Below, piece by piece: positions 1 to 64,000 of a stretch of 64,000 nt of DNA (within the stretch, counting starts at the first letter, position 1; each line of letters opens with the position of its first letter). The notes under the pieces are model-generated. The model saw only the letters and a list, made by a program, of their open reading frames with translations. It made no database searches and was not told the origin of the DNA. Made by a program: the position numbers and the translations under genes. Location of the stretch: NCBI GenBank assembly GCA_021817345.1, contig JAKAVC010000138.1:24734-88733 (forward strand). The letters are read 5' to 3'. The DNA is from Deltaproteobacteria bacterium (lineage in GTDB: Bacteria; Desulfobacterota; Binatia; Binatales; Binataceae).

Positions 1-203
1 TTGTAGACCGTGGCGCGGCTGATCTCGGGCAGGCGCCCGACGGCACGCTCAAACACCTCGTCCGCGGTGAGATGCACGTGCGCTCCCTCCAGCGCCTCGG
101 CGATCACCCGGCGCTGCGCCGTCAGGCGCAGACCATGACGGCGCAGGCGCGCCAACAACGACGCGCCGTGCACATGTTCAACTTGTTTGCGCGCTCTTCT
201 CAC
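1..203 (-). CDS. Fur/PerR-family regulator (N-terminal part, cut by window edge)
   Basis: This is a metal- or peroxide-sensing repressor fragment that is not in the ORF track because the gene runs off the left edge. Reading the minus strand gives a winged-helix N-terminus with LTAQRRVIAEALEG, then HLTADEVFERAV and PEISRATVYN, the classic Fur-family helix-turn-helix (recognition helix ISRATVYN). The metal-binding C-terminal half lies outside the window. I placed the start at the GTG at 203, but this is uncertain because the nearest purine-rich stretch is about 20 nt upstream. It is divergent from katG, and a Fur/PerR-type repressor next to a catalase-peroxidase is a familiar pairing. That suggests it controls katG through the palindrome in the shared promoter region. 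Family call is confident; the PerR rather than Fur role is inference. Confidence 0.8.
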   Translation of the reverse strand, partial: MRRARKQVEHVHGASLLARLRRHGLRLTAQRRVIAEALEGAHVHLTADEVFERAVGRLPEISRATVY

Positions 204-285
204 AATGCCGATGCGCCCAAGGCCCTCTTTCGCAAACCTAGTGTGGCGTCCCAGTAATAATTTTTGCAGCGGACGCCAGTGGCAC

Positions 286-369
286 GAGATTCTTCACTTC
301 GGCAGCCTTCGCTCAGAATGACCAACAACCATGCGCGCGCCTGTCATTCTGAGCGAAGCGAAGAATCTC
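286..369. repeat. REP-like imperfect hairpin repeat
   Basis: Two inverted arms face each other: gagattcttc...cttcgctcagaatgac on the left and gtcattctgagcgaagcgaa...gaatctc on the right, around a roughly 20-nt loop. The left arm carries about 10 extra bases. The core (gtcattctgagcgaagc) resembles short palindromic repeats scattered through many environmental genomes. It lies between the Fur-like gene and katG and could form a stable RNA hairpin or be a MITE/REP element. No second copy is apparent in this window. Confidence 0.6.
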
Positions 370-430
370 TTTCCACCGAGCGACGTCTCATCAACTTATC
401 TGCGGGACACCACACTAGCAGAATCGGCGC

Positions 431-460
431 TTGACTAAAAGCAGTCTTTCTTTTAAAAGA
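431..460 (+). promoter_or_regulatory. Putative katG promoter with overlapping palindrome
   Basis: A TTGACT -35 (431-436) is followed, after 16-17 nt, by a -10-like TTAAAA/TAAAAG inside the perfect 12-bp palindrome tcttttaaaaga (449-460). An AT-rich dyad on the -10 is where a Fur/PerR-type repressor would act, and a Fur-family gene is divergent next door. The rest of the 204-530 gap holds only the REP-like hairpin. Confidence 0.5.
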
Positions 461-515
461 GTCTAAACAAGGATTACGTCCAAACTTTTGCAAGCGCCCT
501 TAAGGCAAGGACTGA

Positions 516-2726
<2,211 letters not shown>

Positions 2727-2733
2727 TCTCTCG

Positions 2734-2778
2734 CCTCTTCGGCGGCGTCGCGACCGTCACCCGATGCCGCCGAAGAGG
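2734..2778. terminator. Long hairpin between convergent katG and arsM
   Basis: A perfect 13-bp stem, cctcttcggcggc paired with gccgccgaagagg, encloses a 19-nt loop just after the katG stop. No T-run follows on either strand, so intrinsic termination would be weak. It may act as a 3' mRNA-stabilising structure or a bidirectional terminator for the convergent pair. Confidence 0.5.
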
Positions 2779-2872
2779 CCGCTTCATTCTCGCGCAGCCA
2801 AAAGGAGCGCCGCGTTCCGATGCGGCAATCACCGAGGGGCTGGCGCGCCTTAGCCGCGGAAGAATCGCGCGA

Positions 2873-3721
2873 TTACCGCGGTTTGCGGGCGCGGACGAAC
2901 GCGCTCATGAACTTGCCGTCAACCAGCGGTGCGATTTCGGCCACGTCCAGCCCGGAGTCCTTCAAAAACGAACCTGCCTGCTCGGCCGTGTACACCCGCG
3001 TCGGCTCGACGGCTATCTCTTCGAATCCGGCCGCGGCAAGCTTCGCGCGATACTCCGACTCTTCGAGCGCTCCGGCGACGCATCCGGCCCACAGCTCCAT
3101 GTCCCGCCGGATCCGGCCCGGAATCTCGCCTCGCACCACGATATCGGAGACCGCGAACCTGCCGCCGGGCTTGAGAACACGGAACGCCTCGGCCAGAACG
3201 CGATCCTTGTCACCCGACAGATTGATGACGCAGTTGGAGACGATCACGTCAACGGAATTATCCGGCAGCGGAATATTCTCGATCTCACCTTTTAGGAATT
3301 CGACGTTCTGGACTCCTGCCTTGCGCTGGTTTTCCCGCGCAAGCGCCAGCATCTCGTCCGTCATGTCGAGCCCGTAGGCTTTTCCCGCCGGGCCAACCCG
3401 CCGCGCCGAGAGCAGGACGTCGATTCCGCCGCCCGATCCGAGATCGAGCACGGTCTCCCCCGGCCTCAGCTCGGCCAGCGCGGTCGGATTGCCGCATCCG
3501 AGCGACGCCGCCACCGCTTCGGCCGGCAACGCCGCCTTGTCGCTGTCGGCGTAGAGATTCGAAGTGATCGGCTGCTCGGCCAAATCGGCGGAGGTGCCGC
3601 AGCACGCGGTTTCCTGCTGGCCGCCGCAACAGGAAGTGCCCGGCTGATTTATGACTCGCAGCGCCGCGCCCGCGTATCTCCGGCGCACGCTCTCTTTGAG
3701 TTCCTCGTTGTTGGCGCTCAT
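2873..3721 (-). CDS. arsM: Arsenite S-adenosylmethionine methyltransferase ArsM
   Basis: Transfers methyl groups from SAM to As(III), giving methylated and eventually volatile arsenicals. The 282-aa protein has the Rossmann SAM motif VLDLGSGGGIDVLL (about 92-105) and the ArsM core around SNCVINLSGDKDRVLAEAFRV. Candidate As(III)-binding cysteines are in SNCVINL and WAGCVAGAL, and extra Cys pairs (TSCCGG, ETACCG) occur near the N-terminus, as in many ArsMs. It is divergent from an ArsR-type regulator, with about 80 bp between the starts, which supports arsenic-inducible control. Start ATG at 3721 has gagaaaagcgg upstream. Confident from motifs and context. Confidence 0.93.
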   Translation of the reverse strand: MSANNEELKESVRRRYAGAALRVINQPGTSCCGGQQETACCGTSADLAEQPITSNLYADSDKAALPAEAVAASLGCGNPTALAELRPGETVLDLGSGGGIDVLLSARRVGPAGKAYGLDMTDEMLALARENQRKAGVQNVEFLKGEIENIPLPDNSVDVIVSNCVINLSGDKDRVLAEAFRVLKPGGRFAVSDIVVRGEIPGRIRRDMELWAGCVAGALEESEYRAKLAAAGFEEIAVEPTRVYTAEQAGSFLKDSGLDVAEIAPLVDGKFMSAFVRARKPR

Positions 3722-3788
3722 CCGCTTTTCTCCTTTTCTCCCGGCCCGGATAGCCCGTCATGATTGACTTCCACGGTACGATACCTCT

Positions 3789-3804
3789 ATAAATCTAGAA
3801 TTAT
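3789..3804. promoter_or_regulatory. Candidate ArsR operator overlapping the arsR start codon
   Basis: ataaatctagaattat is a near-perfect dyad (14 of 16 positions match its reverse complement) centred on tctaga. It sits between the divergent arsM and arsR and overlaps the arsR ATG. Its position fits autoregulation and co-repression by ArsR. The function is inferred. Confidence 0.45.
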
Positions 3805-4159
3805 GGAAAAGTCAAGCGCGATCGCCGCGCTGGGCGCGCTGGCGCAGGAAACCCGCCTCGATATTTTCCGCATGCTGGTGCAGAGCGGACCCGAAGGGAT
3901 GGCCGCCGGCGAACTCGGCCAGCGCCTTGGACAGCCTTCGCCCACAATGTCGTTTCATTTGACCCAGCTCAGGTTCGCCGGACTCGTGAATTCGCGCCGC
4001 GAGGGCCGTTCGATCATCTACAGCGCGAATTTCACGGCAATGCGCGCTCTGATCGGCTATCTGACCGAAAACTGCTGCGCCGGCCGCTCGAAGACCTGTT
4101 CGCAACGAGCCCGCGCCCGCACCCAATCCGCCGGAGCTCAGGCCCGCAATTCCGGTTAA
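3803..4159 (+). CDS. arsR: ArsR/SmtB-family arsenic-responsive repressor
   Basis: Winged-helix repressor that leaves DNA on binding trivalent arsenic. The 118-aa product begins MEKSSAIAALGALAQETRLDI, the usual ArsR N-terminus. The track start (a TTG at 3764) adds 13 unlikely residues, so I prefer the ATG at 3803. Helix-turn-helix near LGQPSPTMSFHLTQLRFAGLV (about 42-62), then the wing REGRSIIYSA. The C-terminus carries Cys91-Cys92 and Cys99 (ENCCAGRSKTC). This resembles the C-terminal three-Cys As(III) site of the Acidithiobacillus type rather than the CxC site in the DNA-recognition helix of E. coli ArsR. No Shine-Dalgarno is evident, so the mRNA may be nearly leaderless. Divergent from arsM. 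Confidence 0.88.
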   Translation: MEKSSAIAALGALAQETRLDIFRMLVQSGPEGMAAGELGQRLGQPSPTMSFHLTQLRFAGLVNSRREGRSIIYSANFTAMRALIGYLTENCCAGRSKTCSQRARARTQSAGAQARNSG

Positions 4160-4196
4160 TCCAGGCAAACGCGCGCATAATCGCGATGCCGACCGC

Positions 4197-6020
4197 TCAT
4201 CCCAGGCGCTCGCGCAAGGCGTCGCGCAGGGCGGGAACAATCACCGCCCAGTCGCAGACGAGGCCGAAGTCGGCGCGCTCGAAGATGAGCGCCTCGGGGT
4301 CGTTGTTGATCGCGACCACCGTTTCGGCCTTCTTCAGGCCCACCGTATGGTTGGGCGCGCCGCGCACTCCGACCGTGATATAAAGCCGCGCGTCGAGCGC
4401 CTTGCCCGTCAGTCCCACCTGATGCTGGCGCGGAACCCATCCCGCGTCGGTGACGCGCCTGGTCGCGCAAATTCCGGCGCCGAGCACGCGCGCCAGTTCC
4501 TTGACCGCCTCGACGCCTTCGGGTCCGCCGACGCCCATGCCCACACCGACAATCACTTCGGCGCCTTCCAGCCGCGCAACCGAGGTGTCGAGCAGCGGAT
4601 GCTCGGCGACAAGCCGGCTGAGCGGCTTTTTGAGCACGAGCCTCACGGTTTCGATTTCGCCGCGGCGTTTGGGGTTCGGCTCGGCAAGTTCGAGCATCCC
4701 GGCCCGCACCGTCGCCATCTGCGGGTAGGTCTTCGACAGGATCGGCGCGACGATATTTCCGCCGAAGGCCGGCTTAAGCGCGACCATCCGCTTCTCCCCG
4801 TCGATCTCAAGCCCGATCGCGTCGCCGGTAAGCCCGAGCCCAAGGCGCGCGGCGAGCCTCGGCGCCCAATCGCGGCCGCGCTCGCTCGCCGCAGCCAGCA
4901 GCGCCCACGGCCTGCGCTCCATGACCAGCGCCGCCATCGCTTCGGCAGCGGCCTCGGGCGTGTAGGTTTCGAGTTCGGGGCTTTCGAGCGCGATTATCCG
5001 GTCCGCGCCGTAGCTGGAAAGAAGGTCCGCGTGCCGCACAAGCAAGCCGGACAATCCCACCGCGACGAGCGCGCCGCCCGTTGCGCTCGCGAGCTGGTCG
5101 CCGCGCGAAAGCATCTCCAGCGTGGTTCGGGTGATTGCCCCGTTGAGATCGGTTTCGACCGCAACCCATACGCCGCTCCCGCTGAGCGGTTTGCGTATCG
5201 CGGATGAAATCGCGCGGCGTTCGCGCGCGCGTGGTTTGAGCGCGCCGGCGCGGTCAAGATGCTCTATCAGCTCGCGCGCCGCGCGCTCGGGATCGCTCGG
5301 ATCGATATGGCGGCATCGGGCTTTCGGCGTTTCGACCACGCGGATTTCCGAAACCCAGGTCGGCGAGCCCGCGAAGCCCAGCTCCGACGGCTCAAGTCCG
5401 AGAGCGTTTGCCGCAACCTTCTCGACGGTTTTCGATTTCGCGCGCTCGGCCGCTTCCGCCTTGACCTTTATCGGCTGTGCGACGCGTTCCGCGCAGGTCA
5501 GCACCGCGGGCATCGCGGCCTCGATTTCCTCGTATCCTTCGTCGCTCTCGCGCTCGGCGCGCAGCACTCGTCCGTCGATATCGAGCTTCCTTACGCCGGT
5601 TATCTGCGCGACACCGAGCAGTTCCGCAAGCTCGGGGCCGACCTGTCCGGTTTCCGCGTCGAGCGAGTATTTGCCGAGCAGGACGAGATCGAAACCGCCC
5701 TTCTTGAGCCATGCGGCGAGAGAGCGCGCGGTTGCCAGTGTGTCCGAGCCGGCAAACGCCGGGTCCGTCAGATGCACCGCGCGGTCCATTCCCATCGCGA
5801 GCGCATCCCTGAGCGCCTGTTCCGCCTGCGGCGGTCCCATCGTGACAACCGTCGTCTCGGCGCCGAGCCGGTCCTTCAGTTGCGCGGCGCGCGAAAGCGC
5901 GCGCAGGTCGAAGGCGCTAATCACGTTGGGACCGCCGCGACGGATAGTCCTGGTTTCGGGATCGAAATTGGCTTCCTCGATAAGCGGAATTTGCTTGATA
6001 CAGACGGCGATTTTGAGCAC
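4197..6020 (-). CDS. Fused electron transfer flavoprotein, EtfB-EtfA in one chain
   Basis: ETF carries electrons from acyl-CoA and related dehydrogenases to the quinone pool. It is normally a heterodimer of separate beta and alpha subunits; here both are in one 607-aa chain. Residues 1-250 are EtfB-like (start LKIAVCIKQIPL, AALSRA-type nucleotide segment, GPELAELLGVAQIT). After a linker, about 290-607 are EtfA-like, ending with the FAD domain: RRVTDAGWVPRQHQVGLTG, SGAPNHT-like VRGAPNHTVGLKKA, and VVAINNDPEALIFERADFGLV. The track starts at GTG 6041; the GTG at 6020, 7 nt after gggag, gives the canonical EtfB N-terminus and is preferred. It is monocistronic and convergent with arsR. A plausible client is the acyl-CoA dehydrogenase at 18738. 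No ETF:quinone oxidoreductase is in the window. Confidence 0.9.
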   Translation of the reverse strand: MLKIAVCIKQIPLIEEANFDPETRTIRRGGPNVISAFDLRALSRAAQLKDRLGAETTVVTMGPPQAEQALRDALAMGMDRAVHLTDPAFAGSDTLATARSLAAWLKKGGFDLVLLGKYSLDAETGQVGPELAELLGVAQITGVRKLDIDGRVLRAERESDEGYEEIEAAMPAVLTCAERVAQPIKVKAEAAERAKSKTVEKVAANALGLEPSELGFAGSPTWVSEIRVVETPKARCRHIDPSDPERAARELIEHLDRAGALKPRARERRAISSAIRKPLSGSGVWVAVETDLNGAITRTTLEMLSRGDQLASATGGALVAVGLSGLLVRHADLLSSYGADRIIALESPELETYTPEAAAEAMAALVMERRPWALLAAASERGRDWAPRLAARLGLGLTGDAIGLEIDGEKRMVALKPAFGGNIVAPILSKTYPQMATVRAGMLELAEPNPKRRGEIETVRLVLKKPLSRLVAEHPLLDTSVARLEGAEVIVGVGMGVGGPEGVEAVKELARVLGAGICATRRVTDAGWVPRQHQVGLTGKALDARLYITVGVRGAPNHTVGLKKAETVVAINNDPEALIFERADFGLVCDWAVIVPALRDALRERLG

Positions 6021-6047
6021 GAATAAACTCCCGGACTTCACCGGGAA

Positions 6048-6098
6048 GGCTAACCGAGCGCGGCACGACTATGCAATAAAGTTTCCTCGGGGTTAGCC
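6048..6098. promoter_or_regulatory. Inverted repeat in the etf / btuF divergent intergenic region
   Basis: ggctaacc (6048-6055) pairs perfectly with ggttagcc (6091-6098), extended by gag/ctc. The arms are about 35 nt apart and lie between the starts of the divergent ETF gene and the btuF-like gene. It could be an operator or a leader hairpin. It does not show the conserved cobalamin-riboswitch sequence. Confidence 0.35.
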
Positions 6099-6135
6099 TT
6101 TAAGAACGGTGCCTGGATAGGCTAGTTTTCGCGAT

Positions 6136-7080
6136 ATGGGATTGAGGCCGCTTCTTGTCCTTATTTGTGCGATGGCGGCGCTTGGCGCGGCTGCGATTTC
6201 GCCCGTGGCGGGTGCGCATGGGGCGGAAAATGCTTCGAGCAGCCGCGCGCGTATTGTCTCGCTTGCGCCGTCAGTCACGGAGACTCTTTTCGCAGTCGGC
6301 GCGGGCAAGGACGTGGTCGGAGTTTCCGAGTTCGACGACTATCCGCCCGCGGTCCGAAAGCTCCCGCGAGTCGGCACTTTTCTCACTCCCAATGTCGAGG
6401 CGATCGCCGCGCTTCGTCCCACGCTTGTCATCGGTCTTGCCAACTCGGCCAACCAGCGCGAAGTCCATGCGTTAAGCGAGATGGGCTATCCGACGCTGAT
6501 GGTCAAGGAAAATTCAATCGCCGAAATCGAGCACAGCATCACGGTCATCGGGGAGCGAACCGGGCATCCGCGCCGAGCGAACAAGGTGGTCGCCGCAATC
6601 CAGGCGCGGATAAACAAGGTCCGCAAGCTGATGAGCCGCGTGATCGATCGGCGCGTTCTGATGCTGGTCGGGCATGAGCCGATGGTCGCGGTGGGACACG
6701 GCACGTTTCTCGGCCAACTGCTGGCGCTGGCGCACGGAACCAATATCGCCGACGGCCTTCCCGGTTCATGGCCGCGGGTCAGCATCGAGTACGTAATCGC
6801 GAAGAAACCGCAGGTGATACTCGACGGGCAGATGGGAACCGACACGTCCACGCTCGGTGATTTCTGGTCCCGGTTTCAGATCATTCCCGCCGTACGCGAG
6901 CATCGCGTTCACGGCTACCCGACCGATCCCACGCTGACCCCCGGTCCGCGTATCGGCCAGACGCTCATGACGCTCGTACGGCTGATCCATCCCGAGGCCT
7001 TCGCAAGCGGCGTCGTCACCGCCGAGAAAGCGCGATCCACACCCGCGGAGATTGCGACTGCGTCGGATTTCGCGCGATGA
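6136..7080 (+). CDS. Periplasmic substrate-binding protein, BtuF-like (cobalamin/haem/siderophore class)
   Basis: Captures a corrinoid, haem or iron chelate in the periplasm for the ABC importer encoded next. The 314-aa precursor has a signal peptide (LLVLICAMAALGAAAISPVAGAHG). The class III binding-protein fold begins RIVSLAPSVTETLFAVGAG, the BtuF/FecB hallmark, followed by VVGVSEFDDYP and LRPTLVIGLANSANQREV. The rigid inter-lobe helix lies around residues 150-175. It overlaps the permease gene by 4 nt (ATGA), so the three genes form an operon. Cobalamin is the likeliest ligand, because the DDYP signature is typical of BtuF and a B12-dependent methionine synthase lies in the window. Haem or siderophore cannot be excluded. 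Confidence 0.82.
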   Translation: MGLRPLLVLICAMAALGAAAISPVAGAHGAENASSSRARIVSLAPSVTETLFAVGAGKDVVGVSEFDDYPPAVRKLPRVGTFLTPNVEAIAALRPTLVIGLANSANQREVHALSEMGYPTLMVKENSIAEIEHSITVIGERTGHPRRANKVVAAIQARINKVRKLMSRVIDRRVLMLVGHEPMVAVGHGTFLGQLLALAHGTNIADGLPGSWPRVSIEYVIAKKPQVILDGQMGTDTSTLGDFWSRFQIIPAVREHRVHGYPTDPTLTPGPRIGQTLMTLVRLIHPEAFASGVVTAEKARSTPAEIATASDFAR

Positions 7081-8183
7081 GCGCCGCGAAATTCCCGCCC
7101 CACACCAGCGCTCCAGGGGTCGCGCATGAAGCGCAAGCCGGCGCCGAGGCGTGCCGCGACCTCGAAGCGCTCGCGGGCGCATTCCTTACGCCCGGCCGCG
7201 CGGCCGTGCGGCTTGCGATTCTCGGCGCGGCGGTTGTCGTCGCGGCGGCGGCGGGATGCGTCTTCGGAGGCGTACATATAAGCCTGCTGCGCGCGCTCAC
7301 CGATCCTGCCGGCACCGACCACGCAATCCTGTTCGACGCGCGCCTTCCGCGGGTGCTGATGGGAATCGCGGTCGGAGCGATTCTCGCGTCGGTCGGCGCC
7401 GCCCTTCAGGCGTTGGTGCGCAATCCGCTCGCCGAGGGCGGAATCCTCGGCATCTCCGGCGGCGGCGCGCTCGGCGCAATCGTCGCGATGATCGTCTTTT
7501 CGCAAACCCGGTTCGCCGACGAGACGGTTCCGCTCGCGGCCTTCGCGATGGCGCTCGGCGCGACGCTCGCGGTCTATCGGCTCGCGCTGGTCGAGGGCCA
7601 GCTCGAGCCGTTCACGCTGTTGCTGGTCGGAGTGATCTTCAACGCCTTCTGGGGCGCCGCGATCATGATCGTCAACAGCGTGGTGAATTTCTATTACGCG
7701 CACAGCATCCTGTTCTGGCTGATAGGAAGCCTCGAAGCGCCGAGCTACCGCGAGGTCGCGATCGTAAGCGCGCTCGGCCTTGCGGGCTTCGCCGTCCTGA
7801 TGACGCGCGCGCGGGACATGAACCTGCTGAGCCTCGGCGATGAGAGCGCCGCCGAACTCGGCGTGGAGCTTCATGCGGTGCGGCGCGCCATCTTCCTTGC
7901 GACCTCGGTGATGATCGGCGCGGCGGTCTCGGTCAGCGGGATCATCTCGTTCGTGGGCCTGATCGTGCCGCACGTTCTGCGCCTTGCCTTCGGCGCCGAC
8001 CATCGCCTGCTCCTGCCCGCCTCGCTGCTGGGCGGCGCGGCCTTCATGGTGATCGCGGATTTGGTCGCGCGCTCGGCGATCGCTCCCGCGGAGCTTCCGG
8101 TCGGCGCGATAACGGCGCTCTGCGGAGGTCCGTTCTTCATCTATATGCTCAGGCGCGAAGGCCGAAGACCGCTGGTTTCATGA
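7077..8183 (+). CDS. ABC importer permease, FecCD/BtuC family
   Basis: Integral inner-membrane subunit of the importer. The 368-aa protein has an unusually long cytoplasmic N-terminal extension of about 40 residues, then the FecCD fold: LPRVLMGIAVGAILASVGAALQ, then NPLAEGGILGISGGGALGA (the signature of this permease family), several further hydrophobic helices, and near the end GIISFVGLIVPHVLRLAFG, the coupling region that meets the ATPase. It overlaps both neighbours by 4 nt (ATGA at both ends), implying translational coupling and matched subunit amounts. Two copies are expected per BtuC2D2-type complex. Substrate is inferred from the partner genes. Confidence 0.9.
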   Translation: MSAAKFPPHTSAPGVAHEAQAGAEACRDLEALAGAFLTPGRAAVRLAILGAAVVVAAAAGCVFGGVHISLLRALTDPAGTDHAILFDARLPRVLMGIAVGAILASVGAALQALVRNPLAEGGILGISGGGALGAIVAMIVFSQTRFADETVPLAAFAMALGATLAVYRLALVEGQLEPFTLLLVGVIFNAFWGAAIMIVNSVVNFYYAHSILFWLIGSLEAPSYREVAIVSALGLAGFAVLMTRARDMNLLSLGDESAAELGVELHAVRRAIFLATSVMIGAAVSVSGIISFVGLIVPHVLRLAFGADHRLLLPASLLGGAAFMVIADLVARSAIAPAELPVGAITALCGGPFFIYMLRREGRRPLVS

Positions 8184-8989
8184 GCGATACGTTCACGGAT
8201 GACGGCCGGCCCGCGTTGGAGGGGCGCGATATCACGGCCGGCTATGGAGCGTCCGACGCGCTTAACGGCGTCTCAATCGAGGTCGCACCGGGCGAGCTGG
8301 TGGCGATCGTCGGGCCGAACGGAGCCGGGAAATCCACGCTGCTCAGGGTCCTCGGCGGGACGCTCAGGGCGCGCCGTGGCGACGTCAGGCTGTTTGGCCG
8401 GGCGCTGGGATCGTATGAGCGGCGCGCGCTGGCGCGGCTGGTCGCGGTGGTGGCGCAGGAAAGCGCGGTCGCTTTCCCGTTCACGGTCATGGAGGTGGTC
8501 CTGATGGGCCGCGCGCCTCATCTTGGACCGTTTCGTTTCGAGAGCCGGCGCGATCTTGCGATTGCCCACGCGGCGCTCAAGCGCTTTGACCTGCTGGAGC
8601 TGGCTGGCCGCCCGCTCCATGAACTCTCGGGCGGTGAGCGCAAGCGGGTTTTCCTTGCGCGGGCGATTGCGCAGGAACCAAGAGTGCTGCTGCTTGACGA
8701 ACCGACCGCCTTTCTCGACATGAAGCACGTTTCGGACATATTCCTGCGCTTTCGCGAACTCTGCGCGGGGCATCGGATGGCCGCGATCGCGACCCTGCAT
8801 GATCTCAACGCCGCGGCCGCGTATGCCGACCGGATCCTGCTGATGAAGGACGGCCGGACGGTCGCCTACGGCAACCCCGAGTCGGTACTGAGCGAGGACA
8901 ATCTTCGCCACGTTTACGAAACCCAGGTCTATGTGGGACGAAACCCCGCAACCGGAACGATCGCGATATTTCCGGGGCGCGCGTCCTGA
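8180..8989 (+). CDS. ABC importer ATPase, BtuD/FecE family
   Basis: Nucleotide-binding subunit powering the BtuFC-like importer. In 269 aa it has Walker A GPNGAGKST (about 50), the Q-loop VVAQE, the ABC signature LSGGERKRV, Walker B VLLLDEPT, the D-loop FLDM and the switch histidine in TLHDLN. Length and the ERKRVFLARAIAQEP stretch fit the BtuD/HmuV/FecE class. Start overlaps the permease stop by 4 nt. The HAD-family gene starts about 60 nt later, so the transcript may continue. Confident for the class; corrinoid specificity is inferred. Confidence 0.92.
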   Translation: MSDTFTDDGRPALEGRDITAGYGASDALNGVSIEVAPGELVAIVGPNGAGKSTLLRVLGGTLRARRGDVRLFGRALGSYERRALARLVAVVAQESAVAFPFTVMEVVLMGRAPHLGPFRFESRRDLAIAHAALKRFDLLELAGRPLHELSGGERKRVFLARAIAQEPRVLLLDEPTAFLDMKHVSDIFLRFRELCAGHRMAAIATLHDLNAAAAYADRILLMKDGRTVAYGNPESVLSEDNLRHVYETQVYVGRNPATGTIAIFPGRAS

Positions 8990-9047
8990 CAACCTCGAGC
9001 GTGCCGCGTTGCCCGGTTGCTCGCATCCGGCTACGCTGTGTGGGACA

Positions 9048-9755
9048 ATGGTTTTTCGCGACGGGGCTTCGCTGAATCTGATCTTCGACGCCGACGACAC
9101 GCTCTGGGATTCCAATATCCACTTTCTCGAAGCGTTCGAACAGTTCGTCGAGGCGGCTACGCGCCTTCATCGGCGGCTCGACCGCGCACAAGTGAAAAGT
9201 CTTTTCCGCGAAATCGAACTCGAATTGATCCAGACCCACGGCTACGGGCGCGGCCCCTATTTGATCGCGCTGGAACGCGCGGCCGAGCGGATCGCGTCGG
9301 CAGACACGCACGCCGAGCTTCGCGCCCGCGCGCGGGAGATAGGCGCGCGGCTGCTCGAACGGCGTTGCGAGCTTTTACCGGGAGTCGAGGAGACGCTGCG
9401 CGAACTTTCGCGCCGCCACGTGCTGATGCTTTTCACCAAGGGTGCGCGCGACGAACAGATTGAAAAACTTGAGCGCTCGGGCCTTGCACCGCTCTTCAGC
9501 CGGGTTGAAACTCCGCGCGAAAAGGACGTCGACGCCTACCGGCGCCTGATTGCCCAGGCGCGCCTCGCAACCGAGCGCACCTTCATGATCGGCAACAGCC
9601 CGCGCTCCGATATCAACCCCGCGCTGCGCGCAGGCTTGCGCGCGGTGTATATCCCCCACCCGCATACGTGGGAACTGGAGCATGAAGAACTGATTCCGGC
9701 CGAGGGAAGATTCGTCGAACTCGGCGATTTCCGGGATTTGCTGGACATGTTCTAG
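9048..9755 (+). CDS. HAD-superfamily hydrolase
   Basis: Soluble hydrolase of 235 aa, probably a phosphatase of unknown substrate. Motif I is FDADDTLWD, with the nucleophile Asp in DADDT. Motif II is the Thr in LFTKGARDEQIEKLERSGL, the motif III lysine is probably in PREKDVDAY, and motif IV is MIGNSPRSDINPALRAGL. An alpha-helical cap lies between motifs I and II (about 20-110). The track start at 8931 lies inside the ATPase gene. I moved it to the ATG at 9048, which gives the compact HAD N-terminus. Co-directional with the importer and followed 12 nt later by a metallophosphoesterase. The substrate cannot be told from sequence. Confidence 0.85.
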   Translation: MVFRDGASLNLIFDADDTLWDSNIHFLEAFEQFVEAATRLHRRLDRAQVKSLFREIELELIQTHGYGRGPYLIALERAAERIASADTHAELRARAREIGARLLERRCELLPGVEETLRELSRRHVLMLFTKGARDEQIEKLERSGLAPLFSRVETPREKDVDAYRRLIAQARLATERTFMIGNSPRSDINPALRAGLRAVYIPHPHTWELEHEELIPAEGRFVELGDFRDLLDMF

Positions 9756-9767
9756 AATCTGAGGCTT

Positions 9768-10754
9768 ATGATTGGGCAATCAGTAACCGCGCCCCTTCCC
9801 GCCGAACCACTGCCGGGCAACCGTCCGCTCGCAAAGCCGCCCCTGCCGCTTCGCCCGCTCCATCGCCTGTGGCGGCGCACGATCGACGATATCGAATTCT
9901 CCCGCATCCGGCTGCCGGTGCGGGCGTTGCCGGCCGCGCTCGAAGGCATGACCGCCTGCCAGATAAGCGACTTCCACGTTGACCGCGACGAAGACCTGGA
10001 GCGGCTTTGTGCCGCCGTCGAATTGATAAACGCGGAGAACCCGGATTTCGTCTTTCTTACCGGCGATTACTTCTCCGGACGCGAGACGATGACGCGCTAT
10101 CTCGCCGCGACGCGCGACGCTCTCGCGCGGCTGAGCCCGCGCCTTGGAGTTTTCGCGGTTACCGGAAACCACGACCATTGGGCCTCGGTCGATCGGATCG
10201 CCGTAGCGCTGGAGCAGGCTGGCGCGGTGGTGCTCGCAAACTCCAGCCGAAGGATTTCGGTACACGGCGAGCAGCTTGTGATCGTCGGAATCGACGACTT
10301 GTGGTCGCACCGAGCCGAGCCGGGACGCGCCTTCAGCAATGTCGGCCCCAACGACTGCACCCTTGTGCTGGCGCACAACCCCGACACCGCGCTCTACGCG
10401 CATCATCTGCGGCCCGGCGCGATGCTCTGCGGGCACACCCACGGCGGCGTCGTCCGCATCCCGCTCTACGGCTCGCCGCTGCGCTCGATTCTCCGAATCG
10501 GCAAGCGGTTTTACGCGGGACTCAATCCGTACGCCGGCTTCTACATCTATACCAACCGCGGTCTTGGCACCTTCCTTGTGCGCATCCGTATCAACTGCCG
10601 GCCCGAGGTGTCATGCTTCAGCCTGGCAACCATGGCTGAAAACGAACCTGGCGCGGATTCCTACGCGCACAAGCGCAAAACCGTCGCGCTCAAACCGAGG
10701 CCGCACCGCAGGCTGGCGCGCCGCGCGCGACCGCGCCGATTCGCGCGGCCCTGA
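9768..10754 (+). CDS. Calcineurin-like metallophosphoesterase, YaeI/YkuE type
   Basis: Binuclear-metal phosphodiesterase/phosphatase of 328 aa. All metal-binding motifs are visible: SDFHVD (DxH), FLTGDYFSG (GD), TGNHDHW (GNHD), VLAHNPD (H) and CGHTHGG (GHxH). The pattern with a late GHTHGG and YANRG-like YTNRGLG matches the YkuE/YaeI branch, related to enzymes acting on UDP-diacylglucosamine-type or phospholipid substrates. The N-terminus is Pro-rich with no clear membrane anchor, and the Arg-rich C-terminal tail (RRLARRARPRR) could touch membrane lipids or nucleic acid. It is 12 nt after the HAD gene and 8 nt before the amidohydrolase gene. Family is confident; substrate unknown. Confidence 0.87.
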   Translation: MIGQSVTAPLPAEPLPGNRPLAKPPLPLRPLHRLWRRTIDDIEFSRIRLPVRALPAALEGMTACQISDFHVDRDEDLERLCAAVELINAENPDFVFLTGDYFSGRETMTRYLAATRDALARLSPRLGVFAVTGNHDHWASVDRIAVALEQAGAVVLANSSRRISVHGEQLVIVGIDDLWSHRAEPGRAFSNVGPNDCTLVLAHNPDTALYAHHLRPGAMLCGHTHGGVVRIPLYGSPLRSILRIGKRFYAGLNPYAGFYIYTNRGLGTFLVRIRINCRPEVSCFSLATMAENEPGADSYAHKRKTVALKPRPHRRLARRARPRRFARP

Positions 10755-10762
10755 CGTCCGCG

Positions 10763-12136
10763 ATGCTTGACCTGGCCGTAATCGGCGCGCGGGCGGTGAC
10801 GCCTTCCGGCACGAAGCCGGCCGATATCGGCGTCAGGGACGGCCTCATCGCAAGGGTAGCGGCGCCGGGCACGCTCGAAGACGCCGCGCGCACTATCGAC
10901 GCTCGCGGGACGTTTCTTCTGCCGGGCGCGCTCGATCCGCACACTCATCTTGACGCCGAGATGTTCGGTTCGCGCACGGCTGACGATTTCGAGTCGGGCA
11001 CCGTCGCGGCGGCGGCCGGCGGGGTCACAACCATCGTCGATTACGCGTTCCAGCCCGAAGGCGGCTCGCTCGCCGAGGCGGTTTCGCGATGGGACGAAAA
11101 GGCGCGCGGACGGGCGATAATCGACTACGCATTCCACGTCGCAATCCTCGATCCGAGCGCGCCGGCCGTGGCAGAGATCGGGCGGATGGTCGAGCGCGGC
11201 GTCACCAGCTTCAAGATCTTCATGATGCGCGGATTCGAGGAGCGGGCGCGCGATTTCCTTCGTGCGTTCGCGGCCGCGGCCGAAGCGGGCGGCCTGCTCA
11301 CGATCCATGCCGAAGACCAGCACCTTATCGGCTACTGCACGGAGAGGCTGCTCTCGTCGGGACGCAATGGAGTCGCGCACTTCGCCGCGAGCCGTCCGCC
11401 GCTTTCCGAAGCCGCCGCGGTTGCGCGCGCGCTCAAGATGACCGAGCTGACGGGAGCCGTGGCGTATTTCGTGCACCTGTCCAGCGCGGCGGCGCTCCAT
11501 GAAATCCGGCGCGCCCGCGCCGAAGGACGCAAGGTCCTCGCTGAAACGCGCCCCATCTATCTCTATCTCAGCGAAGAAAAATTCCTCGAACCCGGCGGCG
11601 AGCGCTACGTCGGATATCCTCCGCTTCGAAGCCGCGACGATATCGAAGCGCTGTGGGAAGCGATGGCCGACGGCACGGTCGACGTGGTCGCGACCGACCA
11701 TTGCAGTTGGACCAGCGAGCGGAAAACCGCCGACCGCTTCACGCGAATTCCGCCCGGAGTGTCGAACCTGGAAACTTTGGTTCCGATGCTCTACTCCGAG
11801 GGAGTCGCGAAAGGCCGGATAACGCTGGAGCGGATGGTGGAACTGGTCGCGTCTAACCCGGCGCGAATTTTTGGGCTTTATCCGCGCAAGGGTGCGATAA
11901 TCGAAGGCGCGGACGCCGACCTCGTGGTCTTCGATCCGCGTGCGAAGGTTGTGATTCGCGCCGCCGAAATGCATTCGCGCGCCGACTACGATCCATTCGA
12001 AGGTTCCGAGGTCACGGGATGGCCGAGGGTCACGATCTCGCGGGGCGAGATTATCGTGGCCGAGCGCGAATCCCGCGCGCGTCCGGGCCGCGGGAAATTC
12101 CTGGTGCGCGCGCCTTTTTCCGAAACCCGTTCTTGA
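10763..12136 (+). CDS. Dihydropyrimidinase/hydantoinase-family amidohydrolase
   Basis: Cyclic-amide hydrolase of 457 aa with a TIM barrel and binuclear Zn site. Metal ligands are visible in DPHTHLD (HxH), in TSFKIFM (the lysine that becomes carbamylated), in TIHAEDQ, in YFVHLSS and in ATDHCSW (catalytic Asp). The conserved order and spacing fit D-hydantoinase/dihydropyrimidinase rather than dihydroorotase. The protein is a little shorter than typical 460-490-aa members. It could open dihydropyrimidines or 5-substituted hydantoins. No beta-ureidopropionase or carbamoylase gene is adjacent, so the pathway is not completed here. It follows the phosphoesterase by 8 nt. Confidence 0.9.
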   Translation: MLDLAVIGARAVTPSGTKPADIGVRDGLIARVAAPGTLEDAARTIDARGTFLLPGALDPHTHLDAEMFGSRTADDFESGTVAAAAGGVTTIVDYAFQPEGGSLAEAVSRWDEKARGRAIIDYAFHVAILDPSAPAVAEIGRMVERGVTSFKIFMMRGFEERARDFLRAFAAAAEAGGLLTIHAEDQHLIGYCTERLLSSGRNGVAHFAASRPPLSEAAAVARALKMTELTGAVAYFVHLSSAAALHEIRRARAEGRKVLAETRPIYLYLSEEKFLEPGGERYVGYPPLRSRDDIEALWEAMADGTVDVVATDHCSWTSERKTADRFTRIPPGVSNLETLVPMLYSEGVAKGRITLERMVELVASNPARIFGLYPRKGAIIEGADADLVVFDPRAKVVIRAAEMHSRADYDPFEGSEVTGWPRVTISRGEIIVAERESRARPGRGKFLVRAPFSETRS

Positions 12137-12210
12137 ATCGCGCCACGTCCGGCGCATCGTCCGCGATTCGCGCGGTGCGAGGCCGGTTTCGCCGGAGGCT
12201 TGCGAAAACG

Positions 12211-13119
12211 ATGGGACAAAAAACGGTTGTCATTGCGGGCGGCTCAGGATTTATCGGACGGGCGATAATTCGCCGGCTCGCCGCCGCGCAAGGATGGTCT
12301 ATCCGCGGATTAAGCCGCTTTCCCGAGCGAGCGCGAAAGCGCCTGTCCCTGCCGGGCGTTGAGTTCGCCCAAGCCGAAGTCACCGAACCATCATCGCTTG
12401 CGCCCGCCCTGAAAGACGCAAGCGCCGTCGTCAACGCGGTCCAGTTTGAAGGCTATCCGATTGAGGATCCGGCGCGCGGGCTTACCTTCGAGAGCGTCGA
12501 TTACCGCGGAACGCTCGCACTGCTCGAGGCCGCGAAAGCCGCTCGCGCCGAGCGCTTCATCTACATCAGCGGCGTCTCCGCGGACGAAACCTCGCCTCAT
12601 CCGGGCTTTCGCGCCAAGGGGATGGCGGAGCGCGCGATTCGCGAATCCGGACTGGATTACACGATTTTCCGGCCGTCGCTCGTCTATGGACCCGAAGACA
12701 AGGTGATAAACAATATCGCGAAGGCGCTTCGCTTTGTGCCGATATTCGCGGTCCCCGGCACGGGAAAACAGAAGCTTCAACCGGTCATGGTTGACGACCT
12801 TGCGGCGTGCGTCGAACTGGCGCTTGCGGGCAAGGGTCGCAACGGAACCTACGACGTCGGAGGGCCCGACGCGATGACCTTCGACGAACTGGTGGGCGTC
12901 GTGATGGAAGTGACGGGACGCCAGCGACCAATCGTTCACGTCCCGGAGGGACTGATGCGGCTTGCGGGCGCCGTGATGGAAAAGCTGCCGAAGCCGGTTC
13001 TCTCGCGCGACGCGGTAACGTTCGTCACCGCTGACAGCGTCTGCAATATCGAACCGCTGATGAAGGGATTCGGCATCCGGCTGACGCCGCTTCGCGAAGG
13101 TCTCGGCTACCTTGCCTGA
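12211..13119 (+). CDS. Atypical SDR / NAD(P)-dependent epimerase-like protein (NDUFA9-like)
   Basis: Rossmann protein of 302 aa beginning KTVVIAGGSGFIGRAIIRRL, a glycine-rich NAD(P) site of the atypical extended SDR type. RFIYISGVSADE replaces the usual catalytic SYK stretch, and FRPSLVYGPEDKVINNIAK plus QPVMVDDLA resemble NDUFA9/YbjT-like SDRs involved in quinone or lipid metabolism and complex I assembly. The canonical YxxxK pair is not obvious, so catalysis is uncertain. The track start at 12019 lies within the amidohydrolase gene. I chose the ATG at 12211, preceded by gccggagg. It is the last gene of the 6136-13119 run. Exact role unknown. Confidence 0.85.
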   Translation: MGQKTVVIAGGSGFIGRAIIRRLAAAQGWSIRGLSRFPERARKRLSLPGVEFAQAEVTEPSSLAPALKDASAVVNAVQFEGYPIEDPARGLTFESVDYRGTLALLEAAKAARAERFIYISGVSADETSPHPGFRAKGMAERAIRESGLDYTIFRPSLVYGPEDKVINNIAKALRFVPIFAVPGTGKQKLQPVMVDDLAACVELALAGKGRNGTYDVGGPDAMTFDELVGVVMEVTGRQRPIVHVPEGLMRLAGAVMEKLPKPVLSRDAVTFVTADSVCNIEPLMKGFGIRLTPLREGLGYLA

Positions 13120-13142
13120 GGGCTTGGGGATGTTTCGCTTCC

Positions 13143-13159
13143 GGCGGAAAAATTCCGCC
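13143..13159. terminator. Short hairpin after the 6136-13119 run
   Basis: ggcggaa/ttccgcc forms a perfect 7-bp stem with an aaa loop, 24 nt after the SDR stop. A second dyad (gagttcccg / cgggactc) follows. There is no U-tract, so this is only a candidate end-of-operon structure. The rest of 13160-13351 shows nothing else. Confidence 0.35.
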
Positions 13160-13351
13160 AGAGTTCCCGACCGAACCGGGACTCCGGCTTCTTTCTATGT
13201 AATCCGAAGCGCAACGAGTCCTGGCTAAAGCGATCCACGTGACGGCCTCGCTCCTTAAATACCTGATCCGTGCCGGCGCCTGGTTGCCTGTCCGGTTCCG
13301 GTCTTGAGCGCAACGCTTGGAACGGATGCGTGGCGCCGGTAAACAGTTTGC

Positions 13352-13609
13352 ATGCGATTTCGCTATGCGGCCGCGCTTGTGCTCCTCGGATGGTACCTGC
13401 TTATCCCGCCTCAGGCGCGCGGTGGCGGATTCGACCGCGCAGCGCCGCTCAGCCAATGGTTTCTCTACGGCCGCTTTGACTCCCTGCGCGAATGCGAGCA
13501 CGCGAAAGCGCTAAACCAGGAAACCTTCAAGAACACGGACGATCCCTTGAGGAAAGCCTTCGAGCAGGCCCAGTGCGTCGCGACCGACGACCCGCGTCTG
13601 TCGGGTTGA
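13352..13609 (+). CDS. Small secreted protein, unknown function
   Basis: An 85-aa precursor with a convincing signal peptide (RYAAALVLLGWYLLIPPQARG, cleavage likely after ARG/GG), leaving a mature peptide of about 60 residues. The mature part contains PLSQWFLYGRFDSLRECEHAK and a second Cys in EQAQCVATDDPR, so one disulfide is possible. This W-x-(F/L)-x-(S/T)-x-x-x-C...C pattern is seen in small periplasmic proteins of GC-rich bacteria, but I cannot name the family. It stands alone with about 230 bp of non-coding DNA before and 340 bp after. A short ORF with a proper signal peptide is unlikely to be chance. Confidence 0.65.
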   Translation: MRFRYAAALVLLGWYLLIPPQARGGGFDRAAPLSQWFLYGRFDSLRECEHAKALNQETFKNTDDPLRKAFEQAQCVATDDPRLSG

Positions 13610-13949
13610 GCGTTCCGTTGTTCCCGCGGTCGGGCTTCGTCCTCGGGCAGAGGAGTCGTCTCCCGGCCCGACGCGCTCACGGGGTTTTGTGCACCCAAGC
13701 GGCTTTGGTTGACGGTGTGGGGCCGCGGCAATCAGCAATTACGCTCAACCGGCGGCATTGTCGTTCACCGCTGCCTCGAACAAATTTGAACCGGCGATCG
13801 CCATAGCGGCCGCGACCTCTGGCCTCAGTAGCTGGCGAGAGCCTCGAGCAACCATATGCGTCGCGCCGGAGCGCGCTTCCATATCGTGAGAGGTGAGAGG
13901 TATCTTTTTTTGGAAAACCTAGGCCAGGTCAAAGGAGCGAACAACGTCC
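13610..13949. other. Intergenic stretch, no gene recognised
   Basis: About 340 bp between the small secreted protein and the amidotransferase. The short track ORFs here lack family features or a plausible ribosome site. Near the end, aaaggag (13932-13938) serves the downstream GTG start. No convincing promoter, hairpin or RNA gene is visible. Confidence 0.5.
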
Positions 13950-14657
13950 GTGGCGCGTGTTATCGTCCTCCAACATCATGGATGCGAGACTCTCGGTGCG
14001 ATTGGCGACGCGCTGCGGCGCGCGCAAATCGAGTGGAGTTACCTCTCGCTCGCCGACCCGGCGTCGCCGGCTCCAGAGGTTGGCGAAGCTGACGCGCTGA
14101 TCGTTCTCGGCGGTCCGTTCAGCGTCTATCTTCCCGAGTATCATTCCTTCGTACGGCGCGAGATGGAATTGATTCGAAGCATGTTGGAACTCGGCAGACC
14201 GATTCTTGGCATTTGCCTTGGAAGCCAGCTTCTGGCGGCGGTTCTTGGCGCGGCCGTTTACCGCGCAAGCGCCCCGGAGATAGGGTGGCTGCCGGTTGAG
14301 CTTGAACCGCAGGCGTGCGACGACCGACTCTTCCATGGTCTGCCTTCTTCCTTCATCACCTGCGTCTGGCACGGCGACCTTTTCGACTTGCCGCGCGGCG
14401 CCGTTTCGCTGGCCCGCACGCAGATGACGCGATGCCATGCGTTCCGTTATGGGACGAACGTCTACGGTTTGCTGTTCCATCTTGAAATGCAGCCGGCGAT
14501 GGTCGCGGCATGCGTCAACGCCTTCGAACCGCGCCTTCGCCAGGTCGGCATCGATCCAGCACGCTGCGTCGCGGAGGCGGACGCTCATCTCGCCAGGCTG
14601 GCGCCCGTGGCCGAGACCGTCTTCAGGCGCTGGGCCGAGCTGGTAGTCGGGCACTAG
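13950..14657 (+). CDS. Class I glutamine amidotransferase-like protein (GMP-synthase-type)
   Basis: Stand-alone GATase1 domain of 235 aa. Strand one is VIVLQHHGCETLG, followed by LIVLGGPFSVY. The nucleophile elbow is GICLGSQLLA, with the catalytic Cys. WHGD and the His-x-Glu (LLFHLEMQP) complete the triad, and FHLE stands in for the common FHPE. Such free-standing proteins can deaminate glutamine, gamma-glutamyl amides or other small amines, and they are often called GMP synthase-like. No synthetase partner is adjacent. The start is GTG 13950, with aaaggag about 11 nt upstream. Isolated between non-coding stretches. Family confident; substrate unknown. Confidence 0.85.
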   Translation: MARVIVLQHHGCETLGAIGDALRRAQIEWSYLSLADPASPAPEVGEADALIVLGGPFSVYLPEYHSFVRREMELIRSMLELGRPILGICLGSQLLAAVLGAAVYRASAPEIGWLPVELEPQACDDRLFHGLPSSFITCVWHGDLFDLPRGAVSLARTQMTRCHAFRYGTNVYGLLFHLEMQPAMVAACVNAFEPRLRQVGIDPARCVAEADAHLARLAPVAETVFRRWAELVVGH

Positions 14658-14942
14658 AAGCAGTCTCATAAACACCGTCGAAGCAGGCTGAGGATACAAG
14701 GGAGGCTGGTGGTTAAACTGCGGATCACAGCGAACGTTCTCGATTCCGCGGCTGGGTGATGTGAGCGAGCGAATTATTCTTCAGAACATGCTTGATCGGA
14801 CCAGTCTGTTGCGGCCGCAAAGCGGTATCGGAATCTTTCAGGCGATGTATGCGCCGGGACTGGCGGTCTATAAAAGGGTAAGCATACCCCTGTCGGCATT
14901 TTAGCGGTGGCGGGCGCGCGTCGCGGCGGCCAGGTGACAATA

Positions 14943-16238
14943 TCATGCCGGCGCGCGCGAATCTTCGCGGGACCGGGCGGCGCGGCGGTGACCGGTCTCG
15001 GGCAGCAGGTACATCGCGATTATCGGGAGCGCCTGGAACGCGAGAAATCCGAGCATCACGGCCCTAAGTCCGACGCGCGACGCAATCGCGCCGCCCAGAA
15101 ACGGAGAGACGAACGCGGCGGCGTAGCCCACCGACCACACGAAGGCGAGCGCCGTGCCCATCTTCTCGGGGGTCATCCCCGGCAGTTCCATCACCAGCGT
15201 CGTGATCGGAGCAAGCGAGCCGGCCGCGCCGATTCCGACCATCACGAGCGCGACCTTGATCCATCCGTGGCTCGGAAGCAGGATCGCGCCGAGACTTCCG
15301 GCCAGTGTGAGTAGCGCTATCGGCCACGTGAAGGGTTTGCGCAGCCCGGTCAATCCGGTTGCGAATCCGCCACCCGCCGCGGCGAAGATTCCCGCAAGTG
15401 GCAGCACCGAGGTGATCGCCGATGCCTGCGTCAGGCCCATCGCGCGATACTCGCGAAAATACTGCGGCAGGAACGTGGCGTAGAGCTGGAACACCCACAT
15501 CCCGCCGAACAGTCCGATCGCGACCAGCACGATATTGCGCATCCGCATGACTTCACGCAGCACCGACTCGCGCACGGCGCCAAGCGGATTCATCGCGATC
15601 GACTCGCGCGCGCGACTGCGATGCTCGCGGCCGAAGAGGGTCCAGAGTATCGCCACGACCAGGCACAGGATTCCGTAATAGCGAAGCACCGCATCCCACG
15701 ACGACGCGCTTGCGAGATAAAGCCGCGCAGTGATCGCATAGACCGCGGTCAGGCTGACATACGAGCAGAGCGCGTTGAACATGTTGATGTACGGCCATTC
15801 GCGCTCGCCGAACCATTGCATCACGAGCGCCCCCGGCGGCGCGATCAGAAGCCCGAAGCCGATCCCCTCGCCGATGCGCCATCCGAGCAACTCTCCGAAG
15901 CTGCGGCTGTATCCGCTCATGAACTGAGCGCCCGCCATGATCCACAGCCCGAGCAGAAGCGAGCGCAGCGCGCCCATCCGCTCCATCACCACCGCCCCAA
16001 GCATCGAAAAGGCGGCGATACAGAGCGCGATTATCGAGACGATAAGGCCCGCCTGTCCGAGCGAGAGCCGAAGGCTCCGCATTATCGGGCCGAGGATCGG
16101 CGCGGGAGCGAGCCAGATGAGCGTCTGGCAGATGAGGGTCAGGAAAAGAAGGACTTCGATCGCCCATCGGTAGGATGAAAGCGGTTCTTGTGATTGAGGC
16201 ATCGGGGGAGCCACCTCTGGGGGCGAATATTTTTCCAT
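14943..16238 (-). CDS. MFS transporter (CynX/NarK-like)
   Basis: Inner-membrane secondary carrier of 431 aa with about 12 hydrophobic segments. It begins with a short cytoplasmic tail, then VLLFLTLICQTLIWLAPAPILGPIM. The segment LSLGQAGLIVSIIALCIAAFSMLGAVVMERMGALRSLL is the MFS A-motif region between TM2 and TM3. The late part includes WSVGYAAAFVSPFLGGAIASRVG. The gene overlaps nothing if it starts at ATG 16238, while the track start at 16337 would run into the next carrier gene. It lies 46 bp downstream of a second MFS gene on the same strand, suggesting co-transcription. The substrate is not evident; CynX-like proteins move small anions, a weak hint only. Confidence 0.85.
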   Translation of the reverse strand: MEKYSPPEVAPPMPQSQEPLSSYRWAIEVLLFLTLICQTLIWLAPAPILGPIMRSLRLSLGQAGLIVSIIALCIAAFSMLGAVVMERMGALRSLLLGLWIMAGAQFMSGYSRSFGELLGWRIGEGIGFGLLIAPPGALVMQWFGEREWPYINMFNALCSYVSLTAVYAITARLYLASASSWDAVLRYYGILCLVVAILWTLFGREHRSRARESIAMNPLGAVRESVLREVMRMRNIVLVAIGLFGGMWVFQLYATFLPQYFREYRAMGLTQASAITSVLPLAGIFAAAGGGFATGLTGLRKPFTWPIALLTLAGSLGAILLPSHGWIKVALVMVGIGAAGSLAPITTLVMELPGMTPEKMGTALAFVWSVGYAAAFVSPFLGGAIASRVGLRAVMLGFLAFQALPIIAMYLLPETGHRRAARSREDSRAPA

Positions 16239-16284
16239 AGCTAGCGCGCATCGTGGCGGCGCCGCCAGCCGGGCGTGCGATCCG

Positions 16285-17577
16285 CTATCTGAGCTTGACC
16301 TCGCCGCTTGCCCACGCGGCGTATCCCGCCATCCCAAGCAGGTAGACGGCCGCGATTGTGTAAAAGACGGCGGCGAACGAGCCGGTTGCCTTCAGGATGA
16401 AGCCCGCGGCCGCGACGCCGACGATGCCAGGGACGGCGGCGATCGTGTTCGACACGCCCATCAGCACGCCCGCGTATCGCGGCCCGACGTCGAGATGGTT
16501 TACGCCGTATGCGGCAAGGCCGACGCCGTTGAACGCGGCCGAAACCGTGACCAGCGCGATGGCGGTCCACGGCGTGGATACGGCGGGCAGCGCGAGCAGC
16601 GCAGCGGCGCCGCCAAGGAACGAGGCGGACTGAAGCGTCTTGCGCACGGTTCCAACGCGCACGCCGCGCCATCGCATCCAGTCGGCGAGCCATCCCGCGC
16701 CGTTGCTTGCGAAGAACGTCGCGACCCACGGAACGAGCGCATACGCGCCGATTCTCGCGAGCGGAACGCCGAAGGTGCGTTCGAGGTAGGTCGGGAGCCA
16801 TAGCAGCAGGATGTTGAAACCGAAGTTGCTGCAGAAATGGGCGAGCACGATCGCCCACACCGCTTTCTCGCGGAGCATCGCGGTCCACGGTATCGCGCCC
16901 GCAAGTGGCGCTTCGGGGCGGTCGGCAAGAATCGTTTCGAGTTCGCCGCGCGTGACGCGGCGCGATTGCTCCGGCGTATCGGTGACACAGAGCAGCCAAG
17001 CCGCGACCCAAACCACTCCGAGCGCGCCCGAAAGATAGAACAGCCACGGCCATCCAAGCGCGACAATTATCGGCGGGCTTGCGAGCAACGCGAGGACCGT
17101 TCCGAGGTACATCCCGCTGAAGTTGAGCGAAATTACCCGCGAACGCTCGCCCGCCCGCGTCCATCGCGCGGCGATACTATGGACTGCGGGAAAGTTGACG
17201 GCCTCGCCGAGCCCGAGCAGGACCCGCGCGGCGAGCAGAAGGACGAAGGCGGCGCTCGCGGCGGGCGTGAGCAGCGTCGCCAGCGACCAGATCGCAACGC
17301 CGCTCGCGAGCACCCGTCTGCCGCCGAATCGATCGGCGACCCATCCGCCGCCGAGCTGCGGCCAGATATAGCCCCAGAAAAACGCCGACAGGACGAGGCC
17401 CTGGGCCGCGGCGTCGTAGCCGCGGTCACGGGCAAGCGGGATTATCGCGACCGAGATGCTTACACGGTCGACGTAGCAAAGCACCGTGGCGAGCGAGAAC
17501 AGGCCCACCACCGTGTAGCGCCGGGGCCAAGGAGAGGATGCTGCGATGTCCGCACGGGCCGATACGGGCTTGGTCAT
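16285..17577 (-). CDS. MFS transporter, anion:cation symporter (ACS)-like
   Basis: 430-aa carrier with 12 predicted membrane helices. TM1 ends in YVDRVSISVAIIPLARDRGYD, the signature of the anion:cation symporter family (hexuronate, phthalate, tartrate, phosphate carriers). The A-motif follows as GGWVADRFGGRRVLA, and GLGEAVNFPAVHSIAARW matches the conserved ACS segment in TM4-5. These families import organic anions with H+ or Na+. It lies upstream of the second MFS gene on the same strand, and the two may form a pair with different substrates. The exact substrate cannot be told. Confidence 0.88.
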   Translation of the reverse strand: MTKPVSARADIAASSPWPRRYTVVGLFSLATVLCYVDRVSISVAIIPLARDRGYDAAAQGLVLSAFFWGYIWPQLGGGWVADRFGGRRVLASGVAIWSLATLLTPAASAAFVLLLAARVLLGLGEAVNFPAVHSIAARWTRAGERSRVISLNFSGMYLGTVLALLASPPIIVALGWPWLFYLSGALGVVWVAAWLLCVTDTPEQSRRVTRGELETILADRPEAPLAGAIPWTAMLREKAVWAIVLAHFCSNFGFNILLLWLPTYLERTFGVPLARIGAYALVPWVATFFASNGAGWLADWMRWRGVRVGTVRKTLQSASFLGGAAALLALPAVSTPWTAIALVTVSAAFNGVGLAAYGVNHLDVGPRYAGVLMGVSNTIAAVPGIVGVAAAGFILKATGSFAAVFYTIAAVYLLGMAGYAAWASGEVKLR

Positions 17578-17679
17578 GATCGGCGCGCGAGCTTAGCCGG
17601 GGCCGCAGCCAAGTGCCAGCCGACGGCCGCCAACGTCGGCCGGGGTCGGCTCCTGACCGGGCGGAACGGGGCTTTAAGC

Positions 17680-18108
17680 TTAGCGGCCGAGGGCCTGACG
17701 AATCGTGGTCAGGATGTAGACGAAGTCACGCTGCGAGCGGACTTCACCCATCAGGGCCACTCTCGACAGCATCTCCATCTCTTCATTGGTGATGTTGTGG
17801 ATGCGGCGCAACTGCTCATTGTGACGGAATTCCTCCCACGCCGAGCTGTCGGGCGCCTCCTCCTCGGTGTTGAGCAAGGCCTGGGCGCGTGGGTTGGCGA
17901 GGAAGAACAACTCGCGCCGATCCAGTCCCAGCACCTCGGCCAGCCGCGAGACGATTTTATCCGACGGGTGGCGCTTGCCGGACTCGAGATGTCCAACATA
18001 AGGGGTTGATGTTTTGATTCGCCGCGCGACATCCTCCTGCGTCAGGTCAAGCTGACGCCGACGCTCGCGAATCACCTGTCCGAAGCTGCGCTCCTTGGTT
18101 CGGGCCAT
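17680..18108 (-). CDS. XRE-family transcriptional regulator
   Basis: 142-aa DNA-binding protein. The helix-turn-helix is N-terminal (about 9-66): FGQVIRERRRQLDLTQEDVARRI, then TSTPYVGHLESGKRHPSDKIVSRLAEVLGL. The C-terminal half (ELFFLANPRAQALLNTEEE..., NEEMEMLSRVALMGEVRS) is a helical region probably for dimerisation or effector sensing, not a known enzyme domain. The upstream region has two perfect small dyads that could be its own operators. Its target genes are not identifiable here. Confidence 0.88.
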   Translation of the reverse strand: MARTKERSFGQVIRERRRQLDLTQEDVARRIKTSTPYVGHLESGKRHPSDKIVSRLAEVLGLDRRELFFLANPRAQALLNTEEEAPDSSAWEEFRHNEQLRRIHNITNEEMEMLSRVALMGEVRSQRDFVYILTTIRQALGR

Positions 18109-18176
18109 GTCCTCTCTCTCCGCCGCCCGGGCCGTTCCGAGCGGAAAGATACCAACAAGCTGTCAGAATTAATACG

Positions 18177-18205
18177 CTTACAAACTGTAAGTAGCACGAT
18201 ATCGT
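18177..18205. promoter_or_regulatory. Two palindromes upstream of the XRE regulator
   Basis: cttacaaactgtaag (6+6 bp dyad with a 3-nt spacer, 18177-18191) and acgatatcgt (perfect 10-bp palindrome, 18196-18205) lie about 70-100 nt upstream of the XRE start. XRE repressors commonly autoregulate through such sites. Function is inferred. Confidence 0.4.
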
Positions 18206-18351
18206 CAAAGTGGCAACAGGAGGCTAGCAGGTTTTAATGAAGCTAAATGACCGCGTGTCGGCGGATTTACGATACGGATGCATCCAGGGCGCGGAGTTAG
18301 CCGGGCCGCCGCCACGAAGTCCGGCCGCCGCCGACCCGGCTGAACAGGCCT

Positions 18352-18705
18352 TCAATTGCCGTACGGATTGCGGCCGTGGTTCAGGTAAAGCGAAAATTCG
18401 GCGACTCCGGGCAGTGCGCGCGGGGGACTGCGGAACGGCGCGACCTCGCCGGCCTTCAGGTCGTTCAGCGAGATCGTGTCCTGCCCGAGCTTTTGCCCGT
18501 CCCTTGCGTAATAGTGGACCTCGAGGTCGATGCCGACCGGGCGCGAGCCGGTGTTCTTGACCTTGCCTACCACGAAGACTTTGCCGTTGTCGCGCTCGAG
18601 GCGGCTGGCCAGCACCTGGACCGGCTGCACGTCGAAGAGCGAGTGGAAAACCAGCGCCATGAACACCAGTGACGTGACGAGAATGAGCAGGCTTCCCTTC
18701 TTCAC
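18352..18705 (-). CDS. Membrane-anchored FxLYD-like protein
   Basis: 117-aa protein with an N-terminal hydrophobic anchor or signal (LLILVTSLVFMALVFHSLF) and an outside beta-rich domain: VFVVGKVKNTGSRPVGIDLEVHYYARDGQKLGQD, then LKAGEVAPFRS. This GxVxNTGxxxxxxVxVxxxFYDxxG pattern is the FxLYD / DUF3426 fold, found in proteins that bind or scaffold in the periplasm; no enzyme activity is implied. The gene lies 32 bp downstream of the acyl-CoA dehydrogenase on the same strand, so it may be co-transcribed. Function unknown. Confidence 0.7.
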   Translation of the reverse strand: MKKGSLLILVTSLVFMALVFHSLFDVQPVQVLASRLERDNGKVFVVGKVKNTGSRPVGIDLEVHYYARDGQKLGQDTISLNDLKAGEVAPFRSPPRALPGVAEFSLYLNHGRNPYGN

Positions 18706-18737
18706 GGTTCTTCAGGCCCGAACCTGGCGCGCGCCCA

Positions 18738-19904
18738 TCAATAGGAGCGCGGAAGCCCGAGCACGTGCTCGCTGATGGAATTAAGCACCATCTCCTGCGA
18801 AACCGGGGCAATCTTCAGAAGCCGGCATTCGCGAAAATAGCGTTCGACGTCGTAATCGCGGACGTACCCGTATCCGCCGAGGGTCTGGACCGCGCGGTCG
18901 CAGGCCTCGAAGGCCGCGTCGGCGGCGCGCAGCTTGGCGGTGTTCGCTTCGGGACCGCAGGGCTTTCGATGGTCGAAAAGCCACGCCGCCTTCATCATCA
19001 TGAGTTCCGCCGCTTCCAGCTTGGTGTACACGTCGGCAAGCGGATGGGCGATTGCCTGGTTCTGGCCGATCGGCCGTCCGAACACCACCCGTTCCTTCGC
19101 GTAGCGTACCGCCTTGGCGAGCGCGGCGCGCCCGATCCCGATCCCCTCGGCAGCGACCAGAATTCGTTCCGGGTTGAGCCCGTCGAGCAGCGAATGAAAT
19201 CCGCGGCCCTCGCCGCCGATCAGATCGGAGGCCGGGACCTTCAGGTTGTCGATGAAGAGCATGTTGGTATCGACAGCCGCGCGGCCGAGCTTGTGCAGTT
19301 CGCGCACTTCGACAGCCGAGGGATCGATGTCGGCGAAAAACAGCGTCATCCCGTCGGTCTTCTTCGCGACCTTCTCGAACGGCGTGGTGCGCGTCAGAAT
19401 GAGCATCTTCCTGGACTCGCGCGCCTTGGTGGTGAACACCTTGCGGCCGTTGAGAATGTAGTAATCGCCCTCGCGCCGGGCGAAGGTGCGGATATGAGTG
19501 ATGTCGTTGCCGGCGTCGGGCTCGGTGACCGCGAAGGATACGTGCATCTCGCCGCGCACAACCGGGGGCAAGAAGCGGCGCTTTTGCTCCTTGGTGCCGT
19601 GGAAAACGATCGGGCTCACACCGAAGATGGAGAGATGGATCGCACTTGCGGCGGACATCGCGCCGCCCGAAGCGGCCACTTCGCGCATCACAAGCGCGGC
19701 TTCGGTGATTCCGAGTCCGCTTCCGCCGTACGCCTCGGGGATCGCGACGCCCAGATACCCGGCCTTCGCGATCGCGTCATAGAAGTCGTTCGGGAACTCG
19801 CCCTTGCGGTCGCACTCGCGCCAGTATTCGTCGTCGAAGCGCGACGCAAGCGTCCGCACCTGGCGGACGATCTCTTCCTGGGCGGACGTGAGTTCGAAGT
19901 CCAT
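18738..19904 (-). CDS. Acyl-CoA dehydrogenase
   Basis: FAD enzyme that oxidises an acyl-CoA to the 2-enoyl-CoA and hands electrons to ETF. Complete at 388 aa: helical N-terminal domain, the FAD/substrate stretch SFAVTEPDAGNDITHIRTFARR (about 130), and the C-terminal helices with VFGRPIGQNQAI and QTLGGYGYVRDYDVERYFRE. At the usual MCAD catalytic-Glu position (xYEGT) it has APVSQE instead. The Glu in LNPERILVAAEG matches the helix-G base used by isovaleryl-CoA and long-chain dehydrogenases, so I infer that type of active site. Physiological substrate unknown. The fused ETF at 4197 is a possible electron acceptor. Confidence 0.93.
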   Translation of the reverse strand: MDFELTSAQEEIVRQVRTLASRFDDEYWRECDRKGEFPNDFYDAIAKAGYLGVAIPEAYGGSGLGITEAALVMREVAASGGAMSAASAIHLSIFGVSPIVFHGTKEQKRRFLPPVVRGEMHVSFAVTEPDAGNDITHIRTFARREGDYYILNGRKVFTTKARESRKMLILTRTTPFEKVAKKTDGMTLFFADIDPSAVEVRELHKLGRAAVDTNMLFIDNLKVPASDLIGGEGRGFHSLLDGLNPERILVAAEGIGIGRAALAKAVRYAKERVVFGRPIGQNQAIAHPLADVYTKLEAAELMMMKAAWLFDHRKPCGPEANTAKLRAADAAFEACDRAVQTLGGYGYVRDYDVERYFRECRLLKIAPVSQEMVLNSISEHVLGLPRSY

Positions 19905-20224
19905 AAACCAATCCTCGTCGTGGCAAATCGCCGCCCGCGCCAGGCTCCGCCGTCACCGATTCAAGACTCCGCGAGCGCCCCGCGCGGATTCTGACGCGGC
20001 GCGCGGACGGGATTTTTTATCCGCTGATGCCGGCGCGCGCGGCAGATGCATTCTTTCCAGGCGTCATCACATACCAGTTCGCTAATTTCCTCAAGGCGGA
20101 GCGGCCATTTTGGCCGCGCACGGAAGAAATCGCCGCCGGGTATAAAACTTGAATTCCGAATCCCGCGTTTGCGGCTTCGCTCCCGCCTTGAGGCGAGCAA
20201 AGCGCCAATTTGGAGGAAGAAAGC
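19905..20224. other. Divergent intergenic region, no gene
   Basis: About 320 bp between the divergent acyl-CoA dehydrogenase and porin genes. The only marked signals are a TATAAA (near 20141), which could be a -10 for the porin without a clear -35, and ggagg immediately before the porin start. No RNA gene or strong hairpin is visible. Confidence 0.4.
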
Positions 20225-21571
20225 GTGACTATCGCAAGCCGAACCTTGCGCGTGATGGCTGCCAGCCTGCTCGCTGCATTGCTTATTGCAACGGGGGGCA
20301 ATGTGTTTGCGCAGGAAGCCAGTGCCTCGACAAGCCAGCAGGCAAAGATTGACAAGCTCACCAGGCAAATCGAGAAGCTGAGGCAGGAGCGCGCCAGACT
20401 TGTTACGGAAGTCAAGAAACTCAAGGCCAAGGCCGTTCCCGCCGCCGCACCTACGCCGGAGCCGGCGCTTTCGACACCGGCGATTGCGGGTCCGCTGTCG
20501 GCGGCAAGTCCAAGGCAGATCGATCTCCCGATTCCCGGCGTCAGCAATATTCCAGGGATCTCGGACCTGACGAAATTCGACATAAACGGGATCGTAAGCG
20601 GCATCGGTCTCGTTCAGAACAACACGACCAGCGCGGACAGGACCGATCGCGCCGACGTCAGCAACGCGTTTGCGATCATCCAGAAGGCGGATGGCCCCGT
20701 GCAATTCTATCTGCAGGCCGGCGCGTACAGCATCCCGGCGCTCGGAACGCCGTACATCTCGGCGGGCAAAGCGATCGACGGCTTGTACGGGCCGTTGCCG
20801 GTCGCGTACCTGAAATTCGCTCCGAACGACAGCTTCTCCATCGAGGCGGGCAACCTGCCCACGCTGATTGGCGCGGAGTACACGTTCACGTTCGAGAACA
20901 TGAATATCGAGCGCGGGCTCCTGTGGAACCAGGAGAACGCGGTAAATCGCGGCGTGCAGCTCAACTACGCGCAAGGCCCTCTGAGCGCTTCGCTGAGCTG
21001 GAACAACGGCTTTTACTCGAACAGCTACACCTGGCTTACCGGCTCGCTCGCATGGGCGATCGACTCGGCCAACACACTCAGCGTTGTCGGCGGCGGCAAC
21101 CTGGGGTTTTCGAAGTTCTCAAACTTCGCGACGCCGCTTCTGCAGAACAACAGCCAGATCTACAATGTCATCTATACCTACAATGCGTCGCCATGGATCG
21201 TGACGCCTTATTTCCAGTGGACCTACGTACCGAAGAACGACCAAATCGGGGTCCTCAAATCGACCTCGACGATCGGCGGCGCTATTCTCGCGAGCTACGC
21301 GGTCACGGATCAATTCTTCATCGCGGTCCGCGGAGAATATATCGGCAGCACCGGCAACAGCACCGACGGCTCCGCCAACCTTTTGTACGGTCCGGGGAGT
21401 AGCGCGTGGTCTCTGACCGCAACGCCGACCTACCAGTACAGGAACTACTTCGTGCGCGGCGAAGTGTCATACGTGCACGCGGAGAATTATACGTCGGGCG
21501 ACGTGTTCGGCTCGCTCGGCACGAATCCTTCGCGGGTCGTCGGCGCGCTCGAAACAGGGCTCTTCTTCTAA
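20225..21571 (+). CDS. Outer-membrane beta-barrel porin with N-terminal coiled coil
   Basis: 448-aa precursor. I prefer the GTG at 20225, 8 nt after ggagg, over the track ATG. A signal peptide (VMAASLLAALLIATGGNVFAQ) is followed by a short coiled coil (KIDKLTRQIEKLRQERARLVTEVKKLKAK, about 38-66) and a Pro/Ala linker. From about 115 on, alternating aromatic/polar beta strands form a barrel that ends in Phe (GALETGLFF), as outer-membrane assembly requires. Short segments such as FAPNDSFSIEAGNLPTLIG match the porin-2 / OmpL-like (BBP2) family. The coiled coil probably trimerises or reaches the peptidoglycan, as in SlpA/OmpM-like porins. Solute unknown. A strong terminator follows. Confidence 0.82.
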   Translation: MTIASRTLRVMAASLLAALLIATGGNVFAQEASASTSQQAKIDKLTRQIEKLRQERARLVTEVKKLKAKAVPAAAPTPEPALSTPAIAGPLSAASPRQIDLPIPGVSNIPGISDLTKFDINGIVSGIGLVQNNTTSADRTDRADVSNAFAIIQKADGPVQFYLQAGAYSIPALGTPYISAGKAIDGLYGPLPVAYLKFAPNDSFSIEAGNLPTLIGAEYTFTFENMNIERGLLWNQENAVNRGVQLNYAQGPLSASLSWNNGFYSNSYTWLTGSLAWAIDSANTLSVVGGGNLGFSKFSNFATPLLQNNSQIYNVIYTYNASPWIVTPYFQWTYVPKNDQIGVLKSTSTIGGAILASYAVTDQFFIAVRGEYIGSTGNSTDGSANLLYGPGSSAWSLTATPTYQYRNYFVRGEVSYVHAENYTSGDVFGSLGTNPSRVVGALETGLFF

Positions 21572-21695
21572 TCGATATGGTAATGACCGGCGGCGATTCG
21601 CGGATCGCGCAGGTTAACGCCGCGAAGCGGAGAATCTTAGCCGGAACCACATGCGAAATAAGCCAGTCGCTGAACAATGACGACGAGTCGCATCC

Positions 21696-21732
21696 GGGGC
21701 GGCCGCGCGCCAGCACGGCCGCCCCGATTTTT
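21696..21732 (+). terminator. Rho-independent terminator after the porin
   Basis: A perfect 10-bp GC stem (ggggcggccg / cggccgcccc) with a 10-nt loop is followed by gattttt, a canonical intrinsic terminator. It separates the porin from the NtrC-type regulator at 21831. Confidence 0.85.
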
Positions 21733-21830
21733 GAGGCCCGCATGCCAGCCGAAGACGGCCCCGGCCGCGGTTTCGCTCCCCGCATCGCCGATGATACGAT
21801 GACGCGAGGTTTGGTTGGGTTTTACCCGCT

Positions 21831-23219
21831 ATGGCGGAAGGAAAGCGCGTACTGGTCGCCGAAGACCATCCGAGAACGCGCCGGCTGTGGAACGAGCTGA
21901 TCTCCTCCTGGGGCTATGAGGTTCAGGCCGCGGAGGACGGCATCCAGGTGCTCGAGCTTGTCCATAATTTCGAGCCCCATATCCTCCTGCTCGATCTCAA
22001 ACTGCCGGGACGCGACGGAATCGGCGTGCTCGAAGAAATACAGCGCCAGGGACTCCCGCTCACGACCATCATCATCTCCGGCGAGGGCGATATCCCCGAC
22101 GCCGTCAAGTGCATCAAGCTTGGCGCTTACGATTACCTGCGCAAGCCGGTCGATCCGGTCAGGCTGCGGCAGATGCTGAGCAACCTGACCGCGCATCTGA
22201 ACGTCACCGAAGAAAACCAGCGTCTCAGGCTTCGGCTGATGGGGACCGGCGAACTTGGCTCGATGATCGGACGCTCGCTTGCGACGCGCCGGGTGATGGC
22301 GCTGATCGAGCAGGCCGCGCCCAGCTCCGCCTCCGTGATTATCCGCGGCGACAGCGGAACCGGCAAAGAGATCGTGGCGCGCACGCTGCACGAACTCTCG
22401 CCGCGGCGCAACGGGCCGTATGTGGCTATCAACTGCGCCGCGTTGCCGGAGACCCTGATGGAAAGCGAACTGTTCGGCCACGAACGCGGCGCTTTCACCG
22501 GCGCGGAGCATCGGCGCCCCGGATGCTTTGAGCTTGCCAACGGCGGCACGCTGCTGCTCGACGAAATCACGGAGATGAAGCCTGAATTGCAGGCAAAGCT
22601 GCTGCGAGTGATCGAAGAGCGCCGGCTGCGGCGCCTGGGCGGAACGACCGACGTCCCCGTTGACGTCCGGGTGCTTGCCGCGACCAATCGCCCGTTACAC
22701 GAGGCGCTGGGCGGGGGACGGCTGCGCGAGGACCTCTATTATCGCCTCGCGGTCTTCACTATCGAACTGTCGCCGCTGTCGGAGCGAACCGAGGACATAC
22801 CGCCGCTGGTCGATTTGTTCATCCGCCAGTTCGCCAACGCCAATGGCAAGCCGATCGCCGGCGCCGACGACGCCTGCCTGGAGGCCCTCAAGGCGCGCTC
22901 GTGGCCGGGCAACGTCCGCGAGCTGCGCAATGTAATAGAGCGCGCGGTTATCGTCAGCCGCGGCCCCCTGCTCACGCTCGCGGACCTTCCGCCCGAGCCT
23001 GTTCGCAACGGCGGGAGCAAAGAGAAGGCCTCCGGCGTTTCCCCGGCGCTTCCCGTTGGAACGCCGCTCAAGGAGGTCGAGCGCGAACTGATTCTGAAGA
23101 CGCTGGAGAGAGTCGGAGGTAATCGGCTCAAGGCGGCGCAGATTCTCGGAATCAGTCCGAGAACCCTCTACAACAAATTGGAACGCTACTCGGGCGCCGA
23201 CGGACCGGAAAAGGAGTAA
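21831..23219 (+). CDS. NtrC-family sigma-54-dependent response regulator
   Basis: Two-component activator of sigma-54 promoters. 462 aa in three parts. Receiver (1-120): acidic pocket EDH, phospho-acceptor Asp in LLLDLKLPG, then KPVD. AAA+ domain (about 145-380): Walker A GDSGTGKE, the sigma-54 contact loop GAFTGA, Walker B GGTLLLDEI, R-fingers near REDLYYRL. The C-terminal Fis-type helix-turn-helix is GGNRLKAAQILGISPRTLYNKLERY. The histidine kinase starts 31 nt after its stop. Resembles the PrsR-type regulators found with exopolysaccharide loci, but its targets cannot be read here. No clear -24/-12 promoter was seen. Confidence 0.95.
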   Translation: MAEGKRVLVAEDHPRTRRLWNELISSWGYEVQAAEDGIQVLELVHNFEPHILLLDLKLPGRDGIGVLEEIQRQGLPLTTIIISGEGDIPDAVKCIKLGAYDYLRKPVDPVRLRQMLSNLTAHLNVTEENQRLRLRLMGTGELGSMIGRSLATRRVMALIEQAAPSSASVIIRGDSGTGKEIVARTLHELSPRRNGPYVAINCAALPETLMESELFGHERGAFTGAEHRRPGCFELANGGTLLLDEITEMKPELQAKLLRVIEERRLRRLGGTTDVPVDVRVLAATNRPLHEALGGGRLREDLYYRLAVFTIELSPLSERTEDIPPLVDLFIRQFANANGKPIAGADDACLEALKARSWPGNVRELRNVIERAVIVSRGPLLTLADLPPEPVRNGGSKEKASGVSPALPVGTPLKEVERELILKTLERVGGNRLKAAQILGISPRTLYNKLERYSGADGPEKE

Positions 23220-23250
23220 TTCCGCATCCGGACGTCGTTCAGGACGCAGC

Positions 23251-25098
23251 ATGGGCCTGCGCGCGAAACTGGCAACCGTCTTCATTCCGCTCCTGGTCGC
23301 GGCGGTGGTGGCGGTCAGCGCCGCCGAGGTTGACCATTCGGCGGACGTGATGGTTGACACGCTGCATGACTTCGGTTCGATCTTCGTAAGCCAGACTTTC
23401 GAGCAAATCCGCGCCGCACTGGCCGACGCCAAGGGCGATCCGCTCCAGACGCTGCGCAAGGACGCCGGCTTGAGCGCGCTGCTCGCTTCCTCGCAAGCCT
23501 TTGGCAAGGCCGTCGTCTACGCGCGCATCGAAACGTTGGATGGCGGCTTCATAGCGGGAGTTCCAGCTGACGGCGAACAGGTTGCGCGGCTCCATCCCGA
23601 ACCCTTTTCGGCTCTGAAGGCCGCGGTGGAACGGCGATGGTGGCCGCCGGCGCGCATCGCGCCGCTCTGGGGCGACCATGTTTACGAGATTCGAAGCCCG
23701 GTCGAACTCAACGGCCATCCCTTTGCCGTCATCAGGATTGGACTGTCAACGGCACTGGTGTCGGCGGATATCGCCCGCGCGATCATCAACGTCGTCCTTA
23801 TCGGCGCGGTGGTGATCGCGATGAGTCTGCTTGGCGCGCTGCTATCCGGCGCTCTCCTGCTTCGCCCGGTCGCCGCAATTACCGCCGGCGTCGAACGCCT
23901 GGCTTCGGGCGCGGACACCGGGAACGTGCATGTCGGCGGGCGCGACGAGCTGGGCGCGCTCGCCGAGAAATTCAACGTGCTTGCTCAGAAGGTTCGGGCC
24001 GACCGTACCCAGTGGGAGGATGAACGCGGCAAGTTCATGGACGTGTTCCGCTCAATCGCCGACGCCGTGATCCTGCTCGACGCCGACGGTCTGATCCGAT
24101 TCACGAACGAGGAGGCGCACGGCAGGCTCGGACTGCCGGCCGGCGGAATGGCGTACGGCAAGCCGCTCGCGACCTTTCTCGGCCGCGACCATCCCCTTGC
24201 GCGCCTGGTCAGAAACATCACGGCTTCCGGCGTCGAAATGCGCGATGTGGCGGTGGAAATAGGCGCGGGCGACAAATTAACCCGGCTGCTCGCCTCGGCT
24301 TTTCCGCTTGGACGCCGCAACGGCTCGCCGGTGCTCGTGATAGTCCGCGACCTCAAACCGGTGCGCGAACTGGAGAGCGTGGTCGAGGATTCGGGGCGGC
24401 TTGCACGGCTCGGCACCCTCATCTCCGGCGTCGCACACCAGATACGCACGCCGCTCAATGCGATGACGCTCGAACTCGAGTTGCTGAACCAGGATATTCG
24501 CGAGTCGCGGCCGATCGAGGACCGGGTCCACATGGTGCGTGACGAGATGCGCCGACTCGGGCAGGCGATCGACGCCCTGATGCGTTTCATGCGGCCCGAA
24601 CATCTGCGGCTGGAAGAACTGGACTTGAATGCGACGCTGACGGAACTCGCTCATGAACTGAGCGACCCGAAAATAACGGTAAGCTGGCGGCTTGACCCGT
24701 CGCGCCCGAAGATAAACGCGGACCGGGCGGTGCTGATGGAGGCCTGCCGTAATGTCATTCAGAATGCGATCGAGGCGATGCCAAAGGGCGGGAACCTGAT
24801 TTTGGCCAGCCAGGCTCAGGACGACGGATTCGCAACGCTCTCGATATCCGATAGCGGAGAGGGGATACGTCCGGAAATCCTGGAGAACATTTTCCAGCTC
24901 TACTTCACGACCAAGGAGGAGGGCACGGGCATCGGACTGCCCCTTGCCCTGCGCGCGGTCGATCTCCATGGCGGCACAATCAAGGTCGATTCGCAGCCCG
25001 GAAAGGGAACCACCGTGACGATTCGATTACCCGTCGAGCGCACGGCAATGTCTTACCGTGGGTCGAGTTCCGCGAACAGAGGTCAGTTCAACTCGTGA
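23251..25098 (+). CDS. Membrane sensor histidine kinase
   Basis: Likely cognate kinase of the upstream NtrC-type regulator. 615 aa: TM1 (LATVFIPLLVAAVVAVSAA), a periplasmic sensor of about 150 residues, TM2 (IINVVLIGAVVIAMSLLGALLSGALLL), a HAMP (LLRPVAAITAGVERLASGA...), a PAS (DVFRSIADAVILLDADGLIRFTNEEA), a HisKA box LISGVAHQIRTPLNAM with phospho-acceptor His (HQIRTP instead of HEIRNP), and a HATPase with N-box NVIQNAIEAM, G1 SDSGEGI, and G2 GTGIGLPLA. The periplasmic part shows no family motif I recognise. A lipoprotein gene starts 13 nt later and may be a sensor partner. Confidence 0.94.
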   Translation: MGLRAKLATVFIPLLVAAVVAVSAAEVDHSADVMVDTLHDFGSIFVSQTFEQIRAALADAKGDPLQTLRKDAGLSALLASSQAFGKAVVYARIETLDGGFIAGVPADGEQVARLHPEPFSALKAAVERRWWPPARIAPLWGDHVYEIRSPVELNGHPFAVIRIGLSTALVSADIARAIINVVLIGAVVIAMSLLGALLSGALLLRPVAAITAGVERLASGADTGNVHVGGRDELGALAEKFNVLAQKVRADRTQWEDERGKFMDVFRSIADAVILLDADGLIRFTNEEAHGRLGLPAGGMAYGKPLATFLGRDHPLARLVRNITASGVEMRDVAVEIGAGDKLTRLLASAFPLGRRNGSPVLVIVRDLKPVRELESVVEDSGRLARLGTLISGVAHQIRTPLNAMTLELELLNQDIRESRPIEDRVHMVRDEMRRLGQAIDALMRFMRPEHLRLEELDLNATLTELAHELSDPKITVSWRLDPSRPKINADRAVLMEACRNVIQNAIEAMPKGGNLILASQAQDDGFATLSISDSGEGIRPEILENIFQLYFTTKEEGTGIGLPLALRAVDLHGGTIKVDSQPGKGTTVTIRLPVERTAMSYRGSSSANRGQFNS

Positions 25099-25111
25099 CG
25101 AGGAACAGAGC

Positions 25112-25684
25112 GTGAAGGCCCGCGTGTTTTTCGCAGGGGCCGCAATCGCCCTTGGCCTGTTGAGCCTTGTGGGATGCGTCAACACGCCCGAGGGCTGGCG
25201 AATCCCTTCGCCGATGCGGCCCTTGCCGCAGGCGACGGTTCGGCGACGGCGTCCGCCGGAAAGCGAGAACGAAGAGATTCGGCCACGGCGGCATTATGTG
25301 GAACGACGCGTCGCGCGGCCCAGGGAACAAGCGAAGGAAACGCCTTCGACGCACGCCGCGCGGCGGACCGCGACATCATCGGCCGAGCAAGCCGCGTCAC
25401 AGCCGCCTTCCCCACCCGCGCAGGCGGCTCCTGAACCGACGGTGACTCTGGCCAACGCCAACGTCTCACGCCTGCAGGTTCTCGAGATGCTCAATCAGGC
25501 GAATGCGAAGCTCTCGCGGATCGATCGCGGAAAACTCGACGGGACCAATGCCGTCACTTATGACCAGGCGGAAGGATTTCTCAGGCAGGCGCGCAAGGCC
25601 GCCGACGAGAAGGACTACGTCGCGGCGTCGGGATTGGCTCACAAAGCCTCGATCCTCGCCGACAAGCTCACGCCGTCGCCTTAG
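25112..25684 (+). CDS. Lipoprotein linked to the two-component pair
   Basis: 190-aa protein. I set the start at GTG 25112, 8 nt after gagga and only 13 nt past the kinase stop; the track start lies in the kinase. It has a lipobox, ALGLLSLVGC, so it should be acylated and held in the envelope. The middle (about 30-115) is a low-complexity Pro/Arg/Ala/Ser-rich linker, probably disordered and basic. The C-terminal 70 residues (VSRLQVLEMLNQANAKLSRIDRGKL... YDQAEGFLRQARKAADEKDYVAASGLAHKASILADKL) are helical. They look like a small helical hairpin of TPR-like character. May sense envelope state for the kinase; this is inference. Confidence 0.75.
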   Translation: MKARVFFAGAAIALGLLSLVGCVNTPEGWRIPSPMRPLPQATVRRRRPPESENEEIRPRRHYVERRVARPREQAKETPSTHAARRTATSSAEQAASQPPSPPAQAAPEPTVTLANANVSRLQVLEMLNQANAKLSRIDRGKLDGTNAVTYDQAEGFLRQARKAADEKDYVAASGLAHKASILADKLTPSP

Positions 25685-25834
25685 ATTCCACGGATCTCCG
25701 TTTGCCGCTTACTCGACAATCGAACGGCTGACGGTCACTGCGGACGACGCGGACTTCGAAGCGCCCGATGCGACAAGGGCCGCCCCGGCTTCCCGCGAGC
25801 AGGCTCGCTACTGCTTCGATAGTCGCTCGTCCCG

Positions 25835-28345
25835 CTACCAACCGGTTATGTGAATGTTCGGCGTGAGCCAGCGTTTATGTGCGATGTTGCCCTTGATGTT
25901 ATTGATATATTTTACTGCCGCGGGATCGTACCATCCCCCCGAGTAGTGCATCCCGATACACCCCCAGAGGAGCGTGTCGAGGTTGGCCTGGCTGGGATTG
26001 TTTGCGTAGGCTGCCGCGTCTTCGGCGTAAGTGTTATGGCCGGGTTGGGCGGGACGCCTCGCAAAATACGGCGCCCAATCGCCATTGATACATGATCGCG
26101 TGTCGGCAAAGCGGTATTCCGCGGCGAATGACGTTGAGTCCTTGATCATCGGCCACGTCTTCCACTCATAGTACACTTTTGTCTGCCACGCCGACCACGA
26201 GGTATAGCAACAGTACGGGCATGATGCTTTGCGCCCGTCGGCGAGCGGGATAGTGGTATTCCAGAGCGCGGCGAACCCGTCCTGGACGCATTGCGGTCGC
26301 GTGGTTCGCTTGTCACCGGTCGTCCATTGGCGCCAGAAGCTTTCCTCCCAGGCCTGGCCACGAACCACGTTTTCGTCGATTCCGTACTTGCACGCCGCCC
26401 ATCGCATGATCATGTCGGTGGAACCCGTGTAGTCGCCCTTGATTCGCGCGTATTGCGCGTAGCTCGCCAGTGTCTCGAACGTGTACCCTTCCGCTCTGAA
26501 AGCGGCGAGATCGGAGGGGGTGGCGACGGTTCGATTAAAGGGGATGTTGCCTGGAATGGTCTCGGGGGTGGAAGGAATCTCCGCCGCGCATTGCCGTCCG
26601 CTTGGCAGCGCCGCGTGCGGCGGCAGAGTCGGAAAATACCCGTCCTCGCGCAACGCCGAGGTCAACACCCGCGCCCCCGCGCCAGGCTCCGACGCGGACG
26701 CCGGCCGCGCGAACGCCACCGTCAGAATCACCGGCAGGACAAGGGTGGCCGCACCCGCGAACATCCGGCGCGGATCACGCGCGGAGAGAGAGCCTGTGGC
26801 GGCGTCCGGAATCGCTTGAAGCGTCATGACGCGTTGCCGCTCCGCGATCATCCAAAGGAGATAGAACATGATTCCATCCATGCGGTGAACGTCTCCTATG
26901 CCGGCCTCCGCGAACGCGCGGCAGAACGAAGGCAGTATCAGGAAGAAAAACAGGGGCTTCAGGTTCCAGGGATCCCCTGGGCGTCTGAGGAGCGCAATCC
27001 AGGGTCGCAGCATGATGCAAAGCCAGAAAACAAGCGCGGGAACTCCGAGTCCCACCGCGATCGATAAATAACCTTCATGAGTCGAGGTGTCCGGCCCCTG
27101 CGACCAGAAGCTGTCCCAGCTTGGAAAACGCGGGTCCTTGAAAATCGCGCCTTCGACATCGTACCCGTAGCCGGTAAAAGGCCGTTCCAGTATTTTCCGC
27201 AGTTCGAACTTCCAAGCGAGCGTTCGCCCCGTAAGCGTGGTGACATCGCGGCTCACCCCCAGCTTTGCCGTGGCTCCCAACGCGCCGTAAACCAGCGCGC
27301 CGGCGAGAGCGACCGCCGCGCACACGAGCATCCCGCGTGCCCGATACCTCCAGAGCAAATACGCGCCAGCTCCAATAGCCAGCGCGACCGCAGGTGAGCG
27401 CGAGTCGGCCATCAGGTCGAAGACGGCCCCCGCCAGAATACTGAAGGCCAGTACCACACGTTGCCGGCGCGTCGCGCGTCCCCAGATGCTCAACGCGACG
27501 CCAATACTCAGGAACGCCAGGCTGCCGACCACGTTGGGGCTGTAGAAGACTCCCTCGAACCGGTCGATGCCCGAGGTATCGCGAATCCACGTGTACATGC
27601 CGGTCGCGTCGTGGACCGCACGCCATGCGCCCGTCCAAGTGCCCCCTTCAACAAATACCCTTCGCGGCAATGCGACCGCGGCAAATGCCGTCAGGCAGAG
27701 AAGGACCCCGCATCCGGCGAGAAAGCCCCACAAAACCGCATCCACGTCCGTCGCGCAAGCGGTCGAAAGCGAGACCGCCGCGAGTGCCGCGAACAGAAGC
27801 ACTGTGGGGACGAGACGGCCGGCCGAGATCAATGGGTCGAGGGAATAGATGACCGAGACCGCCGCCCATCCAAAGTACACGAGGAATACGGCGAGGTAGC
27901 GCTCCCTGACTACTCCTCTATGGTACGCGGCCGCAATGGCCGGCAGGCAGAATGCGAGAAGCAGTGGATAATGCAGCCACCATCGCTTCTCAGGGTCAAG
28001 CGGAATCAGATTGACATAAGGCAGGGCCTCCACCAGCACCAGGGCGGGCACCAGCCGGAGCGGATTACGCGTGGTCCATCCAACCGTCCAAAGCAGTAAC
28101 GCCCCGCCGACTAATCCGGCGATCGCAAATGCCAGATAGAGCGAATGGATGTTCAGAACCAGGACCGCCAGCATTCCGAGCGCGGCCGCGGAGGCGACGA
28201 CGGCGAGGCGCGGCGGAACGCGCGCGGGCCGCACCTCGAGGTCATCGAAGAGGCGATGACGCTCGGAGGCCGGCCCCGGCGAGTCGAAGATCTTCGCTTC
28301 CCCACGCGGGCGCGGGGCGCCGGAAAACGCCTCCGTGCTATCCAT
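25835..28345 (-). CDS. O-antigen ligase/polymerase-like membrane protein fused to a secreted Cys-rich lysozyme-like domain
   Basis: Last gene of the exopolysaccharide operon. I take the ATG at 28345, which overlaps the upstream stop (ATGGATAG); the track start at 28414 adds 23 residues. The N-terminal roughly 525 aa (numbering from 28345) is a multi-helix Wzy/WaaL-like protein with a periplasmic loop containing TLTGRTLAWKFELRKI and GYGYDVEG, which join or polymerise polysaccharide repeats. Then comes a sequence that looks like a signal peptide inside the chain (MFAGAATLVLPVILTVAFARPASASEPG, near 26764). The roughly 280-aa tail has several Cys residues and motif GIDENVVRGQAWEESFW, which resembles the Glu-containing motif of lytic transglycosylases. 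It would face the periplasm. A broken second copy of the tail lies at 43636. Confidence 0.82.
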   Translation of the reverse strand: MDSTEAFSGAPRPRGEAKIFDSPGPASERHRLFDDLEVRPARVPPRLAVVASAAALGMLAVLVLNIHSLYLAFAIAGLVGGALLLWTVGWTTRNPLRLVPALVLVEALPYVNLIPLDPEKRWWLHYPLLLAFCLPAIAAAYHRGVVRERYLAVFLVYFGWAAVSVIYSLDPLISAGRLVPTVLLFAALAAVSLSTACATDVDAVLWGFLAGCGVLLCLTAFAAVALPRRVFVEGGTWTGAWRAVHDATGMYTWIRDTSGIDRFEGVFYSPNVVGSLAFLSIGVALSIWGRATRRQRVVLAFSILAGAVFDLMADSRSPAVALAIGAGAYLLWRYRARGMLVCAAVALAGALVYGALGATAKLGVSRDVTTLTGRTLAWKFELRKILERPFTGYGYDVEGAIFKDPRFPSWDSFWSQGPDTSTHEGYLSIAVGLGVPALVFWLCIMLRPWIALLRRPGDPWNLKPLFFFLILPSFCRAFAEAGIGDVHRMDGIMFYLLWMIAERQRVMTLQAIPDAATGSLSARDPRRMFAGAATLVLPVILTVAFARPASASEPGAGARVLTSALREDGYFPTLPPHAALPSGRQCAAEIPSTPETIPGNIPFNRTVATPSDLAAFRAEGYTFETLASYAQYARIKGDYTGSTDMIMRWAACKYGIDENVVRGQAWEESFWRQWTTGDKRTTRPQCVQDGFAALWNTTIPLADGRKASCPYCCYTSWSAWQTKVYYEWKTWPMIKDSTSFAAEYRFADTRSCINGDWAPYFARRPAQPGHNTYAEDAAAYANNPSQANLDTLLWGCIGMHYSGGWYDPAAVKYINNIKGNIAHKRWLTPNIHITGW

Positions 28346-29129
28346 CGGAATTTCCGGACGCGAGGCCATTTCTTCGCGGAGCCCGCTCGCCCAGTTCCGC
28401 CGCGCGCAGTTCATTCGAGTACAGGATTGCGCGCAGGAGCGGCGACTCGGCGAGATTCAGCAAAAGGTTTATATTCGGGATTACGCAGTGGCCGCCGATA
28501 AACCCGGGGAAGTAACGAACGCGCGGCAGGAAGTCGATTTCGTCGAAGAAGCTCGTGATCTCGAAATAGTCTCCATCGACGCGTTCCGCGTAACGATTCA
28601 GCTCCTGGGCAAAGGCGATCAATGTGCCGAAGTAGGTTGTCTCGGCGAGCTTGGCGAGCTCAAGGGTCTCGGGCCGGCTGACGCGGGCGGTTTTCATCCC
28701 AGCCGCCTGGAAGTGCTTTTCCGCGTAGGCGGCGGTATCGATGTCCGTCGCGGCCACGAACTTTACATAGTGCAGAAGGTCCCGCGCCATGCGCACGTGC
28801 TTGCCGCGCACCGGGCTATAGGCGACCGCCACTCCCGTGCGGTCCGCGACAGAGCGCGTCGTCCCGGGCGGCACCGTACTGTTGATCACGGTCAGGCGCG
28901 GCGCGAAACGCCTGATGTACTCGCACGCGGTATCGACGAAGTCGGCCCCGCGAAACGGAAAACATATGTGCATGACCTCGACGGGCTGCTCGAATTCGCG
29001 CGGTTCTATATCGTGTCGCAGGACCGTCCCGCGCTTTTCGAGCACGTCCGCGAGCGCGCCGCCCACTTCGCCCATCCCGACGACCAAGGTTGCTCCGTTA
29101 ACATCCGTCTTTTTCACTGTGCGGTTCAT
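28338..29129 (-). CDS. Short nucleotide-sugar dehydrogenase-like protein
   Basis: 263-aa Rossmann protein. The N-terminus ATLVVGMGEVGGALADVLEKRG binds a dinucleotide. INSTVPPGTTRSVAD, RGKHVRMARDLL, and PETLELAKLAETTYFGTLIAFAQELN match UDP-glucose/UDP-N-acetyl-sugar 6-dehydrogenases, and FPGFIGGHCVIPN parallels their catalytic Cys loop (GGxC). Normal enzymes are 400-450 aa; this one lacks most of the C-terminal UDP-sugar-binding domain. It could be a trimmed paralogue with another role or a partly degraded gene. Its overlap with the glycosyltransferase (4 nt) and the ligase suggests it is still translated. In this operon it could have supplied uronic-acid oxidation (WbpA-like) for the diacetamido sugar, which is inference. 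Confidence 0.7.
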   Translation of the reverse strand: MNRTVKKTDVNGATLVVGMGEVGGALADVLEKRGTVLRHDIEPREFEQPVEVMHICFPFRGADFVDTACEYIRRFAPRLTVINSTVPPGTTRSVADRTGVAVAYSPVRGKHVRMARDLLHYVKFVAATDIDTAAYAEKHFQAAGMKTARVSRPETLELAKLAETTYFGTLIAFAQELNRYAERVDGDYFEITSFFDEIDFLPRVRYFPGFIGGHCVIPNINLLLNLAESPLLRAILYSNELRAAELGERAPRRNGLASGNSDG

Positions 29130-30337
29130 GTTGCTCCTTTCCTCTGCGCCAGAGCGCCGGGGCTTGTGTTGGCCTCGGAGTCTCCGAGAAGTGAATCGAC
29201 AATCCGGCAGTACTCAGTCGATTGGGTCTGCCAGCCGATTGACTGGACCACGCGCCGCGCATGCATTGCGAGGCGCAGTCTGCGCTCGGGGTCGCGGTGG
29301 AGTTCCTCGATTCCGGCCGCAAGGTCCGCGCTGTTGCCCGGCTCGAAGAAGCGCACCGCGTTGCCGTTGAAATAATGCTCGATAGTGCGCAGGCGCGCGG
29401 TTATCGTCGGGATTCCCATCGCGGCGTAATCGAGCAGCTTGACCGGAAGCATCAGGTGCGTGGCGCTGGTGGCGCGATTCGGCACCAGGCCGACGTCAAC
29501 GCCGGCGAGCGTGGTCGGCAAGCGTTCGACCGCAACCGGGGGCAGGAAGGTGACGCACTCGCCGAGGCAAAGCCGCGCCGCGAGACGGCGAGCCTCTTCG
29601 AGATAGTCGCCCGTTCCAATTACCAGGAATCTGAGACCGGGAACCCGCCGGCGCGCGAGTTCCACCGCCTCCAGCGCGATATCCAGTCCAAGCCGATGAG
29701 TCAGCGTTCCGTGACACGCAACCGTGAATTCGCGCGCCGATTGACGAATGCCTTTCGATGGACGAAAGACATCGGGGTCGGGCGCATTCATGACGACCGC
29801 GATTTTCCGCGCCGGAATGCCGGCTTTGATCAGGCGCGCGCGATGAAGGTCGTGAACCGCGAGAACGCGATCCGCGCACGCGGCGCTCGCGCGCTCAACG
29901 CCCATCAGAAGGCGCGCGCCGATGGCGCCGCGCCTGCCGCCGAACTTGTCACGATAAAGCTCGGGCATCGTATCGTGGATGTCCAGAAGCAGCTTCGCAC
30001 CGAGGCATCTTAAGGGCAGGGCCGAGAGCACAGCCGCGTCCGGCATCGTGCACACGACCGCGAGATTGTAGCGCCTGCGCAGGCCCATTCTGAACGCGGT
30101 CCAGGCCGCGATTGTGAAGAAGCGCGCGTAGCTTCGCAGGTAGCGGCTTCGGCTCGCCCCCCGGTAACGCGGCATCCGGATGCCAACGAGATTGACGCCA
30201 TGCAGGTTCGCTTCGTGTGCGGAATCGAGGCAGATTACGTCAACCTGGTCGCCCCGGCGGGCGAGCGCCTCGGCGTGACGCTTGACGCGGCCGTCGTGAA
30301 TATAGGTGGTGTAGGCGATGACAAGAATTCTCGCCAT
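29126..30337 (-). CDS. Glycosyltransferase, GT4-like (GT-B fold)
   Basis: 403-aa transferase for exopolysaccharide repeat assembly at the cytoplasmic membrane face. The start ATG at 30337 has aggaga 5 nt before it; the longer track start adds out-of-place sequence. The N-terminal Rossmann domain is MARILVIAYTTYIHDGRVKRHAEAL, with LLLDIHDTMPELYRDKFGG and VLAVHDLHRARLIKAGIPARKIAVVMNAPD. The C-terminal domain has ACHGTLTHRLGLDIALEAVEL and LMLPVKLLDYAAMGIPTI, where the EX7E-type motif usually sits; the first Glu seems altered. Donor and linkage unknown. Flanked tightly by deacetylase and dehydrogenase-like genes. Confidence 0.87.
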   Translation of the reverse strand: MARILVIAYTTYIHDGRVKRHAEALARRGDQVDVICLDSAHEANLHGVNLVGIRMPRYRGASRSRYLRSYARFFTIAAWTAFRMGLRRRYNLAVVCTMPDAAVLSALPLRCLGAKLLLDIHDTMPELYRDKFGGRRGAIGARLLMGVERASAACADRVLAVHDLHRARLIKAGIPARKIAVVMNAPDPDVFRPSKGIRQSAREFTVACHGTLTHRLGLDIALEAVELARRRVPGLRFLVIGTGDYLEEARRLAARLCLGECVTFLPPVAVERLPTTLAGVDVGLVPNRATSATHLMLPVKLLDYAAMGIPTITARLRTIEHYFNGNAVRFFEPGNSADLAAGIEELHRDPERRLRLAMHARRVVQSIGWQTQSTEYCRIVDSLLGDSEANTSPGALAQRKGAT

Positions 30338-30348
30338 GTTTCTCCTAG

Positions 30349-31578
30349 TTATCTGGCAAGCGGGTGCTCGCTCAGCCGACGCACGGTTGCGCGCCGGGAA
30401 CCGGGCCGCCTGATGACGGGCTGCCCGCCGTTTTCGATTGACAGTTGAAGCTCCGAGCGCTCGCGCCACCATTCGGCAACCTCCGACGGCAGCGCGCGCC
30501 ACGCCGACGGCAGCTCCGCGAGCATCCGGAGCAGGTCTTCGTAGGCCCCAAGAAGCCGCCCGTCGCCCATGTAGTCGGGATGCGTAAGCGTCAGAATCAT
30601 CCCGCCGACCGAGGCTGTCCAATTCGCCTTCATCACCCAGACCGGGAGCGGACTGCGATGCAGCAGACGGATCAACGTATGGTCCTGGGCGAGCGTGTAC
30701 GGCAGCTCGACCATCCGCGACAGCATGAACGGAAACAGGCTGCAGGTGCCGCCTGGCCACGGTTCGTAGGGATCGGTGTCCGAGAAGCTCGAATCGAAAT
30801 CGAAGGCCATCGTCGCGATCCACGACGCGTCGCGCGGCGTGGACGGCGCTCGAAATCCGCGCAGGCCGTGAGCCGCGGCCATCCGCTCGACGATCGGCGC
30901 AAGGCTCGCGAAGTCCCGCGCGCTTCGAAACAGCCGTCCATCGTGGCTGAGGCCGTGTGCGCCGAATTCAAATCCGCGCGCGCGAAGCCGCGTCACCAGA
31001 TTCCAGTCGATTCGGTACTGCGTCAGGGGAAGGTTCCACGCCGAACGGAAGCCGTATCGTTCCTCGAGATCGGCAATTCGTTCGATACGCGCGAAACCCG
31101 AGGAACTTTCCACGTCATGGGTCAGCACCACGCAGCATTGGTGGCCGTCGGGCCAGAAGCCGATATGCCAGCCGTCGTCGCGCCCAAGCATCCCAAGGCT
31201 CAAGCGCAGCCATTCGCTCCAGAATTCCAGGAGCGCGCTTTCGCACGGCCAGTGCGGAAATTCGGGCTTGACGCGTGCGCGTATCGTCGCCTCGTTCAGA
31301 CGACGGCGCACGGGGAACGGAATCAGCCGCTTTAATTTGTGGCACGCCCGCGTCTGGCGCGACTGACGATAGCCCTGGCGCGAGAGATATGATTCGAAAA
31401 GGAAACGCTCGGCGATGAACTCCGACGACAGGATCATCGGCTCCAGCGCGTCGCGCCATTGCTCGGGGAGCTTCCAGAACGAGAAGGCGTCGTTGCGCGC
31501 GCGCGTTGCAAGTGCGCGGCAATCCGCTGAAACCGCGCCGATTCCGGCGCTTATCGCCGAGCCGGCACTCATCTCCAT
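30349..31578 (-). CDS. Polysaccharide deacetylase-like protein (NodB fold)
   Basis: 409 aa, likely removing acetyl groups from an N-acetylated sugar in the exopolysaccharide. Start chosen at ATG 31578 (or ATG 31572, which overlaps the previous stop as ATGA); the track ORF to 32256 lies in a neighbour's frame. The catalytic domain has VVLTHDVESSSGFARI (the metal-binding DD variant HDVE), FRSAWNLPLTQYRID, and RGFEFGAHGLSHDGRLF with the H-x-x-x-H ligands. There is a further block GFRAPSTPRDASWI (catalytic Arg). The N-terminal 150 residues have no family I know. The family is typical of XrtA-type loci, though only loosely like their TIGR-defined member. Confidence 0.82.
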   Translation of the reverse strand: MEMSAGSAISAGIGAVSADCRALATRARNDAFSFWKLPEQWRDALEPMILSSEFIAERFLFESYLSRQGYRQSRQTRACHKLKRLIPFPVRRRLNEATIRARVKPEFPHWPCESALLEFWSEWLRLSLGMLGRDDGWHIGFWPDGHQCCVVLTHDVESSSGFARIERIADLEERYGFRSAWNLPLTQYRIDWNLVTRLRARGFEFGAHGLSHDGRLFRSARDFASLAPIVERMAAAHGLRGFRAPSTPRDASWIATMAFDFDSSFSDTDPYEPWPGGTCSLFPFMLSRMVELPYTLAQDHTLIRLLHRSPLPVWVMKANWTASVGGMILTLTHPDYMGDGRLLGAYEDLLRMLAELPSAWRALPSEVAEWWRERSELQLSIENGGQPVIRRPGSRRATVRRLSEHPLAR

Positions 31579-32426
31579 AGCGACTCGCGCCCCGTAAGCC
31601 GGCGCATTTGATGGCGGCGCACGAAAGCGACCATTTCCGGGGTGGCGGGACGCGGCTTGCGCCGCAGATAGCCCTCGATATATCCGGCAAGCAGAGCCCC
31701 GGCGGTGATTCCCGGCGGCCATCCGAAGAAAAGCTTCACCGCGCGCGCCGCGACGAATACCGGCGAATAGCCAACATTGTAGGCCGCTTCGCCGGCGGCC
31801 CTGCGGCTTTTCCACAGTCCGCCGGCCGCGCCCTGCGGGCGATGATGGTACGCGCGGATATGGCGAAAATTCCGCGTCTCGAATCCGTGCATCATCGCGC
31901 CCACTTCGTCGAGCGTGTCCCATCCGAGTTCCGGACGGATTGCGCCGATCGCCTCGAAGCACGCGCGCGAATACATCTTGACCGCGCCGCGCGTGTGAAA
32001 GGACGGAGCAACCACTTCGCGCCATCCGTCCGCGCGCGGTTCCAGGAGCGTGGCGCTCGCGATTCCGAGCTTCGGATTGCGCTGGAATTCGGCGAGAAGA
32101 AGTTCGGCGAACCGCGCGTCGAAGCTCAGATCGGCGTCGAGCCTCAGGATGGCGTCGCAGTCCAGCCACTTCCCGCGGCGAAGAAATCGCGCGACGACCG
32201 ACTCGCCGCCGGCGGCGCGCGGCTCGTCCGACGCAAGATGGTGCGGTTCGATCCATGGCGCGCCATGCGCCGCGGCTTCGATGATTTCAGCGGTGCGATC
32301 GGCCGAACCGTCGTTGATTACAATCCATCGTTTCGGTTTGACGGTCTGCGCCGTCATCGACGCAATCAGCCGCGGGAGCATCCGCTCCTCATCGCGGGCG
32401 GGGGTTATGGCGATGTAATCGTTCAT
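31569..32426 (-). CDS. Glycosyltransferase family 2
   Basis: 285-aa inverting GT-A transferase, peripheral at the inner membrane face, probably adding one residue to the lipid-linked repeat. MNDYIAITPARDEERMLPRLIASM begins the GT2 fold, WIVINDGSADRTAEI is the nucleotide-binding stretch, and AILRLDADLSF holds the metal-binding D-x-D. LGWDTLDEVGAMMHG is the likely catalytic-base region (ED-like). It overlaps the truncated FemAB-like gene by ATGA and the deacetylase gene by a few nt. Sugar specificity unknown. Confidence 0.9.
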   Translation of the reverse strand: MNDYIAITPARDEERMLPRLIASMTAQTVKPKRWIVINDGSADRTAEIIEAAAHGAPWIEPHHLASDEPRAAGGESVVARFLRRGKWLDCDAILRLDADLSFDARFAELLLAEFQRNPKLGIASATLLEPRADGWREVVAPSFHTRGAVKMYSRACFEAIGAIRPELGWDTLDEVGAMMHGFETRNFRHIRAYHHRPQGAAGGLWKSRRAAGEAAYNVGYSPVFVAARAVKLFFGWPPGITAGALLAGYIEGYLRRKPRPATPEMVAFVRRHQMRRLTGRESLWR

Positions 32427-32884
32427 GCGAGAAACCGCTGGAGAGACACTCCCACGAGTCGCGTGAGCGGAGCGTGAAGATTACGCCAAAGCCGCGGCGC
32501 GGGCGGATGCGCGCCCGAAGCATTGAGCGGGAGTTCACGCGCCTCATCGTCAAGCGAGAGCGGCGGGCAGAAATCCGAGAAGGACAGCGAGACCATCCGG
32601 GGACGCGGCGGATGCGCGCTTCGCGTGAATACGCATCCCGCGGTACCCCGGCCATCCGCCGACAGCATGGCGACGGACAGTTCCAGGCGGTGTGCGCGTT
32701 CGAGCGCCCCGAGCCAGGGCTCACGATGATAGAGCGTTGCGCCGTCCGTCGCCTGGAACGGAGCACGCCATCGCGGGAGCGCCTCGCTCAGAGGCTCGAC
32801 TGCGAGTTCGCCGGCGGTGTGCCGTTTGTACGGGCGCGCCTCGGCGCGCCGTGCCTCGGAAACCGCGTTATTCGTCATCGCCAT
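32423..32884 (-). pseudogene. Truncated FemAB-like (GNAT) protein, N-terminal domain only
   Basis: 153-aa product aligned by motif to the N-terminal part of FemAB/GNAT proteins of exosortase-type polysaccharide loci: GATLYHREPWLGALERAHRLELSVAML, then GRGTAGCVFTRS and MVSLSFSDFCPPLSLDDE. Full-length members run to about 330-360 aa and have a second acyltransferase domain; nothing here follows the stop, because the GT2 gene begins at the ATGA overlap. I infer an internal deletion that kept the reading start but removed the catalytic core. It starts directly against the flippase stop (no spacer). Whether the remnant is functional is unclear; loss of function is more likely. Confidence 0.6.
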
Positions 32885-34405
32885 TCAACCATCCTGGCGA
32901 GCCGCGGCGGCAACGATTGGCCGCGGTTCGCGTCCGAGCGCCGCCGAGAGCATCGCCCCAAGGTTCGAGCGCTCGACCCGAAAGTAAACGAGGATCGCCG
33001 CAACCGAGGCCACGGCGAGCGCGGCGGGCGCGTCAAGCCCGGCTGCGAGAGCGAACAAACGTGCCGCGAAGGCCGCGATTGCGCACAGGGCCGCGACTTT
33101 GAGCCCGGGCAGCGCCGCTTCAAGAAGTTCGCGCGCGTCCAGTCCGGCCGCGGCGCAAGCGAGCCAAAGCCCGGTTACGCTGATCAGCGTTTCGACGGCG
33201 CTCATCCCGGCGCTTACGCCTGAAAGTCCTTCGGCGCTTAACGAAAAGACCGCCGCAACGATAAGCGCGAGCCTGCCGGTGTGAAGATAGATGTCGTAGG
33301 ACGGATGGTTGGTCGCGTAATAGACGGAACCGATTCCAACCTCCAGTCCGGCGAACATCAGCCCCGCCGCCAGCAGTCGCATCGGCAGGGCCGCCGCAAT
33401 CCACTTGGCGCCGTACACCGTGGCGAGCAGTTCGGGCGCGACGATCGCGGCGCATACCGCGAAGGCTGGAACGATTCGAGCCAGGTAGCCGAAGAAGTCG
33501 CGGTAAGCCGTTGCCAGCCGGTGGTCCTCGCCGCGCAGCCGACAGAACGCGGGAAAAGTCACGCGCCCGGCCACGCGATGCAGCCGGTCAGGCACGAAGC
33601 GGAGCAGGTCCCATGCGATCGAGTAGAACCCCAGCGCGGAACTGCCGAGCATCCGCCCGACCAGCACGTAGTCGGCGTTCGAGGAGATGGCCGTCAGGAG
33701 CCTCGCTCCGCAAACAGTGCCCGCAAAGCGCGCGAAATCGCCCGCCGCGCGCACGCTCGGCGCGCCGCGCGGCAGGCGCGCGTCCGCGGCCCACAACGTG
33801 GCCGCTCGGAGCGAAAGGCGTGCCGCCAACCCCGCGGGGAGGCTCCACAGCGGCATCCCGAGCGCGAGGCTCCAGAAGGCCGCCGCGATGAACCCGACCT
33901 CGCCAAGCACGTCGGCAACGGCCAGGGCGCCGAAGCGAAGCTCGCGGCGAAGGCGCGCGTCGGATATAACCGCGGTTGCGGCGAGGAGAATCGGAAGGCA
34001 CAACAGACGCGCGCCCTCGGTGAGCCGCGGCATCGCCATCAGACGCGCAATTACCGGCGCGCCGGCGTAGAGAACGCCCGCGACGAGCGCGCCAAGCCCG
34101 GTGGTCAGCCAGAAGGCGGTCGATTCGTGCTCGGGACGCAGCTCGTCGCGTTGGATTAGTGCGTCCGGTATTCCGGCCTCGGTGAAGAGCGTCGCGAACG
34201 CGCATACTATCAGCAGGATGCGAAACAGGCCGAAGTCCCCGGGCGTGAGCGCGCGCGCGAGCGCGACCGTCGCGCCGAGCCGGAGCGCCTGGACCGCGGT
34301 CTCGCCGGCGATATTGTCGCGCACGCTTGTGGCGAAGCCGCGCCAGAACGCGCGATCGTGCGGCGTCAGTGCTTCGCCCGGACTGCCTTGCGTCTGCGCG
34401 GCCAT
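32885..34405 (-). CDS. Polysaccharide flippase, Wzx/MATE-type
   Basis: 506-aa integral membrane protein that probably turns lipid-linked repeats from the cytoplasmic to the periplasmic leaflet. About 12-14 hydrophobic segments; GFATSVRDNIAGETAVQALRLGATVALARALTPGDFGLFRI at the N-terminus and LGFYSIAWDLLRFVPDRLHRVAGRVTFPAFCRL in the middle are typical of the WzxC/PST polysaccharide transporter family. Start at ATG 34405, directly overlapping the upstream TGA (TGATG); the GTG one codon earlier is the alternative. Its presence with the ligase-like polymerase gives a Wzy-dependent assembly route. Confidence 0.9.
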   Translation of the reverse strand: MAAQTQGSPGEALTPHDRAFWRGFATSVRDNIAGETAVQALRLGATVALARALTPGDFGLFRILLIVCAFATLFTEAGIPDALIQRDELRPEHESTAFWLTTGLGALVAGVLYAGAPVIARLMAMPRLTEGARLLCLPILLAATAVISDARLRRELRFGALAVADVLGEVGFIAAAFWSLALGMPLWSLPAGLAARLSLRAATLWAADARLPRGAPSVRAAGDFARFAGTVCGARLLTAISSNADYVLVGRMLGSSALGFYSIAWDLLRFVPDRLHRVAGRVTFPAFCRLRGEDHRLATAYRDFFGYLARIVPAFAVCAAIVAPELLATVYGAKWIAAALPMRLLAAGLMFAGLEVGIGSVYYATNHPSYDIYLHTGRLALIVAAVFSLSAEGLSGVSAGMSAVETLISVTGLWLACAAAGLDARELLEAALPGLKVAALCAIAAFAARLFALAAGLDAPAALAVASVAAILVYFRVERSNLGAMLSAALGREPRPIVAAAARQDG

Positions 34406-35832
34406 CACACGCCCTCACCGCGCAGGAGCACCGGCAGCGTGCGCATCAGGATTCTCAGGTCCGCGCCGAGCGACCAGTTGTTGAGATACTGCACGTCGAG
34501 CCGGACCATCTCGTCGAACGACAGGCGGTTGCGCCCGCTCACCTGCCAGAGCCCGGTGATTCCCGGTATCGCGTCGAGGCGGCGGCGATGCCACGGCTGG
34601 TAAAGCTCGATCTCGTAGGGAAGCGCGGGGCGCGGACCTATCAGGCTCATCTCGCCGCGAATCACGTTGAGTAATTGAGGAAGCTCGTCGATACTGAAGC
34701 GGCGCAGAATTCTGCCGACCGGCGTGATTCGATTATCGTTGCCGAGCTTGAAGAGCGGGCTCTCCGCTTGCGACGCCGCGGCACCGTTACGGATCCATCG
34801 GCGAACGTAGTCGCGATGCGCCGCGTCGTCCGCCGAGGCGCGCATCGTGCGCAACTTCAGCATCGCAAACGGGCGCCCGCGCGCGCCGATCCGGATCTGG
34901 CGAAACAGGATCGGCCGCCCGTCGAAAATCCGTATCGCGAGCGCGCCCAAAAGCAGCACCGGCGCGCTCAAGGCGAGCAGGACGCTGGCGGCGAGAAGAT
35001 CGAAGGCGCGCTTTATGGCGAAGTTGAGTCCGCCGATATTCGAACCGCGCACGCTTATCAGCGGGATGACTCCGAGCATGTCGAAGCGCAGCCCGTTCGG
35101 CGCATGGTTCGAGACCCACGGGACCAGCCACCATCGGACGTCATGCCGCTCGCACAGCGCGACGACTTCCTGCTCTCGTTCGCGCGGCGAGTCGGGCATG
35201 GCGACGGCGGCTTCCAAGCCCGGGAACAGGCGTGCGATCTCGCCAAGCTTCTCGACAGGTCCGAGCACCGGGTAGCCGCGGTACTGGCATCCCGGAGGGC
35301 CGTCGTCCAGGAAGCCGACGATCTCGTAAGGCGTCAACTGATCGAGAATACTGTCGCAGAGATATCGTCCGACCCGGTTGAATCCGATCAACAGGAGCGG
35401 AACCGCGTTTTCCGGGCTGGCGTAAAACCTCCGGATGCTCCATCGGGCGACGGCGCGTACCGCGACCACGGCCGGCGTCGCCAGCGCGTAAGCAACCACC
35501 ATGGTCAGGCGCGACACGTCGAGATGCGCGAGGAAGCCCGCAAGAACCGTCAGCAGCGCGGCGATGGTCGAGCCGCGCACGATCGCTTCGAATTCCTTCA
35601 GCCCGCCGTTGCGCATCCGGTAAAGCTCGCAGGCGCGGAAGACGGCAAGCCACATCGCGGCCAGCAGGAGCGCGCTCAGGATGAGGAGGTCCGGGCTGGT
35701 CCTGAGCAGCCGCACTTCCATCGCGCCTCCCGGATCGTGCAGCATCAGCGCCGCACTAAAGGCGATGAACAACGCCGCGACATCGGCGGCGGCAAACACC
35801 GCCTTCTGCTTCTGAAGCTCGCCGGCGAACAT
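34405..35832 (-). CDS. Polyprenyl-phosphate sugar phosphotransferase (priming enzyme, WcaJ-like)
   Basis: 475-aa membrane enzyme that starts each repeat by moving a sugar-1-phosphate to undecaprenyl phosphate. It has four N-terminal membrane helices (about 10-125) and a CoA-binding-like Rossmann domain (VPLLLIGFNRVGRYLCDSIL). A further helix leads into the catalytic bacterial sugar-transferase domain: KRAFDLLAASVLL, FAMLKLRTM, the Asp-Glu pair in RFSIDELPQLLNVIRGEMSLIGPRPALP, then PGITGLWQVSGR. Start ATG 35832 has aggagaagg upstream. It is 7 nt after the aminotransferase gene stop. Which UDP-sugar it uses is not evident. Confidence 0.94.
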   Translation of the reverse strand: MFAGELQKQKAVFAAADVAALFIAFSAALMLHDPGGAMEVRLLRTSPDLLILSALLLAAMWLAVFRACELYRMRNGGLKEFEAIVRGSTIAALLTVLAGFLAHLDVSRLTMVVAYALATPAVVAVRAVARWSIRRFYASPENAVPLLLIGFNRVGRYLCDSILDQLTPYEIVGFLDDGPPGCQYRGYPVLGPVEKLGEIARLFPGLEAAVAMPDSPREREQEVVALCERHDVRWWLVPWVSNHAPNGLRFDMLGVIPLISVRGSNIGGLNFAIKRAFDLLAASVLLALSAPVLLLGALAIRIFDGRPILFRQIRIGARGRPFAMLKLRTMRASADDAAHRDYVRRWIRNGAAASQAESPLFKLGNDNRITPVGRILRRFSIDELPQLLNVIRGEMSLIGPRPALPYEIELYQPWHRRRLDAIPGITGLWQVSGRNRLSFDEMVRLDVQYLNNWSLGADLRILMRTLPVLLRGEGV

Positions 35833-35839
35833 TTGCGAT

Positions 35840-37051
35840 CTACCTTCTCCTGGGGGGGAGGGGAGACGAGGTCGCCATTTGCCTAAGTCCGCCGGCGAGC
35901 AACTCTCTGTATCCTCCAAGCGCATCGCGCACCACCTGGGCGACGCGCCCGACTTCCGTGTCAGTAAGATGGGGATGCATCGGGAGCGACAGGACCGTGT
36001 CCGCCATCGTCTCCGAGACCGGAAAGTCGCCGGGCGAATGGCGAAGCTCCCGGCACGCGGGCTGGAGATGGAGCGGAACCGGATAATGAATGCCGCACTG
36101 AATTTCGTTGCGGACGAGCGCCTCGCGGAGCAGATCCCGGGCGGGCGTGCGAACAACGAACAAGTGGTTGGCGGAAACCATGCCCTCGGGCTCGGCCGAC
36201 AGGCTCAGGCATGTCGAGCCGAGCAGCTTTCGATAAAGCCGCGCGACCTTGCGCCGGCGCTCGTTCCACTCGCCGAGCCGCCTGAGCTTCGCACGCAGGA
36301 CCGCGGCCTGTATCGCGTCGAGCCGCGCGTTGTAACCGAACTCCCGATGCGCGTAATGGGAGATACGGCCGTGGTCGCGCAGCAGTCTTACCCGCTCGGC
36401 CAATTGGTCGTCGTTGGTGACCACCGCGCCCGCTTCCCCCCACGCGCCCAGGTTCTTGCCCGGGTAAAAGCTGAAGCATCCGGCAAGCCCCTGCGTACCG
36501 GCCATCACGGTCTCGCCGCTCGGGCCGCGCCAGCTCGCGCCATGCGCCTGGCATGCGTCCTCGATCACCTTGAGCCCGAACTCCCGCGCAATCGCCCCGA
36601 TCTCGTTCATCGCCGCGGGAAGCCCGTACAGATGAACCGGAACAATCGCGCGCGGGAGCCGCGCGGTTCCGTTGGCGCGGCGCTCGAGATAGCGCCGCAA
36701 TCCGCGCGGGCTCAGGTTTCCGGTCTCCGGATCGACGTCAACGAACACCGGCCGCGCGCCGCTCTGCTGGATCGCTGCGGCGGTCGCGATAAAGGTCATC
36801 GGGGTGGTGATGACCTGATCGCCGGGACCGAGGCCCGCGGCCATCAGCGCAAGCCTGAGCGCGTCGGTGCCGCTTCCCACCCCAATCGCATGCCGGACGC
36901 CGAGGAAATCGGCGAATTCGCGCTCGAAAGCCTCTACCGCTGCGCCGCCAACGTAGGCGCACTGGCTATGGATCTGAGCGAGTTCCCGCTCGATATCGTC
37001 CCTGACTTCGGCGTTTTGAGCCGCCAGATCGACAAATTTAATCGGCCGCAT
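35840..37051 (-). CDS. Sugar aminotransferase, DegT/DnrJ/EryC1/StrS family (WbpE-like)
   Basis: PLP enzyme of 403 aa that puts an amino group onto a keto-sugar nucleotide. The start ATG 37051 has ggagg 5 nt upstream and gives the family N-terminus IKFVDLAAQNAEVRDDIE. GVGSGTDALRLAL contacts the PLP phosphate, EDACQAHGA holds the cofactor Asp, and the Schiff-base lysine lies in FSFYPGKNLGAWGEAGA. Later, YNARLDAIQAAVLRAKL and HYPVPLHLQPA fit WbpE/WlbC-type enzymes. It sits right between a WbpD-like acetyltransferase and WbpB-like dehydrogenase gene, which makes a 3-amino-sugar (UDP-GlcNAc3N acid) route likely. Confidence 0.92.
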   Translation of the reverse strand: MRPIKFVDLAAQNAEVRDDIERELAQIHSQCAYVGGAAVEAFEREFADFLGVRHAIGVGSGTDALRLALMAAGLGPGDQVITTPMTFIATAAAIQQSGARPVFVDVDPETGNLSPRGLRRYLERRANGTARLPRAIVPVHLYGLPAAMNEIGAIAREFGLKVIEDACQAHGASWRGPSGETVMAGTQGLAGCFSFYPGKNLGAWGEAGAVVTNDDQLAERVRLLRDHGRISHYAHREFGYNARLDAIQAAVLRAKLRRLGEWNERRRKVARLYRKLLGSTCLSLSAEPEGMVSANHLFVVRTPARDLLREALVRNEIQCGIHYPVPLHLQPACRELRHSPGDFPVSETMADTVLSLPMHPHLTDTEVGRVAQVVRDALGGYRELLAGGLRQMATSSPLPPRRR

Positions 37052-37586
37052 CCAAACCTCCACGTGGTGAAAACCCGGAACCCGGGTCGGCATGTTCGAT
37101 TAGGCGCCTAAGGCGTGCGGGATGGCCGGCGACGAGCGCGCGAGGCGCCACGTCGCGCGTGACGAGCGCGCCCGCGCCGACTATCGCGTCCGCACCGATC
37201 GTCACTCCGCACATGATGATTGCGCCGCTTCCTATCGAGGCGCGCCGGCCCACGATGGTTCTTTCCATCCGCCAGTCGCCGTCGCCTTTTGCGGAGCCGT
37301 CGGGATTGGTCGCGCGCGGATATCGGTCGTTGATGAACACAACGCCGTGTCCGATGAAAACTTCGTCCTCGACGATCACGCCCTCGCAGATGAAGCTGTG
37401 GCTCGAGATTTTGCATCGTTGCCCGATTGAGGCGCCGCGCTGGATCTCGACGAAGGCTCCGATGCGCGTTTGGGCGCCGACCTCGCAGCCGTAAAGATTG
37501 ACGAATGGGGCGAGCCGGACGTGCGGGCCTAGCCGCACGTCGTCCGCCACGCACGCGTACTTCGGGATTTCGACTTCGTTCCTCAT
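37038..37586 (-). CDS. Left-handed beta-helix N-acetyltransferase (WbpD/WlbB-like)
   Basis: 182-aa trimeric hexapeptide acetyltransferase that probably acetylates the 3-amino group of the nucleotide sugar. Repeats of the [LIV]GxxxxI form run through VRLGPHVRLAPFVNLYGCEVGAQTRIGAFVEIQRGASIG, followed by the loop HSFICEGVIVEDEVFIGHGVVFINDRYPRATN (with catalytic His), and IVGRRASIGSGAIIMCGVTIGADAIVGAGALVTRDV. NDRYPRA is a signature of the WbpD class. The start ATG 37586 overlaps the oxidoreductase stop by ATGA, and the 3' end overlaps the aminotransferase start by 14 nt. Confidence 0.9.
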   Translation of the reverse strand: MRNEVEIPKYACVADDVRLGPHVRLAPFVNLYGCEVGAQTRIGAFVEIQRGASIGQRCKISSHSFICEGVIVEDEVFIGHGVVFINDRYPRATNPDGSAKGDGDWRMERTIVGRRASIGSGAIIMCGVTIGADAIVGAGALVTRDVAPRALVAGHPARLRRLIEHADPGSGFSPRGGLDAAD

Positions 37587-38680
37587 CGCAAGGACACCCG
37601 GGGAACTTCGACCTGCGTCAGCCGCCCGCCTTCGCGCAGAGACGCACTGGCCGCGTGAAGCACGCTCACCACGCGCAGGCCGGAAAGGCCGTCGGTGCGG
37701 GGAATCGCGCCGGTCTTGATGCAATCGACAAAATGTTCGCACTCCAGGCGCAGCGGCTCGGTCTCCTCGATACGCGGGATCTGGATATCGCCGTATCGGT
37801 ACGAGTACTGGAAATCGCCGAAGGTGTCGTAATAGCGCTGGACGTCAACGCGCTTGTCGTAAATGCGGATTTTTTCCTGCGGCGCGGTGTCGTCGTACAC
37901 CAGCATCTTGCGCGAGCCAACCACGGTGGTTCGCCGGATCTTGTTGGGATCGAGCCAGCTCACGTGAATGAACGCGATCACGCCGCGGGGAAAATGCAGC
38001 GTGAGCAGCGCGACATCCTCGATTCCGCGCCGGTAATGGCTCTCGCCGTGACAACTGACCCGCTCGGGCATCTGCCCGAGCGCCATCAGGATGATCGAAA
38101 TATCGTGAACCGCGAGATCCCAGGCGACGTTTACGTCGTGCTGAAGAAGGCCGAGGTTGGCGCGCGTCGAACTGGCGTAAAAGATCTCGCCGAGCTCGCC
38201 GGATGCGATAATGTCGCGCAGTTTCAAAACGGGCGCGCTGTACTCGAACGTGTGGCCGACCATCAGGACGCGCTCACGCTCGCGGGCGAGCGCCACCAGT
38301 TCGGCGGCCTCCGCGGGAGAGGTGGCGAGCGGCTTTTCGACCAGTACCGACTTGTCCGCCTCAAGCGCGCGGCGCGCCATTTCGTAATGAGTCCCGACCG
38401 GGGTCGCGATAATCACGCCCTCGACCTCAGGATCAGCGAGGACCCGGTCGAAGTGCGAGGTAACCCCAGTGTTCGGGTAAAGATGCGCGATACGGTCGCG
38501 GCGCTCGGCGTCGAGGTCGCACGCAACGACTCGCTCTGCGCATCCGATCTGGTGAAGATTCCTCACCCAGTTCGGGCCCCAGTATCCGAGACCCACGACC
38601 GCGATTGCGCCAAGCCGCGCGCGCTCGGCCGTGCGTCCGTTCGCGGCAGGGTTGTTAAACGTCTCAGCAATTATTTCCAT
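37583..38680 (-). CDS. Gfo/Idh/MocA-family nucleotide-sugar dehydrogenase (WbpB-like)
   Basis: 365-aa NAD(P)-dependent enzyme, expected to oxidise C3 of a UDP-N-acetyl-uronic acid, making the substrate of the aminotransferase. The Rossmann N-terminus is AIAVVGLGYWGPNWVRNL; GVIIATPVGTHYEMARRALEADKSVLVEKPLA contains the catalytic EKP lysine. DLAVHDISIILMALG holds the conserved D-x-x-x-H. Its tail, REGGRLTQVEVP, fits this family. Followed by acetyltransferase and aminotransferase genes with overlaps, giving the order B-D-E found in Pseudomonas and Bordetella clusters for diacetamido-uronates. Confidence 0.9.
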   Translation of the reverse strand: MEIIAETFNNPAANGRTAERARLGAIAVVGLGYWGPNWVRNLHQIGCAERVVACDLDAERRDRIAHLYPNTGVTSHFDRVLADPEVEGVIIATPVGTHYEMARRALEADKSVLVEKPLATSPAEAAELVALARERERVLMVGHTFEYSAPVLKLRDIIASGELGEIFYASSTRANLGLLQHDVNVAWDLAVHDISIILMALGQMPERVSCHGESHYRRGIEDVALLTLHFPRGVIAFIHVSWLDPNKIRRTTVVGSRKMLVYDDTAPQEKIRIYDKRVDVQRYYDTFGDFQYSYRYGDIQIPRIEETEPLRLECEHFVDCIKTGAIPRTDGLSGLRVVSVLHAASASLREGGRLTQVEVPRVSLR

Positions 38681-38692
38681 TCAACACCTCGT

Positions 38693-39454
38693 TCATCCCA
38701 GAAATCGTTTGAGCGCGCCCCTGGCAGGCTCGGATGCTCCGTTGAGGATCACGCCCGCCACCGAGCGATTCGCCGCGCGCAGCGCCGCAGTCGTGGTGGC
38801 AAGATCGCGCCGCTCGGTGTGTCCGTAACGGACGACCACGAGGATCGGGTCCATCGGGCGGGCAAGCGGGAGCATCCGCGCGTCCAGCCTGCTCACGCCG
38901 AGATCGATGACCGCGGCGCGGTATGAATTCAGAAGCCCGTCGATCTGCTGCATCGTCTTGTCGCGGGCGGCGTCGTCGGACACGGGGCAACAGCTCGCAA
39001 GTTCGAGTCCCGGCCATCCGGTCGAGCGGACCTGAAGCATGCCATCGAGGATGAGTTCCGCGACCGCCTGGCGCCCGGGCGCGAACATGCGATGGAGCAC
39101 CGGATGCCTGAGATGCGCGTCCACCAGCATCGTGCGCAGCTTCAGGCGCTGGCTCAGATCGATCGCAAACGCGGCGGCCACGGCGGAAGCGCCGTCCTGC
39201 GGACGGCATCCGGTGACGAAAAGCCTGACAGAGCTCTCGACCGCCGCCACCGGCACCAGCCGTTCACTGAGCGTGCGAATCGCCGCTTCATTGGCGAGCG
39301 CCGTCGGAACGTGCTGAAAAACCGGCAGGGCGACCGGCGCAAGCTGGCCCGCGACCGACGCGACACCGTCGCGCACGAAGTTCGCCGCGGGTTCTTCCAC
39401 GCCGTGTTCGTAACCGGAGCGCTCGCGAGCGATTGCGTTGTAATACTTGCCCAC
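38693..39454 (-). CDS. BY-kinase/ParA-like protein with degenerate Walker A
   Basis: 253-aa relative of the tyrosine autokinases that regulate chain length (Wzc cytoplasmic domain, XrtA-associated TyrK). The region VRLFVTGCRPQDGASAVAAAFAIDLSQRL corresponds to Walker A, yet GxxxGK[ST] has become PQDGASAV, without the Lys. Walker A' is VDAHLRHPVLHRMF (normally VDxDxR), with a His replacing Asp. The typical C-terminal Tyr cluster is absent (ends LKRFLG). I infer it is unable to phosphorylate and may act as a structural partner of the GumC-like protein. It follows the ExeA-like ATPase gene by 7 nt. Confidence 0.75.
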   Translation of the reverse strand: MGKYYNAIARERSGYEHGVEEPAANFVRDGVASVAGQLAPVALPVFQHVPTALANEAAIRTLSERLVPVAAVESSVRLFVTGCRPQDGASAVAAAFAIDLSQRLKLRTMLVDAHLRHPVLHRMFAPGRQAVAELILDGMLQVRSTGWPGLELASCCPVSDDAARDKTMQQIDGLLNSYRAAVIDLGVSRLDARMLPLARPMDPILVVVRYGHTERRDLATTTAALRAANRSVAGVILNGASEPARGALKRFLG

Positions 39455-39461
39455 CGTTCGC

Positions 39462-40802
39462 TTACCTTCCGGCGTCCGCCGCCCCCGTAGCGGGCAAATA
39501 GATGATCTCTCCCGGGTAGATCCGGTCGGCGTCTCTCAGTTGCGGATTTGCCGCCATCAGCCGATCGACGTCGTAGGGCGAGCCAAGGTAGCGCTCCGCT
39601 ATCGCGCTCAGCGTGTCGCGGTATCTAACCCGTATCCTGCGCGGCATTTGCGGCTCGCTTTGCTTCGGAGCGGACGCCGCTCTTTGGGCGGCATTTTTCG
39701 GACTCGCGCTCGCCTCGGACGGGGCGGTCGAGAACAGTACCGGCGTGCCGGCGGGCGCCGAATCGAGCGATGCGTCCGCGGGCTCGGGCGGCGCGGCGAT
39801 GACGAGGTTGCGTGATTCGTCGCGTTCGGCGCTTGAAACGGCCGGGGTGCTGACATGGCCATAATCCGACGAGCGCACGTAGACAGCGCCGATAGTGGCG
39901 CCCAGCGCTACGAGCCCTATCAACGGAGCCGCAAACCGAAGCGGCACGAGCGCCGCGAAACGCCGCTTGCCTGCCGGGGCACGCCTCGAAGCGGCGAAAA
40001 AATTCTGATACGCGGCAACCGCCTCCTTTGCCGTGGCGAGATCCACTCGTGGGCGCCCTTCGCCGTACGCGAGCAGCATCGCGTTGTGGCATAGCACGTT
40101 GATTCCGCGCGGAAGGCCGCCGCTATGGGCGAGCAGGCAACTAAGCGCCCGCGCGTCAAAAATGCTTCCGGCATTTCCCCCCTTGAGGCTCACGCGATGC
40201 TCGACGTAAGCGCGCGCTTCCTCGGGGCCGAGCGGATTCAGCACCGCGCGAGCGCCGATTCTTCCGTTCAGGCTTCGCGCTCTCGACTGTGAAAGACGCT
40301 CGCCAAGTTCCGGCTGTCCGATAAGCAGGATCTGGAGCCTGCGCTCGGCGGCGGTATCGACATTGGACAGCAGGCGCAATTCCTCGAGTGTGTCGTCGGA
40401 GAGTTCCTGCGCCTCGTCGAACAGAAGCGCGATGCGTTCGTCGCTTGCGAGGCGGTCGAGCGACGCCACGAACGCGTCGAGCATCTCGGGCTTGCTTCGC
40501 CCCGCCGCCTCGATTCCGAGCTGCTCCAGCGCGGCAAGCATCAAGCGCTCGAAGCCGAGCCTTGGGTTTCCGAAATAAGCCGCGCGGATGTTGGCGTAAT
40601 GGCGGGCGAGGACGGCGAAAACCAGCGTGGTTTTTCCGGTTCCGGTTTCGCCCATCAAAACGGTCAGACCGCTCGGCTCGTTGGTCATGCCCCATTCGAG
40701 CAGAGCGAGCGCCTCTCGATGCTCCTTGCCGAGGTAGATGGCGTCCGGAGTCGGGTTGAACTGGAAGGGAGGACCGCTCAGTCCGAAATGCGCGTGATAC
40801 AT
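39462..40802 (-). CDS. ExeA/MSHA-like AAA ATPase with C-terminal LysM
   Basis: 446 aa; the start at ATG 40802 gives the family N-terminus MYHAHFGLSGPPFQFNPTPDAIYLG. AAA domain: Walker A MGETGTGKTTLVF (about 50), Walker B ALLFDEAQELSDDTLEELRLLSN, sensor QILLIGQPEL, C-terminal helical part SGGLPRGINVLCHNAMLLAYGEG. A single membrane helix follows (FAAPLIGLVALGATIGAVYV), then an Ala/Ser/Pro linker and a periplasmic LysM (RVRYRDTLSAIAERYLGSPYDVDRLMAANPQ...IYPGEIIYLP), which would bind peptidoglycan. This AAA type is a constant member of XrtA-type polysaccharide loci. The added LysM makes it a wall-anchored version. Confidence 0.88.
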   Translation of the reverse strand: MYHAHFGLSGPPFQFNPTPDAIYLGKEHREALALLEWGMTNEPSGLTVLMGETGTGKTTLVFAVLARHYANIRAAYFGNPRLGFERLMLAALEQLGIEAAGRSKPEMLDAFVASLDRLASDERIALLFDEAQELSDDTLEELRLLSNVDTAAERRLQILLIGQPELGERLSQSRARSLNGRIGARAVLNPLGPEEARAYVEHRVSLKGGNAGSIFDARALSCLLAHSGGLPRGINVLCHNAMLLAYGEGRPRVDLATAKEAVAAYQNFFAASRRAPAGKRRFAALVPLRFAAPLIGLVALGATIGAVYVRSSDYGHVSTPAVSSAERDESRNLVIAAPPEPADASLDSAPAGTPVLFSTAPSEASASPKNAAQRAASAPKQSEPQMPRRIRVRYRDTLSAIAERYLGSPYDVDRLMAANPQLRDADRIYPGEIIYLPATGAADAGR

Positions 40803-40809
40803 GGCTTCC

Positions 40810-42324
40810 CTACTGCGCCTCGCGAAGAACCGCCACGGTTGAAAGTCCGCTCGCCTGCGCGATCGATACGGCGGAATAGAGCCGCGGATCGGCTCTTTCC
40901 CGCAGGCATGCGGCGGCAAACCCCGCGGCCAGGGCGAGAATCGTGCCCACCAGGAGATTGAGCCAGACGATCGGAAAGGCCGGCTGAAGGGGCAGATTCG
41001 GCGCCTGCGCAACACTGACGTCGAGGATTTGTTCGCTGTTCAGCCCCTCGGCCGCGCGAGCCTCCTCGGCCTTGCGCAGATACGAGAGGTAGGCTTCCTT
41101 CTTGGCCGTCACGTCGCGTTCGAGCCGTTCGATCTCCAGGCCGGAGTTGATCAGATCGGCAAGCTGTTTGCGCGTCGCGCTTATTTGCTGCCCGAGCGCG
41201 TCGGTCCGGGCTTTGAGCGAAGCCGCGCTGGTTTCGGCCTGCTTGAAGTTCGTGTCCACGCTGACCCAGACGGGGTTCAGGTCGGTGCTCTTCTCCTGCA
41301 CCACCAGGTGATCCTCGCGGTCGAGGACCGCCTCGGCGGCGGCCAGCTTGGCGTCGATCTCCTGAATCCGGCGGCTGGTCGGCTGATAGCGCGTAAGCAG
41401 TTCGGCGCGCTTGGCCTTGAGTTCCATGACCTGCGGTTTGAGCTGCTGAAGCGCGAGGTTCTGCACCGAGCGCACTTTCCCCGGGATTCGAGCGGGAGTG
41501 TTTGCCAGTTCGATCCGCAGTTGCGCGGCCTGCCGGTTTGCCGAGGCCAGGTCGGCCGCACTCTTCGAGTACTGGAGTTGCAGGTCGGAGAGCCGGTTGA
41601 CGAGCGCCTGCTTCTGATCGCCCAGGTTGGTTATTCCGGTCTGAAGTTCGAAGGCGCGAAGCTTGTTCTCCGATTGATTGAGCTGCGCGTTGAGCAGCCT
41701 GGTTTGCTTGCTAAAGAAGGCAGCGGCCTGCGGGTCGTGCGAGATACGCGCGTGATAGGCGAGATACTGATCGATTAGCCGGCGGAGAAAAGCACGCGAC
41801 CATTGAGAATCGTGCGACTCGAATTCGACGTCGATTACGTTGGAGCGGTTCACCACGTATGCCTGCAGGCGGCGCGCAAGCTTGAGCGCCCACTGATCGT
41901 TCGGGTCAAGCGCGGGAACCCCGTGGAGCGAACGATACCCGAGCGCCGGAACGTCGAGCGCGTCGCCGAGAATGCTTGTAACGGCATGCGCGGCGCTATC
42001 GTTCGGCGGCTCCTTAAGCCCGGCGATCGCGCGTTTGACAAGGTAGAGGCTGGTGAGCAACTGGACTTCGGAGTTGAGGTCCTGCTCGCTTACCGGATTC
42101 GCGACAATCGCGGGATTCTCGGGCGAAGCGGTCTGCAGCCCCGGCGAGACCAGCAACTGCGCGCGATTGTCCTGCACCAGGATTTTCGCGTGCGACTTGT
42201 AGACCGGCGGCCAGGCAAGCGTGATGAGCACAACCACGCCCATTACGACGCTTGCGACCTCGATCAGGGTCGTCCGCCGCCTGTAGGCGATATCAAGCCA
42301 GTAATTCATATCGCGACGCACCAT
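40810..42324 (-). CDS. Polysaccharide chain-length determinant (GumC/Wzc N-terminal type)
   Basis: 504-aa inner-membrane protein with two membrane helices: ASVVMGVVVLITLAWPPVY near residue 25-45 and FPIVWLNLLVGTILALAAGFAAACL near the C-terminus. Between them are the Wzz domain (YKSHAKILVQDNRAQLL, LNSEVQLLTS), a very long periplasmic coiled coil (about 190-400), and the GNVR-type element in LEIERLERDVTAKKEAYLSYLRKAEEA. No kinase domain is fused; the degenerate kinase-like protein two genes on may play its role. The start ATG has gggag upstream, and the gene follows the Wza-like gene by 21 bp. Confidence 0.9.
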   Translation of the reverse strand: MVRRDMNYWLDIAYRRRTTLIEVASVVMGVVVLITLAWPPVYKSHAKILVQDNRAQLLVSPGLQTASPENPAIVANPVSEQDLNSEVQLLTSLYLVKRAIAGLKEPPNDSAAHAVTSILGDALDVPALGYRSLHGVPALDPNDQWALKLARRLQAYVVNRSNVIDVEFESHDSQWSRAFLRRLIDQYLAYHARISHDPQAAAFFSKQTRLLNAQLNQSENKLRAFELQTGITNLGDQKQALVNRLSDLQLQYSKSAADLASANRQAAQLRIELANTPARIPGKVRSVQNLALQQLKPQVMELKAKRAELLTRYQPTSRRIQEIDAKLAAAEAVLDREDHLVVQEKSTDLNPVWVSVDTNFKQAETSAASLKARTDALGQQISATRKQLADLINSGLEIERLERDVTAKKEAYLSYLRKAEEARAAEGLNSEQILDVSVAQAPNLPLQPAFPIVWLNLLVGTILALAAGFAAACLRERADPRLYSAVSIAQASGLSTVAVLREAQ

Positions 42325-42345
42325 CGAAACGCTCCCTCGGCCCGT

Positions 42346-43158
42346 TTACGGGATCGGCACGGCAAGGTAAGGCGGGACCGGCAACAGGCCCTGGATGTAC
42401 TGCTTTACGAACAGGTCGACGTTGGCGATCCGGCTGCGCGGCACGACGAGAACGTCATACGGCATCAGCATCGCGTCGTTGCCCTGGCCCGGATGGTCCA
42501 CGGCGGAGGCCAGGTCCAGCCGCTCGCCCTGTACATTTCCACACGCGTCGCGGCGGACCAGCACGACGCTGCTGTCGGTGGCGTCGTCCGTGAATCCGCC
42601 GGCTTCGGCGATCGCCTGGAGCGCCGTCATCCCGCCAAGCAACGGGAACGCTCCCGGATGATTCACCTGTCCTTCGACGTAAACTTGCCGCGCGGGCATA
42701 TTCTTCACGTCAACGACGGCATCCGGCACCCGAAGCTCGGTGGAGTAGGCCTTGTCGATTTCCTGCGAAAGCTCCGGCGGAGTGAGACCGGCGGCCTTGA
42801 GCTGGCCGACCAGTTTGAGAGTGATCATGCCGTCCGGTCCAACGCTGACCTGGTCGTCGAATTCCGGCGACAGGTAAAAGCTGATCGCGAGTTGATCGCC
42901 CGGCTGAATCCGATACTCATTCGGGTTGGTCGAAGGCGCCGCGTACGCGGCGGGCAGACAGGGCTCGGTTCCGGCGCTTGCGGGCGTGCCGCTTGCGACG
43001 TCGCCTCTGGCTGCGGAGCCGGAAGAGCATCCGCAAAGCATCAGCGCGAACAGCGCCGCGCACGTCAAAGCTGTCGCGCCACCCACCATTCGCGCCACGC
43101 GTCGGCGATTTTGGCGCCGACGCTCCCAAGGCGACCGTGACAGCCAGTCCCAACTCAT
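42346..43158 (-). CDS. Polysaccharide export lipoprotein (Wza/GumB-like)
   Basis: First gene of the operon; 270 aa; forms the outer-membrane/periplasmic export channel. The start ATG 43158 is preferred over the longer track start. It has a cytoplasmic basic tail, then a signal with lipobox (ALFALMLCGCSSG). The Poly_export domain is EYRIQPGDQLAISFYLSPEFDDQVSVGPDGMITLKLVGQLKAAGLTPPELSQEIDKAY, then a SLBB domain QVYVEGQVNHPGAFPLLGGMTALQAIAEAGGF. Its short length is typical of GumB/XrtA-linked forms. The non-coding 43159-43635 upstream, with perfect dyads, is the probable operon promoter. Confidence 0.92.
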   Translation of the reverse strand: MSWDWLSRSPWERRRQNRRRVARMVGGATALTCAALFALMLCGCSSGSAARGDVASGTPASAGTEPCLPAAYAAPSTNPNEYRIQPGDQLAISFYLSPEFDDQVSVGPDGMITLKLVGQLKAAGLTPPELSQEIDKAYSTELRVPDAVVDVKNMPARQVYVEGQVNHPGAFPLLGGMTALQAIAEAGGFTDDATDSSVVLVRRDACGNVQGERLDLASAVDHPGQGNDAMLMPYDVLVVPRSRIANVDLFVKQYIQGLLPVPPYLAVPIP

Positions 43159-43635
43159 AAGATTCCAGCGCGATGCGCCGCCGCGTCCCGGCGGTTTGAC
43201 CGAAGCCGGGCAGGACCGCCGGGACGCTTTGCGCTGTCGCCGTTCCTCCGCTTTCGCGGCGCATTCCACCACCACACACACCCGACGTTTTAGTATTTGC
43301 AGGGTCTCGCTGATTCGAAGCTCCGCGTTTCGTTGAAGCGACCCCGTCGCAACGCGCATGCCGACGACGGAAACACGGGAAATCCTTTTGTTCTTGTCGC
43401 GAGTGCGTCGCGGGATGCAGATTGTGGTCTGCAAACTTTTTCCCGATGCGGAAAAAGTTACCGACGGTCGCCGTCGCAATCGGAATCCCGGATGCGGGAC
43501 CGGTTGGCGCGCCGAACGGCTAGCGGCGAAAAGATGCGCAAGGAAAAGTCAGAAAAGCGAACGCGCTGAAGAGGGCGGCTTCGCCGGATCGCGCGAGCGC
43601 CGCAGACGCGATTTTATATCACGCCTGCGGCGCTC
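43159..43635. other. Non-coding leader/promoter region of the exopolysaccharide operon
   Basis: About 477 bp upstream of the Wza-like gene, with no ORF showing family features (43297..43569 and 43358..43708 read as chance frames). It contains two neighbouring dyads annotated separately. No clear sigma-54 -24/-12 element was found on the minus strand. Confidence 0.5.
43417..43459. promoter_or_regulatory. Two adjacent perfect dyads upstream of the exopolysaccharide operon
   Basis: aactttttcc (43434-43443) pairs perfectly with ggaaaaagtt (43450-43459) over a cgatgc loop. Immediately beside it is tgcaga...tctgca (about 43416-43433). On the minus strand these are roughly 260-300 nt before the Wza-like start. 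They could be an operator, a transcript leader hairpin or the terminator of the broken unit upstream; the sequence alone does not say which. Confidence 0.5.
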
Positions 43636-43900
43636 TCAGGGTTGCGAACCCGCTATGGCTTGGGCCACGGACGGTTGTAGAGGTGCCCCCTGGATCGTGT
43701 TGATATAATTGAGCGTTCCCGAATCGAACCAGCTTCCGCTGTACCAGTCGCCCATGCATCCTCACAGCATCTGGCTCAAATCACCGTCAGGATAGCTCGG
43801 ATAACCGGTCGAGAGGGGTGCGGCTGGCGAGATAGTTGATGTCGCCGTTCAGGCACGCGCGAGCGTGCGGAAGCATTTCGACCGCGGCCCGCGGGGGATG
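43636..43900 (-). pseudogene. Broken copy of the secreted Cys-rich domain found at the C-terminus of the O-antigen ligase-like protein
   Basis: Not in the ORF track. Reading the minus strand, one frame gives AAVEMLPHARACLNGDINYLA, matching AAEYRFADTRSCINGDWAPYF of the ligase tail. A frame change near 43800-43815 then gives GYPSYPDGDLSQML-stop-GCMGDWYSGSWFDSG and LNYINTIQG, matching NPSQANLDTLLWGCIGMHYSGGWYDP and VKYINNIKG. The in-frame TGA (43762-43764) stands exactly where the intact copy has Trp (LLWGC), a one-base TGG-to-TGA change. The frame ends at a TGA at 43636. The 5' boundary is approximate, because the sequence merges with a transposase remnant. With a stop and a frameshift it is a pseudogene. 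Confidence 0.75.
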
Positions 43901-43939
43901 TCCGCCGATTGCGCGGAGCTGGCGGCGCAACCGGGAGCG

Positions 43940-44085
43940 CCAAGGCTTGGCCGTCGCGCACGATCAGCGCATCTCCTTGCTAATTGCGCTCGACGTAGGC
44001 GTCAGCCTCGGCCTTGAGCGCCCCAATCAGCATGTCGTTGCGCGCGCCCGACCGGCCGCAACGACGCGTCAAAACCTCTCGCTCA
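43940..44085 (-). mobile_element. IS256-family transposase remnant (N-terminal fragment)
   Basis: Manual translation of the minus strand gives RNDMLIGALKAEADAYVERN, an in-frame TAG (43980-43982), then QGDALIVRDGQA. This parallels the N-terminal region of IS256-type transposases, where a motif like ALKAEADAYVExxxxxRDxxGxALVVRNGxA is common. Only about 50 codons remain; no DDE catalytic core or inverted repeats were recognised. It abuts the broken ligase-tail copy and marks a rearrangement scar at the head of the exopolysaccharide locus. The similarity is recalled rather than searched. Confidence 0.5.
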
Positions 44086-44126
44086 TTTTCCCTGCGTCCA
44101 GCCTGATGACCGCCATTGGGCGGCGG

Positions 44127-44357
44127 CTAGGCCGCGCTATGCGTTCCGCCCGCGCCTTGCGGGTTCGCCGGATGACCGGTTCCGATCCGTGCAAGGATTT
44201 TCTCCGCAGGACAGAATCCGGTGAACGCCGATTGCAGCAGGTTCAAGCCCACGAACAAATCCAGGAATAGCCAGTATGGACTCCATACCAGCCACAGGAA
44301 AAGGCCGATCACAACGAACGAGCCGGCCAGCGCGCGGACTTTCCTTTCGAGTGTCAT
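44127..44357 (-). CDS. DUF2892-family small membrane protein
   Basis: 76-aa inner-membrane protein: ERKVRALAGSFVVIGLFLWLVWSPYWLFLDLFVGLNLLQSAFTGFCPAEKIL. Two membrane helices and the closing GLNLLQSAFTGFCPAEKIL are the hallmark of DUF2892 (the YgaP C-terminal type, where the tail is usually GxNxxQSxxTGFCPxxxxL). Its role is not established; it often occurs fused to or beside rhodanese and efflux genes. Start overlaps the RND pump stop by 4 nt (ATGA), so it is the last gene of the efflux operon. Confidence 0.85.
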   Translation of the reverse strand: MTLERKVRALAGSFVVIGLFLWLVWSPYWLFLDLFVGLNLLQSAFTGFCPAEKILARIGTGHPANPQGAGGTHSAA

Positions 44358-47300
44358 TGCTGAGTTTCCTCCTCATCCGGTCCAGAGCCGGGAGCCCCGG
44401 CCGGAGCATTGCGATACGCCATGTAGTAGATGAGCGGAATTACGACGAGGGTGAAAGCGGTCGAGGCGAAAATCCCGAAGATGAACGCCCAGGCAAGGCC
44501 TGAGAAAATCGGGTCCAGCGTGATCACCGCCGAGCCGAGGGCCGCCGCTCCCGCGGTAAGCACGATCGGGCGCAAGCGGATCGCGCCCGCTTCGAGCACC
44601 GCTTCCTTGAGCGCAAGGCCGCGCGCCATGCCGTGATGGATGAAATCGATCAGGATGATCGAGTTTCGCACCACGATTCCGGCCAGCGCGATCATTCCGA
44701 TCATCGCCGTTGCGGTGAAAAATGTGGGGTCGGCGTAGCCCGCGATATGCGCCTCGGTCAGCAGGTTCAGGATGAAGAAGCCGGGCATGATGCCAATCAG
44801 CGTGAGCGGAATCGCGGCCATGATGATGAGCGAGATCGCCATCGACTCGGTCTGCGCGACCAGCAGCACAAAGATGAAGAACAGCGCCGCGCCAAAGGCG
44901 ATCCCGAGATCGCGGAAGACGGTCACCGTGATGTGCCATTCGCCCTCGCCCGACCAATTGATGGTGTAGCCGGGCGGAAACATCTTTGCCGTGTGGCTTT
45001 CGAGCCATAACACTTCGTTGACCGGGCTCTCGCCGACCGTCTCGGCCATCACGAACACCACGCGGCGCAAATCCTTGTGATAGATCGGCTGCTCGGCGAG
45101 CGTGCGCTTGACCGTGCCCAGTTCCGACAGCGGCACCATCGCGCCGCCCGCGCCGCGAAGCCTGACCGAGGAGAGCAGGCGTCCGATCGACGAGCGGTCC
45201 GCGCGCGGCATCCTAAGCTCGACTAAAAGCGGCGTGCGCTCGGTGTTGGTATGCACCGGCACGACGGCGCGTCCGCCGAGCACGATCGCAAGCGTCTGGG
45301 CCGCCTGCTCGACGCTCACTCCGTTGAGCGCGGCCTTGCGGCGATCGAGCATGAACTGAAGCCGCGGCTGGGCGGCGATCGACGAGTCGTCGGTGTCGGC
45401 GAGCCCGGCGGTATGTTCGAAGACCTTCCTGAGTTCGCGCCCGTACGCGATCATCTGGCTGTATTCGGTGCCCGCCATGGGGCCGTAGATTTCCGCGACC
45501 ACGCTGGCGAGCACCGGCGGCCCGGGGGGTGTTTCGACGATCTGGATCGTCTTGGCGTGATCGCGGCGCGCGATTTTTTCGACCTCGGGCCGAATCCGGA
45601 GCGCAAACTCGTGCGAGCCTTCGGCGCGATCGGCCTTGGGCGCGAGCTCGATACGGACCTGGCCCTGCCACGGTTCGCGGCGCATGTAGTAATGGCGCAC
45701 CATCCCGTTGAATCCGAACGGCGCCGCCGTGCCAGCGTAGGTTTGAAAGGCGGTCACCTCGGGCTCGCGGGCCATCAACTGGCCGAGATCGTCGAGAACC
45801 TTGTTGGTGTCCTCGACCGGCGTTCCCTCCGGCATGTTGACCACGAGTTGAAGCTCGTTCTTGTTGTCGAACGGGAGCATTTTGACGGGCACCAGGCCCG
45901 CGACGACCAGCAGGATTGAAACGATCAGCGCGCCGACCACGCCGAACAGGAACATCCGCGCGCGGCGCGGGTTGTCGAGCAGCGGTTCGAGCACCCGCCG
46001 GTACCATCTCCGGACCCACGCGGCTTCCTCTTGTGGCTCTTTTTCCGCCGGACGATCGTACTCTTTGCGCAGCAGGTGGTAACAGGCCCACGGAGTTATC
46101 GTGAAGGCGACGATCAGCGACATCAGCATCGCGAGCGGCACGTTGAACGGCATCGGCCGCATGTACGGCCCCATCATCCCGGTCACGAACAGCATCGGGA
46201 TGAACGACAGGATGACGGCGAAAGTCGCCAGGATGGTCGGCGGCCGAACTTCATCGACTGCGACGAGCGTCGCCCGGCGCGGCGGATGGGTGCGCAGGCG
46301 GAAGTGGCGATGGATATTCTCGACGTCAACGATCGGGTCGTCGACCAGAAGCCCGAGCGAGAGGATCAGCGCGAAAAGCGTGACGCGGTTTATCGTGTAG
46401 CCGGCGAGCAGATTTCCCACCAGCGTTACCGCGAGCGTGACCGGCACCGCTATCGCCACGATGAACGCCTCGCGCATCCCGAGCGAGACAGCGAGCAGGA
46501 CCACGATAATCGCGACCGCGATAAGCAGTTCGCGCACCAGTTCGTTGACCTTCTCGTTGGCGGTCTCGCCGTAATTGCGCGTGACCATCACGTGAACGTC
46601 CGACGGAATCGCGACGCCCCTGAGCTCTTCGACCTTGTGGAGCACCTGCTCGGCCACCGATACGGCGTTGGTGCCCTGGCGCTTGGCGATCGCGATTGTG
46701 ACGGCGGGAAAAGTCTCGCCGCGCTTGCCGATAAGGCCGAGCTTCAGTTGCCCCTGCTCCCGGTTCAGGTAATGAGCCGCGGGACCGAAGCCCAGCCTCA
46801 CGTAATCGGTGGCTTCGGCGGGCCCGTCAATCACGCGAGCGACGTCGCGCAGGTAAACCGGGCGGCCGTCGCGCACGCCGACGACCAGGTTTCGCACTTC
46901 GGCGGCGCTGTGAAGGAACGGACCGCTGTCAACGATATAGACCTGGTTGTTGCGGTCGAAGGTGCCGGCCCGAAGATTGGCATCCGCGCCCTGGAGCGCC
47001 TGGGACACTTCAAGCGGGGCCAGGCCGTGCCCGGCGAGGCGGCCCGCGTCGAGCATCACGCGAATCTGGCGCGGGCGCCCTCCGACGATAAACGATTTTC
47101 CGGTATTCGGCACCTGTTGCAGGCGATGGAGGATTTCGTCGGCGATTCGCCGCAACTGGGCGTCGCTTTCGGTCGCGCTGTAAAGGGTCAGGGTGACAAT
47201 CGGAACGTCGTTGATTCCGATCGGCTTGACGATCCATCCGGTGACGCCCGGCGGAACAGCGTCGCGGTTGGACTCGATCTTGTTGTAGATCTCGACGAGC

Positions 47301-47641
47301 GCCTGCGTCTCGTTGAATCCGACCTTGAAGCGCACCGTGACCATCGCCTGCCCGGGCATCGAGACCGAGTAGATGTGCTTGACGCCCTCCATCTCCCAGA
47401 GCCGGCGTTCGAGATTGATGGTGACGAGGTTTTCGACCTCGGCGGCCGTCGAGCCGGGCATCTGCACGATGATGTCCGCCATCGGGACGACGATTTGCGG
47501 GTCTTCCTCGCGCGGGGTGACCGCTAGCGCGACGATTCCCGCCGCAAGCGAGGCAAGCAGCAGCAGGACGGACAGGTTCGAGCCGAGGAAGCGATCGACT
47601 ATCCTCGCGGTGAGTCCGAGTTTTTCGCCGTTGTCAGCCAT
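44354..47641 (-). CDS. RND-family efflux pump, inner-membrane subunit
   Basis: Proton-driven exporter of 1095 aa, the usual RND length, with 12 membrane helices and two large periplasmic loops. Start ATG 47641 overlaps the adaptor stop (ATGGCTGA); the longer track start enters the adaptor frame. Visible: TM1 SVLLLLASLAAGIVALAV, REEDPQIVVPMADI, TM4 with the proton-relay Asp pair in LGLLVDDPIVDVENIHRHF, and a second half with LIIMAAIPLTLIGIMPGFF and AGIVVRNSIILIDFIHHG. The DDPIVDVEN variant and REEDPQI match the AcrB/acriflavin-resistance-like HAE branch more than CusA. Substrate unknown. Confidence 0.93.
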   Translation of the reverse strand: MADNGEKLGLTARIVDRFLGSNLSVLLLLASLAAGIVALAVTPREEDPQIVVPMADIIVQMPGSTAAEVENLVTINLERRLWEMEGVKHIYSVSMPGQAMVTVRFKVGFNETQALVEIYNKIESNRDAVPPGVTGWIVKPIGINDVPIVTLTLYSATESDAQLRRIADEILHRLQQVPNTGKSFIVGGRPRQIRVMLDAGRLAGHGLAPLEVSQALQGADANLRAGTFDRNNQVYIVDSGPFLHSAAEVRNLVVGVRDGRPVYLRDVARVIDGPAEATDYVRLGFGPAAHYLNREQGQLKLGLIGKRGETFPAVTIAIAKRQGTNAVSVAEQVLHKVEELRGVAIPSDVHVMVTRNYGETANEKVNELVRELLIAVAIIVVLLAVSLGMREAFIVAIAVPVTLAVTLVGNLLAGYTINRVTLFALILSLGLLVDDPIVDVENIHRHFRLRTHPPRRATLVAVDEVRPPTILATFAVILSFIPMLFVTGMMGPYMRPMPFNVPLAMLMSLIVAFTITPWACYHLLRKEYDRPAEKEPQEEAAWVRRWYRRVLEPLLDNPRRARMFLFGVVGALIVSILLVVAGLVPVKMLPFDNKNELQLVVNMPEGTPVEDTNKVLDDLGQLMAREPEVTAFQTYAGTAAPFGFNGMVRHYYMRREPWQGQVRIELAPKADRAEGSHEFALRIRPEVEKIARRDHAKTIQIVETPPGPPVLASVVAEIYGPMAGTEYSQMIAYGRELRKVFEHTAGLADTDDSSIAAQPRLQFMLDRRKAALNGVSVEQAAQTLAIVLGGRAVVPVHTNTERTPLLVELRMPRADRSSIGRLLSSVRLRGAGGAMVPLSELGTVKRTLAEQPIYHKDLRRVVFVMAETVGESPVNEVLWLESHTAKMFPPGYTINWSGEGEWHITVTVFRDLGIAFGAALFFIFVLLVAQTESMAISLIIMAAIPLTLIGIMPGFFILNLLTEAHIAGYADPTFFTATAMIGMIALAGIVVRNSIILIDFIHHGMARGLALKEAVLEAGAIRLRPIVLTAGAAALGSAVITLDPIFSGLAWAFIFGIFASTAFTLVVIPLIYYMAYRNAPAGAPGSGPDEEETQQ

Positions 47642-48743
47642 GGGAGAACCGGTCGGCGGCCATCTTCGCGCCATCTTTAAGCAGGACCCTGTCGCCCTGC
47701 TGAAGCCCTGAGAGCACTTCGACGCGGTCGCCATAGACGCGCCCGATCGTGATTTGGCGCACCCGCACCGCGCCGCGCTCGAGCACCCGGACGGTGTCGA
47801 TCTGGCCGACGCTTTCCACCGCCGAGCGCGCGACGGTCAGGATTTTTTCCGTGCCCACGTCGAACGAGGCGCTGGCGAACATGCCGGGCCTGAGACCGAG
47901 GTCGGAAGGCATCGGCGCGCGCACCAGGAAGGTGCGGCTTGCAGGATCGGCCGCCGGCACGATTTCGTTGATTTTGGTTGAGATGGTGCGGCCTGCGGCC
48001 TGGACGTTCACCTTAAGCGGCATCCCGACCGAGATGTCGCGGGTCAGTTCCTCGGGGACGCGGAGTTCGACGCGCAGCTCGTGGGAGTCGTACACGCGCA
48101 CGAGCGGCTTGCCGGGCAACGCCATGTCTCCCGGCTCGACCATTCGTTCGGCGACCACGCCGGCAACCGGCGAGCGCACGATCGCGTAGCGCAGCGAGGC
48201 CTCGGCGGCGGCGACCTGGGCCCGCGCGGACTCGACGTCGCCGCGGCTCGCGCGGTAGTTGGCCTGAACGGCATCGAACTCATGGGCGGTCACCGAGCCG
48301 CGCTTCAGGAGCGCGTCGAAGCGATGTTCGTCCTTGGTCGCGCGGTCGAGATTGGCACGCGCGGCGGCGAGCTGGCCGCTTGCGCGGGCGACCCCGGCCT
48401 TGAGGTCCGAGTCGTCGAGCCGCACGAGCACCTGGCCGACCTTGACCGGATCACCCGCGTGCACGGTCACCTCTTTCACTGTGGCCGAGACCCGGCTTGC
48501 GGCATCGACCTCGATTCGCGACTGCACGGTTCCGATCGCCTCGCGCGTGTTGGCGACGGTTTCAAACCGCACGATATCGATCGGGGCGTTGGGAACGCGG
48601 GAGACGGGGGGGCCAAGCAGGCCCGGTTCGATTTTGCCGCGTCCGACCAAAGCCACGATGACCGCCAGCAAGAGCGCGGTTCCGATCAGGACCGCGACGA
48701 GCCTTCGTTTCGGCATTCGATCCTCTGAAGCGCGTCGGTTCAT
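47634..48743 (-). CDS. RND efflux periplasmic adaptor (HlyD/MFP family)
   Basis: 369-aa membrane-fusion protein that links pump and TolC. The N-terminal anchor is RRLVAVLIGTALLLAVIVALV, followed by the barrel-sandwich lipoyl halves (SATVKEVTVHAGDPVKVGQVLVRLDDSDL and AIVRSPVAGVVAERMVEPGDMALPGKPLVRVY), an alpha-hairpin between them (about 100-160), and then the beta-barrel and membrane-proximal domains (ELRVPEELTRDISVGMPL, PGMFASASFDVG). No N-terminal Cys lipobox is seen, so it is a helix-anchored type. Stop overlaps the pump start; 2 nt separate it from tolC. Confidence 0.92.
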   Translation of the reverse strand: MNRRASEDRMPKRRLVAVLIGTALLLAVIVALVGRGKIEPGLLGPPVSRVPNAPIDIVRFETVANTREAIGTVQSRIEVDAASRVSATVKEVTVHAGDPVKVGQVLVRLDDSDLKAGVARASGQLAAARANLDRATKDEHRFDALLKRGSVTAHEFDAVQANYRASRGDVESARAQVAAAEASLRYAIVRSPVAGVVAERMVEPGDMALPGKPLVRVYDSHELRVELRVPEELTRDISVGMPLKVNVQAAGRTISTKINEIVPAADPASRTFLVRAPMPSDLGLRPGMFASASFDVGTEKILTVARSAVESVGQIDTVRVLERGAVRVRQITIGRVYGDRVEVLSGLQQGDRVLLKDGAKMAADRFSHG

Positions 48744-48745
48744 CG

Positions 48746-50116
48746 CTAGTCTCCGGGGTTGAGCTGGCCCGAAGCAAGTTTAAGCGCCGCGCGGGTGACC
48801 AGCACCGCGACCCTTGCCTCGACGAGCCGCATCGCGGCCTCCTTGCGCGAGGTTTCGGCGTCAAGCACCGCGACGTTGGTGGCAAGTCCCGAGCCGTAGC
48901 GGTCTTCGAGGATCCGCGCGGCGTCGGAGGCATAAGCCGCGTTACGCCGCGCAACGTCGAGATTTTCCGAAGCGGCGGCAAGCGCGTGGTAGGCTTTCTC
49001 GACGTCGAGCGCGATGCCGTGGCGAAGTTCGTCGCGCAGTTCGCGCGCGCGCGCGAGCCGGTCCATCGCCGCGCCGACCTGCGAGTCGGTCGCGAGCCCG
49101 TTGAAGAGGTTTAGCTGGCCGGCGACGAAAACGCTGTAGCTGTTGCCGGCGCGGGAGAAAGTCCGGGAGTCGTTCTCGTACGCGGCGGACACGCTGAGGT
49201 TCGGAAGGTAGCCGGCGCGCGCGATCTTCAGGTTCTGCTCGGCCTGATCCACCTCGGACTGCGCAATCTTGAGTTCGGGCCGCATCGCGAGTCCCTTCGC
49301 GATGAGCGCCTTGAGGTCCTGGGGCGGCGTGGCGGCGACCCGCTCGAGTTCGGGCGGGCTCGCAAGCGGGGCGACCGGCCTATCTTCGGTTCCGAGCACG
49401 TGCGCAAAGGCGTCCCACGCGGTCAGGAGCTGGTTTCGGGCGACGTTGCGCTCCTGCTCGAAGGTGCCCTCCATCACCTCAGCGCGCAGAACGTCGGCCT
49501 TCACGACCATTCCGTGCGTGAACAGGTTCTGGGCCTGCCTGCGATGGGCCCGGGCGGCGGCCAGCGCGCGGTCGAGCACGCCGACGCGCTCCTCGGTCAG
49601 CACCGCGCCGTAATAGGCCTGTACCACCTCGAACTCGATTTCCTGGCGGGTTCGAATCGCGCGCCACCGGGCCGCGTCGGCGGCGTCGCGTGAAGCGGCG
49701 AAGGAAGCCCATAGCCTTCCGCCCGTGAAGATCGGCTGCGTCAGGCGGATCATGCTCTGGAAGTTCTGGAACGAAGCTGGAAAGTTGAGCCGTTGCACAT
49801 TGAAGTCGCTCGCCGTGAATTCCTGCTGATTGAGCAGGTTGGAGAACACGAGCGTCGGATTGTTGGTGTTCGAGTAGGTCTCGAGTGCGTCGAGACTCGG
49901 CAGCATCGCCCCGCGCGCCACGCCGACGTCGCGCCCGGCGGCGCCGCTCGCAAGCTCGGCGGCGCGCAGCACGCGATTGTGGCCGAGCGCGAGGGAAAGC
50001 GCCTGTTCGAAGGAAATACGCTCGCGTTTGGCTTGGGCGGCGCGAGCGACCCGAGTTGCACAAAGGCATAAGGCGGCCATGATGGCGGCCCCCGCAATGT
50101 TTCGCGCTGGTGTCAT
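48746..50116 (-). CDS. TolC-family outer-membrane efflux protein
   Basis: 456-aa precursor of the outer-membrane channel for the RND pump. It has a signal peptide (NIAGAAIMAALCLCATRVARA) and the two OEP repeats: ISFEQALSLALGHNRVLRAAEL (about 37) to KADVLRAEV, and LKALIAKGLAMRPELKIAQSEVDQAEQNLKIARAGYLPNLSVSAAYEND (about 275-325) to GLATNVAVLDAETSRKEA. Coiled helical tunnels and the FTGGRLWA and LNLFNGLATD loops are typical. It is the first gene of the efflux operon; the palindrome about 60 nt upstream is the likely control site. Confidence 0.93.
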   Translation of the reverse strand: MTPARNIAGAAIMAALCLCATRVARAAQAKRERISFEQALSLALGHNRVLRAAELASGAAGRDVGVARGAMLPSLDALETYSNTNNPTLVFSNLLNQQEFTASDFNVQRLNFPASFQNFQSMIRLTQPIFTGGRLWASFAASRDAADAARWRAIRTRQEIEFEVVQAYYGAVLTEERVGVLDRALAAARAHRRQAQNLFTHGMVVKADVLRAEVMEGTFEQERNVARNQLLTAWDAFAHVLGTEDRPVAPLASPPELERVAATPPQDLKALIAKGLAMRPELKIAQSEVDQAEQNLKIARAGYLPNLSVSAAYENDSRTFSRAGNSYSVFVAGQLNLFNGLATDSQVGAAMDRLARARELRDELRHGIALDVEKAYHALAAASENLDVARRNAAYASDAARILEDRYGSGLATNVAVLDAETSRKEAAMRLVEARVAVLVTRAALKLASGQLNPGD

Positions 50117-50174
50117 GGCGTCAGCTTCTTCGGGACAGGCCGGAAGCCGTCCTCCTCCTGTGAATCATTCAATA

Positions 50175-50186
50175 ATTCAATTGAAT
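50175..50186. promoter_or_regulatory. AT-rich palindrome upstream of the efflux operon
   Basis: attcaattgaat is a perfect 12-bp palindrome within an AT-rich patch (about 50161-50200) that stands out in GC-rich DNA. It lies roughly 60 nt before tolC. ArsR-, MarR- or Fur-type repressors use such sites. No repressor gene is adjacent, so the regulator is unknown. The rest of 50117-50356 holds no gene. Confidence 0.45.
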
Positions 50187-50356
50187 AATCAATCTTTGAT
50201 CCGGTGCCAACCTTTGTGAAATAGCCATGTGGCAATGACTCTTGGAGCATCTCATCGCATCCCGCCGGCCGATACACGTCGCGGTGAAGGTTCGAGATTC
50301 CCGCAGCGGTCGGCTTTTTGAATGAAGCACCGGACGCCTCTCGCCGTTCCGTACCC

Positions 50357-50710
50357 TCATTCCCCATGGATGCCAAGCCAGCGCCGTCGATCGTGGACCA
50401 TCGGGCGTTTGCTCTGGAGCAGAGCGTAAGCCTCCCCGAGCGTCATGCCGCGGCGCGTTTTGAGGAACCATGCGACGACCAGCGGCGCCCGCTCACATCC
50501 CTCCTCGCAATGCACCAGGACGCGCTGGCCTAGGGTGAGGGCCTCGTCGATTATCCTGGCCGCACCGTCGAGCGAGTCGACCCCGTTGGCCAGGAACGGG
50601 AGATGAAGGGCCTGCCACGGCTCGTCGTGCGGCAGGTCGGGCAGCACGCTGATAATGGTGCCGTCGAACTTCTGCGCGTCCTGAAGGTCGCCGACGAAGA
50701 GGTTCGGCAT
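50357..50710 (-). CDS. Dual-specificity-phosphatase-like protein
   Basis: 117-aa protein. The start at ATG 50710 gives MPNLFVGDLQDAQKFDG, the usual start of small DSPs; the longer track start runs into the previous remnant. The P-loop is VHCEEGCERAPLVVAWFL, the C-x5-R signature with catalytic Cys and Arg. The general acid Asp is probably in VLPDLPHDEP. The end, SKRPMVHDRRRWLGIHGE, also fits. Small DSPs dephosphorylate proteins, phosphoinositides or RNA; target unknown. Upstream is a truncated glycosyltransferase. Confidence 0.8.
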   Translation of the reverse strand: MPNLFVGDLQDAQKFDGTIISVLPDLPHDEPWQALHLPFLANGVDSLDGAARIIDEALTLGQRVLVHCEEGCERAPLVVAWFLKTRRGMTLGEAYALLQSKRPMVHDRRRWLGIHGE

Positions 50711-50748
50711 TATTTCGCTTTCTTTCCAGCTCTCGGCCAAAGAGACAC

Positions 50749-51219
50749 CTACCATTTGGAAAGTTCGCCGTCCGGCGGATACGCACGGACCCATCCGGCG
50801 ATAAACGGGCGCCAGTTATTCATTTGCGGTTGACAGGCGTTGAAGTGGCCGGTCGTGTCAAACGGGAGCGACGGCTCGAATCCGGGAATCTTATAGGATC
50901 CGGGAATCTTATAGGATCTGATATCGAAGGTGTGATGATGGAGAAGGCTCCGCGCAATCAGCACCGAGTAACTCGAGTCGGTCATCTGGATTACCGGAGA
51001 GAACACAAAGACCGTGAAAGCGAACATCCCGAGCGCGGCTTCCATCCAGAAAAGCCGCGCGCGGTCGCGCCGCGCGCCGTCGCCTTCGGCGTCCACGATT
51101 GTGGCACTAGCCCCGAGTCTCTCCGGAGCGGCTTGCAAGCATCGCACCTCCCGAGCCGAGCGCGCCGCGAAACCGGGGCGCGCCGCCACTGGAATCCAAT
51201 AGAATCTAGGGGCAACCAA
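50749..51219 (-). pseudogene. Truncated membrane glycosyltransferase-like remnant with 18-bp tandem repeat
   Basis: 156-aa ORF. The middle, RLFWMEAALGMFAFTVFVFSPVIQMTDSSYSVLIARSLLHHHTFDI, looks like the first membrane helix and first loop of polytopic GT-C/dolichyl-mannosyltransferase-like proteins, which are normally 450 aa or more. After ARS..., an 18-nt in-frame duplication gives SYKIPG-SYKIPG, and the chain stops about 45 residues later without further helices. The true start is uncertain (Met at about residue 59 is the best candidate). I read it as a decayed gene whose 3' part was lost. Confidence 0.5.
50881..50916. repeat. Perfect 18-bp tandem duplication
   Basis: tccgggaatcttatagga occurs twice, head to tail and identical, inside the truncated glycosyltransferase remnant. 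It adds six in-frame residues. Identity of the copies suggests a recent slippage event. Confidence 0.9.
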
Positions 51220-51252
51220 CGCGGGAAGCCAGACTGCGTTCGGCGCTTCGGC

Positions 51253-52062
51253 CTAGCGCGGCGTTGCGACGTCGGCCGGGAAGGAGCCGACCAGGTGGTT
51301 GAGCGGACGCGAGCCGTGGCCTATCTCGGGTGCTGTCTCAAGCGCGTGAGTGACGTACTGTTTGGCCAGCGCAATCGCGTCCTCAAGGCCGAGTCCGCGG
51401 GCCATCGATGCGGCAATCGCGGCCGACAGCGTGCATCCCGCGCCGTGCGCGCGTCCGACCGCGACTCGGGGCGCGCGGAAATCGCGCATCGTTCGCCCGT
51501 CGAAGAACACGTCGAGCGCGTCACCTTCGAGCGCGCCGCCGGTTACCAGGACCGCCCGCGCGCCCATCGTGACGAGCCGGCGCGCGGCCTCGCGCATGTC
51601 GTCGGCTGTCCTGACCGCGCATCCGGCGAGAATCTCGGCCTCGCGGATGTTCGGAGTTATCAATACCGCCGGAGGGAACAGCGCATACTTGAGCATCCTG
51701 ACCGCGTCGCGCGCGAGAAGCTGGTCTCCGCTTGCGGCCACGATCACCGGATCGACGACGAGGTTCGCAAGACGCTGGGCGCGCACATGCACCGCGACTT
51801 TCTCGATCACCGCGGCATTCGCGAGCATCCCGGTCTTGGCCGCGAGCACCCCGAGATCGTCGCACACGGCGTCTATCTGCGCGCCGATGAATTCGGGCTC
51901 AACCTCGGCGACCGCGCGCACGCCGACCGTGTTCTGCGCGGTTAGCGCCGTGATCACGCTCGCCCCGTAAACGCCGAAGGCGGCGAAGGTTTTGAGGTCG
52001 GCCTGGATTCCCGCGCCGCCGCTGGAATCTGAGCCCGCGATCGTCAATGCCACTGGTATCAT
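51253..52062 (-). CDS. thiD: Hydroxymethylpyrimidine/phosphomethylpyrimidine kinase ThiD
   Basis: Phosphorylates HMP and HMP-P for thiamine synthesis; cytoplasmic ribokinase-fold enzyme of 269 aa, the typical size. The start [42 protein letters not shown] is diagnostic; [17 protein letters not shown] and [12 protein letters not shown] follow. The anion hole with catalytic residues is [21 protein letters not shown]; in most ThiDs this reads HTNGTGCTFS-like, so TG to AHGAGC is a mild variation. Divergent from the PerR-like gene. No thiC or thiE adjacent; a YjbQ-family gene, sometimes linked to thiamine, is at 60763. Confidence 0.94.
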
Positions 52063-52166
52063 AGGCGCGTTCCCTCGATTGTGGAGTCCGTGCGCACGCT
52101 CACATCATCGCGCGATTCTCGTCATGGCCAAAGCGTCCAGAGGCTCGGCTTCGGATACGGCCGGGC

Positions 52167-52208
52167 TTGACGATAACGAGAATCGGATGATAATTACTAC
52201 CAAGTAAT
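52167..52208 (+). promoter_or_regulatory. Promoter and Fur/PerR-like operator of the rubrerythrin operon
   Basis: TTGACG (52167-52172), 17 nt, and ATAATT (52190-52195) form a good promoter. The dyad attact-acca-agtaat (52193-52208) overlaps the -10 and start region. With a PerR-like gene immediately downstream, autoregulation is likely. The ATG at 52211 is so close that the mRNA would be almost leaderless. Confidence 0.55.
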
Positions 52209-52210
52209 CG

Positions 52211-52762
52211 ATGGAGTTACAGTTGGTCAATGAGGGACGACGCGCCGGCTACGCCGCGCGCCGTCTGGCCGAGTTTGCCGAGCGATGCCGGAGGGGCGGG
52301 CTTGCGGTCACGCCGCAGCGGCTCGCGATCATCAGGGCGCTGCTCGCCTCGGCGGAGCATCCCCGCGCCGATGCGATCTACGAAACGGTTCGCCGCGAGC
52401 ATCCCCATATCTCGCTCGCCACAGTCCATCGGACCCTGGAGACGTTGTGCGAGATCGGCGAGGCGCGCAAGGTGACGATGCTCCATGACAGCGCCCGCTA
52501 CGACGGCAACGTCGTGCCGCATCATCACGTGATTTGCGTCAGATGCCGGCGGATTCGCGACGTCGAGATTCCCGAGTTGAACGATCTGCTGAGCGCGCGC
52601 CGCGAGATCGGCGATTTCAAGGTGCTGGGCAGCTCGCTCGAGATCCACGCGCTCTGTCCCGATTGCGCGGGCAAGGGCCGCGCGCGCCGGGCGAAGCACG
52701 GGCGAGGTTCGTCCCCGCGGACCGGCTGTAAGGATTCGGTTCAGGACACGCGAGGAGGCTGA
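52211..52762 (+). CDS. Fur-family peroxide-stress regulator (PerR-like)
   Basis: 183-aa repressor heading the rubrerythrin operon. Winged helix: [58 protein letters not shown], with recognition helix [10 protein letters not shown]. Metal part: [26 protein letters not shown] and [10 protein letters not shown], giving the structural Zn CxxC pairs and the regulatory His cluster; the NxxPHHHxxC pattern favours a PerR role. The tail after CPDC is about 25 residues longer than usual and basic. Start ATG 52211 lacks a Shine-Dalgarno. It precedes rubrerythrin by 2 nt. Confidence 0.9.
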
Positions 52763-52764
52763 CA

Positions 52765-53184
52765 ATGAAAAGTTTGAAAGGAACCAAGACCCATCAGAAC
52801 CTGAAGAACGCCTTTGCGGGCGAGAGCCAGGCCAACCGCCGCTACCTCTATTTCGCGAAGATCGCGGACGTCGAGGGCCAGCCCGAAATCGCGGGTCTGT
52901 TCCGCGACACCGCCGAAGGTGAGACCGGTCACGCCCACGGGCATCTCGACTATCTCAAGACGGTCGGCGACCCGGTGACCGATCAGCCGATCGGCGACAG
53001 CCTGCTTAACCTCAAGTCGGCGGTGCATGGCGAGACCTACGAGTACACCGACATGTATCCCGGGATGGCGAAGACCGCGCGGGAGGAAGGTTTCCCCGAG
53101 ATCGCCGACTGGTTCGAAACCCTGGCCAAGGCCGAGAAGTCGCACGCGGGACGTTTCGCCAAGGCCGCAGAGTCGTTGCAGTAA
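52765..53184 (+). CDS. Rubrerythrin (diiron domain only)
   Basis: 139-aa four-helix-bundle diiron protein that reduces H2O2. All ligand motifs are present: [50 protein letters not shown] and [13 protein letters not shown]. The C-terminal rubredoxin CxxC domain of classical rubrerythrin is missing, so electrons must come from another protein; the Fe-S protein encoded next is a natural candidate. aggagg lies 5 nt before its ATG. The cluster regulator-rubrerythrin-Fe-S protein-DUF3501 recurs in many bacteria. Confidence 0.95.
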
Positions 53185-53341
53185 GCCCCGGCGACGGACA
53201 TCATTGGGCCGGCTGGAGGATTTCCGGCCGGCCCTTGGATTTTGATTTGAGCCGAAGCGCGCGTGCTCGCCGGCAGCCTGTCTGTCCGCGCGACGCCTGC
53301 GAAGCGGCTCCGCCCGCCGCATTCGTGGAGATGCACGTTCC

Positions 53342-54685
53342 ATGAGCCGTATAGAATCGCGCCCGACCGACGGCCTTTCCTACAACACGACCGAGGCGAA
53401 GTACTGGGACCGCGCGGGCCTCGAGAAGGAAATCGAGCGTGTGTTCGACATCTGCCACGGATGCCGGCTGTGCTTTAACATGTGCCCGTCGTTCCCCGAG
53501 CTGTTCGGCGCCGTCGATCGCAACGACGGCGACGTGCGCAAGCTCACCCAGGCGGAAAGGGACAGGGTCATCGAGCTTTGCTACGGATGCAAGCTGTGCG
53601 AGGTGCGATGCCCGTACACGCCGCGCGACGGGCATGAGTTCCAGCTCGATTTCCCGCGCCTGATGGCGCGCGCCAAGGCGGTGAAGGCCAGGGAGTCGGG
53701 CGTACCGCTTCGCGAGCGGCTGCTCGGAAATCCCGACCTGCTCGGACGGCTCGGCTCACTCGCGCCCGGGCTTGCCAACATGGGCTCGCACAATCGGCTC
53801 CAGCGCATCGTGATGGAGAAGACGATCGGGATCCATCGCGACAAGAAGCTTCCCGATTTCGCCGCCGAGACGTTCACCAACTGGGTCGCGCGGGTCGGCC
53901 TGCCCAAGGCGCCGGAGGATCCCGCGGCAAGGGCGATACTGTTCCCGACTTGTTTCGTGAATTTCTACAACACCGGTCCCGGACGCGCGGCGGTCAGCGT
54001 GCTGGCGAAAAACCGATGCGCGATTGCGTGCCCGAAGCAGAACTGCTGCGGGATGCCCGCGCTTGACGGCGGCAACGTGGAGTTCGCGCGCGAACAGGCG
54101 CGGGCGAACGTCGCCTCGATGCTGCCGATGGTGCGCGAAGGTTACAAGATCGCGGTGCTCAATCCCACCTGCTCGCTGACGATGCGCCTTGAATACCCGA
54201 CGCTGCTCTCCGGCGACGAGGTCAAGGAGTTTTCCGCGGCGGTTATGGACACCCATGAGCTGCTCTGGACCCTCAAACGCGACGGCAAGTTCAATCGCGA
54301 TTTCCGGAGCACGCCGGGGCGGGTCGCGTACCACGTGCCGTGCCATCTGAAGGCCCAGCAAATAGGCTTTCGCTCGCGCGACCTGATGCGCATCATTCCC
54401 GGCGCCGAGATAGTCACGGTCGACGCGTGCAGCGCGCACGACGGCACCTGGGCGATGAAAAAGGAATTCTTCGAGCTCTCCATGAAATGCGGCGCAAAGG
54501 CCTTCGACGGGATGCGCAACGCCGAGGCCAAAGTGATGGCGACCGATTGCCCGCTTTCGGCAATCCAGATCGAGCAGGCCACCGGCACCCATCCGCTTCA
54601 TCCGATCGAAGTTCTGGCCCGCGCCTATGAGGATGGCGGCTTTCCCGACAAAGTGCCCGAGCCGCCGAAACAGGAGGGCCAATAG
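53342..54685 (+). CDS. Fe-S oxidoreductase with two 4Fe-4S sites and two CCG domains (GlpC/HdrD-like)
   Basis: 447-aa protein, probably moving electrons to the rubrerythrin or linking it to the quinone pool. The N-terminal ferredoxin-like part has [19 protein letters not shown] and [14 protein letters not shown] (two 4Fe-4S clusters, about 38-90). CCG domains follow: [15 protein letters not shown]...[12 protein letters not shown] and [16 protein letters not shown]...[11 protein letters not shown]. In the second the typical CCG has become CSAHDGTW, so one cysteine pair is altered. It lacks membrane helices, so it is peripheral. 157 nt separate it from rubrerythrin. Confidence 0.9.
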
Positions 54686-54760
54686 GCCCCGCGCCGCGCG
54701 CATGTTCTCGCTCGTCCGCGGATGGCCCGAACTGCCGCATGGCACCTCACGGTTTGAATT

Positions 54761-55348
54761 ATGAAACCTCTCAGCAAAGAAGAAATCCTTTCCTTCGAGG
54801 ATTGGGAACGGGTGCGCCCGCGCCTTCGTCCGCTTTTCATCCACGCGAGAAGCCGGCGCAGGCTCGCGGTCGGCGCGCATCTGACGCTGCTGTTCGAGAA
54901 CGGACAGACCATCTGGTACCAGATCGAGGAAATGTTGCGCGCCGAGAAAATCGCCGCGCCCGAAGCGATGCAGCACGAGATCGACACGTACAACGAGCTG
55001 CTCCCGTCAGCGGGCGGGCTCGCGGCCACGATGCTGATCGAGTTTGGCGATGCGAGGGAACGAGACGCGGCGCTTCGCCGCCTGGTCGGACTGGAAAATC
55101 ATGTGTGGCTCCGCCTCGGTGACCGCAAGATTGCGGCGAAATTCGACACGCGGCAAATGTCGGCCGAGCGGATAAGCTCGGTCCAGTTTATCCACTTTGA
55201 TTTATCGATCGGCGCCGACGCGTTCGAGGAGCTTGCCGCGGCGGGCAAGGCCGCGATCGAGATCGACCATCCCAATCTCGCCGTGAGCGCCGCGCTCTCG
55301 GGCGCGCTCGCGCAGGCACTGGCCGAAGATCTCACGAGCGAATATTAG
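54761..55348 (+). CDS. DUF3501 family protein
   Basis: 195-aa protein of unknown biochemical role. The family starts as here with LSKEEILSFEDWERVRPRLRPLFIHARSRRRLAVGAHLTLLFENGQTIWYQIEEMLRAE, and its gene regularly follows rubrerythrin and the HdrD/GlpC-like gene in diverse bacteria. The rest is mixed alpha/beta, and no cofactor motif is seen (no Cys). A role in assembling or partnering the peroxide-reducing chain is inferred from the fixed neighbourhood only. Confidence 0.85.
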   Translation: MKPLSKEEILSFEDWERVRPRLRPLFIHARSRRRLAVGAHLTLLFENGQTIWYQIEEMLRAEKIAAPEAMQHEIDTYNELLPSAGGLAATMLIEFGDARERDAALRRLVGLENHVWLRLGDRKIAAKFDTRQMSAERISSVQFIHFDLSIGADAFEELAAAGKAAIEIDHPNLAVSAALSGALAQALAEDLTSEY

Positions 55349-55745
55349 CGCCATGAAAGATCGGCCCGGCGTTTCGGGCCGAGCCGTTCAGCGCCTCGCT
55401 TGAATCCGCGTCGCGACGGGCTTCCGCGCAGGTGCGCGCTTCGGCGGGCCACGGGTGGCTCGTCTCCATGCCCAGGTTTGCCCGTGGGAGGTGCCCGCCC
55501 TGCCGTCGTTCCCGCACGCGCTTCGTCCGCTCAACCGTTAAGGAAAAGCCTAAAGTTGCTTAAGTAAAAACCTGCCTTATGCGCTAAGCAAAAATTACAA
55601 TGCTTGACATGGTGTCCGTGCGGATGCTATTCCGCCGCGGTGACAGCGCTCGGGGGTACGGCGCACGCACAATCGTCATAGCGGGGGAGGCCGGGTTTGG
55701 GGTTCCTGGCCAACCACGGAAGTTCCATCTGGCTTGGGGGAGTCT
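55349..55745. other. Non-coding region before the DUF1302-like protein
   Basis: About 397 bp. A TTGACA (55604-55609), 18-nt spacer, TATTCC (55628-55633) forms a good sigma-70 promoter, preceded by an AT-rich patch (55550-55600). A ribosome site ggggag is just before 55746. No gene is seen in it. Confidence 0.5.
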
Positions 55746-57689
55746 ATGGCTAACAGAGCTAAGGGAACGATTCGCGGTTTGTGGAGGAGTCTCCTGATAG
55801 TCGCCGTGGCGGGGACGGCGATGATCTGGTCGTCGGCCGCGATGGCAACGATCACCCAGGGTGACTTTTCTGTCTTCGGCTTCTTTCAGTCGCGGGAGTC
55901 GGGCCGATGGGGCGAGTCGAGCACGAAAGACAACGGCGTTCCCTCCAAATCACTTACGATCGCTCCTCCCGGAAGCATTCCGAGCCAAGTTGTAATCAGT
56001 CCCGGAGTCGCGGCGAGTAACGGCGGAGGAGGCAGCTTTGCCTTCACCCGATGGGATCTCGTTCAGGCCCGCCAGATCGGTGACATCCGCCCCGATTATC
56101 ACTTCGTCAAAAACTACAAATTCTTCGGCCGGTTCGACACTCTGATACTGAAGGACGCGGACTTCTTCGCTTTCTACCGCCCATGGTACGACGCCTTTGG
56201 CTCGATAAAGGGCATGGGGGTAGTACCGCCCAACCTCGGTTGGTATCCATACTCACAGAACACGCTGCAACAGGAGTATTTCCAGAACAATCTGCACGAG
56301 TATTACGCGCAGTTGAACTTCACTGACAATTTCTCGATGCGCGTGGGCAAGCAGGAGGTCATCTGGACCGAGGCGGACGCGCTATCCGGCACCGAAATCA
56401 CCAATAGCGTCGACTTCATGTATCACTGGGACAATTTCGAGACGCCGGAATACCTGCGCGAAAACCTCAACATGATCAAGTTCAACTATATCCTCCCCGA
56501 CTTCCTGAAGACCGCGAACAACGAGGCGGAATTCTTCTGGATACCGGGCGATTGGTATGGTGATGGAGTGATCGTAAATACTACCGACCCGCGCAGCCCA
56601 TGGATCTTCCCCGGAGCGCTGGGTCCCGGGCCGTCGTACAACATGTTCGGCCAGCCGGTCGGTTCCGGAACGTTCGCCTCCGAACCCTGGCATCCGCTCG
56701 CTCTGGTCGGCACAGTCAACGGCAGCGCCCCGGTGAGCTTGTTCAACCCTGGAGTGTTCTTTCAACAGAACGTTCTTGAGGTGACCCCGTATCCGAGCAA
56801 CTCGATCCAGAACAGCGAGTTCGGATTCCGCTATTCGTCGCTGCTTCCCATCGGAAACGGCCTCCAGGCGAGCTTCATTTTCCTGTACGAGGACCGTCTC
56901 TCGACCCCGGGCCTGTGCACCACCTGCGGGCCACAGTACGGCAATATTCCGGCGTTCACCAACCCGGAGGGGGTAATATTGCCGCATCAGAAATTCACCC
57001 GAGTGTATCCCGGAGTCTATTTCGGACCGGGTATATTCGACTTTGGCAAGCCCAAGGTCGGTTCGGTGGTCGGCACGGAGCGAATCCTGTTGTCGCAGGA
57101 TTACCGGCGCAACCCGTTCTTCGGCTCAACCGGTACGTATTACGACAAGGATTTGACCGACATAGTTTATCGCTACGATTTTCTGTATGCACCGCGAGTC
57201 GGGGTTTCCTTGGCCAACCCGAAAACGCGCGGCCCGCAACTGGGATTCGGCAGTTGGAACTGGACCCAGGAGACGCGGTTCATCGTGGCCGGCGACCGTC
57301 CGACTTATATACCGTGGCTTTCCAAGCAGCACACATTCCTCACGTTCCAGTATGTCAACACGTGGTATCCCTCCCTGTATAACGATGCGGTTCCATACTT
57401 TGGCGATTTCGTCGGCAAGATTCGCCCGGACAACAACTTTTTCTTCTTGGCCGCGACTAATTGGCTGATGAACGGCCAGTTGACGATGGGTAACGTGTTC
57501 TCATGGGACGTGGACGATCAGGTCGGCGACTACACGATTACCAACACCTATCGTTACTCGCGCAACGTGCTGTTCGGATTGAACGCGACGTGGTACCTGG
57601 GCCAGAGCGGCCGGTACACCGACCCGTTCTCCTTCAGCCGCGACCAGACGATGAACGAAATTGAGGCGAGCTTCACCTACGAGATCTAA
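55746..57689 (+). CDS. Large outer-membrane protein, DUF1302-like
   Basis: 647-aa precursor; start ATG 55746 with ggggag upstream is preferred over the TTG at 55734. Signal peptide: SLLIVAVAGTAMIWSSAAMA. The mature protein is rich in aromatic beta strands, with conserved LNFTDNFSMRVGKQEVIWTEADALSGTEITNSVD that matches the GKQxVxWGExDGxxxxDxxNP centre of DUF1302. The end is FTYEI rather than a terminal Phe, with a strand of barrel type. DUF1302 proteins occur with lipid or hydrocarbon uptake, or with a DUF1329 partner; the latter is not here. Strong terminator follows. Confidence 0.8.
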   Translation: MANRAKGTIRGLWRSLLIVAVAGTAMIWSSAAMATITQGDFSVFGFFQSRESGRWGESSTKDNGVPSKSLTIAPPGSIPSQVVISPGVAASNGGGGSFAFTRWDLVQARQIGDIRPDYHFVKNYKFFGRFDTLILKDADFFAFYRPWYDAFGSIKGMGVVPPNLGWYPYSQNTLQQEYFQNNLHEYYAQLNFTDNFSMRVGKQEVIWTEADALSGTEITNSVDFMYHWDNFETPEYLRENLNMIKFNYILPDFLKTANNEAEFFWIPGDWYGDGVIVNTTDPRSPWIFPGALGPGPSYNMFGQPVGSGTFASEPWHPLALVGTVNGSAPVSLFNPGVFFQQNVLEVTPYPSNSIQNSEFGFRYSSLLPIGNGLQASFIFLYEDRLSTPGLCTTCGPQYGNIPAFTNPEGVILPHQKFTRVYPGVYFGPGIFDFGKPKVGSVVGTERILLSQDYRRNPFFGSTGTYYDKDLTDIVYRYDFLYAPRVGVSLANPKTRGPQLGFGSWNWTQETRFIVAGDRPTYIPWLSKQHTFLTFQYVNTWYPSLYNDAVPYFGDFVGKIRPDNNFFFLAATNWLMNGQLTMGNVFSWDVDDQVGDYTITNTYRYSRNVLFGLNATWYLGQSGRYTDPFSFSRDQTMNEIEASFTYEI

Positions 57690-57715
57690 AGCGCTCGCCA
57701 AGGTCTGATTTGGCA

Positions 57716-57751
57716 GGCGGCTGCGCGATGTAGCGCAGCCGCCTTCGTTTT
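57716..57751 (+). terminator. Rho-independent terminator after the DUF1302-like gene
   Basis: A perfect 11-bp stem (ggcggctgcgc / gcgcagccgcc) with a gatgta loop is followed by ttcgtttt. It isolates the porin transcript from the NusG-paralogue group. Confidence 0.88.
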
Positions 57752-57838
57752 ACTTGCACGTTGGTTTTGCCTCACGCGCGCGCCTGCGATGTAATAGCGG
57801 AGTCTTGGGATTGTGCGGGTTTCGGGAGAGGAAGCACT

Positions 57839-58348
57839 ATGTCATCGGCATCACAATGGTATCTGGTGCGGACCAAGCCGGGTAAGGAGAAGTGGGTTCG
57901 CGATCAACTGGCCCTTGCGCTGCCGGAAGTTTTTCTTCCCCTGCTGAAAGCGAAGATGCCGAGATGGGGACGGCTTGCGGTTTCGATCGCGCCGTTGTTT
58001 CCCTGCTATCTGTTCGCAAAACTCGACCTTTCGGCGCATTATTTCGAGGTTAAGTATCTGCCCGGGGTCCGGGGACTGGTCTCGGCCGGGAACGACCCGG
58101 TCGCGGTGCCGGAGGAGATAATTTCGGAAATCCGCCGCCGCGGCGTTGATGATATAGTGGAGATTGCGGACAAGGCCTTCGACAATGGTGAAAGGGTCAG
58201 GGTGGTGTTGGGACCGTTCCGCGGCTTCGAGGCGATTTTCGAGCGATATCTTTCGGGCGCCGAGCGCGTCGCAATCCTGCTCAGCGCCGTTCAAGCGGGA
58301 GGCCTTCGGGTTGTGCTGCCTGCCTCCGCGTTGGCCAAGTGCAGTTGA
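57839..58348 (+). CDS. NusG paralogue (RfaH-like antiterminator)
   Basis: 169-aa protein with the NGN domain SSASQWYLVRTKPGKEKWVRDQL, YLFAKLDLSAHYFEVKYLPGVRGLVSAG, and a C-terminal KOW segment (FDNGERVRVVLGPFRGFEAIFERYLSG). The lack of the typical NusG EVxVGD-type stretch and its position before surface-sugar genes suggest a specialised RfaH/UpxY/LoaP-like elongation factor rather than the housekeeping NusG. Start ATG 57839 with gaggaagc upstream. Its target may be the downstream gmd group or the exopolysaccharide operon; no ops-like site was identified. Confidence 0.85.
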   Translation: MSSASQWYLVRTKPGKEKWVRDQLALALPEVFLPLLKAKMPRWGRLAVSIAPLFPCYLFAKLDLSAHYFEVKYLPGVRGLVSAGNDPVAVPEEIISEIRRRGVDDIVEIADKAFDNGERVRVVLGPFRGFEAIFERYLSGAERVAILLSAVQAGGLRVVLPASALAKCS

Positions 58349-58388
58349 CACGTTAGCGCGGACCAGGGTGAGGCGGCTGGGAGGCAAG

Positions 58389-58946
58389 GTGGGGATAAAG
58401 CGGCCTTTTTTCAGGGCTCTCGGTTCGGCCGTGGTCGTGCTTTGGATGTGTTGTGTGCTGGCGGGATGTGCTTCGGTAACGCCGTTGCTGCCGTCGAGCG
58501 GGCCGAAGCGCCCGCTGGTCGCCTCGTTTCTGGGCGTGAGCTTTGGAGAATCGTTCGATGACGTGCGGGAGAAGTACCCGACGGGCCGCGAGGAAACGAG
58601 TCCTTATGGCGCGCCCGCGTATCGAATCGATGAAGTGAGCGGAGGCAACGTGCGTTACAGCAGCGTGGTCTACGAGTTCGCCGACCGCGCCGGGATGCAA
58701 CTGGTGTACGCGCGATTCGCTCCGAGTTCCGCCGACTATCTGCTCAAGGAGCTGAAGGGCGCGTTGGGCCAGCCGGTCTCCATGCGGACCGGACTGGGAA
58801 AAACGCAAGACCGTATCGAAGCCACGTGGCTCCTCCCCGAAGGCGAGTTCGTCAAGTATGACAGCGAGCTGGATCGCCTGGCGATTCTCGGGCCAAGGGG
58901 CGAAGAGTTAAGGCAGGATATCCGGATGCGCGACACGCTCGATTAG
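58389..58946 (+). CDS. Lipoprotein of unknown function
   Basis: 185-aa protein; start GTG 58389 after gggagg gives a signal with lipobox ALGSAVVVLWMCCVLAGC, so it is an acylated envelope protein. The mature part begins with a short Pro/Ser linker, then VASFLGVSFGESFDDVREKYPTGREETSPYGAPAYRIDEVSG, a domain with a repeat-like pattern found in calcium-binding or adaptor-like lipoproteins, though I do not recognise a named family. It follows the NusG paralogue by 40 nt; the cupin gene follows by 82 nt. Confidence 0.72.
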   Translation: MGIKRPFFRALGSAVVVLWMCCVLAGCASVTPLLPSSGPKRPLVASFLGVSFGESFDDVREKYPTGREETSPYGAPAYRIDEVSGGNVRYSSVVYEFADRAGMQLVYARFAPSSADYLLKELKGALGQPVSMRTGLGKTQDRIEATWLLPEGEFVKYDSELDRLAILGPRGEELRQDIRMRDTLD

Positions 58947-59028
58947 CGTGCCCGGCTGGCCGGCCGGACCGCGTCGGGCGGGTGCACAAGTAATTGCGCG
59001 ATTGTCGGCTGACAAAGGTATAAGCTCC

Positions 59029-59391
59029 ATGAACAGAGCGAGAAAGCCGGTGCGAATAGTGCCCAAGGGATGGGGCCGAGAGGTCTGGATCGCCAACGGT
59101 GAGCTCTACTGCGGCAAGATTCTCGAAATAAATAAGGGAAAGCGCTGTTCGCTCCACTTCCACAAGCTGAAGACTGAGTCCTTTTACCTGCGGGCGGGCC
59201 GGCTCAAAGTCAGAATCAAGGAATCACCGGAAGCCGCCGTGCTTGAGGAGTTCGAACTGGTCGCCGGCGAGTGCATGGACATTCCCCCCGGACTGGTTCA
59301 TCAGATGGAAGCGCTCGAAGATGCCGAGCTTTACGAGTTTTCGACCCAGCATTTCGACAGCGACTCGCATCGCCTGGTACGCGGGGACTGA
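59029..59391 (+). CDS. Cupin-domain protein
   Basis: 120-aa single cupin. Start ATG 59029 is preferred: the longer track N-terminus is low-complexity. Cupin motif 1 is KGKRCSLHFHKLKTESFYLRAGRLKVRI and motif 2 is IPPGLVHQMEALEDAELYEFST, giving the His/His/Glu/His metal set. Similar small cupins are related to the C-terminal part of type II phosphomannose isomerases, and this gene precedes a GDP-mannose dehydratase. A role in mannose metabolism is therefore plausible but not shown. Confidence 0.8.
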   Translation: MNRARKPVRIVPKGWGREVWIANGELYCGKILEINKGKRCSLHFHKLKTESFYLRAGRLKVRIKESPEAAVLEEFELVAGECMDIPPGLVHQMEALEDAELYEFSTQHFDSDSHRLVRGD

Positions 59392-59526
59392 TGCGATGGG
59401 GCGGACGGTTTCGACCAGCCGGTTTTGCGAATCGTCAGTTGGAGCTCTGCGGGACGTTCGCGCGCTCAGCCTTGGGTAGTTTCACCGCGGCGGGTTTCAA
59501 GGCCGGCGCGGAGTGAGCGAGGAACT

Positions 59527-60543
59527 GTGGGAAAAGTCGCACTGATAACGGGCGTGACGGGGCAAGACGGATCGTACCTGGCCGAATTGCTCATCTCCAA
59601 GGGTTACGCGGTCCACGGCATGGTCCGGCGAAGCTCGAGTTTCGCAACCGGACGAATCGACCATATGCGCCGCAGTTTCGAGCCCGGCAAGCAGCGGTTG
59701 GAACTGCATTACGGCGATATGGGCGATGCGACCGGGCTGCGCGGAATAATCGAGAAGGTCCAGCCGGATGAAGTTTACAATCTCGCCGCGCAGTCGCACG
59801 TAAGGATTTCCTTCGATCAGCCCGAGTATACGGCCGACGTCGTCGGACTCGGAGTGCTCCGCCTGCTAGAGGCAATCCGGGATTATAACCAGCGGCACAA
59901 TCGCGCGATTCGTTTCTATCAGGCCGGCTCCTCCGAGATGTTCGGCAAGGTGGCGGAGGTTCCACAAAGGGAAACGACGCCGTTTCATCCGCGCAGCCCG
60001 TACGCGTGCGCGAAGGCTTACGCGCACTGGCAGACCGTGAATTATCGCGAGGCTTACGGACTGTTCGCGGTCAACGGGATTCTGTTCAATCACGAATCGC
60101 CGCGGCGCGGCGAAAATTTCGTCACCCGCAAGATCACGCGAAGCGCGGCGCGCATCAAGGTCGGCCTGCAGCAGAAGCTCATGCTCGGCAACCTCGACGC
60201 CAAGCGCGATTGGGGATTCGCCGGAGACTACGTGGAAGCGATGTGGATGATGATGCAGCAGCCGGAGCCGGGCGATTATGTGATCGCGACGGGCGAGACG
60301 CACTCGGTGCGCGAGTTTCTCGATCTCGCCTTCGATCGTCTGAAGCTCGACTGGCGTGAGCTGGTTGGCGTCGATCCTCGCTACATGCGGCCCTCGGAGG
60401 TCGACATCCTGTGCGGCGATTCGAGCAAAGCGCGCAGCCTGCTAGGCTGGAAGCCGCGGGTCAGTTTCGAGGAGTTGGTTGCGATGATGGTCGACGCGGA
60501 CCTCGAGTTGGCGCAGATGGAACTCAGGAGCCGTGGACTTTGA
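59527..60543 (+). CDS. gmd: GDP-mannose 4,6-dehydratase
   Basis: Converts GDP-D-mannose to GDP-4-keto-6-deoxymannose, the first step to GDP-fucose, -rhamnose or -perosamine. 338-aa extended SDR. The start GTG 59527 has gagg 6 nt before it. NADP motif [19 protein letters not shown], catalytic residues in GSSEMFGKV and the Tyr/Lys pair in [13 protein letters not shown], plus [22 protein letters not shown], are all hallmark. The end, [25 protein letters not shown], fits. No GDP-fucose synthase or RMD follows, so the final sugar cannot be told. Confidence 0.93.
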
Positions 60544-60634
60544 GATTTCCGGCCGATTCAGCATAGCGACCTGTCGATATGCGAAAACCAACTGTTGCAC
60601 GTACAGTCCTTCTTTGCTTCTTTGCGATGGACGC

Positions 60635-60734
60635 TTGACCGACTAACCGTGGGTCGGTCAGTCGGTCAAAATCTTCCTTTGCGCGTTGCGCGTCGAGTTG
60701 ACTCAAGCTCCTATATATTCTGACCTCTCGGTCA
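60635..60734 (+). promoter_or_regulatory. Cluster of TGACC/GGTCA dyads upstream of the YjbQ-like gene
   Basis: ttgaccgact (60635-60644) faces agtcggtcaa (60660-60669), a perfect 10-bp inverted repeat. Inside lies a further gtcggtc that also pairs with gaccgac of the left arm. A third element, tgacc-tctc-ggtca (60721-60734), is just 29 nt before the gene. Repeated TGACCGAC/GTCGGTCA elements are typical of TetR-family operators. A tatatt is near 60714. No TetR gene is in the window. Confidence 0.55.
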
Positions 60735-60762
60735 ATTTGCAGCAGTCCTTGAGGCGTACGAC

Positions 60763-61377
60763 ATGAACACATTCTATCCTTCTCCCAAGATTGCGCCGCG
60801 GATCATCAGTTCCGGCTCGCGGCACTCGATACTGCTGTCCGACGTTATCTTCAAAGTTCGGAGCGAAGAGCCGATCGAGTTTATCGATCTTACCGATCAG
60901 ATAAACCGCCATCTCCTGGAACACGGGATCCGCAATGGCACGGCGACGGTCTTTTCACGCCACACCACCGCGGCGATCAAGATCAACGAGGCCGAGGAGC
61001 TTCTCCTCGAGGACTTCAAGCAGATGCTGCGCCGGCTGTGCCCGGTCGAGCACGACTACCATCATAACGATATGAGCCGCCGCAAGCCTCCGATCGCTCC
61101 CGACGAACGTCCCAACGCGCACTCGCACTGCATGCATCTGCTGCTTTCGACGAGCGAGACGGTTCCCGTCGTCGAATCGAAACTGGCGCTCGGCACCTGG
61201 CAGCGGATCTTCATGGTTGAGCTCGACGGTCCGCGCGAGCGCGAGGTGCACCTGCGATGCCATAGCTATCTCGCTCCCGGATTCGAGCTGGAAATCCCGG
61301 CCAACGGTAACGGCAACGGCCACGGCGCCCGCAGTGGCGGCTTTACCGAGCCGTACCGAAACGGCGGCGCGAAGTAG
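60763..61377 (+). CDS. YjbQ family protein (UPF0047; secondary thiamine-phosphate synthase-like)
   Basis: 204-aa protein; the family has weak thiamine-phosphate synthase activity in E. coli and an unknown main function. Conserved stretches: FIDLTDQINRHLLEHGIRNGTATVFSRHTTAAIKINEAEELLLEDFKQML, then DDERPNAHSH-like NAHSHCMHLLLSTSETVPVVESKLALGTWQRIFMVELDGPREREVHL. The family's three-His metal site appears (SRHTT, NAHSH, HLLL). The N-terminal 25 residues and the Gly/Asn-rich tail (NGNGNGHG) extend beyond the usual 130-140-aa core. Convergent with metH. Confidence 0.88.
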   Translation: MNTFYPSPKIAPRIISSGSRHSILLSDVIFKVRSEEPIEFIDLTDQINRHLLEHGIRNGTATVFSRHTTAAIKINEAEELLLEDFKQMLRRLCPVEHDYHHNDMSRRKPPIAPDERPNAHSHCMHLLLSTSETVPVVESKLALGTWQRIFMVELDGPREREVHLRCHSYLAPGFELEIPANGNGNGHGARSGGFTEPYRNGGAK

Positions 61378-61398
61378 CGGCCGCCGCGCGCGGCCGCT
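61376..61398. terminator. GC hairpin between convergent yjbQ-like gene and metH
   Basis: agcggccgc (61376-61384) pairs perfectly with gcggccgct (61390-61398) across a cgcgc loop. It overlaps both stop regions. No T-run; it may terminate or insulate both transcripts. Confidence 0.45.
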
Positions 61399-64000
61399 CA
61401 CGCAGCCGCCGCGTCGAGTTCCTTCTCAAGACGCTCGACATCCGCCGGTGAAAGGCTGAAGTAACGCGCCTCCGGATGGTGAAAGACGAGCGCGCTGACC
61501 GAGCTTTCCGGGTCCATCATGCAGCCGTCGGTCAAACGCAGGCCGATGTCCTGCTTCTCCACTTCCAACAGCCGGAAGAGCGCGCGCTGATCTTCGAGCC
61601 GCGGGCAGGCGGGATACCCGAAGGAAAACCGCTTGCCGTGGTAGTGCGCCTGGAAGAGATCTTTTTTCGAGATTCCGGGCGGATCGCCGATTCCCCACAT
61701 CTGCCGAATCTTCTTGTGGAGCAATTCGGCGAACGCTTCGGCGCCTTCGAGCGCCAGCACCTGCAGAATATGCGAGCGCAGGTAGTCGCCGCTTTCCTTC
61801 CATCGCTCGGCGAGCGCGCGCACCCCCGGTCCGATCGTCGTTACGAACATGGCTAGGTAATCGAGCCGTCCCGATTCGCGCGGCGCAATATAATCGGCAA
61901 GGCATAGATAAGGCGGATCACTCTGACGGCCGAAGGTGAAGCTTTCCAGCACGGTTTTGCCGTCGGGGCTGAGAATCATCACGACCCGTTCGCCGTCGGA
62001 CTGCGCGGGGAAGAACTTGTAGAGCGCATTTGCCGCGATATCCTCGCGCGCAAACATCTCCTGCTCCACGCTTTCGACCGCGGCCCTGAGTTCGCGGGCC
62101 TTCGCGTCGCCAGCCGCAAGCGCCTGCTCGAAATTTTTGAACCCAAGATGGCGCGTATAGAGCATCACCGGGTTTATGTACTCGAAAATTTCACCAAGGT
62201 CGTGATTCCTGATGACGTGGAGCTTGAGGTCCGGGGGAAGCGGGATTTCCACATCGCGCCGGACCGACGAGCGCGCCGCAGGTTTGCGGGCGCCGTTCGC
62301 CGGCGCCTTCGCCGCGCCGGCGAGCAGCTTTCTGGTCTCCTCCTCCAGCCTCAGGCGAAGCGACTCGCGCGACTCGCGATCCATGATCTGGTTTGCGAGC
62401 TCCAGCCCCGCCATCGCGTCGTTCGCGTAAACGACCAGCCCGTCGTACTCCGGCGCGATCTTCATCCGCGTGAAGCGGTTCGAGAGCGCCGCGCCGCCGA
62501 CCAGGATCGGGCATCCGATTCCCGCCGACTTCAGGTCCTGCGCCGTCGCGACCATCATCTGCGCCGACTTGACCAGAAGCCCGGAAAGCCCGATCGCGTC
62601 GGGCCGATGCTCCCGGTACGCCTTGATCAGCTCCTCGGGCGGCACCTTTATTCCGAGGTTGATGATCCGGTAGCCGTTGTTGCTCAGAATGATATCGACG
62701 AGGTTCTTGCCGATGTCGTGAACGTCGCCCTTGACGGTGGCAAGGATTATCCGCCCGCGCGTCAGGCTCTCGGCCTTCTCCATGTGCGGTTCGAGATAGG
62801 CGACCGCGGCCTTCATCGCTTCGGCCGATTGCAGCACCTCGGCGACGATCATCTGGTTGGCGTTGAACAGCCGTCCGACCTCGTCCATCCCCTTCATCAG
62901 CGGGCCGTTGATAATCTCGAGCGGCGCCATCGTCTTGAGCGCCTCATCGAGATCCTCGTGGAGGCCGTCCTTCGAGCCTTCCAGGATGTGGAGCGCAAGG
63001 CGCTCGTTAAGCGGGAGCGAGCGATGCTGTTCGACGGTCTTTTCGGTCTTGCGCGCGCGAAAGTACGCCGCAAACGCGGCTATCGGATCGTCGCCGCGCC
63101 ACCAGATCAGATCCTCGGCGAGACGGCGCTCCTGTTCGGGAATCGACGGATAGCGCTGGAGCTTCTCGGAGTTGACGATCGCGAGATCGAGCCCCGCCTG
63201 CACGCAATGGTACAGCATCACGGCGTTCAGCACCTCGCGTCCCGCCTCGGGCAGGCCGAACGACACGTTCGAGATGCCGAGTATGGTGCGCGCCCGCGGC
63301 ATCGCCGCCTTGATCAGACGGATGCCCTCGATCGTTTCGACGCCCGAGCCGATATAGTTGCGATCTCCGGTGCCGACCGGAAAAACGAGCGGGTCGAAAA
63401 TGATGTCCTCGGGCTCGACGCCGTAGTTTTCGGTGAGAAGCCGGTAGGAGCGTTCGGCGATGGCGAGCTTTCGCTCGCGGGTTATCGCCTGCGCCTGCTG
63501 CTTGTCCTCGTCGATACATCCGACGACCAGCGCCGCGCCGTATCTGCGCGCGATCGGCACCACGCGCCGAAACCGTTCCTCGCCGTCTTCGAGATTGATC
63601 GAGTTGATTATTGACTTGCCGGGCGTGCGCTTGAGCGCTTCCTCGATAACCGCCGCGTCGGTCGAATCGATCACCAGCGGCACCTTGACCTTCTTGACCA
63701 GGAGTTCGAGAAACCGCGTCACGTCGGCGACTTCGTTGCGGTCAGGGTCCTGCAGGCAAACGTCAAGGACGTGCGCTCCCTTGCGCACCTGCGAGCGTCC
63801 GACTTCCGCTGCTTCCTCGAACTTGCCCTCGGCGACAAGCCGCTTGAACTTGCGGCTGCCGAGCACGTTGGTCCGTTCGCCGACCACGACCGGGCGGGTG
63901 CTGTCGTCGATTACCAGGCTTTCGATTCCGCTGACGACCGAGCGCCGGAGCGAGGAGAGCTGGCGCGGCCGTTTGCCCGCGAGCGCCTCGGCGAGAAGCC
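61398..64000 (-). CDS. metH: Cobalamin-dependent methionine synthase MetH (5' part beyond window)
   Basis: Transfers a methyl group from methyl-THF to homocysteine through cobalamin. About 867 codons are inside the window. The translation runs unbroken to 64000, well upstream of the track Met, so the gene continues past the edge and the homocysteine domain lies there. Order from the visible 5' end: folate domain (VVVGERTNVLGSRKF, FDPLVFPVGTGDRNYIG), cap and cobalamin domain with the B12-binding GDVHDIGKNLVDIILSNNGY (the His coordinates Co), then the SAM reactivation domain (FGYPACPRLEDQ, SVSALVFHHPEARYFSL). The reactivation domain keeps the RxxxGY-type motif. Cobalamin could arrive through the BtuFCD-like importer at 6136. 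Confidence 0.95.
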   Translation of the reverse strand, partial: LLAEALAGKRPRQLSSLRRSVVSGIESLVIDDSTRPVVVGERTNVLGSRKFKRLVAEGKFEEAAEVGRSQVRKGAHVLDVCLQDPDRNEVADVTRFLELLVKKVKVPLVIDSTDAAVIEEALKRTPGKSIINSINLEDGEERFRRVVPIARRYGAALVVGCIDEDKQQAQAITRERKLAIAERSYRLLTENYGVEPEDIIFDPLVFPVGTGDRNYIGSGVETIEGIRLIKAAMPRARTILGISNVSFGLPEAGREVLNAVMLYHCVQAGLDLAIVNSEKLQRYPSIPEQERRLAEDLIWWRGDDPIAAFAAYFRARKTEKTVEQHRSLPLNERLALHILEGSKDGLHEDLDEALKTMAPLEIINGPLMKGMDEVGRLFNANQMIVAEVLQSAEAMKAAVAYLEPHMEKAESLTRGRIILATVKGDVHDIGKNLVDIILSNNGYRIINLGIKVPPEELIKAYREHRPDAIGLSGLLVKSAQMMVATAQDLKSAGIGCPILVGGAALSNRFTRMKIAPEYDGLVVYANDAMAGLELANQIMDRESRESLRLRLEEETRKLLAGAAKAPANGARKPAARSSVRRDVEIPLPPDLKLHVIRNHDLGEIFEYINPVMLYTRHLGFKNFEQALAAGDAKARELRAAVESVEQEMFAREDIAANALYKFFPAQSDGERVVMILSPDGKTVLESFTFGRQSDPPYLCLADYIAPRESGRLDYLAMFVTTIGPGVRALAERWKESGDYLRSHILQVLALEGAEAFAELLHKKIRQMWGIGDPPGISKKDLFQAHYHGKRFSFGYPACPRLEDQRALFRLLEVEKQDIGLRLTDGCMMDPESSVSALVFHHPEARYFSLSPADVERLEKELDAAAA

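Follow-up and report, generated by a model that had tools for sequence, protein, structure and literature searches.

Remains of a secreted-domain gene upstream of an exopolysaccharide operon, and their relation to the domain fused to the Wzy ligase of the same locus

In PelA and AlgL, hydrolase/lyase domains are built into exopolysaccharide (EPS) systems. The same holds for PgaB, in which such a domain forms part of an EPS system (PMC5933820). The present locus can also be compared with the Wzy_C (PF04932) O-antigen ligase/polymerase family, with the SLT/GH23 lytic transglycosylases (MltF, MltE, Slt) and with the Mutator-type (PF00872, IS256-like) insertion sequences. The window, i.e. the whole stretch of 64,000 nucleotides analysed here, carries an EPS operon that contains wza, wzz, an AAA/LysM gene, a second ATPase-like gene, an oxidoreductase, a hexapeptide transferase, a DegT aminotransferase, a sugar transferase, a flippase, glycosyltransferases, a UDP-sugar dehydrogenase and wzy. 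It is kept, with some reordering, in the related genomes G006, G009, G022, G024, G025, G026 and G037, and is partly present on contigs of G032 and G040. The C-terminal LysM domain of the operon ATPase (AAA_22, 39462-41015) is an odd pairing for an EPS-locus ATPase. The wza leader contains a strong hairpin, CGTCCCGGCGG...CCGCCGGGACG (43240-43190, minus strand), which is kept in the sister species G001 (L080, ~260-300) and is possibly a leader element of the operon.

The wzy gene encodes an 859-residue ligase, with PF04932 at residues 334-465 (E = 2.1e-16) and a secreted domain fused to its C-terminus (Table 1). A preliminary description of the window placed a decayed second copy of this domain at 43636-43900, upstream of wza. 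The peptides that it quoted are all present on the minus strand where it located them, and the interval does contain decayed domain sequence, but its boundaries have to be moved. On the 3' side, HLYNRPWPKP followed by TAG matches the C-termini of the relatives' proteins, and the homologous gene end is 43653 and not 43636. On the other side, the first ~40 bases (43900-43862) belong to an insertion-sequence fragment and lie outside the gene remnant, called stump hereafter. TBLASTN of the C-terminal 310 aa of the ligase against the window, a check that had been proposed, recovered the stump as the sole further significant match (43812-43687, minus strand; E = 8e-6, 17/43 identical residues, one in-line TGA). 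In blastn, the stump shares 78% DNA identity with an intact gene found in a relative (E = 1.8e-24). Its local alignment scores 160, whereas none of 1000 shuffles scored above 42, and the profile of the closer subfamily detects it in its own genome at E = 6.6e-17. Chance similarity is thus excluded. A search of the whole genome found the domain at two places, the ligase tail and the stump, besides one match at E = 0.24.

Table 1. Positions of the features discussed, in window coordinates
Feature	Position	Strand	Remarks
Wzy_C polymerase/ligase with fused C-terminal secreted domain	25835..28414	-	
Fused domain, subfamily A	25838..26692	-	intact; signal-peptide-like segment before it
wza-like gene (Poly_export + SLBB), EPS operon head	42346..43140	-	TTG-initiated ORF reaches 43479
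18-bp hairpin, terminator-like without T run	43595..43635	-	predicted -37 kcal/mol
Stump: decayed 3' end of subfamily-B secreted-domain gene	43653..43861	-	~65-70 codons, 0.2 kb
Stump, frame 1	43861 to ~43812	-	
Stump, frame 2	~43811 to ~43691	-	
Stump, frame 3	~43690 to stop	-	stop 43655-43653
In-frame TGA at conserved Trp of (L/M)LWGC	43762..43764	-	
Internal fragment of Mutator-type (PF00872) transposase	43856..43938	+	6-nt overlap with stump
Second Mutator-type transposase, fragment near N-terminus	43944..44033	-	stop inside
Synteny breakpoint versus sister species G001	44126		

Relative to the intact stand-alone gene G037:C231, the stump carries three lesions: a frameshift near 43811, another near 43690, and a TGA codon. 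The TGA replaces the conserved Trp of LLWGC, as had been reported; the single frame change claimed earlier is also there, and the second frameshift comes in addition. Intact relatives comprise 300-400 codons, and the 5' four-fifths (~80%) of the gene are missing here. Having no continuous frame from a start codon and signal peptide to a stop, the stump is not an intact protein-coding gene. The genome is a metagenome-assembled draft of 176 contigs and single-base indels do happen in such assemblies, so that the frame changes and the stop might be assembly or sequencing errors in a gene that is intact but mis-assembled. This is hardly credible, because three independent lesions fall within 200 bp, most of the gene is absent and transposase sequence adjoins the break. 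Dating the decay by its codon-position pattern was uninformative: third-position changes (25/67, versus 16/68 and 16/68) gave the same numbers in an intact control pair.

The stump belongs to the same superfamily as the C-terminal domain of the ligase, with significant similarity over the C-terminal motif CxNGD...GC.G.xYSGxW(Y/F)D. Over 66 aligned residues it shares 65% identity with the stand-alone G037:C231, 52-62% with most subfamily-B genes and 39% with its own ligase tail, and the earlier wording that it closely tracks this tail was too strong. A maximum-likelihood tree of 31 domains was calculated and then repeated with the C-terminal columns of the stump alone. The stump falls within subfamily B (support 100/99, and 99/97 on its own columns) as sister to G037:C231 (94/92), while the fused tail of the present genome groups with that of G001 in subfamily A. 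The stump does not cluster with the fused tails of G000 and G001 (YFAxx..QP..TYAxD pattern). What had been described as a decayed copy is thus decayed and of the same superfamily but, judged by its sequence, is a distant cousin of the ligase-fused domain.

The domain was found in 18 of the 41 genomes of the bacterial family, some with up to ten matches, and in 2 of the 297 genomes of a phylum-wide sample, both from this same family. Of 42 domain loci, 20 have a Poly_export or Wzy_C gene no more than 10 kb away, where about 1.0 would be expected from a simple Poisson estimate that treats these related genomes as independent, which they are not. Some stand-alone members (L048 5605-6744, L061 2446-4356) have bacterial Ig domains (Big_7, PF17957) at the N-terminus and are thus modular secreted proteins. 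Further broken copies with in-frame stops were seen in relatives (G037:C204:3275-3829; L071 3275-4748; G036:C392, L024/L036), suggesting by their sequences an ongoing birth and death in the family. Searches of PHROGs and of plasmids gave no useful match for the domain.

Comparison with related genomes, also proposed earlier, showed that three relatives of other genera (G022:C196, G024:C43 and G025:C29) have an intact domain gene directly upstream of wza, in the same orientation and within the same conserved operon. Stump and wza likewise share a strand, and the ~710-720 bp that separate the end of the domain gene from the Poly_export match in the window compare with 634-919 bp in these relatives. 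The stretch from head gene to wza in the three genomes has no similarity to that of the window, and in the sister G001 contig C59 stops 175-190 bp short of the head region. The intact head genes make it plausible, at the level of sequence, that a stand-alone domain gene once stood at the head of the present operon, as the preliminary description had supposed. The head gene of G022 is a stand-alone member of subfamily B and those of G024 and G025 belong to subfamily C, showing that the head slot has held different paralogues. G024 and G025 carry in addition a wzy-domain fusion of subfamily B at the other end of the operon. Since both genes are intact there, a head domain gene together with a fused tail gene is a natural and stable arrangement, which the window would show with a dead head gene.

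This bears on the second part of the earlier proposal, in which the fused copy replaced the head gene or the reverse. Both copies do lie in one locus and come from one superfamily, as a duplicate pair would. However, their identities (39% as against the 65% between the stump and its closest relative), their placement in different, well-supported subfamilies and the intact coexistence of head and fused copies in G024 and G025 make such a pair very improbable. The gene that lies 4 bp after wzy in G032 and the signal-peptide-like joints of the fused proteins, both described below, indicate another source for the fusion. As relatives carry both kinds intact, neither is likely to have replaced the other.

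Two transposase scraps adjoin the stump. The first, on the opposite strand, matches the interior of a transposase that is intact in G036 (PF00872, E = 7.8e-133); the six bases it shares with the stump are CGCGCG. The second matches another PF00872 transposase, from G028. Both resemble PF00872 transposase genes, being 77-86% identical in DNA to those of relatives, but in contrast to full IS256-like elements only 83-90 bp are left of each, and no terminal repeats or target duplications were identified at them. When the DNA of the stump is aligned with intact genes, the match mostly starts at 43861, in a few cases at 43858 or a little further upstream, and extends to ~43665. The transposase fragment ends where these alignments start, which supports a junction with transposase debris. 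Further out, 44126-48000 is colinear with G001 at 86.6% identity and carries an RND efflux operon, whereas G001 has unrelated DNA to the left of 44126. A search of the present genome for the DNA that follows the RND operon in G001 (G001:C101, L047 9113-19501) gave no match. On its tail side, the EPS locus aligns with contigs of G001, and the order in which these contigs end is consistent. The transposase scraps, the loss of synteny and this contig order place the stump at a rearrangement point, with the change in either genome. The hairpin at 43595-43635 was also considered as a repetitive element and rejected, as the genome holds no other near-complete copy; an Rfam search of 42900-44200 gave no match.

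The scraps and the synteny break would also suit passenger debris of a multi-copy family, dropped between the EPS and RND operons by an IS-mediated rearrangement and never a functional head gene; the broken copies elsewhere in other genomes are in line with this, as is the closest intact relative of the stump, G037:C231, for which the 16 kb examined contain no match to an EPS gene. We nevertheless consider it unlikely. Strand and spacing to wza agree with the intact head genes of three relatives, a strong hairpin follows the end of the stump, and 20 of the 42 family loci lie at wza or wzy. Moreover, no transposase match was found between stump and wza, the debris being on the far side only.

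We favour, as fairly probable, the reading that the stump is what is left, at the 3' end, of a former stand-alone head gene truncated by an IS-linked rearrangement, that the ligase tail is an independent paralogue and that the intact members act on polysaccharide or peptidoglycan. In the order of events that we infer, the EPS operon would have begun with a gene for a secreted, probably lysozyme-like protein from a multi-copy family restricted to this lineage. Two Mutator-type insertion sequences would have been involved in a rearrangement that brought the EPS locus up against the side with the RND-efflux operon and, in doing so, took away the promoter and the 5' four-fifths of the head gene; frameshifts and a stop would have built up in the stump afterwards. 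The ligase-tail domain, a different paralogue (subfamily A), would have come from a neighbour on the downstream side of wzy in an independent fusion, without giving rise to the head gene or taking its place. For intact members the most likely site of action would be the periplasm, where, by way of a lysozyme-like fold with a conserved Glu, they would act on polysaccharide, either nascent or already exported, or on the peptidoglycan that surrounds the export machine.

The fused protein resembles the Wzy_C family over its N-terminal ~550 aa, whereas the extra C-terminal secreted domain of ~285 aa lies outside the family model and has no family match in Pfam. In the fused proteins, Wzy and domain are separated by a hydrophobic segment that leads up to a signal-peptidase-like motif (ARAQ, ASAS). 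A separate wzy-domain fusion, of subfamily B, is found in genus g9 (G024, G025, G026). In G032, 4 bp separate the frame of wzy from that of a stand-alone subfamily-B gene behind it on the same strand, and on G037:C204 such a gene lies close behind wzy, again on the same strand. The unfused arrangement in G032 and the signal-peptide-like remains at the joints make it more likely that the fusion arose when wzy was read through into the next gene downstream, one that carried a signal peptide; we infer fusion rather than fission as the direction. The data fit at least two such events, with subfamily A in the present genus and subfamily B in genus g9. The head gene would have had no part in the origin of the wzy fusion. 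No published account of such a Wzy fusion was found in a literature search.

To what fold the domain belongs was addressed with predicted structures, which are mostly helical (pLDDT 88.8 for the ligase tail and 79.7 for G037:C231). For both models the best Foldseek matches in the PDB are mostly lytic transglycosylases or muramidases (MltF/MltE/Tse3) and are not significant (E >= 0.14, TM 0.2-0.4). Weak Pfam SLT/Glucosaminidase matches were obtained for 6-7 of 30 members (SLT alone 6/30; best E 0.005), the SLT score of 15.6 bits staying below the curated cut-off of 21.3. Aligned by profile with E. coli Slt, the domain comes to lie on the catalytic Glu-Ser of that enzyme, at a non-significant E of 0.18-0.25. 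The Glu at tail position 117 is conserved in at least 90% of the 30 members, and the fused copy of G026 has Gln instead, which leaves a binding role possible for some copies. A profile search of the PDB by sequence returned only a spurious photosystem subunit, and NCBIfam only weak, implausible methyltransferase matches. A possible resemblance to SLT/GH23 enzymes lies in the conserved Glu(-Ser) at a helix and, in subfamily B, in the S-(W/Y)-G-I-(L/S)-Q-x-K that follows the Glu and recalls the SLT motif G-L-M-Q. In contrast to these enzymes, the domain has long N- and C-terminal parts of its own with invariant Cys, and its genomic ties are to EPS assembly and not to cell-wall genes. From models and profiles, a divergent lysozyme-like fold appears likely. 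In its intact form the domain would then probably be a periplasmic enzyme, lysozyme-like but divergent, and linked to the assembly of polysaccharide. The best working model, which we hold tentatively, is that it cleaves carbohydrate at the EPS machine.

Fossil genes next to insertion-sequence scraps are commonplace; the domain family behind this one is less so. It is undescribed and, in this survey, confined to one bacterial family. It occurs at EPS loci about twenty times above expectation, and it has been fused to Wzy in two lineages from different subfamilies. Repeated fusion is good evidence of a physical or functional link between domain and Wzy, and offers a concrete way of testing whether polymers made by Wzy undergo processing where they are synthesised. 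A wider reading, conceivable but rather doubtful at present, sees in the family lineage-restricted lysozyme-fold enzymes for Wzx/Wzy EPS assembly that would have been tethered independently, at least twice, to Wzy in order to trim or transfer the nascent periplasmic chain; paralogues would be born and die at fixed slots, the operon head and the wzy tail, and the stump would be one such death. The likeness to PgaB, PelA and AlgL is that a secreted carbohydrate-active protein, predicted as such here, lies in an EPS locus or is fused within it. Those proteins serve synthase-dependent systems, whereas the present locus is of the Wzx/Wzy type, and here the putative domain is fused to the polymerase/ligase itself.
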